Shown: positions 1-40,712 of the stretch, one piece after another
How positions within the stretch are numbered: position 1 is the stretch's first letter
Layout: every line of letters begins with the position of its first letter
NCBI GenBank assembly: GCA_019113175.1
Contig: DXHY01000004.1
Coordinates: 1-40,712, forward strand
DNA length: 40,712 nt
Origin: Candidatus Eisenbergiella stercoravium
GTDB lineage: Bacteria; Bacillota; Clostridia; Lachnospirales; Lachnospiraceae
Reading direction: 5' to 3'
The notes under the pieces: generated by a model
What the model saw: the letters and a program-made list of their open reading frames with translations, nothing else
What the model was told of the DNA's origin: nothing
The model's database searches: none
Translations under genes and position numbers: made by a program

Positions 1-1545
1 GTCATAGTTGAAGGGCGCGTCCACGAAGACGTCCGCCAGCGTCAGCCCTGCACTGTCCAGCGCGGGAGCGTAGGTGGATACGATCTTGAACGTGGAACCG
101 GGCTGTCTCGGTGAAGAAGTAGCGCGGTTCAACGTCCGGTTTGCCTCTTTGGCGCCGCGCCCTCCCACGATGGCGACCACATAGCCTGTGGACTGATCCT
201 CAATGGTCATGGAAATCTGAGGCTGCGGCGTCATGGAAATGCTTTCCGCGATCACCTCTCCGCCGCTCTGCAGGAGATAGGCCTTATATTCCTCGATGGC
301 AGCGTTTGCCTCATCCTGAGAGGAAAAGAGAAGAGGATACTTGGAGGTATTTCCGTTTTCCTCCATCCAGGATTCCAGCATTTCCTTGCTGAAATTTTCC
401 GTTTCACCATCCTCCCGTTCAATAGTGAGCTGGTAATCCAGATACCAGGTGGTTCCATCCGGATAGTTTTCCTCATTGGAACAGACCTCATCCGCAATTG
501 CCTGGATGTTGGGGTCCTGCGTGGTATAGATTTTCAGTCCGCCCGCGTAGAGCAGGGAATAGGCCTGGGTTTCCGAATAGCCCGCTTCCTGAAGATCTTC
601 CATCACGTCTTCGGTCACGGCATCCACAAAATAGGAGTTCACCTGTGTTTCCCCTGTCTCCTCGTTGACAATTTGAATGCGGGAGTATACATCGTCAGCA
701 AGCGCTTCGTCATGCTCGCTTTGAGTGATGTAGCCCTGCTCCAGCATTTTGTTCAGAACGTCTTCCCGTCTTGATGCATTGTTGTCAGGATGGGAAATCG
801 GGTTGTAACGGGAAGGGTTCTGAGTGATGGCCGCGATAACGGCACATTCGGACAGATTCAGATCCCACACGTTCTTTCCGAAATAGCGGCGGGAAGCCGC
901 CTGAACGCCCAGGGTGTTCTGGCCGAGGTTAATGGTATTCATGTAATTTTCCAGAATATCGTCCTTATCCATCTCCTGTTCCAGCATGATGGCCAGGTAC
1001 TGCTCCTGGATTTTCCGTTTCAGTTTGTAGGCGAAGCCGCGTTCGCTCTCGCTTGTCCAGGTGGTCAGCACGTTATTCTTGATGAGCTGCTGGGTGATGG
1101 TGCTGGCGCCCTCGGAAAAATTCCCGCTGGTCAGGCCCACATAGGCCGCCCGCAGGATGCCTCTTAAGTCGATTCCGTTATGTTCATAAAAACGTTCGTC
1201 CTCGATGGCGACAAACGCGTGGGCCAGATCTGCGGGAATATCCTCCATGCTCACCGGAACCCGGTTGGAGCCCTCCGCATCCAGCTTGGCGATCTGATTG
1301 CCTTCTGCATCGTAGATGAAGGTGGAAAATCCCGAGGGGGACACGTCGATGTTGGACATGTCCGGAACCGAGGAAAGAATTCCTTTGACGAAGCCCAGTC
1401 CGCCGCAGATGCCGATCACGCCGACGGCAAGAACGAAGAACAGAAACACCTTAAAAAAGCTAAGAGCAAATCGGTTGCCCCATTTTTTTGACTTGGAACG
1501 CAGTGCCTTTTTTTTCCTGGCGGCACCCCTTTTGCCATAGTTCAT
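1..1545 (-). CDS. Class A penicillin-binding protein (glycosyltransferase/transpeptidase), C-terminus beyond window
   Basis: Bifunctional peptidoglycan synthase of the PBP1A type; only the first 515 residues are in the window. The start at 1545 follows an AAAGGAGG ribosome site, and the N-terminus is a Lys/Arg-rich cytoplasmic tail followed by one membrane anchor (about residues 30-50). The GT51 glycosyltransferase domain is clear: EDERFYEHNGID with the catalytic Glu near residue 115, GASTITQQLIKN, RKIQEQYLA, and NTINLGQNTLGVQAASRRYF. The transpeptidase domain begins in the second half, and its SxxK motif (STFK, Ser484 and Lys487) lies just before the window edge, so the KTG motif is not visible. 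It polymerises and cross-links lipid II outside the membrane. It is transcribed away from the YigZ-family gene. Family assignment is secure; the exact PBP class name is not. Confidence 0.95.
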   Translation of the reverse strand, partial: MNYGKRGAARKKKALRSKSKKWGNRFALSFFKVFLFFVLAVGVIGICGGLGFVKGILSSVPDMSNIDVSPSGFSTFIYDAEGNQIAKLDAEGSNRVPVSMEDIPADLAHAFVAIEDERFYEHNGIDLRGILRAAYVGLTSGNFSEGASTITQQLIKNNVLTTWTSESERGFAYKLKRKIQEQYLAIMLEQEMDKDDILENYMNTINLGQNTLGVQAASRRYFGKNVWDLNLSECAVIAAITQNPSRYNPISHPDNNASRREDVLNKMLEQGYITQSEHDEALADDVYSRIQIVNEETGETQVNSYFVDAVTEDVMEDLQEAGYSETQAYSLLYAGGLKIYTTQDPNIQAIADEVCSNEENYPDGTTWYLDYQLTIEREDGETENFSKEMLESWMEENGNTSKYPLLFSSQDEANAAIEEYKAYLLQSGGEVIAESISMTPQPQISMTIEDQSTGYVVAIVGGRGAKEANRTLNRATSSPRQPGSTFKIVSTYAPALDSAGLTLADVFVDAPFNYD

Positions 1546-1603
1546 GAATTTGCCTCCTTTAAGCTGAAAGCTTGCCCAAAAGGGCATTACCTATCTGATT
1601 ATA
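1546..1603 (-). promoter_or_regulatory. Promoter and 5' leader of the PBP gene
   Basis: On the minus strand an extended -10 (TGC-TATAAT, hexamer at 1598-1603) lies upstream of the PBP gene. The short leader holds two small hairpins, GCCC-TTTT-GGGC (1573-1584) and AAGCT-TTC-AGCTT (1560-1572), placed directly before the AAAGGAGG ribosome site. No good -35 is seen, as is normal for extended -10 promoters. Confidence 0.5.
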
Positions 1604-1646
1604 GCAAAGATGCCCCGGTAAATAAAGGATTTTAGAGAATTATTAA

Positions 1647-1693
1647 GAATTGTTCACAATTCAATTCCGTTTTATGCCCTCCTGTGGTAAGAT
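1647..1693 (+). promoter_or_regulatory. Promoter of the YigZ-family operon with adjacent palindrome
   Basis: An extended -10 (TGG-TAAGAT, hexamer 1688-1693) sits about 30 bases before the start codon at 1722. Upstream, GAATTGT-TC-ACAATTC (1647-1662) is a perfect 7-bp-arm palindrome near the expected -35 region and could be an operator. The promoter call is by sequence only. Confidence 0.4.
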
Positions 1694-1721
1694 TAAGCTG
1701 TTGGAAAAAAGGAGAAAAAAC

Positions 1722-2369
1722 ATGGAAAAAAAAGAGAACTTTCCGCCCTGGAAATGCGTGCTTGAGGGCGGCTGCGGAGAAATTGTGGAAAAAAAATCCA
1801 GGTTTATCGCTACGGTAAGGCCTGTGGAGTCGGAAGCGGAGGCTTCCGCGTTTATTGAAGAAATGAAGAAAAAATACTGGGATGCCACCCATAACTGTTC
1901 CGCGTTTGTGATCGGGCGCAGAGGAGAGCTGACCCGCTGCAGCGACGATGGGGAACCCTCCGGAACAGCGGGCCGGCCGATGCTTGAAGTGCTCTTAAAG
2001 GAAGGAATCTGCAACACGGCCGTGGTGGTAACCCGGTATTTCGGCGGCACTCTGCTCGGAACCGGCGGACTGGTGCGGGCCTACGGGGCCGCGGTGAAGG
2101 AGGGCCTGAAGAATTCAGGTGTGGTCACCATGCGCTATGGAACGAGGCTTCAGGTGACGGCAGATTATCCGGATGTGGGCAGAATCCAGCATCTGGAGGC
2201 AAAAGAGGGGATCGCTCAGGAAAGCGCCGAATATGGCGTAAATGTCCGGTTTGTGCTGGCGTTTCCGGCAGAGGAGGAAGAGAGGATCTGCCGGAGCATT
2301 ACGGAATCGACGGATGCGCGGGCAGAAATTGAAATTCTTTCTCACGGCTATTATGTTGACAGAGGCTGA
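1722..2369 (+). CDS. YigZ/IMPACT-family protein (UPF0029)
   Basis: A 215-residue protein of the YigZ/IMPACT family. Members have an N-terminal UPF0029 domain and a C-terminal DUF1949-type ferredoxin-like domain; a translation-related role is proposed for the family but the biochemical activity is not settled. The family signature is strong: KSRFIATV near the N-terminus, DDGEPSGTAGRPML around residues 85-100, and TRYFGGTLLGTGGLVRAYG about residues 115-135. I take the ATG at 1722 rather than the in-frame 1650, because AAAGGAG precedes it at the right distance and the family starts close to this point. It is first in a likely operon with exonuclease III and a lipoprotein (gaps 44 and 28 bases). 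Confidence 0.9.
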   Translation: MEKKENFPPWKCVLEGGCGEIVEKKSRFIATVRPVESEAEASAFIEEMKKKYWDATHNCSAFVIGRRGELTRCSDDGEPSGTAGRPMLEVLLKEGICNTAVVVTRYFGGTLLGTGGLVRAYGAAVKEGLKNSGVVTMRYGTRLQVTADYPDVGRIQHLEAKEGIAQESAEYGVNVRFVLAFPAEEEERICRSITESTDARAEIEILSHGYYVDRG

Positions 2370-2413
2370 GGGGAACGCTATATTGGTAGAAAACTGAAAC
2401 GAAGGAGGAACCA

Positions 2414-3169
2414 ATGAAGCTGATATCATGGAACGTAAACGGGCTCCGCGCCTGTATGGGAAAGGGCTTTCCTGAATTTTTCCGGGAGGCGGACGCTGAT
2501 ATTTTCTGTATTCAGGAGAGCAAGCTGCAGGAGGGGCAGATTTCTCTCGACCTGCCGGGCTACCATCAATACTGGAATTACGCGGAGAGAAAGGGTTATT
2601 CCGGAACCGCAGTGTTCTCCAAAAAGGAGCCTCTCAGCGTGTCCTACGGCATTGACAAAGAGGAGCATGATAAGGAAGGGCGTGTGATCACGCTGGAATT
2701 TGAGGATTTTTATCTGGTCACGGTCTATACGCCCAATTCCCAGGACGGCCTTGCGAGACTTCCCTACAGAATGGAATGGGAGGATGAATTTCTTTCCTAT
2801 TTAAAAGGGCTGGAGAAGAAAAAACCGGTCATTTTCTGCGGCGACCTGAATGTGGCGCACCAGGAGATCGATCTGAAAAATCCGAAGACCAACCGAAAAA
2901 ACGCCGGCTTCACCGATGAGGAGCGGGAGAAATTTTCCCGGCTTCTGGACAACGGATTCATCGATACCTTCCGATATTTTTATCCTGATCTTGAGGGAGC
3001 CTATTCCTGGTGGTCCTACCGTTTTCATGCCAGGGAGAAGAACGCGGGATGGCGCATCGATTATTTTCTGGTATCACCTGAACTGAAGGACCGGCTGGAG
3101 GACGCGCTGATTTATAAGGATGTGTACGGCTCGGACCACTGTCCGGTAGGCCTGATCCTGAAGGATTGA
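2414..3169 (+). CDS. xth: Exodeoxyribonuclease III (AP endonuclease)
   Basis: A 251-residue protein of the exonuclease III/AP endonuclease family, which cuts DNA 5' to abasic sites and trims 3' ends in base-excision repair in the cytoplasm. The motifs are all present: SWNVNGLRA at the N-terminus, QESKLQ with the metal-binding Glu, the tyrosine-containing [19 protein letters not shown] with catalytic Asp/Asn, WRIDYFLVS, and the terminal GSDHCPVGL with the catalytic Asp-His. Length is typical. The start codon at 2414 follows GAAGGAGGAACC. It lies between the YigZ-family gene and a lipoprotein gene on the same strand. Confidence 0.97.
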
Positions 3170-3197
3170 GATTTGGATGATGGAAAGGAAAGAAAGT

Positions 3198-4028
3198 ATG
3201 GACGGTAACAGAACTGAAAGGAAAAGAATGAAAAGAGCCGCAGGTCTGGCGCTTTCCCTCTGCCTGATTATGACTGCCGCGCCGGGGCTTGCGGCCTGTG
3301 GCAGCCCGGAGACGCAGATGCAGGAAAGCGCGACTGCCGCACAGGAGACGGAAAGCGCGGCGGATGCGATGGCGGAACCGCAGACGGAGCAGGAGTCTGC
3401 GCAGGAAACCTTAACGGAGACCGTAACACAGACCGGAACAGAGGATGCCGGAGATGCTCCGGCAGGAGAAATGATTACGGATGCCACGGGCTCTTTTGAG
3501 GGAATCGTGGTGGATGCCGCCATGAACAGTCTGGTCATCGATACGAAGGATGGGATCATGTACAGCTTTTCCTATCCGGAAAGCGGCGTGGAAATGGATC
3601 TTGCAGACGGCCTTCTTCTGGGGATGTCCGTTCTGGTGAAGAGTGAGGACGGCATGGCTTCCAGCGTGCAGGACGGTCCCACACAGCCTGCCGCGGACAG
3701 AGATGCGCTGGCCTTTGCCGCGGATGTCCTGTTTGCCTGCCGTTATAAGAGCATGGATTCCCTTGCAAATCTGGCCGCCTTTCCCCTTTATGTCAGGCTG
3801 GATGACGGAGATTTGACGGTGGAAGACGCGGAAGAGTTTCTTGACCTTCCTCAGAACGAGGTCCTTTCGGAGGAACGGGTGGAAGCGGTGCTTTCCACGA
3901 ATCTTTACGAGGTGACGGAGCTGGACGGCGGAAGATATGTGCTGGGCTCCGACGAAGGGACGCCCAATATCATCTTTCAGAAGGATGACGGAAGGGACAG
4001 CGGATTTGCCATTGCCGGGATTAACTGA
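3198..4028 (+). CDS. Putative lipoprotein of unknown function
   Basis: I do not recognise the family. The protein begins with a Lys/Arg-rich n-region, a hydrophobic core and the lipobox LAAC (Cys34 from this start), so it should be a membrane-anchored lipoprotein. Residues about 35-95 are a low-complexity Glu/Thr/Ala/Gln linker typical of clostridial lipoproteins. The rest (about 180 residues) looks like two small folded units: a beta-rich segment (FEGIVVDAAMNSLVIDTKDG) followed by an alpha-rich segment with SMDSLANLAAFPLYV. Start choice is uncertain: 3177, 3198 and 3228 are in frame, and 3198 and 3228 both have AAAGGA sites; 3228 would begin MKRAAGLAL directly at the signal peptide. It follows exonuclease III by only 28 bases, so it is probably cotranscribed. 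Confidence 0.8.
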   Translation: MDGNRTERKRMKRAAGLALSLCLIMTAAPGLAACGSPETQMQESATAAQETESAADAMAEPQTEQESAQETLTETVTQTGTEDAGDAPAGEMITDATGSFEGIVVDAAMNSLVIDTKDGIMYSFSYPESGVEMDLADGLLLGMSVLVKSEDGMASSVQDGPTQPAADRDALAFAADVLFACRYKSMDSLANLAAFPLYVRLDDGDLTVEDAEEFLDLPQNEVLSEERVEAVLSTNLYEVTELDGGRYVLGSDEGTPNIIFQKDDGRDSGFAIAGIN

Positions 4029-4035
4029 TTTTCCG

Positions 4036-4070
4036 GTATCAGCGTCCTGCAGGCGCTGATACGGTTTTCT
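4036..4070 (+). terminator. Intrinsic terminator after the lipoprotein gene
   Basis: A perfect 9-bp stem, GTATCAGCG (4036-4044) with CGCTGATAC (4054-4062), is followed by GGTTTTCT. It lies 8 bases past the stop codon and ends the 1722-4028 operon. Confidence 0.75.
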
Positions 4071-4110
4071 GACCGGGGGACAAACGTCCGCCTTTTGTCT
4101 GGGGATTATC

Positions 4111-4143
4111 GGGAGTGAGCGCTGTTTATCGGCGCTTACTCCC
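4111..4143 (-). terminator. Hairpin overlapping the MATE stop codon
   Basis: A 12-bp inverted repeat (4111-4122 with 4132-4143, one G-U type mismatch) places the MATE stop codon (4126-4128) in its loop. There is no strong T-run on either side, so it may be a weak terminator or an mRNA 3'-end protecting stem rather than a classical terminator. Confidence 0.4.
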
Positions 4144-5472
4144 TTCTTTCACACTGAAGCGGTAGATGAACAGAGAAAATACGGCTGCAATCAGCTCCGT
4201 GATCCAGAATGCGTGCCATACGCCGGTCGCTCCTGTCAACAGACTGAGGATAAAGGCTGCCGGAATGATGAGAATCAGATAACGGCAGAGGGAAATCATC
4301 AGGGACGGAACACCCTTTCCCAGCCCTTCAAGCGCGCCGGAGGAGGCAACGGAAAGAGCTGAGGGAAGGAAGCCGATGCTGATGATCCGCAGGGCCTGGG
4401 CGCCGATTGTGATAGTGGACGGGCTGGTGGTAAACAGCCCCATCAGAGGACCGGGAAGAAGCTGGCACAGAACGGTTCCCGCCAGCATGATGACGGCGGC
4501 GAAGGCCAGCGTAGTGTTATAAATGGAACGGACCCGTCTGTGCTCTCCCGCACCGTAATTGTATCCGATGAGCGGCCGCATCCCCTGTACGATGCCGTTT
4601 GCGGGCAGATAAAGGAAGGTCTGCAGCTTATAATAAACGCCGAGAACCAGCACATAGGCCTGAGAATATCCGGCCAGAATGGAATTCAGCGCGGAAATCA
4701 GCAGAGAAGGAAGCGCCAGATTCAGGATGGCAGGAATGCCGATGCCGTACAGCCTCAGGCACATATCCTTCTGAAAGGAAAAGCCGCGGAGGGAAATGCG
4801 CACGGGGAGCAGCGCCCCGCGGAAATAGTAAACCAGATAAACGGCCAGCGTAAGCACCTGCCCCAGCCCCGTGGCCAGAGCCGCTCCGCTGATGCCCATT
4901 TCCGGAAATGGCCCGATTCCGAAAATAAGAACCGGATCCAGAATGATGTTGCAGATGCAGCCCGCCAGCATGGCGGCCATGGAAACCGCCATTTTTCCCA
5001 CCGCCTGGAAGATTTTCTCAAAGGCCAGCCCCAGCGCGATGATGATGGAAAAGGCGAACACGATGTTGGAATAGGTCAGCCCCAGGGAAATCACTGTTTC
5101 ATTTGAGGTAAAAAGCCGCAGAAATGCGGGCATGATCAGGATACAGCCTGCCGTCAGCACCACGCCGTGCAGCGCATTCAGCACCAGCCCCTGCGCCGCG
5201 GCAGCATCAGCCTTTTTCTGATCCTGCGCCCCAAGATGGAAGGCGATCACTGCGTTGATGCCGATGCCGAAGCCGATGGTGACCGCGTTTACCAGATTCT
5301 GTACCGGGTACACCAGGGAAAGCGCGGTCATGGCGTCCTCACTGATCTGCGCCACAAAAAAGCTGTCCACGATGTTGTACAGCGAATTGACCATCATGGA
5401 AATCACCATGGGCAGCGACATGCGAAGCATGAGCTTCAGAATCGGCTGTTCCTTCATATAAGTCTGTTCCAT
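4126..5472 (-). CDS. MATE-family multidrug/cation exporter
   Basis: A 448-residue integral membrane protein with twelve predicted helices, in two repeats of six, typical of the MATE family (MatE domains). Such proteins export drugs or metabolites in exchange for Na+ or H+ across the cytoplasmic membrane. Visible features are LPMVISMMVNSLYNIVDSFFV in helix 1, VTIGFGIGINAVIAFHLGAQ, and in the second half GMRPLIGYNYGAGEHRRV, all characteristic. The chosen ATG (5472) has GAAAGGAG upstream; the reading frame stays open to 5550, but that extension runs through a hairpin module and is probably leader. The substrate cannot be inferred. The gene sits alone behind a leader of about 250 bases that contains a terminator-like hairpin. 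Confidence 0.93.
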   Translation of the reverse strand: MEQTYMKEQPILKLMLRMSLPMVISMMVNSLYNIVDSFFVAQISEDAMTALSLVYPVQNLVNAVTIGFGIGINAVIAFHLGAQDQKKADAAAAQGLVLNALHGVVLTAGCILIMPAFLRLFTSNETVISLGLTYSNIVFAFSIIIALGLAFEKIFQAVGKMAVSMAAMLAGCICNIILDPVLIFGIGPFPEMGISGAALATGLGQVLTLAVYLVYYFRGALLPVRISLRGFSFQKDMCLRLYGIGIPAILNLALPSLLISALNSILAGYSQAYVLVLGVYYKLQTFLYLPANGIVQGMRPLIGYNYGAGEHRRVRSIYNTTLAFAAVIMLAGTVLCQLLPGPLMGLFTTSPSTITIGAQALRIISIGFLPSALSVASSGALEGLGKGVPSLMISLCRYLILIIPAAFILSLLTGATGVWHAFWITELIAAVFSLFIYRFSVKEGSKRR

Positions 5473-5477
5473 GTTCA

Positions 5478-5538
5478 AAATCTCCTTTCGCCGCCGGAGG
5501 GCGGATAAGTTTGAAAAAGAATGACAAAGCCATTCTTT
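5478..5538 (-). repeat. Two-hairpin module (H2-H3-RBS) before the MATE gene
   Basis: Read on the minus strand, H2 is AAAGAATGGC-TTT-GTCATTCTTT (5529-5538 with 5516-5525). H3 is CCGCC-CTCC-GGCGG (5504-5491), and it is followed directly by CGAAAGGAG, the ribosome site of the MATE gene. The order and motifs match the modules at 17158-17244, 20116-20299 and 36132-36214. No H1 hairpin is evident here. Confidence 0.7.
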
Positions 5539-5642
5539 GACACGCATCAAAGGCCCGTAACAGCCTCTTTTCCTGCTCGGGTAAACCGTCCTGGTATGCC
5601 GTCAGAGGGCTGTAAGAGCAAGAATATGAGAAACAAAAACGC

Positions 5643-5762
5643 AAAAAAAACACACCTGCAAAAAAGCAGCTGTGTGGCGAAAAGTGGATACTTATCCAGA
5701 AAAATCCACGCCCTTACCGGGTTTTAGATAATTATTTTAGCATTTCGTTAAAAGAATGTCAA
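5643..5762 (-). promoter_or_regulatory. MATE promoter and structured leader with internal terminator
   Basis: This covers most of the 398-base gene-free stretch 5473-5870. On the minus strand TTGACA (5762-5757) and TAAAAT (5739-5734) are 17 bases apart, a near-consensus promoter. Transcription would start near 5727, about 255 bases before the MATE start codon. Soon after come a GTGGAT..ATCCAC / GGAT-AAGT-ATCC hairpin and then a classic intrinsic terminator: ACACA-g-CTGC paired with GCAG-g-TGTGT (5650-5675), followed by eight T. This arrangement is typical of an attenuator or riboswitch, or of a small RNA. I do not recognise a known riboswitch class. Confidence 0.6.
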
Positions 5763-5801
5763 ATAGTTTCCCACAAAAGCCCGGGAAAGCCAGATAGACA
5801 A

Positions 5802-5840
5802 AAATGAAAAGAGACTGCTGTACAAAATGCAACAGTCTCT
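5802..5840 (-). terminator. Intrinsic terminator after the sugar-binding lipoprotein gene
   Basis: On the minus strand AGAGACTGTTG (5840-5830) pairs with CAGCAGTCTCT (5820-5810) around a 9-base loop, followed by TTTTCATTTTT. It ends the GH95-like/binding-protein operon about 30 bases after its last stop codon. Confidence 0.85.
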
Positions 5841-5870
5841 TCATTATTATATTAATGTAAAAACAGTATT

Positions 5871-7619
5871 TTACTGTGCGAGCTTCGTTGTCAGCCCATT
5901 GTCATAAGCCTCTCCTCTTTCGTCGATGATTGCCTGATAGCCGGCATCCAGATACTCCTGGGCCCTCTGATCATACAGAGTATCAAAGTCATCGGGATCG
6001 CACATGGTCAGTTCATCACGGTACTGGACGTACAGGGATGCGAGAGAATCTCTGTATTCCGTTTCCGCGTTAATGACGGTCGCAAACATACAGGGCACGA
6101 TGGCAAGCCCTTCCTCTGCCTGTTCCACGCGAGTATTATAATAAGTAAGAATCTGATCAACCAGCTCGTCTGTCTGAGGAAGGTTTGTCGGGAAGCTGGC
6201 CCGGATATCCGCTTCCGGATCACCCAGAATCCTGGAGGCTGTTACGGGAGCAACATAGTCGGCATTGTTGTTGTAACCCTGGGTGTAATCTCCGTTGTAG
6301 TCGCCGACGCCGACAGGGTTACCGTTTTCGTCCAGCGTATAATTCTCATTCTCCAGTCCCCACTGAAGAGTAAAGAGCACATCGTCCTGACTCATCCATT
6401 CCAGATACATCCAGGCGGCCCGGATCTGATCTTCCGTGGCGGTGGAAGAGAAGCCTACGATGATGCCGAAAGGATTTTCCGCCCGGTATGCACAGCTTGT
6501 ACCGTATTGATAGTCGGCAGGCTGAATCGCCAGCTTTCCGTCCGGATTCTGTTCATAGAAAGCGGTCAGAAAATCCATGTTTCCTGAGATATATCCGCCG
6601 TACCAGTAGCTTTTTCCATTTACAAAGTTTGCCTTTGCCGTTTCCGTATCGGTAACGTAATATTCAGGATTGGTAATGCCGAGACTGTATTCCTCATTCT
6701 TGGCTCTGAGCAGCTCCTTGTTGGCATTCCAGCTCATTGCGACGATGTTATAATCTCCGTACATCGCCCATTCCCGTTCGTCCAGCGGATAGGTACGGAA
6801 TGCATCATTCTGGTCGGGGCCGGCATTGCCGGTTAACATCCAGGCTCCGTCGGGATGTTCACAGATGCCCGCATCCATAATTTTCTGCATTGCGTCAAGA
6901 TACTCCTCGCGGGTGGAAGGCACATGGTCGTAACCGACCTGCTCCAGCCAGTCCATACGTACGAATACCTGATAGCTGTAGTTGGTATTGGAATAGGGCC
7001 TTTCAGCGAATACGAAATAGGTCTCATCCTCCATTGCAGAATACTGCAGCTGATCCAGTTCCACCATTCTATTATAATAGGTGGGTGCTACGGCTGCGAA
7101 TTCGTTCATATCAAAGGTGGTAAGATAACCGTCGTTTGCCCATTGTGCCAGTTTGGGATAGTCAAATTCCATCAGCATGGTGGGCAGGGTTCCTGCGGAT
7201 GCCAGAAGAGCGTAATCGGTCATGGCATCGTTTCGGGTGATCGGAACGAATTCTACGGTTATGTTCCACGGATCTCCAAAATTTTCCTGGATCCACTGAG
7301 TCCAGTAGTTATTGCTGACGTCCGGAACTCCGTCCAGCCCGCGGTCGTAGACAGGAACCTGAAGGGTTACGTTCTCTGCAAACGGCTCCCAGCTGTCCAT
7401 ACCGCCGCCTTCCGCAGCGTCCGCATCAGCAGAAGCGGTTTCCGCCGCTGCAGTGCTTTCTGCTTCAGCTGTGGTCCCGGTGGAGTTTTCCGCCGATGTT
7501 TCAGTGGAAGACGCGCTTTCCGTGGAACCTCCGCCGCTTCCGCAGCCTGCCAGCGTTCCAAAGGACATCGCGGCAGCCAACGCAAATGCAAGCGTTTTTT
7601 GAAGAGACTTTTTCTTCAT
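5871..7619 (-). CDS. Extracellular sugar-binding lipoprotein (LplA-like ABC solute-binding protein)
   Basis: A 582-residue substrate-binding lipoprotein for an ABC sugar importer. The signal peptide ends in the lipobox LAGC with Cys26, followed by a roughly 45-residue Ser/Thr/Ala/Glu linker. The body resembles the LplA/YtcQ family 1 binding proteins: NYWTQWIQENFG, a region reading ASAGTLPTMLMEFD, and a C-terminal tail of many Asp/Tyr residues. The start follows TTAAGGAGG. It lies 100 bases downstream of the GH95-like glycosidase and is likely cotranscribed under the AraC regulator. Notably, no LplB/YtcP-type permease genes are nearby, so this is an orphan binding protein whose permeases must be elsewhere. 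The ligand is not deducible; a fucosylated or pectic oligosaccharide would suit the neighbour. Confidence 0.92.
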   Translation of the reverse strand: MKKKSLQKTLAFALAAAMSFGTLAGCGSGGGSTESASSTETSAENSTGTTAEAESTAAAETASADADAAEGGGMDSWEPFAENVTLQVPVYDRGLDGVPDVSNNYWTQWIQENFGDPWNITVEFVPITRNDAMTDYALLASAGTLPTMLMEFDYPKLAQWANDGYLTTFDMNEFAAVAPTYYNRMVELDQLQYSAMEDETYFVFAERPYSNTNYSYQVFVRMDWLEQVGYDHVPSTREEYLDAMQKIMDAGICEHPDGAWMLTGNAGPDQNDAFRTYPLDEREWAMYGDYNIVAMSWNANKELLRAKNEEYSLGITNPEYYVTDTETAKANFVNGKSYWYGGYISGNMDFLTAFYEQNPDGKLAIQPADYQYGTSCAYRAENPFGIIVGFSSTATEDQIRAAWMYLEWMSQDDVLFTLQWGLENENYTLDENGNPVGVGDYNGDYTQGYNNNADYVAPVTASRILGDPEADIRASFPTNLPQTDELVDQILTYYNTRVEQAEEGLAIVPCMFATVINAETEYRDSLASLYVQYRDELTMCDPDDFDTLYDQRAQEYLDAGYQAIIDERGEAYDNGLTTKLAQ

Positions 7620-7719
7620 AAACTTTTTCCTCCTTAAGAAAAGTGATGATATTTATGATAAGCCGGATTTGTTTGCCCGGCAGGTGACCAGAGATCCGAA
7701 GAAAGACATCTGTTCTTTT

Positions 7720-10116
7720 TTATGAAAATAATCCGCATCCGCCCTCCGCCGTTTTTCCTTCCTGTTCAAAGGACAGCAGGAGGGTCTTTCCGTCCCGGTT
7801 TTCTTCCACATTTCCGGTTTCCCAGAGAACCGGGCCGAATGCATCCGGAAGAGAGAGGCGGATACTGTGAGGGCGCGCTGCCTTCAGACAGACCCGGAAG
7901 CTCCGGCTTTCCAGATCCCATTTCATCGAGATGCTTCCTCCCGGATACTGAAAATCCCAAAGGGAACCTTTTTTCAGCCGTTTGGGAAGAGTTGGAAGAA
8001 GTCTGACCAGATCCTCCGAAACATATACCAGCATTTCCTGCACGGCATTCACGTATCCGAGAGCGGCGTCCAGCTGAACGGGGGCCGGATCCATATCCAG
8101 CGTAACGCTCATCCCGCGCCAGTCGTTGTGGAGTGTGAAAAAGTTGGACAGAAGACAGGATTTTGCCATGTTATCCAGACATTCCGCCGCCTTTTCTCCT
8201 TCGTTGAATCTGGCATAGATGGAGGCCATGTGGGCCATGGACCACCCGGTCTGTGCGTCTATCTTTCTCAGGCTGACAGCCTTTTCATATTTTTTCATTT
8301 CCTCGGGCTGATCAATGGAATTTACCTCATGTCCGGGAAATACCGGGTAAATGTGGGACAGGTGCCTGTGATCGTACCGGTCCTCAAACTGGGGGGCCTG
8401 CCATTCCCGGATGGCTCCCAGATCGTTGGAACGATAGGGCGGGATAGAAGCGAGGATTTTTTCCCAGTCCTCTATTTTATCCTGGTACATTCCATACCTT
8501 TTTCCAAGCCGGATCATGCCGGAAAAAAATTCCTTTATGATTGCCAGATCAATGGTGGAATTGATCGTTGTCGGCATGGGATGGGCGATCATCTCCGTCA
8601 GGGGAGGCATAAAATTCTGCGGCGTATTTTCCGGAGAAACGCTCGGATACAGCCTGATAGTACCGTCCGCATTGTACCGGATAAAATCCTCGTAAAAGGC
8701 AGCCGTTTCTTCCAGATACGGACAGATTTCCTTTCGGATATATTCCTCCTCTTCGGGCCTGTAGGACGCATAGGTACAGTAATGCTGTGCAAGCCATCCC
8801 GCAGCGCCCACCCAGTTGATGATTACGGGAACCACCTGGCTCGGTGTGGAGACATGAGGGGTCGTTCCTGCCGTCATGTAGATGCCCCGGCAGCCGAAGA
8901 GCTTTTTGGCATTTTCCCTGTAGATGTCCATTCGGTCATTGTAATAGCGGAACAGGGCCCGGTGATAATCTGCCAGATTCCCCACGAAGCTGTGCCAGTA
9001 GATCATCTGGGTGTTTTCGTTGGCCATGTTATGACTCCAGATCAGATCATAGCCGCCGCCCCAGAGGCCGTACAGGGGAAAAGGGTCCGCTGTCTCGTCT
9101 GTTCCGCTGATAAACAGATAGCGGCCGTATTTCCACATTTTTTCCATGAGCTCCGGCGGCTGTTTGTCCTGATAGGCGCGGGAAAGCAGATCTTCGTTAT
9201 CCGTATTCTGCCAGCCGTCCAATTCCAGCCGGGCGCTGAGATATTTCCTGCAGTGCAGAGGAACATGGCGGGAAAACAGGCTTTCATAAGATTCCGGAAG
9301 GCGTGACAGAAAGGTCTTTGTCCGATGGATGCCATCCCCACCGGCATCTTTGATAAAGGAACGGATGGTCAGAACAATTTCATCGGCTTCTTCTACATAA
9401 ATTCTTCCATACTGAATCTTCTGCTTTCCATTTGTGGTAATCCGTACCGCCATGCCGTAGCGGAGCCCGTCCGTATTGATGGACTGGTAGGTCAGGTAAC
9501 CGTCGGAGGCTTCTGACTGCGCATTTTCCTCCATTGTCCGGCAGGTTTCCGGAATGGGGGTTCCGGGATTGCGATGGAATTCCGTCCGGAAGCTGGCGCT
9601 GATCACGGGCTGCTGCGCACGGATCCGGTATACAGCTATGCCGTCCGCTCTGGAAACAAAACCGTCACAGCGGTAGAATACGCCGCTGTCCGTCCATTGA
9701 CAGGAAGCTTCTCCGGTTTCCATATTCAGAGCTCTTTGATATTCCTGAAATCCCCCTTTTGGGTCAATTTCGATTTTTATGTCAGCAAGGGGAAGGGGAG
9801 ATTCCAACGTGGTCTGATAGCCCTTTTCCCTTAGCTCGTTGACGATTTCCCAGCTGGCTTCCCGGTATTCGCCCCTGTCCATTTTTGCGCGCATGCGTTC
9901 CAGCGCGTCGTGGACATCGGGGAGCGTGTCCTCAAACCCTCCATACCACAGCTCTCCGTCCGTGATCATGATGGTCTGCAGTCTGGTGCCTCCATAAAAG
10001 CTGGCTCCCATGCGGCCGTTTCCGCATACCAGCGCCTCTCTCCAGGTATCTCTCCACCAGGATGCAGGATAGTGCATGGTGAGCGTGTCTCTTGTTACTT
10101 CGATTTTTTTGAGCAT
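7720..10116 (-). CDS. GH95-like glycoside hydrolase (alpha-L-fucosidase/galactosidase family)
   Basis: A 798-residue protein resembling glycoside hydrolase family 95, inverting enzymes that remove alpha-L-fucose or related sugars. The N-terminal domain carries the family pattern EALVCGNGRMGASFYGG..ITDGELWYGG. The (alpha/alpha)6 barrel shows SVSPENTPQNF near residue 495, TINSTIDLAIIKEFF, DHRHLSHIYPVFPG, and GWSMAHMASIYARF. The C-terminus shows LVRLLPTLPKRLKKG and PGGSISMKWD. There is no signal peptide, so it should act in the cytoplasm on imported oligosaccharides. The segment that usually reads like FQIDGNFG is replaced by a sequence with PVQLDAALGYV, so the active site may be modified and the substrate may differ from fucosides. 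The GGAGG site lies about 14 bases from the ATG, which is long. It is divergent from the AraC gene. Confidence 0.8.
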   Translation of the reverse strand: MLKKIEVTRDTLTMHYPASWWRDTWREALVCGNGRMGASFYGGTRLQTIMITDGELWYGGFEDTLPDVHDALERMRAKMDRGEYREASWEIVNELREKGYQTTLESPLPLADIKIEIDPKGGFQEYQRALNMETGEASCQWTDSGVFYRCDGFVSRADGIAVYRIRAQQPVISASFRTEFHRNPGTPIPETCRTMEENAQSEASDGYLTYQSINTDGLRYGMAVRITTNGKQKIQYGRIYVEEADEIVLTIRSFIKDAGGDGIHRTKTFLSRLPESYESLFSRHVPLHCRKYLSARLELDGWQNTDNEDLLSRAYQDKQPPELMEKMWKYGRYLFISGTDETADPFPLYGLWGGGYDLIWSHNMANENTQMIYWHSFVGNLADYHRALFRYYNDRMDIYRENAKKLFGCRGIYMTAGTTPHVSTPSQVVPVIINWVGAAGWLAQHYCTYASYRPEEEEYIRKEICPYLEETAAFYEDFIRYNADGTIRLYPSVSPENTPQNFMPPLTEMIAHPMPTTINSTIDLAIIKEFFSGMIRLGKRYGMYQDKIEDWEKILASIPPYRSNDLGAIREWQAPQFEDRYDHRHLSHIYPVFPGHEVNSIDQPEEMKKYEKAVSLRKIDAQTGWSMAHMASIYARFNEGEKAAECLDNMAKSCLLSNFFTLHNDWRGMSVTLDMDPAPVQLDAALGYVNAVQEMLVYVSEDLVRLLPTLPKRLKKGSLWDFQYPGGSISMKWDLESRSFRVCLKAARPHSIRLSLPDAFGPVLWETGNVEENRDGKTLLLSFEQEGKTAEGGCGLFS

Positions 10117-10138
10117 TTTGCGTATCTGTCCTCCGAAT

Positions 10139-10174
10139 GCCGCATAATGGAAACAGGTTATGCGGCTGATTATA
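10139..10174 (-). promoter_or_regulatory. Promoter and perfect inverted repeat upstream of the GH95-like gene
   Basis: A -10 hexamer TATAAT lies on the minus strand at 10174-10169 with no good -35, as expected of an activator-dependent promoter. Overlapping the predicted start site is a perfect 9-bp-arm inverted repeat, GCCGCATAA (10139-10147) with TTATGCGGC (10158-10166). It could be an operator for the divergent AraC protein or a 5'-UTR hairpin. Confidence 0.5.
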
Positions 10175-10230
10175 GAATCAGTTTATGACTTTATTATATG
10201 AATAAACAGGAAATGGATTTAGAGGATATT

Positions 10231-10302
10231 TTGACATATTTTTATGAATTATGTCATATTTTCGAGGGGTTTATTGAATTTTTGCAGACTTTTTGCTACT
10301 AT
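10231..10302 (+). promoter_or_regulatory. Promoter and operator-like repeat of the AraC gene
   Basis: TTGAAT (10274-10279) and TACTAT (10297-10302) are 17 bases apart and give a start site about 25 bases before the araC-type start codon. Upstream, TGACATA (10232-10238) and TATGTCA (10250-10256) form an inverted repeat with an 11-base spacer. The half-site spacing suits a dimeric AraC-type regulator acting on the divergent promoters. Confidence 0.5.
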
Positions 10303-10334
10303 ATATTAAAATTCTGCCTGAAAAAGGAGTCATT

Positions 10335-11201
10335 ATGAAGCTGCAGGTATATTCGATAGACTGTTCTTTTGTGCTGGATTGCATAAAATTCCATATTTTT
10401 CAGATTTCCCGTGGAACTGTCGCAGAGGTCCCGGCTCACAGTCATGGAGCGGGTAATTATGAAATTCACTACCTTTCCAGTGGATCCGGAACTGCGAAAA
10501 TTGCGGACCACAGCTATGCGGTGGAAACGAATACACTTTATATGACCGGACCCTTTGTGGAACATTCTCAGTTTCCTTCCGGGGATTCCCCGTTAGTGGA
10601 GTATTGTATCAACCTGCAGGCAGAAGAGACCGACGGCTGGAAAAAGAATGCTCTGTCCGATCTGTTTTTTTCCAATCCGGCCTGGTTTGGTCAGGACAGG
10701 CAGAATCTGCTTCCCCTGCTGCAGCAGATATTCCGGGAGCTGGAGGAGAAAAGGCTCGGATACGCGGGCCAGATATCAGCTCTATTGGCTCAGTGTATGA
10801 TCGCGTTGGTACGAAACTATGAAATGGCCTTACAGCCGGAATCCTGCAAAAAGGGCACGGGAAAGGCATCAGCTTCCCCTTTGTCGGATAAGGCGATGCT
10901 TGTGGAACGTTATTTTCTCTATGAATATGAACATCTTTCTCTGGAAGAGCTCGCGGAACAGCTCGGCTTTTCCGTCAGACAGACTCAGCGTTTCCTGCAG
11001 GAGCATTATGGAAAAACCTTCCGTGAAAAGAAAGAGGAAAGCCGGATGGCCGCCGCGCTGCTGCTCCTTTCCGCTTCAGGGGAAAGCGTTACATCTATTT
11101 CGGAAAAGCTGGGGTTTGCGTCGGTAGAATATTTTTCCTCGTGCTTTAAAAAATTCCATGGAAGGACGCCAAGGGATTACCGGAAATCTCTGGGGCAATA
11201 A
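10335..11201 (+). CDS. AraC-family transcriptional regulator with cupin sensor domain
   Basis: A 288-residue regulator. The N-terminal half is a cupin-like ligand-binding domain (PAHSHGAGNYEIHYLSSGSG, about residues 33-55, with typical His residues). The C-terminal about 100 residues form the double helix-turn-helix of the AraC family: LSLEELAEQLGFSVRQTQRFLQEHYG and VTSISEKLGFASVEYFSSCFKKFHGRTPRDYR. I chose the ATG at 10335 because AAAAAGGAG precedes it; the in-frame start at 10293 lies inside the promoter. The gene is divergent from the GH95-like gene and sugar-binding lipoprotein, so it probably activates them in response to a sugar and may control itself. Confidence 0.93.
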   Translation: MKLQVYSIDCSFVLDCIKFHIFQISRGTVAEVPAHSHGAGNYEIHYLSSGSGTAKIADHSYAVETNTLYMTGPFVEHSQFPSGDSPLVEYCINLQAEETDGWKKNALSDLFFSNPAWFGQDRQNLLPLLQQIFRELEEKRLGYAGQISALLAQCMIALVRNYEMALQPESCKKGTGKASASPLSDKAMLVERYFLYEYEHLSLEELAEQLGFSVRQTQRFLQEHYGKTFREKKEESRMAAALLLLSASGESVTSISEKLGFASVEYFSSCFKKFHGRTPRDYRKSLGQ

Positions 11202-11291
11202 TTGAGGCATTCGACGGACTTTGTCCTGCCGGAAAAAACAAGGTCTGCATCCATGAGCCGGTGGAAAGAAAATTGAAGATCGGAAAAAGAA

Positions 11292-11320
11292 TAGACTTTC
11301 CATCGGGGTTGTGCTAAGAT
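11292..11320 (+). promoter_or_regulatory. Promoter of the coiled-coil protein gene
   Basis: TAGACT (11292-11297) is separated by 17 bases from TAAGAT (11315-11320), which also has the extended TGC element. The predicted start site is about 40 bases before the ATG at 11369. Confidence 0.55.
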
Positions 11321-11368
11321 GAATGAGTGAAAGAGCACGGGAAGCATGGCGGATAGAAAGGATATAGT

Positions 11369-11779
11369 ATGGACAAAGAGACAAAAGACATGTTCAATCT
11401 GATTCTCCAGAAGCTTGATGGCATGGATAAAAGATTCGATGCCATGGATGTGCGGCTTGACGGCATGGATAAAAGATTCGACGCCATGGATGCGCGGCTC
11501 GACGGCATGGATAAAAGATTTGATGCCATGGATGAGAGGCTCGACATCATGGATGAGAAAATTGATGCCATGAATACGGAGCTGCGTTATGTCAGAGTCA
11601 GGCTGGAGAACGAAATTGCAGAAAACATCAAGCGTGTCGCCGAAGGACATATGGATTTGTCCAGAAATCTTCATGAAGCCATGAAACCCCAGACGGAAAT
11701 TGAAATGCTGGTAATCAGGGTGAACAGCCTTGAAACCAAAGTCAGAGACCTTCAGCATAAGGTTTCAATCATTTCCTGA
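11369..11779 (+). CDS. Small coiled-coil protein with 14-residue repeats
   Basis: A 136-residue hydrophilic protein without a signal peptide or membrane segment. Residues about 15-72 are built from 14-residue repeats of the form DGMDKRFDAMDxRL, three near-perfect and a fourth degenerate. Met, Phe/Ile and Leu fall in a heptad-like a/d pattern, so a parallel coiled coil is expected, and a second coiled coil follows at LVIRVNSLETKVRDLQHKV. Many clostridial genomes encode such repeat proteins, mostly annotated as hypothetical; I assign no function. AAAGGATAT precedes the ATG. It is monocistronic, bounded by its own promoter and terminator. Confidence 0.8.
   Translation: MDKETKDMFNLILQKLDGMDKRFDAMDVRLDGMDKRFDAMDARLDGMDKRFDAMDERLDIMDEKIDAMNTELRYVRVRLENEIAENIKRVAEGHMDLSRNLHEAMKPQTEIEMLVIRVNSLETKVRDLQHKVSIIS
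11417..11584 (+). repeat. 42-bp tandem repeats inside the coiled-coil gene
   Basis: Three copies of a 42-base unit (11417-11458, 11459-11500, 11501-11542) differ at only a few, mostly silent, positions. A fourth diverged copy spans 11543-11584. Each unit encodes 14 residues, so copy-number change would keep the reading frame. Confidence 0.9.
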
Positions 11780-11822
11780 CGGGAGCAGGCAGCTGGGGAA
11801 TGCCTGCAGTGGTGTCGGCTGG

Positions 11823-11870
11823 AAAGGAGTGCGGATCCCGTCAGGTGATGGGGGCCGCATTCCTTTTTTT
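11823..11870 (+). terminator. Strong intrinsic terminator after the coiled-coil gene
   Basis: AAAGGAGTGCGG (11823-11834) pairs with CCGCATTCCTTT (11855-11866, one G-U pair), and the T-run continues to 11870. Confidence 0.9.
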
Positions 11871-11964
11871 CGCGGGTAACGAGCCGGACGGATATGCCTG
11901 CCTGTTCATCCGGGGGCCGCTGCGTAAGGCAGAGAACAGAGACTGAACGGAAAGGAACAAGAAA

Positions 11965-12783
11965 ATGGAAAATCACAGAATTCACTACATCTGTTTTCCG
12001 GGAGGAAAGTCTAAGGTACTGACATTAAGCTATGACGACGGACGTCTGGAGGACCGCCGGCTGGTGAAACTCATGAACGAAAACGGCATCAGGGGTACCT
12101 TTCACCTGAACTCCGGACTGAAGGACTGGCCCGACCGGATTCCGGCGGAGGAATGGAAGAAACTGTATCAGGGACATGAGATTTCCTGCCATACGGTGCT
12201 GCATCCCACCATCAGCCGTTGTCCTCTGGAGCAGGTCGCTCTGCAGGTGCTGGAGGACAGAAGGGAGCTGGAGCGGATCGCAGGATACCCGGTGCGGGGG
12301 CTCTCCTATCCCAATGGCTCCTACAGCAGAGAAATCGTGCAGCTCCTTCCCGGACTCGGCATTGAATATGCCAGAACCGTGGAAGAAACGGGCGGATTTG
12401 GCATGCCGGAGGATTTTCTGACCTGGAAGGCCACCTGCCATCATAAGCACGGGCTGATGGAGCGGGCAAGGGAGTTTGCCGAACTGTACAAAACCCAGTA
12501 TCTCTATATGATGTACGTCTGGGGCCACAGCTATGAGTTTACTGCGGACGACAACTGGGAGCTGATGGAGGAATTCTGCCGGTTTATCGGCGGAAGGGAC
12601 GACATCTGGTATGCCACCAATATTGAAATTGTGGACTATATGAAGGCCGCACGGAACCTGAAATTTACCGTGGACGGCGATCTGGTATATAATCCCGGCG
12701 CGCTTCCTGTCTGGATCAGCGTGGAGGAGAACGGAGAAAAAAGAATGGCAGAGATCGGCGCGGGACAGACGGTGCGCCTGTAA
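11965..12783 (+). CDS. Polysaccharide deacetylase-like (NodB/CE4 fold) protein
   Basis: A 272-residue protein of the carbohydrate esterase 4-like fold. Motif 1 is LTLSYDDG with Asp24/Asp25. The metal-binding H-x3-H is SCHTVLHPT (His76, His80), and motif 3 is GLSYPNGSY. A small C-terminal tail (about residues 235-272) looks like a beta strand appendage. No signal peptide is present, so the substrate is cytoplasmic, unlike secreted peptidoglycan deacetylases. It sits 34 bases ahead of a GH28 pectinase-like enzyme, so a role in deacetylating imported pectic oligosaccharides is reasonable but inferred. Start codon chosen after GGAAAGGAACAAG. Confidence 0.85.
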   Translation: MENHRIHYICFPGGKSKVLTLSYDDGRLEDRRLVKLMNENGIRGTFHLNSGLKDWPDRIPAEEWKKLYQGHEISCHTVLHPTISRCPLEQVALQVLEDRRELERIAGYPVRGLSYPNGSYSREIVQLLPGLGIEYARTVEETGGFGMPEDFLTWKATCHHKHGLMERAREFAELYKTQYLYMMYVWGHSYEFTADDNWELMEEFCRFIGGRDDIWYATNIEIVDYMKAARNLKFTVDGDLVYNPGALPVWISVEENGEKRMAEIGAGQTVRL

Positions 12784-12817
12784 GGAAAAACAAAAAGGCA
12801 GAAAGGAAAGGCACAGC

Positions 12818-14143
12818 ATGGATTATAACATTCTGGAATATGGGGCCGTAGGAGACGGCGTAAAAAAATGTACGGAGGCCATTCAGGCGGCGGTGGATGC
12901 CTGCAGCCGAAAAGGCGGAAGGGTGGTGATCCCCGCAGGAAAATATCTGTCCGGCGGCATCCGCCTGCGCTCCAATGTGGAGCTTCATCTGGAAAACGGG
13001 GCGGAGCTCATTTCCACCCTGGAAAAGGAAGACATGATCGATTTTGCCCGGGAATTTGAAGGAGAAGGGATAGACGGCATGGACGGCGGCTGCTTTCTGT
13101 TCGCCCGTCATGAAAAGAACATCACCATTTCAGGATATGGGAAGATCGACGGCAGAGGACGGGAGGTTTTCTTTGACGGAGATGTGGACAACGGCTTTCA
13201 TGAGTGCCCTCTGTTTGTAAAGGGCTTCCGGCCCCGCACCACCTATCTGGAGGATGTGGAAAATCTGACCGTCCGGGACGTCACTTTTTATGACGCCGCA
13301 TTCTGGACCCTGCACATGGCGGGCTGCAGGAATGTGATGGTGGACGGCATCCGCATTCTGAACGATGACCGGGGGCCCAACAATGACGGTATAGATCCTG
13401 ACTGCTGTAAAAATGTGGTGATCAGAGGCTGTATCATCGAAGCCGGAGACGACGCCGTCGTGGTCAAGGCGACAGGTCCCATGCATGAAAAATACGGCGA
13501 TTGCGAGAACATCGTCATTCAGGGCTGCACCATGCATTCCAGGGATTCTGCTCTGAAAATCGGTACGGAGACATGGGGAAATATCCGGAACATCATCTTA
13601 AGCGACTGCGTGGTCTGGGACTGCTCCCGCGGCGTGAGCATCTGGTCCAAAGACGGAGGAACCATTTCCGATATCACGATTCATCATGTGACGGGTAATA
13701 CCAGACGCTATGCGGACGGCGTGATACCCGGACAGGGAGCGCCCAGATGGTGGGGGAAGGGAGAACCTGTTTTTCTGTCCTCCACAAAGAGATCCGGATG
13801 CGACCGGGTTCCCGGAAAAATCAGCGGTGTGGTCATGGATCACATTCACCTCAGGTCTGAATCCTGCATTTTCCTGGGCGGGGAGGACTATGCTCCCATC
13901 GAGGATATCCGTCTGGAAAACATGGATATTCTGTGGACAAAACAGAGTCCCCATATGCCCGGCGTATTTGACGAACAGCCGTCGGAGCGGGATGTTTATG
14001 AGCATGAGATTCCCTGCGTGTATGCCAGAAGCGTGAACGGCCTGACCGTTTCCGGGCGCTTCCGCGTGGATGATTCCTTAAGCGGCGTGATCCGGAAAAA
14101 ACAGATTCTGGAAGACTGTACGGATGCGGAGATTGATGCATAG
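12818..14143 (+). CDS. Glycoside hydrolase family 28 (polygalacturonase-like)
   Basis: A 441-residue right-handed beta-helix enzyme of family GH28, which hydrolyses galacturonan or rhamnogalacturonan linkages. The N-terminus is classic (NILEYGAVGDGVKKCTEAIQ). The catalytic aspartates are in GPNNDGIDPD (Asp190) and EAGDDAVVVK (Asp211, Asp212). The usual GHG loop is replaced by a region reading RDSALKIGTETWGN, as in the exo-acting or intracellular subgroup. No signal peptide is present, so it likely trims imported oligogalacturonides in the cytoplasm, in concert with the deacetylase-like protein upstream (34-base gap) and the GH105 at 36371. GAAAGGAAAGG precedes the ATG. Confidence 0.93.
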   Translation: MDYNILEYGAVGDGVKKCTEAIQAAVDACSRKGGRVVIPAGKYLSGGIRLRSNVELHLENGAELISTLEKEDMIDFAREFEGEGIDGMDGGCFLFARHEKNITISGYGKIDGRGREVFFDGDVDNGFHECPLFVKGFRPRTTYLEDVENLTVRDVTFYDAAFWTLHMAGCRNVMVDGIRILNDDRGPNNDGIDPDCCKNVVIRGCIIEAGDDAVVVKATGPMHEKYGDCENIVIQGCTMHSRDSALKIGTETWGNIRNIILSDCVVWDCSRGVSIWSKDGGTISDITIHHVTGNTRRYADGVIPGQGAPRWWGKGEPVFLSSTKRSGCDRVPGKISGVVMDHIHLRSESCIFLGGEDYAPIEDIRLENMDILWTKQSPHMPGVFDEQPSERDVYEHEIPCVYARSVNGLTVSGRFRVDDSLSGVIRKKQILEDCTDAEIDA

Positions 14144-14222
14144 GTGCGGAGACTGGTGCGCAGGATACTTTCCCGGTAAATGGCTGCTCATGCAGGCATG
14201 ACGATTGCCTGTCCGGCTTATC

Positions 14223-14272
14223 AAATCAAAATCCCGCCGACAGCACTCCTGCTGCAGACGGGATTCTGATTT
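14223..14272 (+). terminator. Hairpin after the GH28 gene
   Basis: AAATCAAAATCCCG (14223-14236) pairs with CGGGATTCTGATTT (14259-14272) with one mismatch and encloses a smaller CAGCA..TGCTG hairpin. The following T-run is short on both strands. It is the only candidate terminator for the deacetylase-GH28 operon. The rest of the gene-free stretch 14144-14535 holds the promoter below and nothing else I recognise. Confidence 0.5.
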
Positions 14273-14398
14273 AGGGGGGATTTTTCCGGAACATCTGCAA
14301 GGCTGTCCCGGTATTTTTATCATCAAAGGAGGGGGTTTTTGATGATACTAACAGGATTCCCCGCTCCGGCGCTTTTATACATGAGAATGAAACTTTTA

Positions 14399-14444
14399 TG
14401 GACTTTACCGGAATTTTGTTATATACTAACATCTGAATCAGATG
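14399..14444 (+). promoter_or_regulatory. Promoter and palindromic operator candidate of the SEC-C gene
   Basis: TGGACT (14399-14404) and TATACT (14422-14427) are 17 bases apart. Starting two bases further on is a 15-base perfect palindrome, CATCTGA-A-TCAGATG (14430-14444), lying over the predicted start site where a repressor would bind. Confidence 0.45.
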
Positions 14445-14535
14445 AGAAAGACGGAAACGGAACGCGCTGGCTGCTCCGAACCGTTTTTTCTGAAAAAATA
14501 CGGCCTGCCTGCAGGCTGCAGATGAGGTGATTACT

Positions 14536-15042
14536 ATGGCATTACTGGAACAGTGGAGAGCGATGGCTTATTCGGAGAAAGCCAATAAGGGCGACCTTCA
14601 GAGGCTGTGGGCTTCCTATTTTCAAAAGGAAAAGGAGATTTACGCGCAGCTTCTGAAGAATCCGGACGAGGTGGTCCGCGGCACCGTAAAGGAGCTGGCT
14701 GACAAATACGGCGTTGACATCATGACCATGACGGGCTTTCTGGATGGCATTGATGAGAGCCTGGTGGAGGCCAATCCCATCGAGGAGATGGAGGAGGATA
14801 CGCAGGTGAATCTGGGCTTTGACAAGGAGCGCCTGTACAAAAACATGGTTGCCGCCGGAGCGGACTGGCTGTACAACCTGGAGGAGTGGAACGATATCTT
14901 CGACGAGGAGACGAGAAAGGCTCTTTATAAGGAGCAGAAATCTTCCACCACCATCGTGAAGGAGAAGAAGATTTATCCCAATGATCCCTGCCCCTGCGGA
15001 AGCGGCAAGAAGTATAAGAAGTGCTGCGGCAGGAATAAATAG
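14536..15042 (+). CDS. SEC-C motif zinc-binding protein
   Basis: A 168-residue cytoplasmic protein. The C-terminal 20 residues are a SEC-C zinc-binding motif ([20 protein letters not shown]), the same as at the end of SecA. The N-terminal about 140 residues are alpha-helical and acidic, a conserved but uncharacterised arrangement in Firmicutes. SEC-C motifs usually bind SecB, ribosomes or other partners, so an accessory role in protein targeting is possible. I chose ATG 14536 over the in-frame GTG 14527 because GAGGTGA lies at ribosome-site distance. The next gene begins 5 bases after its stop codon. Confidence 0.88.
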
Positions 15043-15046
15043 GACG

Positions 15047-15523
15047 ATGAAAAGCAGAATTCAGGATGCGGTAAACATGTTTGAATCCGGCTATGCCTGT
15101 GCCCAGTCCGTTTTTACCACCTATGCGGACCTGTTTGGAATGGACCGGGAAACGGCGCTGAAGCTTTCGGGCCCTTTAAGCGCGGGAGTCGGAAGAATGC
15201 GCGAGGTCTGCGGAACCGTTTCCGCGATGGCGATGCTTTCCGGCCTGAAGAAGGGCTTTACCGATCCGGAGGATCTGGAGGGAAAGGCGGAGACCTACGC
15301 GCTGGTACGCCGCATGAGCGATGAGCTGAAGGCGGAACACGGCTCCATCCTGTGCCGGGAGCTCCTCGGCCTGCCGGAGGGTGTGGAACGGGAGGAAAGC
15401 GTGAAACCGCAGGAACGGACGCCGGAGTATTACGCAATGAGACCCTGCAGCGGCCTTGTCAGAACCGCTGCCCGGATTGTGGAAACGCGGCTTCTGCCGG
15501 AGCTTTTTTCCGCAGAAGCATGA
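15047..15523 (+). CDS. C-GCAxxG-C-C family (putative redox) protein
   Basis: A 158-residue protein of the C_GCAxxG_C_C family, which carries conserved cysteines in a mainly helical fold and is common in anaerobes. It is thought to be redox- or metal-related, but no activity is established. The Cys pattern is visible: GYACAQSVF near the N-terminus, GRMREVCGTVSAM around residues 47-59, LCRELLG near residue 104, and RPCSGLVRTAARIVE near the end. The start at 15047 is only 4 bases past the SEC-C stop codon, so the two are translationally linked. It sits just before a cluster of thiol-redox genes. Confidence 0.85.
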   Translation: MKSRIQDAVNMFESGYACAQSVFTTYADLFGMDRETALKLSGPLSAGVGRMREVCGTVSAMAMLSGLKKGFTDPEDLEGKAETYALVRRMSDELKAEHGSILCRELLGLPEGVEREESVKPQERTPEYYAMRPCSGLVRTAARIVETRLLPELFSAEA

Positions 15524-15560
15524 AAACTGAATCAGAGAAGCTGAAAGATATTCAGGGGTT

Positions 15561-15615
15561 AAAAGGCGCTGTCGACAGCCCCGGCGGAAGGCCGGAGCGT
15601 TGGCGGCGCCTTTTT
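15561..15615 (+). terminator. Intrinsic terminator of the SEC-C operon
   Basis: AAAAGGCGC (15561-15569) pairs with GCGCCTTTT (15606-15614) around an internally paired CCGGC..GCCGG stretch. A T-run follows. Confidence 0.75.
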
Positions 15616-15691
15616 CCGGTGAACTGAATGAAAAGGAAGCCTGTGCGGAATAAGCGCAGAGATGGCAGAAGTAAGGAAAACGGGGAAAAAT

Positions 15692-16363
15692 ATGGTACAG
15701 CTCAGAGACTGCTTCCCATTCTGGGAAGCGCTGACGGAAGAACAGAGGAACACGCTGGAAAAAAATGTGGTGAAAAGGAAATTTGAGAAGGGAAGGCTTC
15801 TGCATGCGGGGCAGGAGGACTGTGTGGGCCTCATCGCCGTGGCGGAAGGTCTGCTTCGGGTTTTTACGGTATCGGAGGATGGAAAGGAACTGACTCTGTA
15901 CCGGCTGCTGGAACGGGACGTCTGTCTGTTTTCCGCCTCCTGCATTTTTCAGGATATCCGTTTTGACGTAATGGTTTCAGCGGCGGAAGAAACGGAAGTA
16001 TACCACATTCCGGCGGAGATTTACCGGCGGCTGATGGAAACCTCACTTCCGGTCATGGAATACACCAGCCGCCTGATGGCCAGCCGCTTTTCGGATGTGA
16101 TGTGGCTGATGGATCAGGTGATGAACAAAAAGCTGGACAGCCGTCTTGCCGCGTTTCTCCTGGAGGAGGCCGACCGCACGGGCCAGAACAGGCTGGAGCT
16201 GACCCATGAACAGATCAGCGGCCATCTCGGCAGCGCCCGTGAGGTGGTCAGCCGCATGCTGAAGCATTTTCAGAAAGAGGGGCTGGTAGAACTGAACCGG
16301 GGCAGCATCACGCTGGCCGACAGGGAAGAGCTGGCCCGGCTGGCAGAGGGCAGCCTTATGTGA
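15692..16363 (+). CDS. Crp/Fnr-family transcriptional regulator
   Basis: A 223-residue regulator with an N-terminal cyclic-nucleotide-binding-type beta-roll (about residues 10-120), a long dimer helix, and a C-terminal winged helix-turn-helix (THEQISGHLGSAREVVSRMLKHFQKEGLVEL, about residues 168-198). It lacks the N-terminal four-Cys cluster of E. coli FNR but has Cys78 and Cys84 in CLFSASC, a pair that could sense thiol state; this is inference. ATG 15692 (GGGGA upstream) is preferred because the family starts close to FPFWEALTEEQ; 15662 is an in-frame alternative. It stands immediately before thioredoxin, rhodanese and CoA-disulfide reductase genes, and its last codons overlap a Crp/Fnr-like palindrome, so it is probably their activator. 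Confidence 0.92.
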   Translation: MVQLRDCFPFWEALTEEQRNTLEKNVVKRKFEKGRLLHAGQEDCVGLIAVAEGLLRVFTVSEDGKELTLYRLLERDVCLFSASCIFQDIRFDVMVSAAEETEVYHIPAEIYRRLMETSLPVMEYTSRLMASRFSDVMWLMDQVMNKKLDSRLAAFLLEEADRTGQNRLELTHEQISGHLGSAREVVSRMLKHFQKEGLVELNRGSITLADREELARLAEGSLM

Positions 16364-16400
16364 CAAAGTCACGGAAAAGGCTGCCGTTTCCTGTTATACT
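16359..16400 (+). promoter_or_regulatory. Crp/Fnr-like operator and extended -10 promoter of the trxA operon
   Basis: GTGAC-AAA-GTCAC (16360-16372) is a perfect palindrome close to the Crp/Fnr consensus TGTGA..TCACA and overlaps the regulator's stop codon. An extended -10, TGT-TATACT (hexamer 16395-16400), lies downstream with a poor -35 (CGGAAA). The predicted start is about 16407, which puts the palindrome centre near -41, the class II activator position. Confidence 0.65.
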
Positions 16401-16439
16401 TCCTCCATCAACAGAAAACAGACCGAAACTTGAAGACGC

Positions 16440-16500
16440 GGAAAACGGTGTTCCGTATTCCTGCTGCTGAAAATGCGGCCCATGGCCGCAGGAAAAGAGG
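16440..16500 (+). repeat. Two-hairpin module (H2-H3-RBS) before trxA
   Basis: H2 is GGAAAACGG-TGTT-CCGTATTCC (16440-16461, one A-A mismatch). H3 is TGCGGCC-CAT-GGCCGCA (16474-16490) and is followed at once by GGAAAAGAGG, the trxA ribosome site. H3 and its ribosome site closely match those of the lysR modules at 20116-20299. Confidence 0.6.
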
Positions 16501-16505
16501 TAGAT

Positions 16506-16814
16506 ATGGCAGTGTTAAAAATCGATGGCAATAATTTTGAAGAAAAAATTCTGAAGGCCCAGGGAACTGCGGTGGTGGACTTCTGGGCGGACTGGTGCGG
16601 CCCCTGCAGAATGTTTTCACCCATTATCGAACAGCTTGCAAAGGAGCATCCGGAGCTCACGGTGGGAAAGATCAACGTGGATGAGAACCTGGAGCTTGCG
16701 GAAAAATACCGGGTGATGGGAATTCCCACCCTGCTGGTTTTCCGGAACGGCCAGGTGGCCGCCACATCTGTGGGTGTGAAGCCGAAGAGAGCGCTGGAGG
16801 AAATGGTCGGATGA
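16506..16814 (+). CDS. trxA: Thioredoxin
   Basis: A 102-residue thioredoxin, the general cytoplasmic protein disulfide reductant. The active site WCGPC is at residues 30-34 (Cys31, Cys34), the cis-proline is in GIPTLLVFRNG, and the length is standard. Start ATG 16506 follows GGAAAAGAGG; the upstream in-frame ATG at 16473 lies within a hairpin. The stop codon overlaps the start of the rhodanese gene (ATGA), indicating translational coupling. No thioredoxin reductase gene is adjacent; the third gene of the operon is a different flavin disulfide reductase. Confidence 0.97.
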   Translation: MAVLKIDGNNFEEKILKAQGTAVVDFWADWCGPCRMFSPIIEQLAKEHPELTVGKINVDENLELAEKYRVMGIPTLLVFRNGQVAATSVGVKPKRALEEMVG

Positions 16815-17119
16815 GTATTTTTCAGATGTTTGGAAAGAAAACGGATATCAATGAAGGCGTGAAGCGCAGTCAGGAAACGCCGGGGGCCGTGCTTCTGGAT
16901 GTGAGAACCGCCGCAGAATATGCCGGCGGTCACATCCCGGGCAGCGTGAATCTGCCGCTGGATCGGCTGAATGAGATCAGTATCGAAAAGAAGGTTCCGC
17001 TGTTTGTATACTGCCAGAGCGGCATGAGGAGCCGGGCGGCCTGTGCACAGCTTAGGGAAATGGGCTACGAGGCGGAAAATATCGGTGGAATCGCGGAATA
17101 CCGCGGCAGACTGGAATAA
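16811..17119 (+). CDS. Single-domain rhodanese-like sulfurtransferase
   Basis: A 102-residue single rhodanese domain, which carries a persulfide on its active Cys and passes sulfur to acceptors. It shows LLDVRTAAEYAGGHIPGSVNLPL and the active loop CQSGMRS with Cys68. It overlaps trxA by four bases. Its domain is a close relative of the C-terminal domain of the next gene product, so this operon encodes two rhodanese domains. A role with thioredoxin in persulfide or polysulfide handling is likely. Confidence 0.95.
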   Translation: MSIFQMFGKKTDINEGVKRSQETPGAVLLDVRTAAEYAGGHIPGSVNLPLDRLNEISIEKKVPLFVYCQSGMRSRAACAQLREMGYEAENIGGIAEYRGRLE

Positions 17120-17130
17120 AGAGAAATATA

Positions 17131-17244
17131 CCGCCGAAGGCGGCAATAATGGAGGGCGGCACGATCCGCCGGATCGTGCCAAAGAATGGCTTACACCATT
17201 CTTTTATGATTTTCAGATGCCGCCGAAGGCGGCAATAATGGAGG
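17131..17244 (+). repeat. Hairpin modules before the CoA-disulfide reductase gene
   Basis: The 130-base gap contains, in order: H3 CCGCC-GAA-GGCGG with GGAGG (17131-17155); H1 GGCACGATCCG-C-CGGATCGTGCC (17158-17180); H2 AAAGAATGG-CTTACA-CCATTCTTT (17181-17204); and H3 GCCGCC-GAA-GGCGGC with GGAGG (17219-17244). The 25-base stretch from CCGCC to GGAGG is an exact direct repeat (17131-17155 and 17220-17244). Only the second copy is followed by a start codon. Confidence 0.85.
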
Positions 17245-17249
17245 TAGAA

Positions 17250-19025
17250 ATGAAGGTAATTATCATCGGCGGAGTGGCGGGAGGTGCCTCCGCGGCGGCC
17301 CGTCTGCGCCGTCTGGACGAAAACGCGGAAATCATCCTGCTGGAAAGGAGCGGCTACATTTCCTATGCAAACTGCGGCCTGCCCTACTATATCGGCGGCG
17401 TGATCAGAGAAAAGAGCGCGCTTTCGGTGCAGACGCCGGAAAGCTTCGGAGGGCGCTTCCGTGTTGATGTGCGGGTAAAAAACGAAGCGGTTTCCATCGA
17501 TCCGAAGGAGAAAACCGTACGGGTCCGGAATCTGGAAACAGGGGAAGAATATACGGAAAGCTATGATAAGCTGCTTCTTTCTCCCGGCGCAAAGGCGATC
17601 CGTCCGGGACTTCCCGGAATGGACGATAAGCGGATCATGACCCTGCGGACGGTGGAGGATACCCTTGCGATCCGGGATTATCTGGAAGAAAAGAAGCCGA
17701 AGCGCGCGGTTGTGGTTGGTGGAGGTTTCATCGGGCTGGAGACCGCGGAGAATCTGATGGGAGAAGGGCTCGAAGTATCCCTGATCCAGATGGAGGACCA
17801 GGTACTGCCTCCGCTGGACTACGACATGGCCTGTCAGGTGCATTCCTTCCTGAGAGGAAAGGGGCTGGATCTGCGCCTGAACCGGACTGTGACGGGCTTC
17901 ATCCCAAAAGAGGATGGTCTTGTGGTATGGATGAAGAGGACGGAAGGACAGCCGGGCAGCCAGTCCGGACAGATGAATCAGTCCGGTCAGCCGGGAACAT
18001 CAGAGCAGACAAAGGCGGAAGAAGAAAGCATCCGGGCCGATTTTGTCCTGATGGCGGCAGGTGTCCTTCCGGAGATGGGCCTTGCAAGGGAGGCAGGCCT
18101 TGCACTGGGGCAGAAGGGTGCCATTGTGGTCGATGAGCATATGCGGACTTCTGTCCCGGACATCTATGCGGTGGGAGATGCGGTGGAAATCCGGCATTTC
18201 ATCACCGGAAAGAAGACGCTGGTGGCGCTGGCAGGGCCTGCCAACCGGCAGGGACGCATCGCGGCGGACAACATCTGCGGACGGGACAGCGTTTATCAGG
18301 GAGCACAGGGCTCTTCCATCATCAGGCTGTTCGAGATGACCGCGGCCTCCACAGGAATCAATGAAAAGCAGGCAAAGGCGATGGGACTGGACTACGATAA
18401 GGTGATCACCTTTTCCGCAAACCATGCCACCTATTATCCCGGAGCGGAGAATCTGACGATCAAAACCCTGTTTGAGTGTTCTACGGGAAAGCTGCTCGGC
18501 GCGCAGATCGTAGGCTTTGACGGTGTGGATAAACGGATCGATGTTCTTGCCTGTGCCATGCGTGCGGGAATGACGGGAGAGGAGCTTGCGGATATGGATC
18601 TGGCTTATGCGCCGCCCTATTCTTCAGCAAAGGATCCGGTGAATATGGCAGGCTATGTGATCGGAAACGTGCGAAGCGGTCTGGTAGAGCAGTATTACTG
18701 GGATGAGGCGGACGGCCTTTCAGACAGGAAGGATGTGATCCTTCTGGACGTCCGCACAGAAGGGGAATATCAGAACGGACATATCCCGGGCACCGTCAAC
18801 ATTCCGCTGGATGAGCTGAGAAATCGTCTTTCGGAACTGGACCGGGGAAAAATCCTGTACGTCAACTGCCAGAGCGGTCTGAGAAGCTACCTGGCCTGCA
18901 GGATTCTTTCTCAGAACGGCTTCTCCTGCAAAAATCTGGCTGGAGGCTACCGCTTCTATGAATATGTAAAAACGGACCGTACTTATGATGCCGCTCCGGC
19001 AGGTCCCTGCGGCGCAAAGCTGTAA
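17250..19025 (+). CDS. CoA-disulfide reductase/rhodanese fusion (FAD/NAD(P)H-dependent)
   Basis: A 591-residue flavoprotein of the CoA-disulfide reductase-rhodanese family, which reduces CoA disulfides, persulfides or polysulfides with NAD(P)H. It contains an FAD-binding site (IIGGVAGGASAAARLRR), a single catalytic cysteine in SYANCGLPYYIGG (Cys42), an NAD-binding site (VVVGGGFIGLETAENL), the FAD motif AVGDAVE, and a C-terminal rhodanese domain with NCQSGLRS (Cys540). An unusual Gln/Ser/Gly-rich insert (about residues 230-255, QSGQMNQSGQPG) interrupts the NAD domain, probably as a surface loop. The in-frame extension from 17043 overlaps the rhodanese gene and a hairpin cluster; ATG 17250 has a good GGAGG site. 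Third gene of the redox operon. Confidence 0.95.
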   Translation: MKVIIIGGVAGGASAAARLRRLDENAEIILLERSGYISYANCGLPYYIGGVIREKSALSVQTPESFGGRFRVDVRVKNEAVSIDPKEKTVRVRNLETGEEYTESYDKLLLSPGAKAIRPGLPGMDDKRIMTLRTVEDTLAIRDYLEEKKPKRAVVVGGGFIGLETAENLMGEGLEVSLIQMEDQVLPPLDYDMACQVHSFLRGKGLDLRLNRTVTGFIPKEDGLVVWMKRTEGQPGSQSGQMNQSGQPGTSEQTKAEEESIRADFVLMAAGVLPEMGLAREAGLALGQKGAIVVDEHMRTSVPDIYAVGDAVEIRHFITGKKTLVALAGPANRQGRIAADNICGRDSVYQGAQGSSIIRLFEMTAASTGINEKQAKAMGLDYDKVITFSANHATYYPGAENLTIKTLFECSTGKLLGAQIVGFDGVDKRIDVLACAMRAGMTGEELADMDLAYAPPYSSAKDPVNMAGYVIGNVRSGLVEQYYWDEADGLSDRKDVILLDVRTEGEYQNGHIPGTVNIPLDELRNRLSELDRGKILYVNCQSGLRSYLACRILSQNGFSCKNLAGGYRFYEYVKTDRTYDAAPAGPCGAKL

Positions 19026-19126
19026 AAAATATGAAGCAGCCGGACGGCCGGCGGCAGGGCGCCCCTTAAGCCGGAATGCGATAGGAATGATATTTTGAAT
19101 TCCGGAACAAATCTTCGGCTGCCGTC

Positions 19127-20113
19127 CTACATTGCGGGAGCGGCCTGCCGGACAGCCTCCAGAAAGGCGTTTTCCGTGCGGGTCAGTCGGGCATCCTCCG
19201 GATAGATGAGCAGATCGATCATTCTTCCGGGCGGGCAGAGCGAACCATGAGCCTCCTGCCCGCCGTGGGCGCCATGGCTGCCGTGCGGACTCTGCCCGCC
19301 GTGGGCGTTTTGCCCCTGACATTTTTTCTGAACCAGATGATAGTCCTTCAGAATGGATTCCGGAAGAGGCGGGGCGAAGGAGAAGGCGCTGGTCAGATGA
19401 GAGAGAAGTCCGAAAAGCCCGCTGCCCTCATGCAGCCGGATGACGCTTGGAAAATGCTCCGGCTCCCCCGGCTCGTTCAGGTAGTCCGTAAGCGATGTAT
19501 CCTCACAGATCACCTCCACCGACTGTTCCAGCATGTCGGCGGTGAGCACGGAGGTAGCGGCGAGGGGATGGCGTTCCGACATGACGGCAAGGGGTTCGAA
19601 GCGGGAGATGATTTCTCCGGAAAGCTCTTTTCTTCTCAGAAGGGAGAGAAGCGGCCGTTCGCAGCGCTCCGGAAAGCGGATGATGGCCAGAGAGGCGCTG
19701 CGAAGGCAGACGTCCCGGATAGCGTCCATGGCGCAGCTCTCCCGGTAGTCTATGGACAGTGTCCGCCCCTTTGCATGCCTGGCCAGAAAGGAAGAAAAGG
19801 CTGTATGGATATAGCCTGTCTTCGGCACGCAGACCTGCAGAGAGAGGCTTCCCTGTTCCTCTCTGGCGCAGAAATGCTCCAGCGCCTGATACTGCCGCAC
19901 GGCCTTTTTGGCAAGCTGCAGAAATTCCCTTCCCCGGTCCGTAGGGATCACCCCGCGGGAACTGCGTGTGAAGATGGAAAAGCCGATTTCCTCCTCCAGC
20001 TCACGGATATCCCTGCTCAGATTCGGCTGACTGATGAAAAGCTGCTTTGCCGCTCCTGTGATGGAGCGGCTTTTTTCTACTTCTATGGCATAACGAAGCA
20101 CATTCAGGTTCAT
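19127..20113 (-). CDS. LysR-family transcriptional regulator with His/Gly-rich insert
   Basis: A 328-residue LysR-type regulator. The N-terminal winged helix-turn-helix is clear (RYAIEVEKSRSITGAAKQLFISQPNLSRDIRELEEEIG), followed by the linker helix and a periplasmic-binding-like effector domain. Near residues 266-290 is an unusual low-complexity stretch made of a 12-residue tandem duplication, NAHGGQSPHGSH then GAHGGQEAHGSL, containing five His. It looks like a flexible loop and could bind a transition metal, but may be only a repeat expansion. It is convergent with the redox operon and divergent from PFOR, so either could be its target. AAAGAGGAG precedes the ATG, preceded by two tandem hairpin modules. 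Confidence 0.92.
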   Translation of the reverse strand: MNLNVLRYAIEVEKSRSITGAAKQLFISQPNLSRDIRELEEEIGFSIFTRSSRGVIPTDRGREFLQLAKKAVRQYQALEHFCAREEQGSLSLQVCVPKTGYIHTAFSSFLARHAKGRTLSIDYRESCAMDAIRDVCLRSASLAIIRFPERCERPLLSLLRRKELSGEIISRFEPLAVMSERHPLAATSVLTADMLEQSVEVICEDTSLTDYLNEPGEPEHFPSVIRLHEGSGLFGLLSHLTSAFSFAPPLPESILKDYHLVQKKCQGQNAHGGQSPHGSHGAHGGQEAHGSLCPPGRMIDLLIYPEDARLTRTENAFLEAVRQAAPAM

Positions 20114-20115
20114 TT

Positions 20116-20299
20116 CTCCTCTTTCCTGCGGCCGAACGGCCGCTCATTATTGCTATGAAGAATTGCGTCAGCAATTCTTTCAGGGAAACAGCCCTGGCTG
20201 TTTCCCGCTCCTCTTTCCTGCGGCCGAACGGCCGCTTATTATTACTATGAAGAATTGCGTCAGCAATTCTTTCAGGGAAACAGCCCTGGCTGTTTCCCG
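20116..20299 (-). repeat. Two tandem 92-bp hairpin modules in the lysR leader
   Basis: Copy 1 spans 20116-20207 and copy 2 spans 20208-20299; they differ at about two positions. Read on the minus strand each has H1 GGGAAACAGCC-AG-GGCTGTTTCCC, then H2 AAGAATTGC-TGAC-GCAATTCTT, then an AT-rich spacer, then H3 GCGGCC-GTTC-GGCCGC, then AGGAAAGAGGAG. Only the promoter-distal copy is followed by the lysR ATG; the other carries an unused ribosome site. Confidence 0.95.
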
Positions 20300-20320
20300 C
20301 CCTTTTTTTCAGATGTATTT

Positions 20321-20369
20321 CATTTTGTACATTGTATACAAAATGTACCGGGTTTTGAACAATCGCGCA
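20321..20369 (-). promoter_or_regulatory. lysR promoter with overlapping palindrome
   Basis: On the minus strand TTGTTC (about 20362-20357) and TATACA (20338-20333) are 18 bases apart. A nearly symmetrical 25-base element, CATTTTGTA (20321-20329) with TACAAAATG (20337-20345), covers the -10 and contains TTGTATACAA, which fits the GT-N-AC pattern of many operators. This suggests repression of lysR. Confidence 0.5.
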
Positions 20370-20477
20370 GAACCCGCTTTCAGCATAGCTTTTCCAGCCT
20401 GAAATTGCAAGTGGTTATATCAAAAAATATATGAAATATATATAAAAAAGGTATGCCCATAAAAACGGTGCAGGATG

Positions 20478-20566
20478 TATAATATTGAGTATCAATAAGA
20501 TAAATTTTTAACAGCTCTTAAGGGAAACCTGAAGGGCTGAAAAAAATGAGTATCTATAAGGATAAG
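20478..20566 (+). promoter_or_regulatory. Candidate PFOR promoter and leader repeats
   Basis: TATAAT (20478-20483) is the best -10 upstream of PFOR, but no matching -35 is seen. Following it are two imperfect direct repeats, TGAGTATCAATAAG (20486-20499) and TGAGTATCTATAAG (20547-20560). Between them is a hairpin CAGCTCTT (20512-20519) with AAGGGCTG (20532-20539). The second repeat ends at the ribosome site. Together with the lysR-side elements this accounts for the gene-free stretch 20114-20580. Confidence 0.4.
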
Positions 20567-20580
20567 AAAGGAAGGTTTTT

Positions 20581-23500
20581 ATGGCTAGGAAAATGAAAAC
20601 CATGGATGGTAACCATGCAGCGGCTCATGCGTCCTACGCGTTTACCGATGTAGCGGCTATCTATCCCATCACCCCTTCATCCCCGATGGCAGAAGCTACC
20701 GATGAATGGGCGACAGCAGACAGAAAGAACATGTTCGGACAGACCGTAAAGATTACGGAGATGCAGTCTGAGGCCGGTGCGGCAGGTGCCGTTCACGGTT
20801 CCCTGGCAGCAGGCGCTCTGACCACGACTTATACCGCTTCTCAGGGTCTGCTTCTGATGATCCCCAATCTTTACAAGATCGCCGGTGAGCAGCTTCCCGG
20901 CGTGTTCAACGTTTCCGCAAGAGCGATTGCGTCCCACGCGCTGAGCATTTTCGGAGATCATTCCGACGTATATGCCTGCCGTCAGACCGGATGCGCCATG
21001 CTCTGCGAAAGCAGCGTGCAGGAGGTTATGGATCTGACCCCCGTAGCACATCTTTCCGCAATCAAGGGAAGCCTTCCCTTCATCAATTTCTTCGATGGAT
21101 TCCGTACCTCCCATGAGATCCAGAAGATCGAGACCTGGGATTATGAGGATCTGAAGGATATGGCGGATATGGATGCAATTGATGCATTCCGTAAGCATGC
21201 GCTGAATCCCAACCATCCCTGCCAGAGAGGTTCCGCTCAGAACCCGGATATCTTCTTCCAGGCGAGAGAGGCGAGCAACCCTTACTATGATGCTCTTCCC
21301 GGAATTGTTCAGATGTACATGGACAAGGTAAACGAGAAGATCGGAACGGATTACAAGCTGTTCAACTACTACGGAGCTCCTGATGCCGAGCATGTCATCG
21401 TTGCCATGGGTTCCGTAAACGACACCATCGAAGAGACCATCGATTATCTGGTTAAGACCGAGAACGCAAAGGTTGGTGTTGTGAAGGTTCGTCTGTACAG
21501 ACCTTTCTGTGCGCAGGCCCTGATCGATGCGATCCCTGAGACCGTGAAGAAGATCACCGTTCTTGACAGAACGAAGGAGCCCGGAGCACAGGGCGAGCCT
21601 CTGTATCTGGATGTGGTTGCAGCTCTGAAGGGCAGCAAGTTCGATGCGGTTCCGATTTTCACCGGACGTTACGGACTGGGATCCAAGGACACCACCCCTG
21701 CGCAGATCGTTGCCGTATACAACAACGATGAGAAGCAGAAATTCACCATCGGTATCGAAGATGATGTTACCAACCTGTCCCTGAAGCTTGGACCTGAACT
21801 GGTAACCACTCCCGAAGGAACCACGAACTGCAAGTTCTGGGGACTGGGCGCTGATGGTACGGTTGGAGCGAACAAGAACTCCATCAAGATCATCGGTGAC
21901 AATACCGATATGTATGCACAGGCATACTTTGATTATGACTCCAAGAAGTCCGGCGGTGTGACCATGTCCCACCTGCGTTTCGGACATAAGAAGATTAAAT
22001 CCACATACCTGATCCGTCAGGCGAACTTCGTTGCCTGCCACAATCCTGCCTATGTACGCAAGTACAACATGGTTCAGGAACTGGTTGACGGCGGAACGTT
22101 CCTGCTGAACTGCCCCTGGACGCATGAGGAGCTGGACAAGCATCTGCCGGGACAGATGAAGAAGTACATCGCGGATCACAATATCAACTTCTACACCATC
22201 GACGGCGTGAAGATCGGTATTGAGACCGGTATGGGACCGACCCGTATCAACACCATCCTTCAGTCCGCATTCTTCACTCTGACGGGAATCATCCCCGCTG
22301 AGAAGGCAAACGAGCTGATGAAGGCTGCCGCACAGGCTACCTACGGACGCAAGGGCCAGGATGTGGTTGAGAAGAACTGGGCTGCCATCGACGCAGGCGC
22401 AAAGGGAATCGTTAAGGTTGACGTTCCGGAAAGCTGGAAGAACTGCGAAGACGAGGGCCTGGATTATGCGGTTGTTACCGAGGGAAGAAAGGACGTTGTG
22501 GACTTCGTCAACAATATCCAGACCAAGGTAAGCGCTCAGGAAGGAAATACCCTGCCTGTATCCGCATTCAAGGATTATGTGGACGGCTCCACCCCTTCCG
22601 GAAGCTCCGCTTACGAGAAGAGAGGTATCGCTGTAAACGTTCCTTCCTGGGATTCCACGAAGTGTATCCAGTGTAACTTCTGCTCCTATGTATGTCCTCA
22701 TGCGGTTATCCGCCCTGTGGTTATGACCGAGGAAGAGGCTGCCAAGGCGCCGGAAGGAACCACTGCTCTGAATATGACCGGAATGCCCGGCAAGAAGTTC
22801 GCGGTTTCCGTTTCCGTTCTTGACTGTACCGGATGCGGCTCCTGTGCAAACGTATGTCCTGGCATGAAGGGTGAGAAGGCTCTTACCATGAAGCCTCTTG
22901 AAACTCAGCTTGATAAGGAAGCGCTGTTCAAATATGGCATTTCCCTTCCTGAGAAGCCCGATGTGCTTGAGAAGTTTAAAGAGACCACCGTTAAGGGATC
23001 TCAGTTCAGACAGCCTCTGCTTGAGTTCTCCGGAGCGTGCGCAGGCTGCGGTGAGACTCCTTATGCGAAGCTGATCACTCAGCTGTTCGGTGACAGAATG
23101 TACATCGCAAACGCGACCGGATGCTCCTCCATCTGGGGCAACTCCTCACCGAGCACCCCTTATACCGTAAACAAGGCCGGCAGAGGTCCTGCATGGGATA
23201 ACTCCCTGTTTGAGGACAACGCTGAGTTCGGTATGGGTATGCTGCTCGCTCAGAACGCTCTGAGAGGCGGACTGAAGGAGAAGGTGGAAAGCGTTCTTGC
23301 AAATACTTCTGATGAAGCTGTAAAGGCTGCCTGCCAGGAATACCTGGATACCTTTAACAGCGGTGTGACCAACGGTGCTGCTACCGACAAGCTGGTTGCT
23401 GTTTTGGAAGGCCAGAATGACGATGTATGCAAGGACATCGTGAAGAATAAAGATTTCCTTTCCAAGAAGTCTCAGTGGATCTTCGGCGGAGACGGATGGG

Positions 23501-24114
23501 CATATGATATCGGATACGGCGGACTGGATCATGTTCTGGCCAGCGGACAGGATATCAACGTAATGGTATTCAATACCGAGGTTTATTCCAATACCGGCGG
23601 ACAGGCGTCCAAGGCTACTCCTACCGGCGCAGTTGCTCAGTTTGCTGCAGGCGGTAAGGAAACCAAGCAGAAGGATCTGGCAGGCATGGCAATGAGCTAT
23701 GGTTATGTATATGTGGCTCAGATCGCAATGGGTGCTGACTATAACCAGACCGTTAAGGCTATCGCAGAGGCTGAGGCTTATCCGGGACCTTCCCTGATCA
23801 TCGCTTACGCTCCTTGTATCAACCATGGTATCAAGAAGGGCATGAGCAAGGCTCAGACCGAAGAGAAGCTGGCAGTTGAATCCGGTTACTGGCACATGTT
23901 CCGCTTCAATCCTGCTGCGGAGAAGAAGTTCGTTGTGGACAGCAAGGCTCCTACGAAGGACTTCAAGGAATTCATCGGCGGCGAGGTAAGATATGCTTCC
24001 CTGGCGCTGAAGGATAAGGAGAAGGCTGCAAGACTGCAGAACCAGGCGGAAGAGAACGCCAAGGAAAGATATGATTATCTGCAGAAGCTGCAGGTTCTGT
24101 ACGGCGATAACTAA
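20581..24114 (+). CDS. nifJ: Pyruvate:ferredoxin (flavodoxin) oxidoreductase
   Basis: A 1177-residue single-chain PFOR, which oxidises pyruvate to acetyl-CoA and CO2 and reduces ferredoxin, the central step of clostridial fermentation. Domain I starts with YPITPSSPMAEATDEWA. Two [4Fe-4S] ferredoxin motifs are at about residues 695-710 (CIQCNFCSYVCP) and 749-763 (CTGCGSCANVCP). The proximal cluster Cys lie in CAGCGETPYAKL near 820, and the thiamine diphosphate site is GDGWAYDIGYGGLDHV near 970. Length is standard. Codon use is strongly biased toward a narrow set, unlike the flanking genes, consistent with very high expression. AAAGGAAGG lies before the ATG. The hydrogenase-like gene downstream would reoxidise its ferredoxin. 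Confidence 0.98.
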   Translation: MARKMKTMDGNHAAAHASYAFTDVAAIYPITPSSPMAEATDEWATADRKNMFGQTVKITEMQSEAGAAGAVHGSLAAGALTTTYTASQGLLLMIPNLYKIAGEQLPGVFNVSARAIASHALSIFGDHSDVYACRQTGCAMLCESSVQEVMDLTPVAHLSAIKGSLPFINFFDGFRTSHEIQKIETWDYEDLKDMADMDAIDAFRKHALNPNHPCQRGSAQNPDIFFQAREASNPYYDALPGIVQMYMDKVNEKIGTDYKLFNYYGAPDAEHVIVAMGSVNDTIEETIDYLVKTENAKVGVVKVRLYRPFCAQALIDAIPETVKKITVLDRTKEPGAQGEPLYLDVVAALKGSKFDAVPIFTGRYGLGSKDTTPAQIVAVYNNDEKQKFTIGIEDDVTNLSLKLGPELVTTPEGTTNCKFWGLGADGTVGANKNSIKIIGDNTDMYAQAYFDYDSKKSGGVTMSHLRFGHKKIKSTYLIRQANFVACHNPAYVRKYNMVQELVDGGTFLLNCPWTHEELDKHLPGQMKKYIADHNINFYTIDGVKIGIETGMGPTRINTILQSAFFTLTGIIPAEKANELMKAAAQATYGRKGQDVVEKNWAAIDAGAKGIVKVDVPESWKNCEDEGLDYAVVTEGRKDVVDFVNNIQTKVSAQEGNTLPVSAFKDYVDGSTPSGSSAYEKRGIAVNVPSWDSTKCIQCNFCSYVCPHAVIRPVVMTEEEAAKAPEGTTALNMTGMPGKKFAVSVSVLDCTGCGSCANVCPGMKGEKALTMKPLETQLDKEALFKYGISLPEKPDVLEKFKETTVKGSQFRQPLLEFSGACAGCGETPYAKLITQLFGDRMYIANATGCSSIWGNSSPSTPYTVNKAGRGPAWDNSLFEDNAEFGMGMLLAQNALRGGLKEKVESVLANTSDEAVKAACQEYLDTFNSGVTNGAATDKLVAVLEGQNDDVCKDIVKNKDFLSKKSQWIFGGDGWAYDIGYGGLDHVLASGQDINVMVFNTEVYSNTGGQASKATPTGAVAQFAAGGKETKQKDLAGMAMSYGYVYVAQIAMGADYNQTVKAIAEAEAYPGPSLIIAYAPCINHGIKKGMSKAQTEEKLAVESGYWHMFRFNPAAEKKFVVDSKAPTKDFKEFIGGEVRYASLALKDKEKAARLQNQAEENAKERYDYLQKLQVLYGDN

Positions 24115-24134
24115 TTGAACTACGCCGGGTAAGG

Positions 24135-24164
24135 CCGGGCGCCCTGTACGGGCGCTCCGGTTTT
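24135..24164 (+). terminator. First intrinsic terminator after PFOR
   Basis: GCGCCC (24139-24144) pairs with GGGCGC (24150-24155), extended by self-complementary CCGG arms with a one-base bulge, then TTTT. Confidence 0.7.
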
Positions 24165-24209
24165 GCGGCTGGCGCCGTATCAATGCGGAAGTTTTTTCGC
24201 ATATGGCTG

Positions 24210-24248
24210 AAAGCCGGCTGCTGGGGATGCCTCAACGCCGGCTTTTTT
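24210..24248 (+). terminator. Second intrinsic terminator after PFOR
   Basis: AAAGCCGGC (24210-24218) pairs with GCCGGCTTT (24237-24245) and runs into six T. Two terminators in series would insulate the highly expressed PFOR from the hydrogenase-like gene. Confidence 0.8.
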
Positions 24249-24372
24249 GTTCAATAGGAAATTTCATTTCCTATTGAACAAAAACCCCCGGTGGATCGCA
24301 CTGCGGCAGAAAGGGAGATGTCGCTTACGCGATCCGCCGCAGGCGGAGAATCCCGCAAGCGGGATTCTTTTT
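24244..24372. repeat. Palindrome cluster between PFOR and the hydrogenase-like gene
   Basis: A 19-bp-arm near-perfect hairpin (24244-24262 with 24266-24284, centre GGAAAT-TTC-ATTTCC) is followed by GGATCGC..GCGATCC, CCGCC-GCA-GGCGG (24334-24346) and AGAATCCCGC-AA-GCGGGATTCT (24347-24368). Read on the minus strand, the last two are an AAAGAA..TTCT hairpin followed by a CCGCC/GGCGG hairpin, i.e. the H2-H3 order of the modules elsewhere, but inverted relative to the downstream gene. The rest of the gap 24373-24552 has short repeats of CACGGGGT and the hydrogenase ribosome site. Confidence 0.7.
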
Positions 24373-24552
24373 CATACGATGGCCCGGCAGGCGGCCGCTG
24401 TGTTCGCACGGGGTCGCACGGGGTGACATTTGCCGGGTAACGGCCAGTGAACGGCTTCGCTGTGAACTGCCATGAATGCATGGGAGATTTTCCCTGCCGT
24501 TGTACCCTGTAAACATCGGTCTATCAAACAGGAAAGAGGATAAACACAAAAT

Positions 24553-26010
24553 ATGTCTAGAGTATCTGATGATGCTACCATTTTGAATATCAAGCACGAG
24601 GTGCTTACGGAAGTGGCGAAGCTGGCTTTTGCCGGTGAGCTGGATGAAAAGAAGGATAATATTCCTTTTGATATGATTCCGGGACCCACTGCCCGTTTCC
24701 GCTGCTGTATTTACAAAGAGCGCGAGATTATCAGACAGAGAGTAAGACTGGCGGAAGGAAAATGCCCGGGCACGAAGGAAAGCCCGAACGTGGTTCAGGT
24801 GATCAACTCGGCCTGCGAGGAATGCCCGATTTCCTCCGGCTATGTGGTAACGGACCTGTGCCAGGGCTGCCTGGCGAAGTCCTGTAAGCAGGCATGTAAC
24901 TTCGGCGCGATCACTGTTGGCAACGGTCGTTCCTATATTGATCCTGCCAAGTGCAAATCCTGCGGAAAGTGCGCGGATGCCTGCGCTTACTCTGCCATCG
25001 TGAAGATCCAGAGACCCTGTATGAAGAGCTGCCCTGTGGGAGCCATGGAAATGGATGAAAACGGCCTGTGCCAGATTGACGATGAGAAGTGCATCCGCTG
25101 CGGACAGTGCATCCACGCCTGCCCCTTCGGCGCTGTGGCCTCAAAGGCGGATCTGGTGGATGTGATCAATGCGATCCGTTCCGGAAAAAAGGTGGTTGCC
25201 ATGCTGGCACCTGCGGGAGAGGGACAGTTCGGTCCCGATATCACCATGGCGAGCTGGAGAACAGCCATGAAGAAGGTCGGCTTTGCAGATTTCGTTGAGG
25301 TAGGACTCGGCGGAGATCTGACCGCTGCCTTTGAAGCGGAGGAATGGGCGGAAGGCTTTAAGGAAGGCAAGAAGATGACTACCTCCTGCTGCCCGGCCTT
25401 CGTAAACTATATCAGAAAGTTTTTCCCGGAGGTGGTGGAGAATATGTCCACTACCGTATCACCCATGTGCGGCGTTTCCCGACTGCTGAAGGCGAAGGAT
25501 CCCGAGACGGTTACCGTATTTATCGGGCCCTGCATTGCCAAGAAATCGGAAGCCCATGAGCATGGCGTCGAGGGTAACGCAGACTATGTACTGACCTTCG
25601 GTGAGATCCGTGCGATTATGCGCGCAAAGGGCGTGGAGCTTGAGCCGGAAGCGAATTCCAGTCAGGAAGCAAGCATTTACGGCAAGCGGTTTGGCAACGG
25701 CGGCGGCGTGGCAGCTGCTGTTCTGGAATGTCTCAAGGAGACCGGTGAAAATGCCGATGTTAAGGTCGCAAAGTGCAGCGGCATTGCGGAATGCAAAAAG
25801 GCCCTTACTCTGCTGAAGATCGGCAGACTGCCTGAGGACTTCATTGAGGGCATGATCTGTGAGGGCGGCTGCGTGGGCGGCCCAAGCCATCACAAGTCCG
25901 CACAGGCGGCAAAGAAGGATCGTGACAAACTGATCGGAGAGGCTGATAACAGAGGCGTACATGAGAATCTGAGCAACTATGATCTGGATTCCTTCTCCAT
26001 GCATCGCTGA
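24553..26010 (+). CDS. [FeFe]-hydrogenase-like iron-sulfur protein (group B-like)
   Basis: A 485-residue protein with a Cys-rich N-terminal half carrying several [4Fe-4S] sites (CQGCLAKSCKQACNF; CKSCGKCADACAYSA; CIRCGQCIHACPFGA) and a C-terminal hydrogenase large-subunit domain. The H-cluster motifs are TSCCPAF (about residue 276), SPMCGVSR (about 303) and EGMICEGGCVGGP (about 432). The second motif departs from the canonical MPCxxKxxE and resembles the less studied group B enzymes of Clostridia. All four cluster-ligand Cys seem available, but the proton-path residues differ. It is adjacent to PFOR on the same strand, so ferredoxin-dependent H2 production or sensing is likely. A GGAAAGAGGA site lies about 12 bases from the ATG. 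Confidence 0.88.
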   Translation: MSRVSDDATILNIKHEVLTEVAKLAFAGELDEKKDNIPFDMIPGPTARFRCCIYKEREIIRQRVRLAEGKCPGTKESPNVVQVINSACEECPISSGYVVTDLCQGCLAKSCKQACNFGAITVGNGRSYIDPAKCKSCGKCADACAYSAIVKIQRPCMKSCPVGAMEMDENGLCQIDDEKCIRCGQCIHACPFGAVASKADLVDVINAIRSGKKVVAMLAPAGEGQFGPDITMASWRTAMKKVGFADFVEVGLGGDLTAAFEAEEWAEGFKEGKKMTTSCCPAFVNYIRKFFPEVVENMSTTVSPMCGVSRLLKAKDPETVTVFIGPCIAKKSEAHEHGVEGNADYVLTFGEIRAIMRAKGVELEPEANSSQEASIYGKRFGNGGGVAAAVLECLKETGENADVKVAKCSGIAECKKALTLLKIGRLPEDFIEGMICEGGCVGGPSHHKSAQAAKKDRDKLIGEADNRGVHENLSNYDLDSFSMHR

Positions 26011-26048
26011 TGCATTGCATCGCTGATGCATTGTATCGCTGATACATA
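26001..26048 (+). repeat. Three tandem 16-bp mini-hairpins at the hydrogenase stop codon
   Basis: Units GCATCGCTGATGCATT (26001-26016 and 26017-26032) and GTATCGCTGATACATA (26033-26048). Each forms a 5-bp stem with a GCT loop. The third unit has C-to-T and matching G-to-A changes that keep the stem. The first unit includes the hydrogenase stop codon. Confidence 0.85.
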
Positions 26049-26083
26049 GCATTTTTAACGTATTGTATTGTCTGAAATGAATG

Positions 26084-26127
26084 ACCGCTGTGGAAACCTG
26101 GGTGGCTTCCACGGCGGTTTCCTTTTG
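26084..26127 (+). terminator. Intrinsic terminator after the hydrogenase-like gene
   Basis: ACCGCTGTGGAA (26084-26095) pairs with TTCCACGGCGGT (26107-26118, one G-U pair) and is followed by TTCCTTTTG. Confidence 0.85.
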
Positions 26128-26157
26128 TCAGGAAAGAGATGGTGTGTCAAAAAAGGC

Positions 26158-26221
26158 TTTACATCGGAGAAGAAATATTTTAGAATACTGCTAAAAAGCG
26201 CTGTGAAACTGCGGCGCTTTT
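26158..26221 (+). promoter_or_regulatory. Promoter and start-site hairpin of the glycosyltransferase gene
   Basis: TTTACA (26158-26163) and TAGAAT (26181-26186) are 17 bases apart. A hairpin AAAAGCGC (26194-26201) with GCGCTTTT (26214-26221) begins right at the predicted start site. Confidence 0.6.
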
Positions 26222-26269
26222 CAGGAAGGAAACTGCAGACTGTTTAAGCCGGAAGGAAAGGAAGCAGAT

Positions 26270-27949
26270 GTGAAAGAGGAAAATTTCAGGCCGGAAGGTG
26301 GAACAGAAAGGGGAAGGAAGCGCCGGATGACGGAAACCGGCCGCCCTTCGCTTTCGGATGCAGCGGGAATGCTGCTGTTCTTTCTTGCGGCTGTCATGGC
26401 TGTGTACAGCCTGACGCTGTGTACATCAACCGACATCTGGTATGATGAGCTTTTTACCATGGGGCTTACGGAACAGCCGGTGGGGAGGCTTCTCGCGCTT
26501 GCGGCAGAGGATGTGCATCCGCCTCTGTATTATCTGATCGTGAAGGCTGTAACAGAGCTGGTTCATCTGTTCGTGCCGGGGCTTGATGCGGTGATTATTG
26601 CCAAGGCCATTTCCGTTCTTCCTTATCTGGGACTTCTGGGCTATGCTGCCGTGCCGGTGAGGAAAAGAGATGGCTGGCTGTGCGCCGGATTGTTTGCCTT
26701 CTGTCTGCTTTCCATGCCGCAGCTGTCCAATTATACGACGGAAGTGCGGATGTATGGTTGGGCGTTGTTTTTCGTGACTGCGGCGTTTCTGCATGTGCGG
26801 GAAATCCTGATTTCCGGAAAACGTCTGCATTGGGCTGCCTTCTGGTTCTATGGAGTCTGTGCCGCTTATTCGCACTATTTTGCTGCTGTCTCAGCGGTCT
26901 GCCTGTATGCCGCGCTGGCGCTGCTTCTTTGGTGGAAGCAGAAAAAAGGCTGGGATGAGAAGCTGCGGGGAAGCCGGCCTGCCGGATGGCTGAAAGGACT
27001 GGGTCCCTGGTTTGTATGTGTGGTATTGTCCGTGCTTATCTATCTGCCCTGGCTTCCCAGCGCCATAAGCCAGGTATCGGCTGTGCGGGAGGATTACTGG
27101 ATCCTTCCTCTCACCTTAAGCTGCTTCGGAGGCTGTGTAAAGTTCGTCCTGAAGCCGTCAACGGGCTATCAGCTGCCGGATTATGTACTGGCGGTGCTGT
27201 TGTCTGCCTGTCTGCTGTTCTTCCTGCTTCGGGCATTTTTCAGCCGGAAGAGGAATAGTGCGGAGTGGGCAGGGGCGGTATATGCCTCCTGCGGAATCTG
27301 GGTGCTGGCGGGAACGGCCCTGTTCGGAATCGCCGTATCCTTTCTGATGCGCCCGGTTTTCGTCTACCGGTACATGCTGCCCGCTCTGGGCGGCTTCTGG
27401 TACTGTTTTGCCTTTTTTGCATCCGGAAACGGAACGGCTTCCGGCAGGGCGCAGGAAAAGCAGGTGAAACGGAGAGGGGCAGATCCGGGAAAGCGGATAT
27501 GTCAGATTCTTCCCCTTGTGCTTCTCATCGGCGTGGGACTGGTGGATTACCGTTCCTTTGTACAGGGAGAGCAGTTGAAAGGGGAACAGATGCAGCGGAC
27601 ACTTCAGGCCTTTGCTAGCCTGGAGGAGGACAGTGTCATCCTGTTTAATTTCGATCAGGTGCAGGCGGTGGCCGGGTACTATCTGGACCGGGAGACCTGG
27701 CTGTACGGTGATGAACCGGAAACACTGATCGTTGAAATGTTCCCCGACGTGAAGGCGGCAGGAAATGCCGAATGGGTGAAAAGCCTTCTGGAGGAGGGGA
27801 GGACGGTCTGGTTCGTCGGAAGCAATCTGGCGCGGGAAGTGGTACTGGAGGAATGGGATGAGCTTGGCATTGTCCCTGACAGAATTGTGGACAGCCTGCT
27901 TCTGGAACGCTACTGGTTCAATCTGTATCATTTAAGTCTCAATTCATGA
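26270..27949 (+). CDS. GT-C type membrane glycosyltransferase (GT39/PMT-like)
   Basis: A 559-residue polytopic membrane protein with about ten hydrophobic segments in the first 430 residues and a soluble C-terminal part. The region after helix 1, TSTDIWYDELFTMG, contains the Asp-Glu typical of GT-C enzymes in the first outer loop, and EDVHPPLYYLIVKAV matches the conserved HPPL motif of the dolichyl/polyprenyl-phosphate-mannose transferase (GT39, ArnT-like) group. Such enzymes transfer a sugar from a lipid carrier on the outer face of the membrane. The start is GTG at 26270, preceded by AAGGAAAGGAAG; the next in-frame ATG is 26327. It stands alone between a promoter and a hairpin terminator, so the acceptor is unknown. 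Confidence 0.82.
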   Translation: MKEENFRPEGGTERGRKRRMTETGRPSLSDAAGMLLFFLAAVMAVYSLTLCTSTDIWYDELFTMGLTEQPVGRLLALAAEDVHPPLYYLIVKAVTELVHLFVPGLDAVIIAKAISVLPYLGLLGYAAVPVRKRDGWLCAGLFAFCLLSMPQLSNYTTEVRMYGWALFFVTAAFLHVREILISGKRLHWAAFWFYGVCAAYSHYFAAVSAVCLYAALALLLWWKQKKGWDEKLRGSRPAGWLKGLGPWFVCVVLSVLIYLPWLPSAISQVSAVREDYWILPLTLSCFGGCVKFVLKPSTGYQLPDYVLAVLLSACLLFFLLRAFFSRKRNSAEWAGAVYASCGIWVLAGTALFGIAVSFLMRPVFVYRYMLPALGGFWYCFAFFASGNGTASGRAQEKQVKRRGADPGKRICQILPLVLLIGVGLVDYRSFVQGEQLKGEQMQRTLQAFASLEEDSVILFNFDQVQAVAGYYLDRETWLYGDEPETLIVEMFPDVKAAGNAEWVKSLLEEGRTVWFVGSNLAREVVLEEWDELGIVPDRIVDSLLLERYWFNLYHLSLNS

Positions 27950-27975
27950 CGCAGGAGCGTCCTGAATTTTGAGAC
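27936..27975 (+). terminator. Hairpin between the glycosyltransferase and ABC importer genes
   Basis: GTCTCAATTCATGACGC (27936-27952) pairs imperfectly with the reverse strand of 27957-27975 (a 2-base bulge and one G-U), with loop AGGA. It overlaps the glycosyltransferase stop codon. A T-rich stretch lies 14 bases further, so termination strength is uncertain. Confidence 0.5.
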
Positions 27976-28013
27976 CGGAAAAGATTTTCATTTTTAGTGG
28001 ATGGAGGAAAATT

Positions 28014-29093
28014 ATGAAAAAGAAGAAACTGATTACTTTAGGTGCAGCATTTCTGCTGGCATTTACCATGACGGCATGTTCCGGCGGACAGAGCGGCGCA
28101 GAAGCAACAGGTGATGCTTCTGCAAGCGCTGCGACAGAAAGGGCAGCAGCTGAAACGGAGAGTGAAGCGGTATCCACATCCGCAGAAACCATGGCGGAAA
28201 CGGCAGAAGCAGCTTCGGAGACCGGGACGACAGAAGCGGCAGAGACCGGCGTACCCACCGAGGACCGGGCGGGAAATCCCATTACGGTTCCGGAAGAGGT
28301 GAACAGCATCATTTCTCTGGCACCTGCTACTACGCAGATTCTATGCGATCTGGGACTTACGGATAAAATTGTGGCGGTAGATACCAATTCTCCCATGTAT
28401 GCAGACGGGCTGAACGAGGATGTGCTTCAGTTCAACATGCTGGAGCCTGATCTGGAGCAGATCATGAACGCGGAAGCGGATATCATTTTTGTCAGCAATC
28501 TGAGCAGCCAGGGCGGAGATGACGTCTTTAAGTCCGTGCGGGATGCAGGCATCTGTGTGGCGGAGATTCCCACCTCCAATTCCATCGCTGATGTGGAGAA
28601 GGACGTACAGTTCGTGGCGGACTGCGTGGGAAAAACTACAGAAGGAAAAGAGCTGGTTGCGGATATGGAAGAGGTGATCAGACGGGTGAGCGCCATCGGT
28701 GAGACCATCACGGAGCCGAAAACCGTATTGTTCGAGATCTCTCCTGTGCCCTATCTGTACAGTTTTGGAAGCGGCGTATATCTGAATGAAATGATCGAGT
28801 TGATCGGAGCGGAAAATGTGTTTGCAGATCAGGAAGGCTGGCTCTCCGTTACGGAAGAAAGTGCGGTTGCGGCAAATCCGGATGTGATCCTGACCAGCGA
28901 TAATTTCTCCAATGAAGATCCTGTGGCGGAAATCCTGAGCCGGGACGGCTGGCAGAATGTGACAGCTGTTATGGAAGGACAGGTCGCCTATATTGACAAC
29001 GCAGCCAGCAGCCTGCCCAACCATCATATTGTAGATGCGCTGGTGGAGATGGCGAAGGCTGTTTACCCGGATGAGTATGCAGGACTGGAATAA
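28014..29093 (+). CDS. ABC importer substrate-binding lipoprotein (BtuF/FepB-like)
   Basis: A 359-residue lipoprotein. The signal peptide ends at lipobox MTAC (Cys22), followed by about 65 residues of Ala/Glu/Thr/Ser linker. The body is a class III periplasmic-binding domain of the iron-siderophore/cobalamin type: DRAGNPITVPEEVNSIISLAPATTQILCDLGLTDKIVAVD, then LEPDLEQIMNAEADIIFVSN, and a C-terminal lobe GWLSVTEESAVAANPDVILT. The ATG at 28014 follows ATGGAGG; the in-frame 27969 does not. It overlaps the permease gene and leads a four-gene set that ends with a cobalamin adenosyltransferase-like gene, so a corrinoid is the favoured ligand. Confidence 0.93.
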   Translation: MKKKKLITLGAAFLLAFTMTACSGGQSGAEATGDASASAATERAAAETESEAVSTSAETMAETAEAASETGTTEAAETGVPTEDRAGNPITVPEEVNSIISLAPATTQILCDLGLTDKIVAVDTNSPMYADGLNEDVLQFNMLEPDLEQIMNAEADIIFVSNLSSQGGDDVFKSVRDAGICVAEIPTSNSIADVEKDVQFVADCVGKTTEGKELVADMEEVIRRVSAIGETITEPKTVLFEISPVPYLYSFGSGVYLNEMIELIGAENVFADQEGWLSVTEESAVAANPDVILTSDNFSNEDPVAEILSRDGWQNVTAVMEGQVAYIDNAASSLPNHHIVDALVEMAKAVYPDEYAGLE

Positions 29094-30123
29094 AAAAACG
29101 CGAAAAGTACATAAAAAGAGAAGACTGCTGGTTCTTCTTTTCATCTGCCTGCTGGCACTGGCGGCCGGGGCGGGGGTTGGCAGTGTGGCAATATCCCCGG
29201 CGGATATTCTTGCAATTCTGGGAAACTGTCTGTTTTCCCGGCCTTTGCCGGAAGCCGTTTCGCCTAATCAGGTGTCCATCCTGTGGACGCTGCGGCTTCC
29301 GCGGTGCCTGTGTGCCTTCCTGGTGGGAGGCGCACTGGCGGCCAGCGGAACGGTGATGCAGTCGGTGCTTCGCAATCCCCTTGCGAGCAGCTATACGCTG
29401 GGGGTGTCCTCGGGGGCTTCCCTGGGCGCCGCGCTGGTGATTGTGAGCGGCTTTCTGCTCCCTGTGGCAGGCTTTCTGACCCTGCCTCTGGCGGGCTTTA
29501 TTTTCGGCCTCGGAACGGTTTTTGCGGTGATCGCCTTCGCGTCGAGGATGGACAGAGGGCTTCAGAATCAGACCATCATCCTGACCGGTATGGTTTTTTC
29601 CCTGTTCGTAAATGCCCTGCTCACTTTGCTCAGCGTTTTGAAGCAGAACTACATGCAGCAGCTTCTTCTGTGGCAGATGGGAAGCTTTTCCGGCCGAAGC
29701 TGGGAGCAGGCCGCGATCCTTACCGTCGTTCTGATACCGGTCACTCTGTATCTGTGCTGTTTTTCCAGACAGATGGATATGATGACATTCGGGGAGGAAG
29801 CGGCGCAGACCATGGGAGTGGATACGAAGCGGGTTAAGCTGAAGCTGATTGTGGCGGCGTCCCTTCTTACCGGAACAGCGGTCTGCTTTACAGGAACCAT
29901 CGGCTTCATCGATCTGATCGCACCCCATGTAGCCAGAAAGGTATTCGGCCCGGCACACAAATACGCGCTTTCGGTTTCCGTTCTGTTCGGCGGCGCCTTC
30001 ATGGTGCTTGCGGACCTGACGGCAAGGACGCTTCTGGCTCCCACGGAGCTTCCGGTGGGAGCGGTGACGGCGCTCATCGGTGCTCCCTTTTTTGCCTGGG
30101 TTTACTTTAAAGAGAAGGCATAG
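29071..30123 (+). CDS. ABC importer permease, FecCD/BtuC family
   Basis: A 350-residue membrane permease of the FecCD family with about nine to ten helices. The family motifs are RLPRCLCAFLVGGALAASGTVMQSVLRNPLASSYTLGVSSGASLGAAL near the N-terminus, GTIGFIDLIAPHVAR near residue 285, and PTELPVGAVTALIGAPFF at the C-terminus. It would form the dimeric channel of the importer. The start is uncertain: ATG 29071 and ATG 29077 both overlap the end of the binding-protein gene (by 23 or 17 bases), which implies coupled translation. Confidence 0.93.
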   Translation: MSMQDWNKKTRKVHKKRRLLVLLFICLLALAAGAGVGSVAISPADILAILGNCLFSRPLPEAVSPNQVSILWTLRLPRCLCAFLVGGALAASGTVMQSVLRNPLASSYTLGVSSGASLGAALVIVSGFLLPVAGFLTLPLAGFIFGLGTVFAVIAFASRMDRGLQNQTIILTGMVFSLFVNALLTLLSVLKQNYMQQLLLWQMGSFSGRSWEQAAILTVVLIPVTLYLCCFSRQMDMMTFGEEAAQTMGVDTKRVKLKLIVAASLLTGTAVCFTGTIGFIDLIAPHVARKVFGPAHKYALSVSVLFGGAFMVLADLTARTLLAPTELPVGAVTALIGAPFFAWVYFKEKA

Positions 30124-30129
30124 GTTGAA

Positions 30130-30293
30130 GATTGGAAAATGCGCTCGATAGCGCATTTTCCAATCAGGATTTGCGCCGGAGCGTCGTAAATCCCTGGAAT
30201 AAAAATCCCGGTATGGGATTTTTATTCCGGCGCAGACGCCGAACTGGAGGTTCGGCGCACGTGCCTCAGCGTAAAACGCTTCGGCGTGGAGGT
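30130..30293 (+). repeat. Dense hairpin array before the ABC ATPase gene
   Basis: The 173-base gap is nearly all palindromes: 16-bp arms 30130-30145/30150-30165; GGATTTGCG/CGTAAATCC (30168-30194); 14-bp arms 30196-30209/30215-30228; CGGCG-CAGA-CGCCG (30228-30241); CGCCGAAC-TGGAG-GTTCGGCG (30237-30257), whose loop and arm hold GGAGG; and AGCGT-AAA-ACGCT (30268-30280). It ends with GTGGAGG, the ATPase ribosome site. CGGCG-type stems next to GGAGG recall the H3-RBS unit elsewhere. Confidence 0.9.
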
Positions 30294-30296
30294 AAA

Positions 30297-31163
30297 ATGA
30301 AAGAGGATGGAAAGGAAGATAACAAAACGGTGAGCAGCGCAGCATCAGACAGCCGGATGGCTTTGGAGCTGATCCACATAACCGCGGGATACGGGCGCGA
30401 GCCCGTGCTGAAGGACGTTTCCCTTTCCGTAAGGGAAGGACAGCGGCTGGCGGTTCTTGGCCGTAACGGGAGCGGAAAAACCACTCTTTTACGGGTGATA
30501 GCGGGTCTGCTTCCGTGCAGCGGTACGGTGCTTCTTGGCGGTGAAAGCATGCACGGCATGAAGAGGGAGGAGCTTGCCAGACGTGTGGCGATGATGAGCC
30601 AGTTCGCGGGAGCTTCCCTCCCTTATACCGTGGAGGAAACCGTCAGGATGGGAAGATATGTCCACCAGTCTTCCGGCTTTCTGTCCGGAATATTTTCAGG
30701 AAGCGACGGACGGGAAAGAGAGGCTGTGGTTTCCTGTCTGCGCGCAGCCGGACTGGAGGATAAGAAGGACAGGCCGGTTACGGAGCTTTCCGGCGGACAG
30801 CTTCAGCGGGTATTTCTCGCCAGAGCGCTGGCGCAGGAGCCGTCCGTAATGCTTCTGGATGAGCCGACCAGCCACATGGATCTGAAATATCAGACAGAGC
30901 TTGTGGATTATTTGAAAAAGTGGGGAGAGGAGCCAGGGCATGCGGTCGTTGGTGTGCTGCATGACATCAGTCTGGCGCTCCGCCTTGCGGACGTGTTCTG
31001 CTTTTTGAAGGATGGACACGTTCTGGCCTGGGGAGGCGCCGGCATCATCACACCGCAGCTCCTTGAGGAAACCTATGAAATGGATGTGGCGGCCTGGATG
31101 AAGGAGTCCGCCGGAAAAATGGAGGAGATCCTGAATGGAGAACATATATCGCAGTCCCGATGA
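30297..31163 (+). CDS. ABC importer ATP-binding protein (FecE/BtuD-like)
   Basis: A 288-residue ABC ATPase that powers the importer. It has Walker A GRNGSGKTT, Q-loop MMSQF, signature LSGGQLQRVFLARALAQ, Walker B VMLLDEPTSHMD and the switch His in GVLHDISLAL. The C-terminal extension is that of the iron-chelate/cobalamin class. ATG 30297 follows GGAGGTAAA; the in-frame opening from 30132 runs through the hairpin array and is rejected. Its last 29 bases overlap the adenosyltransferase-like gene, which ties that gene to the transporter. Confidence 0.95.
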   Translation: MKEDGKEDNKTVSSAASDSRMALELIHITAGYGREPVLKDVSLSVREGQRLAVLGRNGSGKTTLLRVIAGLLPCSGTVLLGGESMHGMKREELARRVAMMSQFAGASLPYTVEETVRMGRYVHQSSGFLSGIFSGSDGREREAVVSCLRAAGLEDKKDRPVTELSGGQLQRVFLARALAQEPSVMLLDEPTSHMDLKYQTELVDYLKKWGEEPGHAVVGVLHDISLALRLADVFCFLKDGHVLAWGGAGIITPQLLEETYEMDVAAWMKESAGKMEEILNGEHISQSR

Positions 31164-31656
31164 GGCGTATCCGTTTCTTGCGGATGAGCCGCAGGATCTG
31201 CGTTGCGATTTTGAACTTTTAACAGACGAGCTGGCAAGCCTGACAGGGCTTCTGGCGGCGAAGATGGAGGAGCCTGCTCTGAGGGAGGAGCTTCTGTGGC
31301 TGGATGAGATGATCTATCATGCCAATCCAACGCTGCGGACCACATTCAGCATCAGGCCTGAAGAGGTGAAAGCGCTGAGAGAACGGACACAGCTTCTGAT
31401 GCGTGAGGCTGCAGGAACGGTAAACCGCTTCGTGCTTCCGCAGGGCTGTGAAGCGGCTGCTCTTGCACATGTGCTCCGGGTAAAAAGCAAAGAACTGGTG
31501 CGGCTTCTGTACCGCCATGTCCATCAGGGACATGAGACTCCGGAGGAACTGATCGACTTCTGCAATCTGATGTCGGGTTACTTTTTCGGTCTCGCTCTGA
31601 AGCTGAACCGCAGCGCAAGAGTGGAGGAAAGGGATTTCGTCAGCCGCAACTATTGA
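31135..31656 (+). CDS. Divergent PduO-like cob(I)alamin adenosyltransferase
   Basis: A 173-residue all-helical protein resembling PduO-type ATP:cob(I)alamin adenosyltransferases, which make adenosylcobalamin. Recognisable parts are ELASLTGLLAAKM, FVLPQGCEAAALAHVLRVKSKELVRLLYR (family: FxLPGGxxxAxxLHxARTxxRRAER), and a final DFCNLMSGYFFGLALKLN (family: LNRLSDxLFxxAR). The usual N-terminal TGDxG nucleotide loop and several Arg residues are missing, so it may be catalytically altered. The start overlaps the ATPase gene by 29 bases, giving strong genetic linkage to corrinoid import: uptake followed by adenosylation. An alternative is a structural relative without that activity. Confidence 0.7.
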   Translation: MENIYRSPDEAYPFLADEPQDLRCDFELLTDELASLTGLLAAKMEEPALREELLWLDEMIYHANPTLRTTFSIRPEEVKALRERTQLLMREAAGTVNRFVLPQGCEAAALAHVLRVKSKELVRLLYRHVHQGHETPEELIDFCNLMSGYFFGLALKLNRSARVEERDFVSRNY

Positions 31657-31823
31657 TGAACGGTCCGGAACGGCGGGAGAACGGGTGTGCCGCTCTGAAC
31701 CATTAAAAAAAATTATCATAAAATAAGCGCATAATCTGTCTCCGAACAAGAGAGAATAATTCTGTACCCGAACCGCTGACAAAAGCGGAGGGCGAAATTA
31801 AAAATCAGGAGGCAGAAGGAATT

Positions 31824-32135
31824 ATGGCGGAACTGAAATGTGCGGTGGATAACTGTACCTACAACAGAGACAGACTGTGCTGCAAGGGAGATATCCTTGT
31901 GGGCGGCAAAAATGCCCGGAAGGAGGAGGATACCTGCTGTGAAAGCTTCCAGCAGAGAAAAGGAAGCGCAGCAGCCAATTCCATGAATCCGGCAAAGACG
32001 ATCTCCATTGACTGTCAGGCCGTAAAGTGTGTCTACAATACGGACTACAAGTGCTCGGCAGAGCATGTGGATATCAGAGGCTGCGGAGCGTGTGACTGTG
32101 GAGAAACAAACTGCGCGACCTTCCGGGAAAGGTAG
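31824..32135 (+). CDS. Protein with two DUF1540 (Cys-rich) domains
   Basis: A 103-residue protein composed of two DUF1540 units, each with a C-x4-C-x-YN-x4-C-x-A/G pattern and a terminal T/N-C-x-S/T-F: LKCAVDNCTYNRDRLCCKG..TCCESF and IDCQAVKCVYNTDYKCSAE..NCATF. DUF1540 is common in Clostridia, and the Cys spacing suggests metal binding, but its function is unknown. It has no signal peptide. CAGGAGGCAGAAGG precedes the ATG. It is a single-gene unit followed by a perfect terminator hairpin. Confidence 0.9.
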   Translation: MAELKCAVDNCTYNRDRLCCKGDILVGGKNARKEEDTCCESFQQRKGSAAANSMNPAKTISIDCQAVKCVYNTDYKCSAEHVDIRGCGACDCGETNCATFRER

Positions 32136-32141
32136 AAGACC

Positions 32142-32177
32142 GAAACAGGAGAGAGGAGATTCCCTCTCTCCTGTTTC
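32142..32177 (+). terminator. Terminator hairpin after the DUF1540 gene
   Basis: A perfect 15-bp stem (32142-32156 with 32163-32177, core CAGGAGAGAG/CTCTCTCCTG) with a 6-base loop. The T-run is only three long, but the stem is very stable. Confidence 0.65.
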
Positions 32178-32318
32178 CGGGTAACCGGCCGCTTCTGCAG
32201 ACGGAAAGCCGGTAAAAAAGGCAAACTGGTGTTTGGACTCAGCTTCATTACTATTCACAGTCCTGATTCAGAATGGTAATCTCGTTTTCCAAACTGCACT
32301 GAAAAAACAGAAAAAGGG

Positions 32319-32671
32319 TTGACACGACAGAAAGACCGTGATATAGTACATAAGTACGCAAGTGCGGACTATGAATGATGTTTATACAATGTCGTTCTCA
32401 TATTCGAAAAAGCAGAGTATCCGCTCTCACCCTATGGCGATTGGGCTTATAGGTGTTCCTGTTAGAAAGACCGGTCGGGAGATACCGGTTATGAGATGTT
32501 GATGGCGGATAGCGATGCTGTCCGTTTTTTTTGTGTCATGTGTCAAAAGGACAGCTGACGGATTGAGGTTCTCACGGGCGAATCGGGAGTTACTGTTTTG
32601 AACAGACGGCACGGGCCGGTATCCGGTGCCGGCGGTGAGCCGGGTTCCGGATTTCTTAGGAGGGTAAGACA
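32319..32671 (+). promoter_or_regulatory. infC promoter and attenuator leader (L20-leader type)
   Basis: TTGACA (32319-32324) and TATAGT (32342-32347) are exactly 17 bases apart, so transcription should start near 32354. This leaves a leader of about 318 bases before infC. Within it ACCGGT..ACCGGT (32470-32488) can pair, then CGGATAGC-GAT-GCTGTCCG (32506-32524) followed by eight T (32525-32532) is a strong intrinsic terminator. After it comes a GC-rich CCGG-repeat region (32608-32650) that could form alternative pairs. Firmicutes infC-rpmI-rplT operons are known to be controlled by L20 through such an attenuating leader. This explains the 535-base gene-free stretch. Confidence 0.75.
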
Positions 32672-33178
32672 ATTAGCGAGTTATTTATCAATGAACAGAT
32701 CAGAGACAGGGAAGTACGTTTGATTGGAGAGGACGGCGCGCAGCTTGGCATCATGTCCTCCAGAGAAGCCCTGAAGATTGCAGAAGAGGCCGGACTGGAT
32801 CTGGTGAAGATTGCCCCCACGGCAAAGCCTCCGGTCTGTAAGATTGTGGATTACGGCAAGTACAGATATGAGCTTGCCCGGAAAGAAAAGGAAGCGAAGA
32901 AGAAACAGAGAACCGTTGAGATCAAGGAAATCCGTATGTCTCCGAACATCGATACCAACGATCTGAACACAAAGGCGGGCGCGGCGAGAAAGTTTCTGAC
33001 GAAGGGAAACAAGGTGAAGGTGACCCTGCGTTTCCGCGGCCGTGAGATGGCTCACATGCAGACCACCAAGCACATTCTGGATGATTTTGCCCAGATGCTT
33101 TCCGATGTTGCGGTGGTTGAGAAGGCTCCCAAGGTGGAAGGCCGCACCATGACCATGTTTTTAACTGAAAAGCGTTAA
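32672..33178 (+). CDS. infC: Translation initiation factor IF-3, AUU start
   Basis: A 168-residue IF-3, which keeps ribosomal subunits apart and checks the start codon. The true N-terminus is SELFINEQIRDREVRLIGEDG, typical of the family, and is reached only if translation begins at ATT (32672-32674). AGGAGGG sits 7 bases before it. The next possible start, TTG 32720, would remove 16 conserved residues. A rare AUU start is characteristic of infC and allows IF-3 to repress its own translation. The linker with KEKEAKKKQRTVEIKEIRMSP and the C-terminal domain FRGREMAHMQ are normal. First gene of the infC-rpmI-rplT operon. Confidence 0.96.
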   Translation: MSELFINEQIRDREVRLIGEDGAQLGIMSSREALKIAEEAGLDLVKIAPTAKPPVCKIVDYGKYRYELARKEKEAKKKQRTVEIKEIRMSPNIDTNDLNTKAGAARKFLTKGNKVKVTLRFRGREMAHMQTTKHILDDFAQMLSDVAVVEKAPKVEGRTMTMFLTEKR

Positions 33179-33227
33179 TACGTGCAGTTAAAATAGATTT
33201 TTGGAATGAATACAGGAGGATTTTGTT

Positions 33228-33425
33228 ATGCCGAAAATGAAGACAAGCAGATCAGCAGCAAAACGTTTCAAGGTTACCGGAACGGGCAAGTTAAAGAGAG
33301 CGAAAGCTTATAAGAGCCATATCTTAACGAAGAAATCCACGAAGAGAAAGAGAAATCTCAGACAGGCAGCGATTACGGACGCTACCAATGTTAAGAATAT
33401 GAAGAAGATTTTACCGTATTTATAA
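33228..33425 (+). CDS. rpmI: 50S ribosomal protein L35
   Basis: A 65-residue, very basic protein of the large ribosomal subunit: [23 protein letters not shown] at the N-terminus and NMKKILPYL at the C-terminus are diagnostic. ACAGGAGG precedes the ATG. Second gene of the infC operon, 49 bases after infC and 22 before rplT. Confidence 0.98.
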
Positions 33426-33447
33426 TTCGTAAGGAGGAGTTAAAGAG

Positions 33448-33804
33448 ATGGCAAGAATCAAAGGCGGCATGAATGCCAGAAGAAAACATAATAAAGTATT
33501 AAAGCTCGCGAAGGGCTACAGAGGAGCGAGATCCAAGCAGTACAGAGTTGCGAAGCAGTCCGTTATGAGAGCGCTTACCTCCTCCTATGCAGGACGTAAG
33601 GAGAGAAAGCGTCAGTTCAGACAGCTGTGGATCACCCGTATCAACGCTGCTGCGAGAATCAACGGCCTGTCCTACAGCAAGTTCATGCATGGTCTGAAAC
33701 TGGCCGGTGTGGATATCAACAGAAAGATGCTGGCTGAGATGGCAGTGAACGATGCAGAGGGATTTGCTACGCTGGCTGAGGTTGCAAAATCCAAAATCGC
33801 ATAA
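33448..33804 (+). CDS. rplT: 50S ribosomal protein L20
   Basis: A 118-residue L20, needed for early 50S assembly and, in Firmicutes, the regulator that binds the infC leader. Typical sequence: [36 protein letters not shown], and C-terminal [25 protein letters not shown] precedes the ATG. Last gene of the operon before a strong terminator. Confidence 0.98.
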
Positions 33805-33819
33805 TAGTTCTGAAAATTC

Positions 33820-33847
33820 AGGAGTTCCGGAAACGGAACTCCTTTTT
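33820..33847 (+). terminator. Intrinsic terminator of the infC operon
   Basis: AGGAGTTCCG (33820-33829) and CGGAACTCCT (33834-33843) form a 10-bp stem with loop GAAA, followed by a T-run. Confidence 0.92.
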
Positions 33848-33874
33848 GCGATTATCTGACTTGCAATGTAAATT
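33846..33874 (+). promoter_or_regulatory. Candidate promoter of the SGNH hydrolase gene
   Basis: TTGCGA (33846-33851) and TAAATT (33869-33874) are 17 bases apart, about 20 bases before the start codon. The -35 overlaps the T-run of the rplT terminator. Confidence 0.4.
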
Positions 33875-33894
33875 CTTTTGGCATGGAGGAGAAT

Positions 33895-34692
33895 ATGAAA
33901 CAGGATGTATCAGAAAGATCAGAAAGAAAAAACAACAGAAAGCTCCGGTGGTGTGCAATCGGAGATTCCTTTACCTATCTGAACGACCATCTGGATGAAA
34001 CCGGATACCGTGTGACGGAAGGATATCTCAGCAGAACCTGCCGAAAGCTGAGCTGTCTTTCCGTGATTAACCTGGGGAAGAATGGTTCCGCAACGCCGGA
34101 CTGGCTGGAGGAAAGATTCCCTGAGGCAGATCTGTATACGGTGCTGCTGGGAACAAACGACTGGCACAGAGGAGTGCCTCTTGGAACGTGTGAGGATTTT
34201 GAGCGGAAAAAGGAAGGAACCATTCTGGGAAATCTGGGCATCATTCTGGAACATATCCGTCAGGCGGGACCGAAGGCAAAAATTCTCGTGATGAATCCTG
34301 TGGAGAGAGGGGATTTTGTGTACATTCTGGACCCGCTGAACCATGCGCATGGAAGCTACGCTCCGGATCAGGGACAGTGGCTGAGCGATATTGCAGAAGG
34401 AATCCGGAGCGCCTGCGAAAGAGCGCAGATCCCGGTCCTGGATCTGCATTCTCTTTCCGGATTTGCGCCGGAAACGGCTGTACGGTTTAAACGGGTAAAA
34501 ACAGAAGAGGAATATCAGGAGCTTCCTTATCCTGCCTACGTGGACGTGCCGGTTGATTATGAGAAGGATGATTATCCTTATCCGCCGGAGGCCGCCAATT
34601 ATACCTATGACGGCCTGCATCCTTCGGATAAGGGAAATGAGATAATTGCCAGCCTGCTGGCGGAAAAGATCAAAGAGCTTTTATCGCTGTAG
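33895..34692 (+). CDS. SGNH/GDSL-type hydrolase
   Basis: A 265-residue esterase/lipase-like protein of the SGNH fold. The four blocks are visible: AIGDSFTYLN (catalytic Ser), NLGKNGSATPDW (Gly), LLGTNDWHRG (Asn), and DGLHPSDKGNEI (catalytic Asp and His). No signal peptide is present, so it acts in the cytoplasm, perhaps as a carbohydrate or lipid deacetylase; the substrate is unknown. ATG 33895 is preferred because GGAGGAG lies just before it; ATG 33883 overlaps that site. It is a single gene, convergent with the glutamate-synthase-like gene. Confidence 0.9.
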   Translation: MKQDVSERSERKNNRKLRWCAIGDSFTYLNDHLDETGYRVTEGYLSRTCRKLSCLSVINLGKNGSATPDWLEERFPEADLYTVLLGTNDWHRGVPLGTCEDFERKKEGTILGNLGIILEHIRQAGPKAKILVMNPVERGDFVYILDPLNHAHGSYAPDQGQWLSDIAEGIRSACERAQIPVLDLHSLSGFAPETAVRFKRVKTEEEYQELPYPAYVDVPVDYEKDDYPYPPEAANYTYDGLHPSDKGNEIIASLLAEKIKELLSL

Positions 34693-34736
34693 TCTGTGTT
34701 TGTCCGTTTTCGGCTTGTGTCTGCCCGGCTTCAGCG

Positions 34737-36125
34737 TCAGGCATGCGGGATATCCGTGAATTCACTGATTTCCCGGCTGACAGTGCACAGATCCTCTACG
34801 GAGAGCTCATGCAGATCAGAATGTCCGGTGATCCGGGCGAACATCTTCAGCTCTGACAGGGAGACATTCAGAAAATTGGCAACTCTTGCCGCTGCGGCAT
34901 CCTGATTCAGCCGTACGCGCAGCTCTTCGTCCTGCGTGGCAATGCCCATGGGACACATGCCGGTGCCGCAGATTTTATACTGCTGACAGGCCATGGCGAT
35001 CAGCGGTGCACTTGCAACGGCAACGGCGTCCGCGCCCATCGCGATGGCCTTTGCAAAATCGGAGGAAACCCGGAGTCCGCCGGTGATGACCAGACTGATA
35101 TCAGACCGGATGCTGTCCAGGTATTTTCTGGCGCGGTACAGCGCGTAAATTGTGGGAACGCTGGCGGAGTCACGCAAAAGCTGAGGAGAGGAACCCGTCG
35201 CCCCTCCGCGGCCGTCGATGGTGATGAAGTCCGGTTCCGCGTATGCGCAGAAGGCCAGATCCCGTTCAATATGCCCGGCGGCAATTTTGATGCCGATGGG
35301 ACGTCCTTCGGATGCCATGCGAAGCTGGCTGACGAGGGCCTTCATATCCTCCTTCGTTTCGATTCCGGGAAAGCGGGAAGGCGCGATCACATCTCTCCCC
35401 ATGGGTTTGTTCCTGATCCGGCTGATTTCTTCCGTTACCTTTTCTCCGGGCAGGTGGCCGCCCATGCCGGGCTTGGTTCCCTGCCCGATTTTGATTTCAA
35501 TGGCATCTGCATTCCGCAGATTTTCCGGTGTTACGCTGTAAAGATTCCCCACATATTCAAAAATATATTTATCCGCTGCCTCCATTTCCTCCGGCAGGAT
35601 CCCGCCTTCACCGGAGCACATGGCGCTGTGGGCCATGGCAGAACCGCGCGCCAGGGACACCTTGGCCTCCCGGGAGAGCGCGCCAAAGGACATGTGAGAG
35701 ATATAGACCGGATTTTCCAGCACGAGAGGCTTCGCAGCGTGCGGGCCGATCACGGTGGTGGTGCGTACCTCGGCGTCCTCATCTAACGGCATGGGATCCA
35801 GCTGCGCGCCAAGGATGAGAATATCATCCCAGTCCGGCATGGGAAGAAGCGTGCCCATGGCAGCGGAGATGCTTTTCCCCGTCACCGCCATTTCATGAAT
35901 TTCCTTCATGTACCTGCAGGAAGCGTCGCTGCGGACGAACTCCTTCGGATAGTCCAGTTTCAGCTCTCTGGCGGGCTGTTTTTTTATGTCCGTCTCTTCC
36001 TGCCAGAGCGTGAATTTATCCGCGCTCTGATGGCAGACGGGACATTCCTTCAGCCCGGAAAACGGAGCCCCCTCCTGCTGTTCGTCATAGATGTAGCCGC
36101 AGACGCTGCATCGATATTTTGCCAT
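34737..36125 (-). CDS. Rubredoxin-glutamate synthase (FMN domain) fusion
   Basis: A 462-residue protein with a short N-terminal rubredoxin-like iron site (CSVCGYIYDE.., CPVC; Cys6, 9, 28, 31) fused to the FMN-binding central domain of glutamate synthase (PF01645 type). The synthase part shows NPVYISHMSFGALSREAKVSLARG, GEGGILPEE, KIGQGTKPGMGGHLPG, ITIDGRGGATGSSPQLLRD, GGLRVSSDFAKAIAMGADAV, and CGTGMCPMGIATQD near the cluster-binding loop. The glutaminase domain of GltB is absent, so it is an archaeal-type or ferredoxin-linked form whose amide source and electron donor are unclear; the rubredoxin domain may supply electrons. The start at 36125 has GGAAGGAGG upstream; the in-frame extension to 36233 runs through a hairpin module. 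Confidence 0.92.
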   Translation of the reverse strand: MAKYRCSVCGYIYDEQQEGAPFSGLKECPVCHQSADKFTLWQEETDIKKQPARELKLDYPKEFVRSDASCRYMKEIHEMAVTGKSISAAMGTLLPMPDWDDILILGAQLDPMPLDEDAEVRTTTVIGPHAAKPLVLENPVYISHMSFGALSREAKVSLARGSAMAHSAMCSGEGGILPEEMEAADKYIFEYVGNLYSVTPENLRNADAIEIKIGQGTKPGMGGHLPGEKVTEEISRIRNKPMGRDVIAPSRFPGIETKEDMKALVSQLRMASEGRPIGIKIAAGHIERDLAFCAYAEPDFITIDGRGGATGSSPQLLRDSASVPTIYALYRARKYLDSIRSDISLVITGGLRVSSDFAKAIAMGADAVAVASAPLIAMACQQYKICGTGMCPMGIATQDEELRVRLNQDAAAARVANFLNVSLSELKMFARITGHSDLHELSVEDLCTVSREISEFTDIPHA

Positions 36126-36131
36126 ACCAAC

Positions 36132-36214
36132 CCCTCCTTCCGCCGCCGTAAGGCGGCACTGAAATAATGGAAGAACGGCATCGCCGTTCTTTGGCATGAA
36201 CCCCGGTTCGTGCC
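36132..36214 (-). repeat. Three-hairpin module (H1-H2-H3-RBS) before the rubredoxin-synthase gene
   Basis: On the minus strand: H1 GGCACGAACC with GGTTCATGCC (36214-36193, one G-U); H2 AAGAACGGC-GAT-GCCGTTCTT (36191-36171); then ATTATTTCAG; H3 GCCGCC-TTAC-GGCGGC (36157-36142); then GGAAGGAGG. Same order and linker motif (ATT..TTCAG) as the module at 17158-17244, with paired substitutions in H1 and H2. Confidence 0.9.
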
Positions 36215-36304
36215 CCTTCCTTGTCTGCCACATATAGCGGCGTTTGGCAGCTTTTTGTCAGTTTCAGTATAACATGGGCCGTCAGGAGGCGCAATGAAAG
36301 AGGA

Positions 36305-36346
36305 TTGATTTGATACTTCCTTTATCGTATACTGATGTTACATCAG
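36305..36346 (+). promoter_or_regulatory. Promoter and palindromic operator candidate of the GH105 gene
   Basis: TTGATT (36305-36310) and TATACT (36328-36333) are 17 bases apart. CTGATG-TTA-CATCAG (36332-36346) is a perfect palindrome that overlaps the end of the -10 and the predicted start site, a position typical of a repressor site. Confidence 0.6.
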
Positions 36347-36370
36347 AACGGGAAAAAGGAGGAGAGACAA

Positions 36371-37480
36371 ATGAGCATCGAAAAAGAAAGCGCGGAAAAA
36401 ACCCCGTTGTTCTATGCGAAGGCATCGGTGGAAACCATGATGCGCAAATTCAGGGCGCAGGAGCTGCCGCCGAAGGGACATTTTCATTATCATCAGGGCG
36501 TATTCCTGTCCGGGGTGTATCAGACATACCGGCTCTGCGGGGACAGGCGGTATTTCACTTACATGAAGGACTGGGTGGATTCCTGCGTGAATGAGAAGGG
36601 AGAAATCCACGAATGCGATCTGGGAGAGCTGGACGATATCCAGCCGGGAATCCTGCTCTATCCGCTTCTGGATGAAACAGGGGACGAGAGGTACAAAAAG
36701 GCGCTGGATACCCTGCTCACGGCGGTGAAGGATTTTCCGAGAAATGAGGTGGGAGGCTTCTGGCATAAGGCAGCGTGTCCGGAACAGATGTGGCTGGACG
36801 GTCTGTATATGGGCGGCCCGATTGCGGCGGAATATGGCAGCAGATTTCATCGGCCGGAGTTCCTGGATCTGGTGGTGGAGCAGGCACTTCTCATGCGGGA
36901 AAAGACGAGAGATGAGAAAACGGGACTGTGGTATCATGCCTGGGACTGCGCGAAGAAGCAGGGATGGGCGGACCCGGAAACCGGCCTTTCCCCGGAATTC
37001 TGGGGGAGAAGCATCGGCTGGGTTCCCGTGGCCGTGCTGGACGATCTGGATTTCCTGCCGGAGGATCATCCCGGCTATGAAAAACTGCGCAGTCTGGTGA
37101 AAGAGCTCCTTGAGGCGGTCTGCCGCTATCAGTCAGAGGACGGCCGCTGGTATCAGGTGGTGGATAAGGGCGGCATGGAAGGAAACTGGCTGGAAAATTC
37201 CTGCAGCTGCCTGTTCGTGGCCGCGATCTGCAAGGCGGTGAGAAAGGGAATCCTGCCGGAAGAATATCTGGAAAGGGCAAGACGCGGTTATGAGGGTGTG
37301 ATCCGCTCCCTGGAATGGGATGGGGACGATCTTCTGGTTGGAAACGTATGCATTGGAACCGGAGTGGGGGACTACAGGCATTACTGTGAACGCCCGGTTT
37401 CCGTCAACGATCTGCACGGTGTAGGAGCCTTTCTGCTGATGTGCGCGCAGGCGGAGATGTGCGCGCAGGTGGAGATTTAG
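36371..37480 (+). CDS. GH105 unsaturated rhamnogalacturonyl hydrolase (YteR/YesR-like)
   Basis: A 369-residue (alpha/alpha)6-barrel enzyme of family GH105, which removes the unsaturated galacturonic acid left at the end of pectin oligosaccharides by lyases. The key motif MWLDGLYMGGP holds the catalytic Asp at residue 143, the same number as in Bacillus YteR. HQGVFLSGVY, WGRSIGWVPVAVLDDL and ENSCSCLFVAAI are also typical. No signal peptide, so the enzyme is cytoplasmic. ATG 36371 follows AAAGGAGGAG. The last residues contain an 18-base tandem duplication giving AEMCAQ then VEI. It is a single gene with its own promoter and palindrome, and functionally pairs with GH28 at 12818. Confidence 0.95.
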   Translation: MSIEKESAEKTPLFYAKASVETMMRKFRAQELPPKGHFHYHQGVFLSGVYQTYRLCGDRRYFTYMKDWVDSCVNEKGEIHECDLGELDDIQPGILLYPLLDETGDERYKKALDTLLTAVKDFPRNEVGGFWHKAACPEQMWLDGLYMGGPIAAEYGSRFHRPEFLDLVVEQALLMREKTRDEKTGLWYHAWDCAKKQGWADPETGLSPEFWGRSIGWVPVAVLDDLDFLPEDHPGYEKLRSLVKELLEAVCRYQSEDGRWYQVVDKGGMEGNWLENSCSCLFVAAICKAVRKGILPEEYLERARRGYEGVIRSLEWDGDDLLVGNVCIGTGVGDYRHYCERPVSVNDLHGVGAFLLMCAQAEMCAQVEI

Positions 37481-38016
37481 CAGTTCCAGCGGATGGAAAC
37501 GGGATTGGGCTCGTCTGAAACGGCGGCCGCCTGAAGGGATAAAAACGCCCGCTTCAGTTCTTCCTCTGCCAGCCGGTCGTAGGTGGCTGCGGCTTCTGAG
37601 AGACCTGCGCTGTGATAGGCACGGGCAGCGGCTCCGTAGAGCAGGAAGCCGAACGCATTGGTGGGAGTCTGTGCCGTGGCGCAGGCGGTGGAAACTGCCC
37701 GCGCCGCGGCAAGAGAGACAGGATCGGCCGCACGGCTGTCAGCGAGCTGCTTTGCCGCTCTTCTCGCATCGGCAAGGGCCGGTTTTAATTCCTTCAGAGT
37801 TATTTCTTTGTTCAGGACGCTTTCCACGGCGGAAAGCGTCTGTTCCATCTGATGAAAAATCCCGGGTTCTTCTTTGATCAGAGGAAGATAGTGTTCTTTT
37901 GCATAGGCGGACGCCCAACGGGTGAGCGTTTCCCTGCTCTGCGTCTCAATGAGACGCATCAGGGCCGTTGCCGCGCTGCCGTTCATGTCCCCAAGCATTT
38001 TTCTGAGAGCCGCCAT
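37477..38016 (-). CDS. Imm-5-like putative immunity protein
   Basis: A 179-residue all-helical, Ala-rich cytoplasmic protein. The segment SLAAARAVSTACATAQTPTNAFGFLLYGAAARAYHSAG resembles the Imm-5-like family, often annotated as putative immunity protein, in which a helical repeat of AARAxxxAxATAH..AxGAAxYAxKA type is conserved. No toxin gene is adjacent, so an immunity role is not supported by context and the label should be held lightly. AAAGGATACTCTT precedes the ATG. The stop codon overlaps that of the convergent GH105 gene by two bases. Confidence 0.55.
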   Translation of the reverse strand: MAALRKMLGDMNGSAATALMRLIETQSRETLTRWASAYAKEHYLPLIKEEPGIFHQMEQTLSAVESVLNKEITLKELKPALADARRAAKQLADSRAADPVSLAAARAVSTACATAQTPTNAFGFLLYGAAARAYHSAGLSEAAATYDRLAEEELKRAFLSLQAAAVSDEPNPVSIRWNC

Positions 38017-38084
38017 AAGAGTATCCTTTCTTTGCCGTCGGAGACAGCAGAAACTGCAATCTATCTGCCGTCTCCCACAGAAAT

Positions 38085-39815
38085 TTACTGAAACTGCATT
38101 TCATAATAGTGGGCGTAAATGCCCTTCTTCTGAATAAGCTCTTCGTGGGTGCCCCGTTCTGCAATGCCGTTGTCCGCAATGACAAGAATTTCATCCGCAC
38201 CATGAATGGTGGACAGCCGGTGAGCGATGGTGATGGTGGTGCGGTCTTTTGCGAGCACATCCAGACTCTGCTGGATCCAGCGTTCGCTTTCGTTGTCCAG
38301 GGCGCTGGTGGCTTCGTCCAGAATCAGGATGGGCGGATTCTTTAAAAATACGCGGGCAATGGAAATACGCTGCTTCTGGCCGCCGGAGAGTCTGGTTCCC
38401 CGTTCTCCCACGAAGGTATCGTAGCCGTCGGGAAGTGACTGGATGAAATCATGAATGTTGGCCTTTTTGGCGGCATCGATGATTTCCTCCATTGAAGCGC
38501 CCGGCTTTCCGTAGGCGATGTTTTCCCGGACGGTGCCGCAGAACAGATAGACATCCTGCTGAACCACGCCGATCTGCCGGCGCAGGGACTGCAGGGTGAG
38601 GGTGCGTACATCCTGACCGTCGATGGTGATGCGCCCGCCGGTCACGTCATAAAAGCGGGGAAGCAGATTGCAGATGGTGCTTTTTCCGCTGCCGGAGGGA
38701 CCGACCAGCGCGATGGATTTTCCCGCCGGAATCCGGAAGGAAACATTGGAAAGCACCGGGGTATTGTCATCACTGTAATGGAAGGAAACATTTTCATAGG
38801 AGACGGAGCCCTTTACGTCCGTGAGCGGATGGGCGTCAGGAGCGTCCTCGATATCGGGATCCGTTTCCATGACGGCGATGAAACGGCTGAAGCCGGACAT
38901 GCCCTTCTGAATCATTTCCGTCAGCTCCACCAGAATCTGAATCGGACTGATGAAAATGCCGATATAAAGGGCGTACATGGTCAGATCCGCCACATCCATC
39001 TGTCCCTTTGCGATCAGGAAGCCTCCGAACACCAGGGTGACGAGATACATCATACCCTGAAAAAACAGGTTGCTGCCCATGAAGGTTCCCATGCATTTAT
39101 AGTTTGCATCTTTGGAAAGCAGAAAGCCCTGATTGCTTTTTCGGAATTTCGTGCGTTCTACATCCTCGTTGGCAAAGGACTGTACCACACGGATGCCGGC
39201 AAGCGTATCCTGCAGACTGGCGTTTACATCTCCGATTTTTTTCCGGTTGTCCATGAAGGTGATCTGCATTCTCTGGTTCTGGCTGAAGGAAAAAAGAAAC
39301 ATGACCACCACCAGCACAGCCATGGGAATGGCGAGCCTCCAGTTGATGAGAAACAGAAAAACAAAGGCGCCAATAACCTTAATCAGTGAAATAAAGAAGT
39401 TTTCCGGAGCATGATGGGCGCATTCCGCGATATCGAACAGGTCGGAAACAAGCTTGCTCATCATCTGGCCGGAATTGTTCTGATCATAATAGGAAAAGGA
39501 AAGCTTTTCATAATGATCGAACAGCTGCTGGCGCATGTCCCGTTCCATGTTTGCGCCCATCATATGGCCCTGATAGCTGACGTAATATTTGCACAGGCTC
39601 TGAATGACATACATGAGAAAAAGACCGATTCCCAGAGGAAGGAGCGCCCGCATGATGACGGAGCTTTCTCTGGTGAAAAGCGTTGCGGCCAGAGACCGCA
39701 GCAGTTGCGGATAGATCAGATCCACGATGCTGATGATGGCCGCGCAGATCAGATCCAGAAAGAAAACGGTCTTATAGGGTGCATAGTAGCGGATAAATTT
39801 TTTCAGTGTCTCCAT
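38085..39815 (-). CDS. ABC exporter (fused permease and ATPase, MsbA/multidrug type)
   Basis: A 576-residue half-transporter with six membrane helices (about residues 1-315) followed by an ATPase domain. ATPase motifs: Walker A GPSGSGKST, Q-loop GVVQQD, signature LSGGQKQRISIARVF, Walker B ILILDEATSALD, and the switch His in TIAHRLST. Such proteins act as dimers to export lipids, peptides or drugs. Only one half is encoded here, so a homodimer is expected. The Imm-5-like gene follows 68 bases downstream on the same strand; a link is possible but unproven. GAGGAGG precedes the ATG. Substrate cannot be inferred. Confidence 0.95.
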   Translation of the reverse strand: METLKKFIRYYAPYKTVFFLDLICAAIISIVDLIYPQLLRSLAATLFTRESSVIMRALLPLGIGLFLMYVIQSLCKYYVSYQGHMMGANMERDMRQQLFDHYEKLSFSYYDQNNSGQMMSKLVSDLFDIAECAHHAPENFFISLIKVIGAFVFLFLINWRLAIPMAVLVVVMFLFSFSQNQRMQITFMDNRKKIGDVNASLQDTLAGIRVVQSFANEDVERTKFRKSNQGFLLSKDANYKCMGTFMGSNLFFQGMMYLVTLVFGGFLIAKGQMDVADLTMYALYIGIFISPIQILVELTEMIQKGMSGFSRFIAVMETDPDIEDAPDAHPLTDVKGSVSYENVSFHYSDDNTPVLSNVSFRIPAGKSIALVGPSGSGKSTICNLLPRFYDVTGGRITIDGQDVRTLTLQSLRRQIGVVQQDVYLFCGTVRENIAYGKPGASMEEIIDAAKKANIHDFIQSLPDGYDTFVGERGTRLSGGQKQRISIARVFLKNPPILILDEATSALDNESERWIQQSLDVLAKDRTTITIAHRLSTIHGADEILVIADNGIAERGTHEELIQKKGIYAHYYEMQFQ

Positions 39816-39877
39816 GATTCCTCCTCAGATGTGAAATTCAGATTCTCCACCGGCGGTGGGACCTGCATGACAGAATC

Positions 39878-39906
39878 ATACTAACACAATCGTCGAGGGG
39901 AGACAA
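39878..39906 (-). promoter_or_regulatory. Promoter of the ABC exporter gene
   Basis: On the minus strand TTGTCT (39906-39901) and TAGTAT (39883-39878) are 17 bases apart, about 60 bases before the start codon. Confidence 0.55.
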
Positions 39907-40028
39907 GCGGGAAGCGCTTTACAATTTTTTATCAAGAAAAATATTTATTTTATAAATTATCTGGTACCTTTAAAATTAAGGAAGGCATACACTTTGCGGA
40001 ATTGTTGAAGTAGAATAGAGGTGGATGA

Positions 40029-40283
40029 ATGGAAAAACTGAAAGAAAAGGTGAGCGAATCGCTTGCGAGCGTTCTGCCGATCACCGCCATTGTGCTGGTT
40101 TTAAGCATTCTGGTGGTTCCCATGGAAATCGGGGCAATTATGGAAAATCCGGTTCTTGATCAGGAAAAAATCCTGCTGATGCAGAGAAAAATGCTTGTGG
40201 CAAAAAAGGAACGCATGGAGCGGCTGAATTCTTTGCGGATGCGCTGGAGGCATTCTATCAGAAATAGCAGGATAAAAGAATAA
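40029..40283 (+). CDS. Short protein resembling a truncated DUF1538 N-terminus
   Basis: An 84-residue ORF. Its first about 37 residues (KLKEKVSESLASVLPITAIVLVLSILVVPMEIG) look like the N-terminus of DUF1538 membrane proteins, with an amphipathic helix and first membrane helix. After that the sequence turns abruptly into a charged, helix-forming tail (EKILLMQRKMLVAKKERMERL) rather than the further membrane helices of the family. It may be a gene remnant joined to other sequence, or a genuine single-pass membrane protein. AGAGGTGG lies just before the ATG, and a strong terminator follows directly, so it may still be expressed. Confidence 0.6.
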   Translation: MEKLKEKVSESLASVLPITAIVLVLSILVVPMEIGAIMENPVLDQEKILLMQRKMLVAKKERMERLNSLRMRWRHSIRNSRIKE

Positions 40284-40286
40284 CAG

Positions 40287-40338
40287 GCAATAAAAATCCG
40301 CCGGTCCGGGAAAACGCAGACCGGCGGATTTTTATTGC
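40287..40338. terminator. Bidirectional intrinsic terminator
   Basis: A perfect 20-bp stem (40287-40306 with 40319-40338, core AAAAATCCGCCGGTC) with a 12-base loop. The A-run and T-run on either side of the stem allow it to stop both the short gene at 40029 and the activase gene coming from the right. Confidence 0.92.
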
Positions 40339-40348
40339 TGTGGGAGAA

Positions 40349-40364
40349 ACGCCCCTGCGGGCGT
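40349..40364 (-). repeat. Small hairpin downstream of the activase gene
   Basis: ACGCCC (40349-40354) pairs with GGGCGT (40359-40364) over a 4-base loop. It lies between the activase stop codon and the bidirectional terminator and may be a 3'-UTR stem. Confidence 0.4.
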
Positions 40365-40418
40365 CACTTTCCTGTGTACAGGGCGGATGCGGAGGCCGCT
40401 CCGCTCCTGCGGCAGGAC

Positions 40419-40712
40419 TCAGGAGGACCGTTTCAGGTTCTTTCCCTCCGCAGCCTGTTTTACATTCATGATCAGCATCTGAAGCCGGTTTTCAATATTG
40501 GCGAAGCTGATGTCCGGATCGTAGTCCAGGGTCAGGATCTGCGCGTCCGGATAGAGGGATTTCAGGCGCTTGGTAACGCCTCGGCCCACGACATGGTTCG
40601 GCAGGCAGCCGAAGGGCTGCAGAATGACGAACGCACGGCAGCCCTCCTTCGCGTGATGGATGATCTCACCCGGAATCAGGATGCCCTCGCCGGTATCGAA
40701 GGTATGGTAGAT
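40419..40712 (-). CDS. C-terminus of a 2-hydroxyacyl-CoA dehydratase activase-related protein, partial
   Basis: The last 97 residues of a protein that enters from the right edge. The sequence GEGILIPGEIIHHAKEGCRAFVILQPFGCLPNHVVGRG..KRLKSLYPDAQILTLDYDPDISFANIENRLQMLIMNVK is characteristic of the C-terminal region of the large acyl-CoA dehydratase activase-related proteins (BadF/BadG/HgdC ATPase domains plus a dehydratase-like and a DUF2229 part, usually over 1000 residues). They are iron-sulfur ATPases found in anaerobes; the role of the large form is unsettled. The stop codon is at 40419-40421. Confidence 0.88.
   Translation of the reverse strand: MYHTFDTGEGILIPGEIIHHAKEGCRAFVILQPFGCLPNHVVGRGVTKRLKSLYPDAQILTLDYDPDISFANIENRLQMLIMNVKQAAEGKNLKRSS

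Follow-up and report, generated by a model that had tools for sequence, protein, structure and literature searches.

Leader units in the window

The window, the whole stretch of 40,712 nucleotides of Candidatus Eisenbergiella stercoravium that was analysed, is contig C63 of a 4.1 Mb assembly in 89 contigs (own genome, G000). The names of its genes were confirmed by family search; for the CoA-disulfide reductase the NCBIfam scores are below the curated cut-off, and the rubredoxin-glutamate synthase call is based on Pfam Glu_synthase and a weak rubredoxin-like match. Upstream of several genes lie units composed of three hairpins (H1, H2 and, after a linker, H3) and a Shine-Dalgarno sequence (SD). 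They are given below with their scores in the covariance model R1, the construction of which is described in the next section.

17128-17155, + strand: partial copy (H3 and SD) upstream of the full unit; matches 17217-17244 at 27 of 28 nt, spacing 89
17157-17244, + strand: full unit H1-H2-linker-H3-SD of the CoA-disulfide reductase gene; R1 88.6 bits; among the 20 copies that built R1
17158-17180, + strand: H1 hairpin GGCACGATCC/GGATCGTGCC of the CoA-disulfide reductase leader, by direct reading
17181-17204, + strand: H2 hairpin AAAGAATGG/CCATTCTTT of the same leader, by direct reading
17218-17234, + strand: H3 hairpin TGCCGCC/GGCGGCA of the same leader, by direct reading
17239-17244, + strand: SD TGGAGG of the same leader; the ATG at 17250 is 5 nt further on
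36131-36215, - strand: full unit of the rubredoxin-glutamate synthase gene (ATG 36125); R1 75.9 bits; among the 20 copies that built R1
20209-20299, - strand: distal (first) lysR leader unit, GGGAAACAGC subtype; R1 44.9 bits, outside the training set; 92-nt tandem repeat
20117-20207, - strand: proximal (second) lysR leader unit, 3 nt before ATG 20113; R1 43.2 bits
5481-5562, - strand: degenerate unit of the MATE gene (ATG 5472), H2-H3-SD clear, H1 poor; R1 38.6 bits, E 1.4e-7
16437-16500, + strand: partial or degenerate unit of trxA (ATG 16506), GCGGCC-type H3 and SD; R1 27.1 bits, E 6.4e-5

Direct reading bore out the initial annotation in that the CoA-disulfide reductase and rubredoxin-glutamate synthase leaders share H1, H2, linker, H3, SD and ATG, and the arm differences it had pointed out are real (ATCC/GGAT versus AACC/GGTT in H1, AATGG/CCATT versus AACGG/CCGTT in H2). 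Its assignment of the lysR leader to the same family was supported by R1 (44.9 and 43.2 bits), in which lysR had not been used; this leader is a tandem duplication of a 92-nt unit with copies 98% identical. The H2-H3 forms it had seen at MATE and trxA were also matched by R1 over the window (38.6 and 27.1 bits), as weak or partial members of the family. The lysR tandem duplication, the second H3 and SD at 17128-17155 and the genus-wide range reported below are absent from that annotation.

Elsewhere in the window, tandem repeats with a 21-nt period were observed at 11371-11580, a stretch overlapped by ORFs on both strands. Long perfect hairpins, perhaps terminators, lie at 24244-24284 and 40287-40338 (19-bp and 20-bp stems).

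Family size and position at gene starts

A first pattern of H2 plus GGAGG gave 38 matches, its reversed control 9. Twenty of the 38, picked by eye, were aligned to build R1; the training set includes the CoA-disulfide reductase and rubredoxin-glutamate synthase sites and leaves out lysR, MATE and trxA. On the own genome, R1 returned at least 148 matches at E up to 1 (best 150 of 3538 candidates scored). From 121 matches taken, 71 stretches around those outside the window were searched together with the window, and these 443,644 bases held 143 matches at E up to 0.001. After dropping 18 matches that overlapped better ones, 125 non-overlapping units remained in 103 clusters (85 single, 14 double, 4 triple), a density that is not to be scaled up, because the stretches were picked for holding matches.

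By a mechanical rule (ATG, GTG or TTG; ORF of at least 60 aa or open at the stretch end), 99 of the 103 clusters end -4 to +10 nt from a same-strand start codon. Discounting L099-2690, inside an array, and L110+2501, at a TTG ORF, 97 clusters lie in sense orientation at a start codon. The remaining six all lead into a gene on read-out: four run through further copies, one reaches a partial copy and, about 30 nt away, a LacI-like gene, and one lies about 130 nt ahead of a LysR-like gene (both genes named by eye). Among control positions in the same DNA, 1093 of 20,000 random positions and 187 of 1657 GGAGG motifs precede an ATG ORF, the criterion here (at least 80 aa, within 10 nt) being different from the cluster rule. 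The initial annotation had proposed repeats that provide genes with a structured 5' leader, ribosome site included, and enrichment at start codons had been set beforehand as a test; the 97 of 103 clusters agree with the proposal and speak against its refutation.

Because R1 itself contains the SD, an H1-only ascertainment was used, in which an exact H1 pattern plus AAAGAA, with no ribosome site, was searched against 84,980 species genomes. It gave 27 matches in 25 stretches (records very near the own genome may be missing), labelled Eisenbergiella (21), Lachnospiraceae bacterium (three) and Mediterraneibacter sp. (one). All 27 copies lead into a ribosome site and gene start on read-out. SD and start codon are found 57-64 nt after the motif in 22 of them, compared with 39 of 5000 random positions; the other five comprise the first of two tandem units and four copies with SD and gene start right after the unit. 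In one of these four, L082, SD and gene start come right after H1. A wider rule (within 340 nt) holds for all 27 copies and also for 1064 of 5000 random positions. H3 is present in 23 of the 27, and an SD-like motif is directly upstream in 22. As a side observation, L075, L076, L080 and L084 are MAG stretches with an exact Eisenbergiella-type H1 that are labelled Mediterraneibacter sp. or Lachnospiraceae bacterium, labels that may be loose.

The downstream genes are diverse, family search naming among them galE, metK, murE, trxA, MATE, lysR and "oadB" (here, an oxaloacetate decarboxylase/pyruvate carboxylase-type subunit), and no shared function was evident among them by eye.

Hairpin subtypes and base-pair covariation

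Units are about 83-92 bp long with the order H1-H2-linker-H3-SD. Each hairpin occurs in several sequence types, e.g. GGCACGAACC, GGAGAAAACC and GGGAAACNGC for H1, AAAGAAYGG, GGAAATTGG and GAAGAATCAC for H2, and GCCGCC, GCGGCC and GCTGCC for H3, all of which stay paired among the copies listed. The 20-copy alignment revealed both-sided change in 9 of 27 pairs, compared with a mean of 3.0 in shuffles, none of 500 being as high; covariation with more copies aligned is thus significant in this set, again against refutation of the initial annotation. In a MAFFT alignment of 86 of the 104 full-length units, leaving out 18 poorer or truncated matches, RNAalifold recovered H2 and H3 unaided, with both-sided change in 9 of 13 pairs; H1 was not recovered, because its length varies in this alignment.

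For orthologous copies, the last unit was compared at seven loci in 20 pairwise comparisons of 20 sequences, a set that excludes short H1-H3 forms. Arms differed at 64 of 1079 positions and loops and linkers at 103 of 540, making the arms about three times more conserved. Of 46 changed pairs, 15 were kept by both-sided and 13 by one-sided change, and 18 were broken; these comparisons are non-independent, as branches are shared and some loci may be independent insertions. At oadB, for instance, GAACC/GGTTC in G000 corresponds to GGACC/GGTCC in G007. Compensatory arm changes, as claimed from the window, are therefore seen among copies as well as within orthologous copies. Selection on base pairing probably keeps the cassette, and RNA, not DNA, appears to be the selected form; the arm constraint could also reflect gene conversion among copies, or hairpins being needed at the DNA level.

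Range within the genus

At E up to 0.001, R1 matched 13 of 98 genomes, namely the own genome and all 12 other genus members; under stricter filters, no match at this threshold was found in the 85 other genomes of the family or order. Since the family is present in all 13 genus genomes searched, it is not genome-specific, contrary to the initial annotation, and the H1-H2-H3-ribosome site repeat would seem to belong to one genus, Eisenbergiella. Eight high-copy genomes (G000, G004-G010) gave 29-45 R1 matches each, with the best 45 scored, and five low-copy genomes (G001-G003, G011, G012) 1-5 each. The H3-SD pattern was present in 12 of 13 genus genomes versus 2 of 48 others, with one reversed-control match overall.

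A fuller R1 search of the five low-copy genomes at E up to 0.01 gave 1-17 matches each, 31 in total. Fourteen were read out: ten are H1-(H2)-H3-SD units with other arm sequences before an ORF, at least two of them without H2; one is at a contig end, and three, from G002, are a different repeat without SD and start. This second hairpin repeat of G002 (CAACATGAATCTTCGATTCATG ... CAAATTG; L277, L280, L282) is a weak R1 match. Copies in G012, G003 and G001 precede a 492-codon ORF with a like start, presumably one gene; the H3-SD repeats before it are alike within G012 and within G003 and different between the two.

Junctions at the Shine-Dalgarno sequence

A strict SD-like motif was found at most 8 nt upstream of H1 in 52 of 92 units (those of at least 78 nt among the 96 best ranked) versus 58 of 1840 in the null set, and also in 23 of 47 units without H3 upstream; a looser motif was found in 74 of 113. 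Where H3 is present on both sides, the upstream and downstream loops are identical in 32 of 48 (2000 shuffles gave 4.2 on average and 11 at most). These SD relics and matching H3 loops are read as units arriving beside SDs and then duplicating locally.

Between relatives, the right edge is mostly at the native SD, and in loci with a clean empty site the right junction lies at the SD. AGGAGG is duplicated around the unit at oadB (empty in G010) and metK (unit in G006, empty in G005); the unit itself likewise ends in GGAGG. The lysR leaders differ in the spacer beside the ATG as well, which means that a right edge exactly at the SD is not universal.

Gain, loss and tandem copies between relatives

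Ten loci occupied in G000 were compared with relatives. At the CoA-disulfide reductase gene, 3.5 kb of contig G008:C202 align to the window with 98-99% identity, and the contig has a single H3-SD where the window has H3-SD, H1-H2, H3-SD, i.e. exactly 89 bp less; a 73-nt R1 match at this site (23.4 bits) is the lone H3-SD by inspection. G006 (85%) holds a unit with the same core, its two H3-SD repeats being more alike than those of G000, and the absence in G008 is therefore best read as loss, not insertion. On the aligned sequences, recombination between H3-SD repeats most likely removed the unit from the G008 contig. Since other G008 stretches seen are about 80% identical, this contig may be contamination from the species of G000. 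No unit was found in this leader in G004, G007 and G009.

At galE, units are present in G000 and G005 with different left edges, and in G004 and G006-G010 the native SD stands without a unit. In the galE leader of G000 (L087, about 2420-2590), an upstream partial unit was also observed. It starts within the 3' end of the gene before it (guaA by eye), replacing the last guaA codons as seen in G006 and shortening the end of that gene.

At metK, the leader lacks a unit in G005, G008, G010 and in the outer species. A single unit flanked by duplicated AGGAGG is found in G006, where G005 is empty; G000 and G007 have a partial and a full unit, and G004 has a partial one. The one unit of G000 at oadB corresponds to an empty AGGAGG in G010; full units are present in G000, G004 and G007 and short H1-H3 forms without H2 in G005 and G008, and G006 is interrupted by a contig end. 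Locus L087-16972 has a unit in G000, G006, G007 and G009, a partial one in G004 and none in G005 and G010. The two lysR units of G000 have no counterpart in the 10 orthologous leaders compared, G006 included. For both murE and L091-6147, a unit is found in G000, G005 and G006 and none in G008 and G010, with rearranged hairpins at murE in G007. At the flotillin-like and aldo-keto-reductase-like genes (named by eye; four relatives each), only G000 has a full unit, and some relatives have H1-SD or H3-like forms.

Units thus differ between relatives in presence and tandem number. Insertion rather than loss presumably accounts for most loci. With a presence that changes between close relatives, the family resembles a cassette that is spreading.

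Folding and accessibility of the Shine-Dalgarno sequence

Compared with shuffles, folding was strong for the CoA-disulfide reductase leader (z -5.07), one lysR unit (z -4.51) and the rubredoxin-glutamate synthase leader (z -2.61); the MATE leader folds no better than shuffles (z -1.08). When the upstream H3-SD is included in the CoA-disulfide reductase leader, the two H3 copies are predicted to pair together across H1-H2, with the last SD free, so that two folds would compete where H3 is duplicated.

The SD had a mean unpaired probability of 0.588 in 99 leaders. Without the element the value was 0.527 (p 0.015), and a set of 72 control genes gave 0.486 (p 0.002); versus 0.541 with shuffled upstream sequence, the difference was not significant (p 0.058). 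This predicted gain in accessibility is modest and fits insulation weakly; insulation would be the benefit of the cassette. A promoter in the linker (TATGAT), suspected by eye, was discarded, since a scan gave generic promoter-like matches only, two of them over the CoA-disulfide reductase leader.

Likeness to known repeat systems

No description of the family was found in the literature, the search covering open-access papers. MIRU, known mainly as a typing marker, occur in sense orientation as units of tens to about 100 bp with tandem polymorphism. According to the available part of PMC12548453, they are short, apparently mobile repeats that insert at translation-start sites, namely at the start codon, and contain an ORF that is coupled to the gene downstream. 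Judged by that part, MIRU is the closest known kind, the likeness being the site at translation starts (here 97 of 103 clusters); the edge is the start codon there and the SD here, and the present unit consists of three hairpins. MIRU-type coupling, i.e. an SD-led ORF ending at the gene start, was seen in only 1 of 99 leaders. The family would be an SD-anchored repeat akin to MIRU, but without MIRU's coupling ORF.

Pneumococcal BOX elements have, to our knowledge, no fixed SD-to-start position. In the portion of PMC3049150 available, they are modular hairpin repeats with a variable number of internal modules that can alter downstream expression, and their terminal inverted repeats resemble those of an IS element. 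On this description BOX is the nearest modular hairpin repeat, differing from the Eisenbergiella family in having terminal inverted repeats. The same portion lists ERIC, Correia and other MITEs as transcribed structured repeats able to alter mRNA fate (PMC3049150). In contrast to MITEs, the Eisenbergiella unit has no terminal inverted repeats, its consensus starting with CGGCACGAACC and ending with GGAGG (by inspection), and the duplicated flank is the SD, or H3-SD, itself; the part of the MITE review PMC10969869 available to us does not mention Shine-Dalgarno sequences or ribosome binding.

Interpretation of the family

The reading we favour, as reasonably likely on sequence comparison, is a spreading leader cassette of one genus that is anchored at the SD, regenerates it and delivers a predicted insulating 5' leader. 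A new locus would receive a copy of the unit whose right edge coincides with the SD of the gene there; the SD of the last unit would therefore become the ribosome site of the gene, and the native SD would often persist as a relic 5' of H1. Template switching at the SD would be consistent with a right edge at that site and left edges that vary. Resident units would then duplicate in tandem, with slippage as the apparent copy-number mechanism, and recombination between H3-SD repeats could remove them again, with an H3-SD hairpin left over. Once transcribed, each hairpin would fold locally, keeping the SD single-stranded. An insulating translation leader is the probable role of the cassette; that the extra SDs of tandem units perhaps serve as ribosome standby sites is a guess.

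A further-reaching version, which we hold only tentatively, is that this RNA-structured ribosome-site cassette is a mobile element targeting the SD, which has rewritten the translation starts of about 100 genes in one genome. Insertion would swap the ribosome site of a gene for the element's own and regenerate the target, and the element would therefore spread through essential genes without breaking them.

It is rather doubtful, though deserving some weight, that the units are neutral or selfish repeats, generated without benefit by template switching at short SD homology and hairpin-driven slippage, and found only at SDs since such a site is harmless, the ribosome site being kept. The patchy presence, the truncated upstream copies, the near-identical H3-SD repeats within a locus and the precise loss at the G008 site are all expected from such repeats, as is the lack, by eye, of a shared gene function. 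Against them stand the roughly threefold conservation of orthologous arms over loops and linkers and the 15 both-sided compensatory changes. Also against them, only 187 of 1657 GGAGG motifs precede a start, yet 27 of 27 H1-only copies are in leaders.

REP repeats consist of a hairpin directly 3' of a GGAG/GTAG motif and occur in many dispersed copies. The present family shares with REP/RAYT the hairpin beside a GGAG-like tetranucleotide, the hairpin directly 3' of GGAGG resembling REP anatomy (SD-like motif by H1 in 52 of 92 units); its copies adjoin a short fixed motif, with H3 near the other end. It is nevertheless very improbable that the family is of REP or IS200/IS605 type and owes its movement to a Y1 (HUH) transposase recognising GGAG beside a hairpin. 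Y1 proteins are encoded in three high-copy genomes (G008, G009, G010), but Y1_Tnp (PF01797) was not found in the own genome G000 and G004-G007, which make up five of the eight with high copy number, or in G002 and G011, single absences not being firm because the assemblies without a match are 81-97% complete. It is also present in low-copy G001, G003 and G012, which brings the total to 6 of 13 genus genomes, and does not follow the element. REP/RAYT differ, moreover, in that the copies here are sense-oriented leaders and that no Y1 protein was found in 7 of the 13 genus genomes, the own included.

A cis-regulatory riboswitch or attenuator family, for which the structured 5' leader, the covariation and the terminator-like score of H2 at the CoA-disulfide reductase site would speak, is likewise highly unlikely. 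Rfam 15 gave 0 matches at gathering score in the window, and at that site only weak matches far under this score. All three helices are replaceable in sequence between subfamilies, H2 can be absent, the downstream genes are varied, and presence is not conserved per gene. No conserved unpaired core, as in a ligand switch, is visible in any subfamily. Attenuation by H2, suggested in the initial annotation, did not hold up: the T-rich tail is not kept across subfamilies, a U-tract following H2 in some AAAGAA-type copies and not in GGAAATTGG or GAAGAATCAC types (by inspection), and H2 is missing in several copies and in two orthologous oadB leaders. At metK, the unit lies downstream of an apparent SAM-I riboswitch terminator, recognised by eye.

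Least probable of all, barely worth entertaining, is copying of units via RNA or single-stranded cDNA by a reverse transcriptase, e.g. the Ec107-like retron of the genus (retron background in the available part of PMC6868368). Copies anchored at the 3' side and truncated at the 5' side are the expected residue of reverse copying, and the Ec107-like retron reverse transcriptase is present in 7 of 8 high-copy genomes (one aligned sequence in six, two in G009), with no match in the G008 stretch searched. It is also present, however, in low-copy G001, G003 and G012, and G011 has units without any RVT_1 match; in the stretches around the retron, R1 found no element-like match, only ordinary leader units. 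The retron was rejected as mover, its distribution not following copy number and no sign of a link being seen, and a phage or plasmid origin was dropped as well, with no match for the patterns and stretch searched.

The retron reverse transcriptase of the own genome is encoded at L108:4872-5909 (G000:C88) on the - strand (PADLOC E 1.3e-128), with YCDD, NAAPH and VTG motifs recognised by eye. Relatives of it, 55-79% identical, were aligned in 10 of 13 genus genomes, and the upstream non-coding region is conserved in several of them.

If the preferred reading of a spreading, SD-regenerating leader cassette is true, Eisenbergiella would be a natural case in which a single structured leader is still replacing the native ribosome sites of many unrelated genes, housekeeping ones included, through a mobile repeat that has the SD as its landing site and rebuilds it. 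The number of units varies between close genomes and could serve strain typing. Relatives with an occupied and an empty site at the same gene are ready-made experiments on how leader hairpins set translation.
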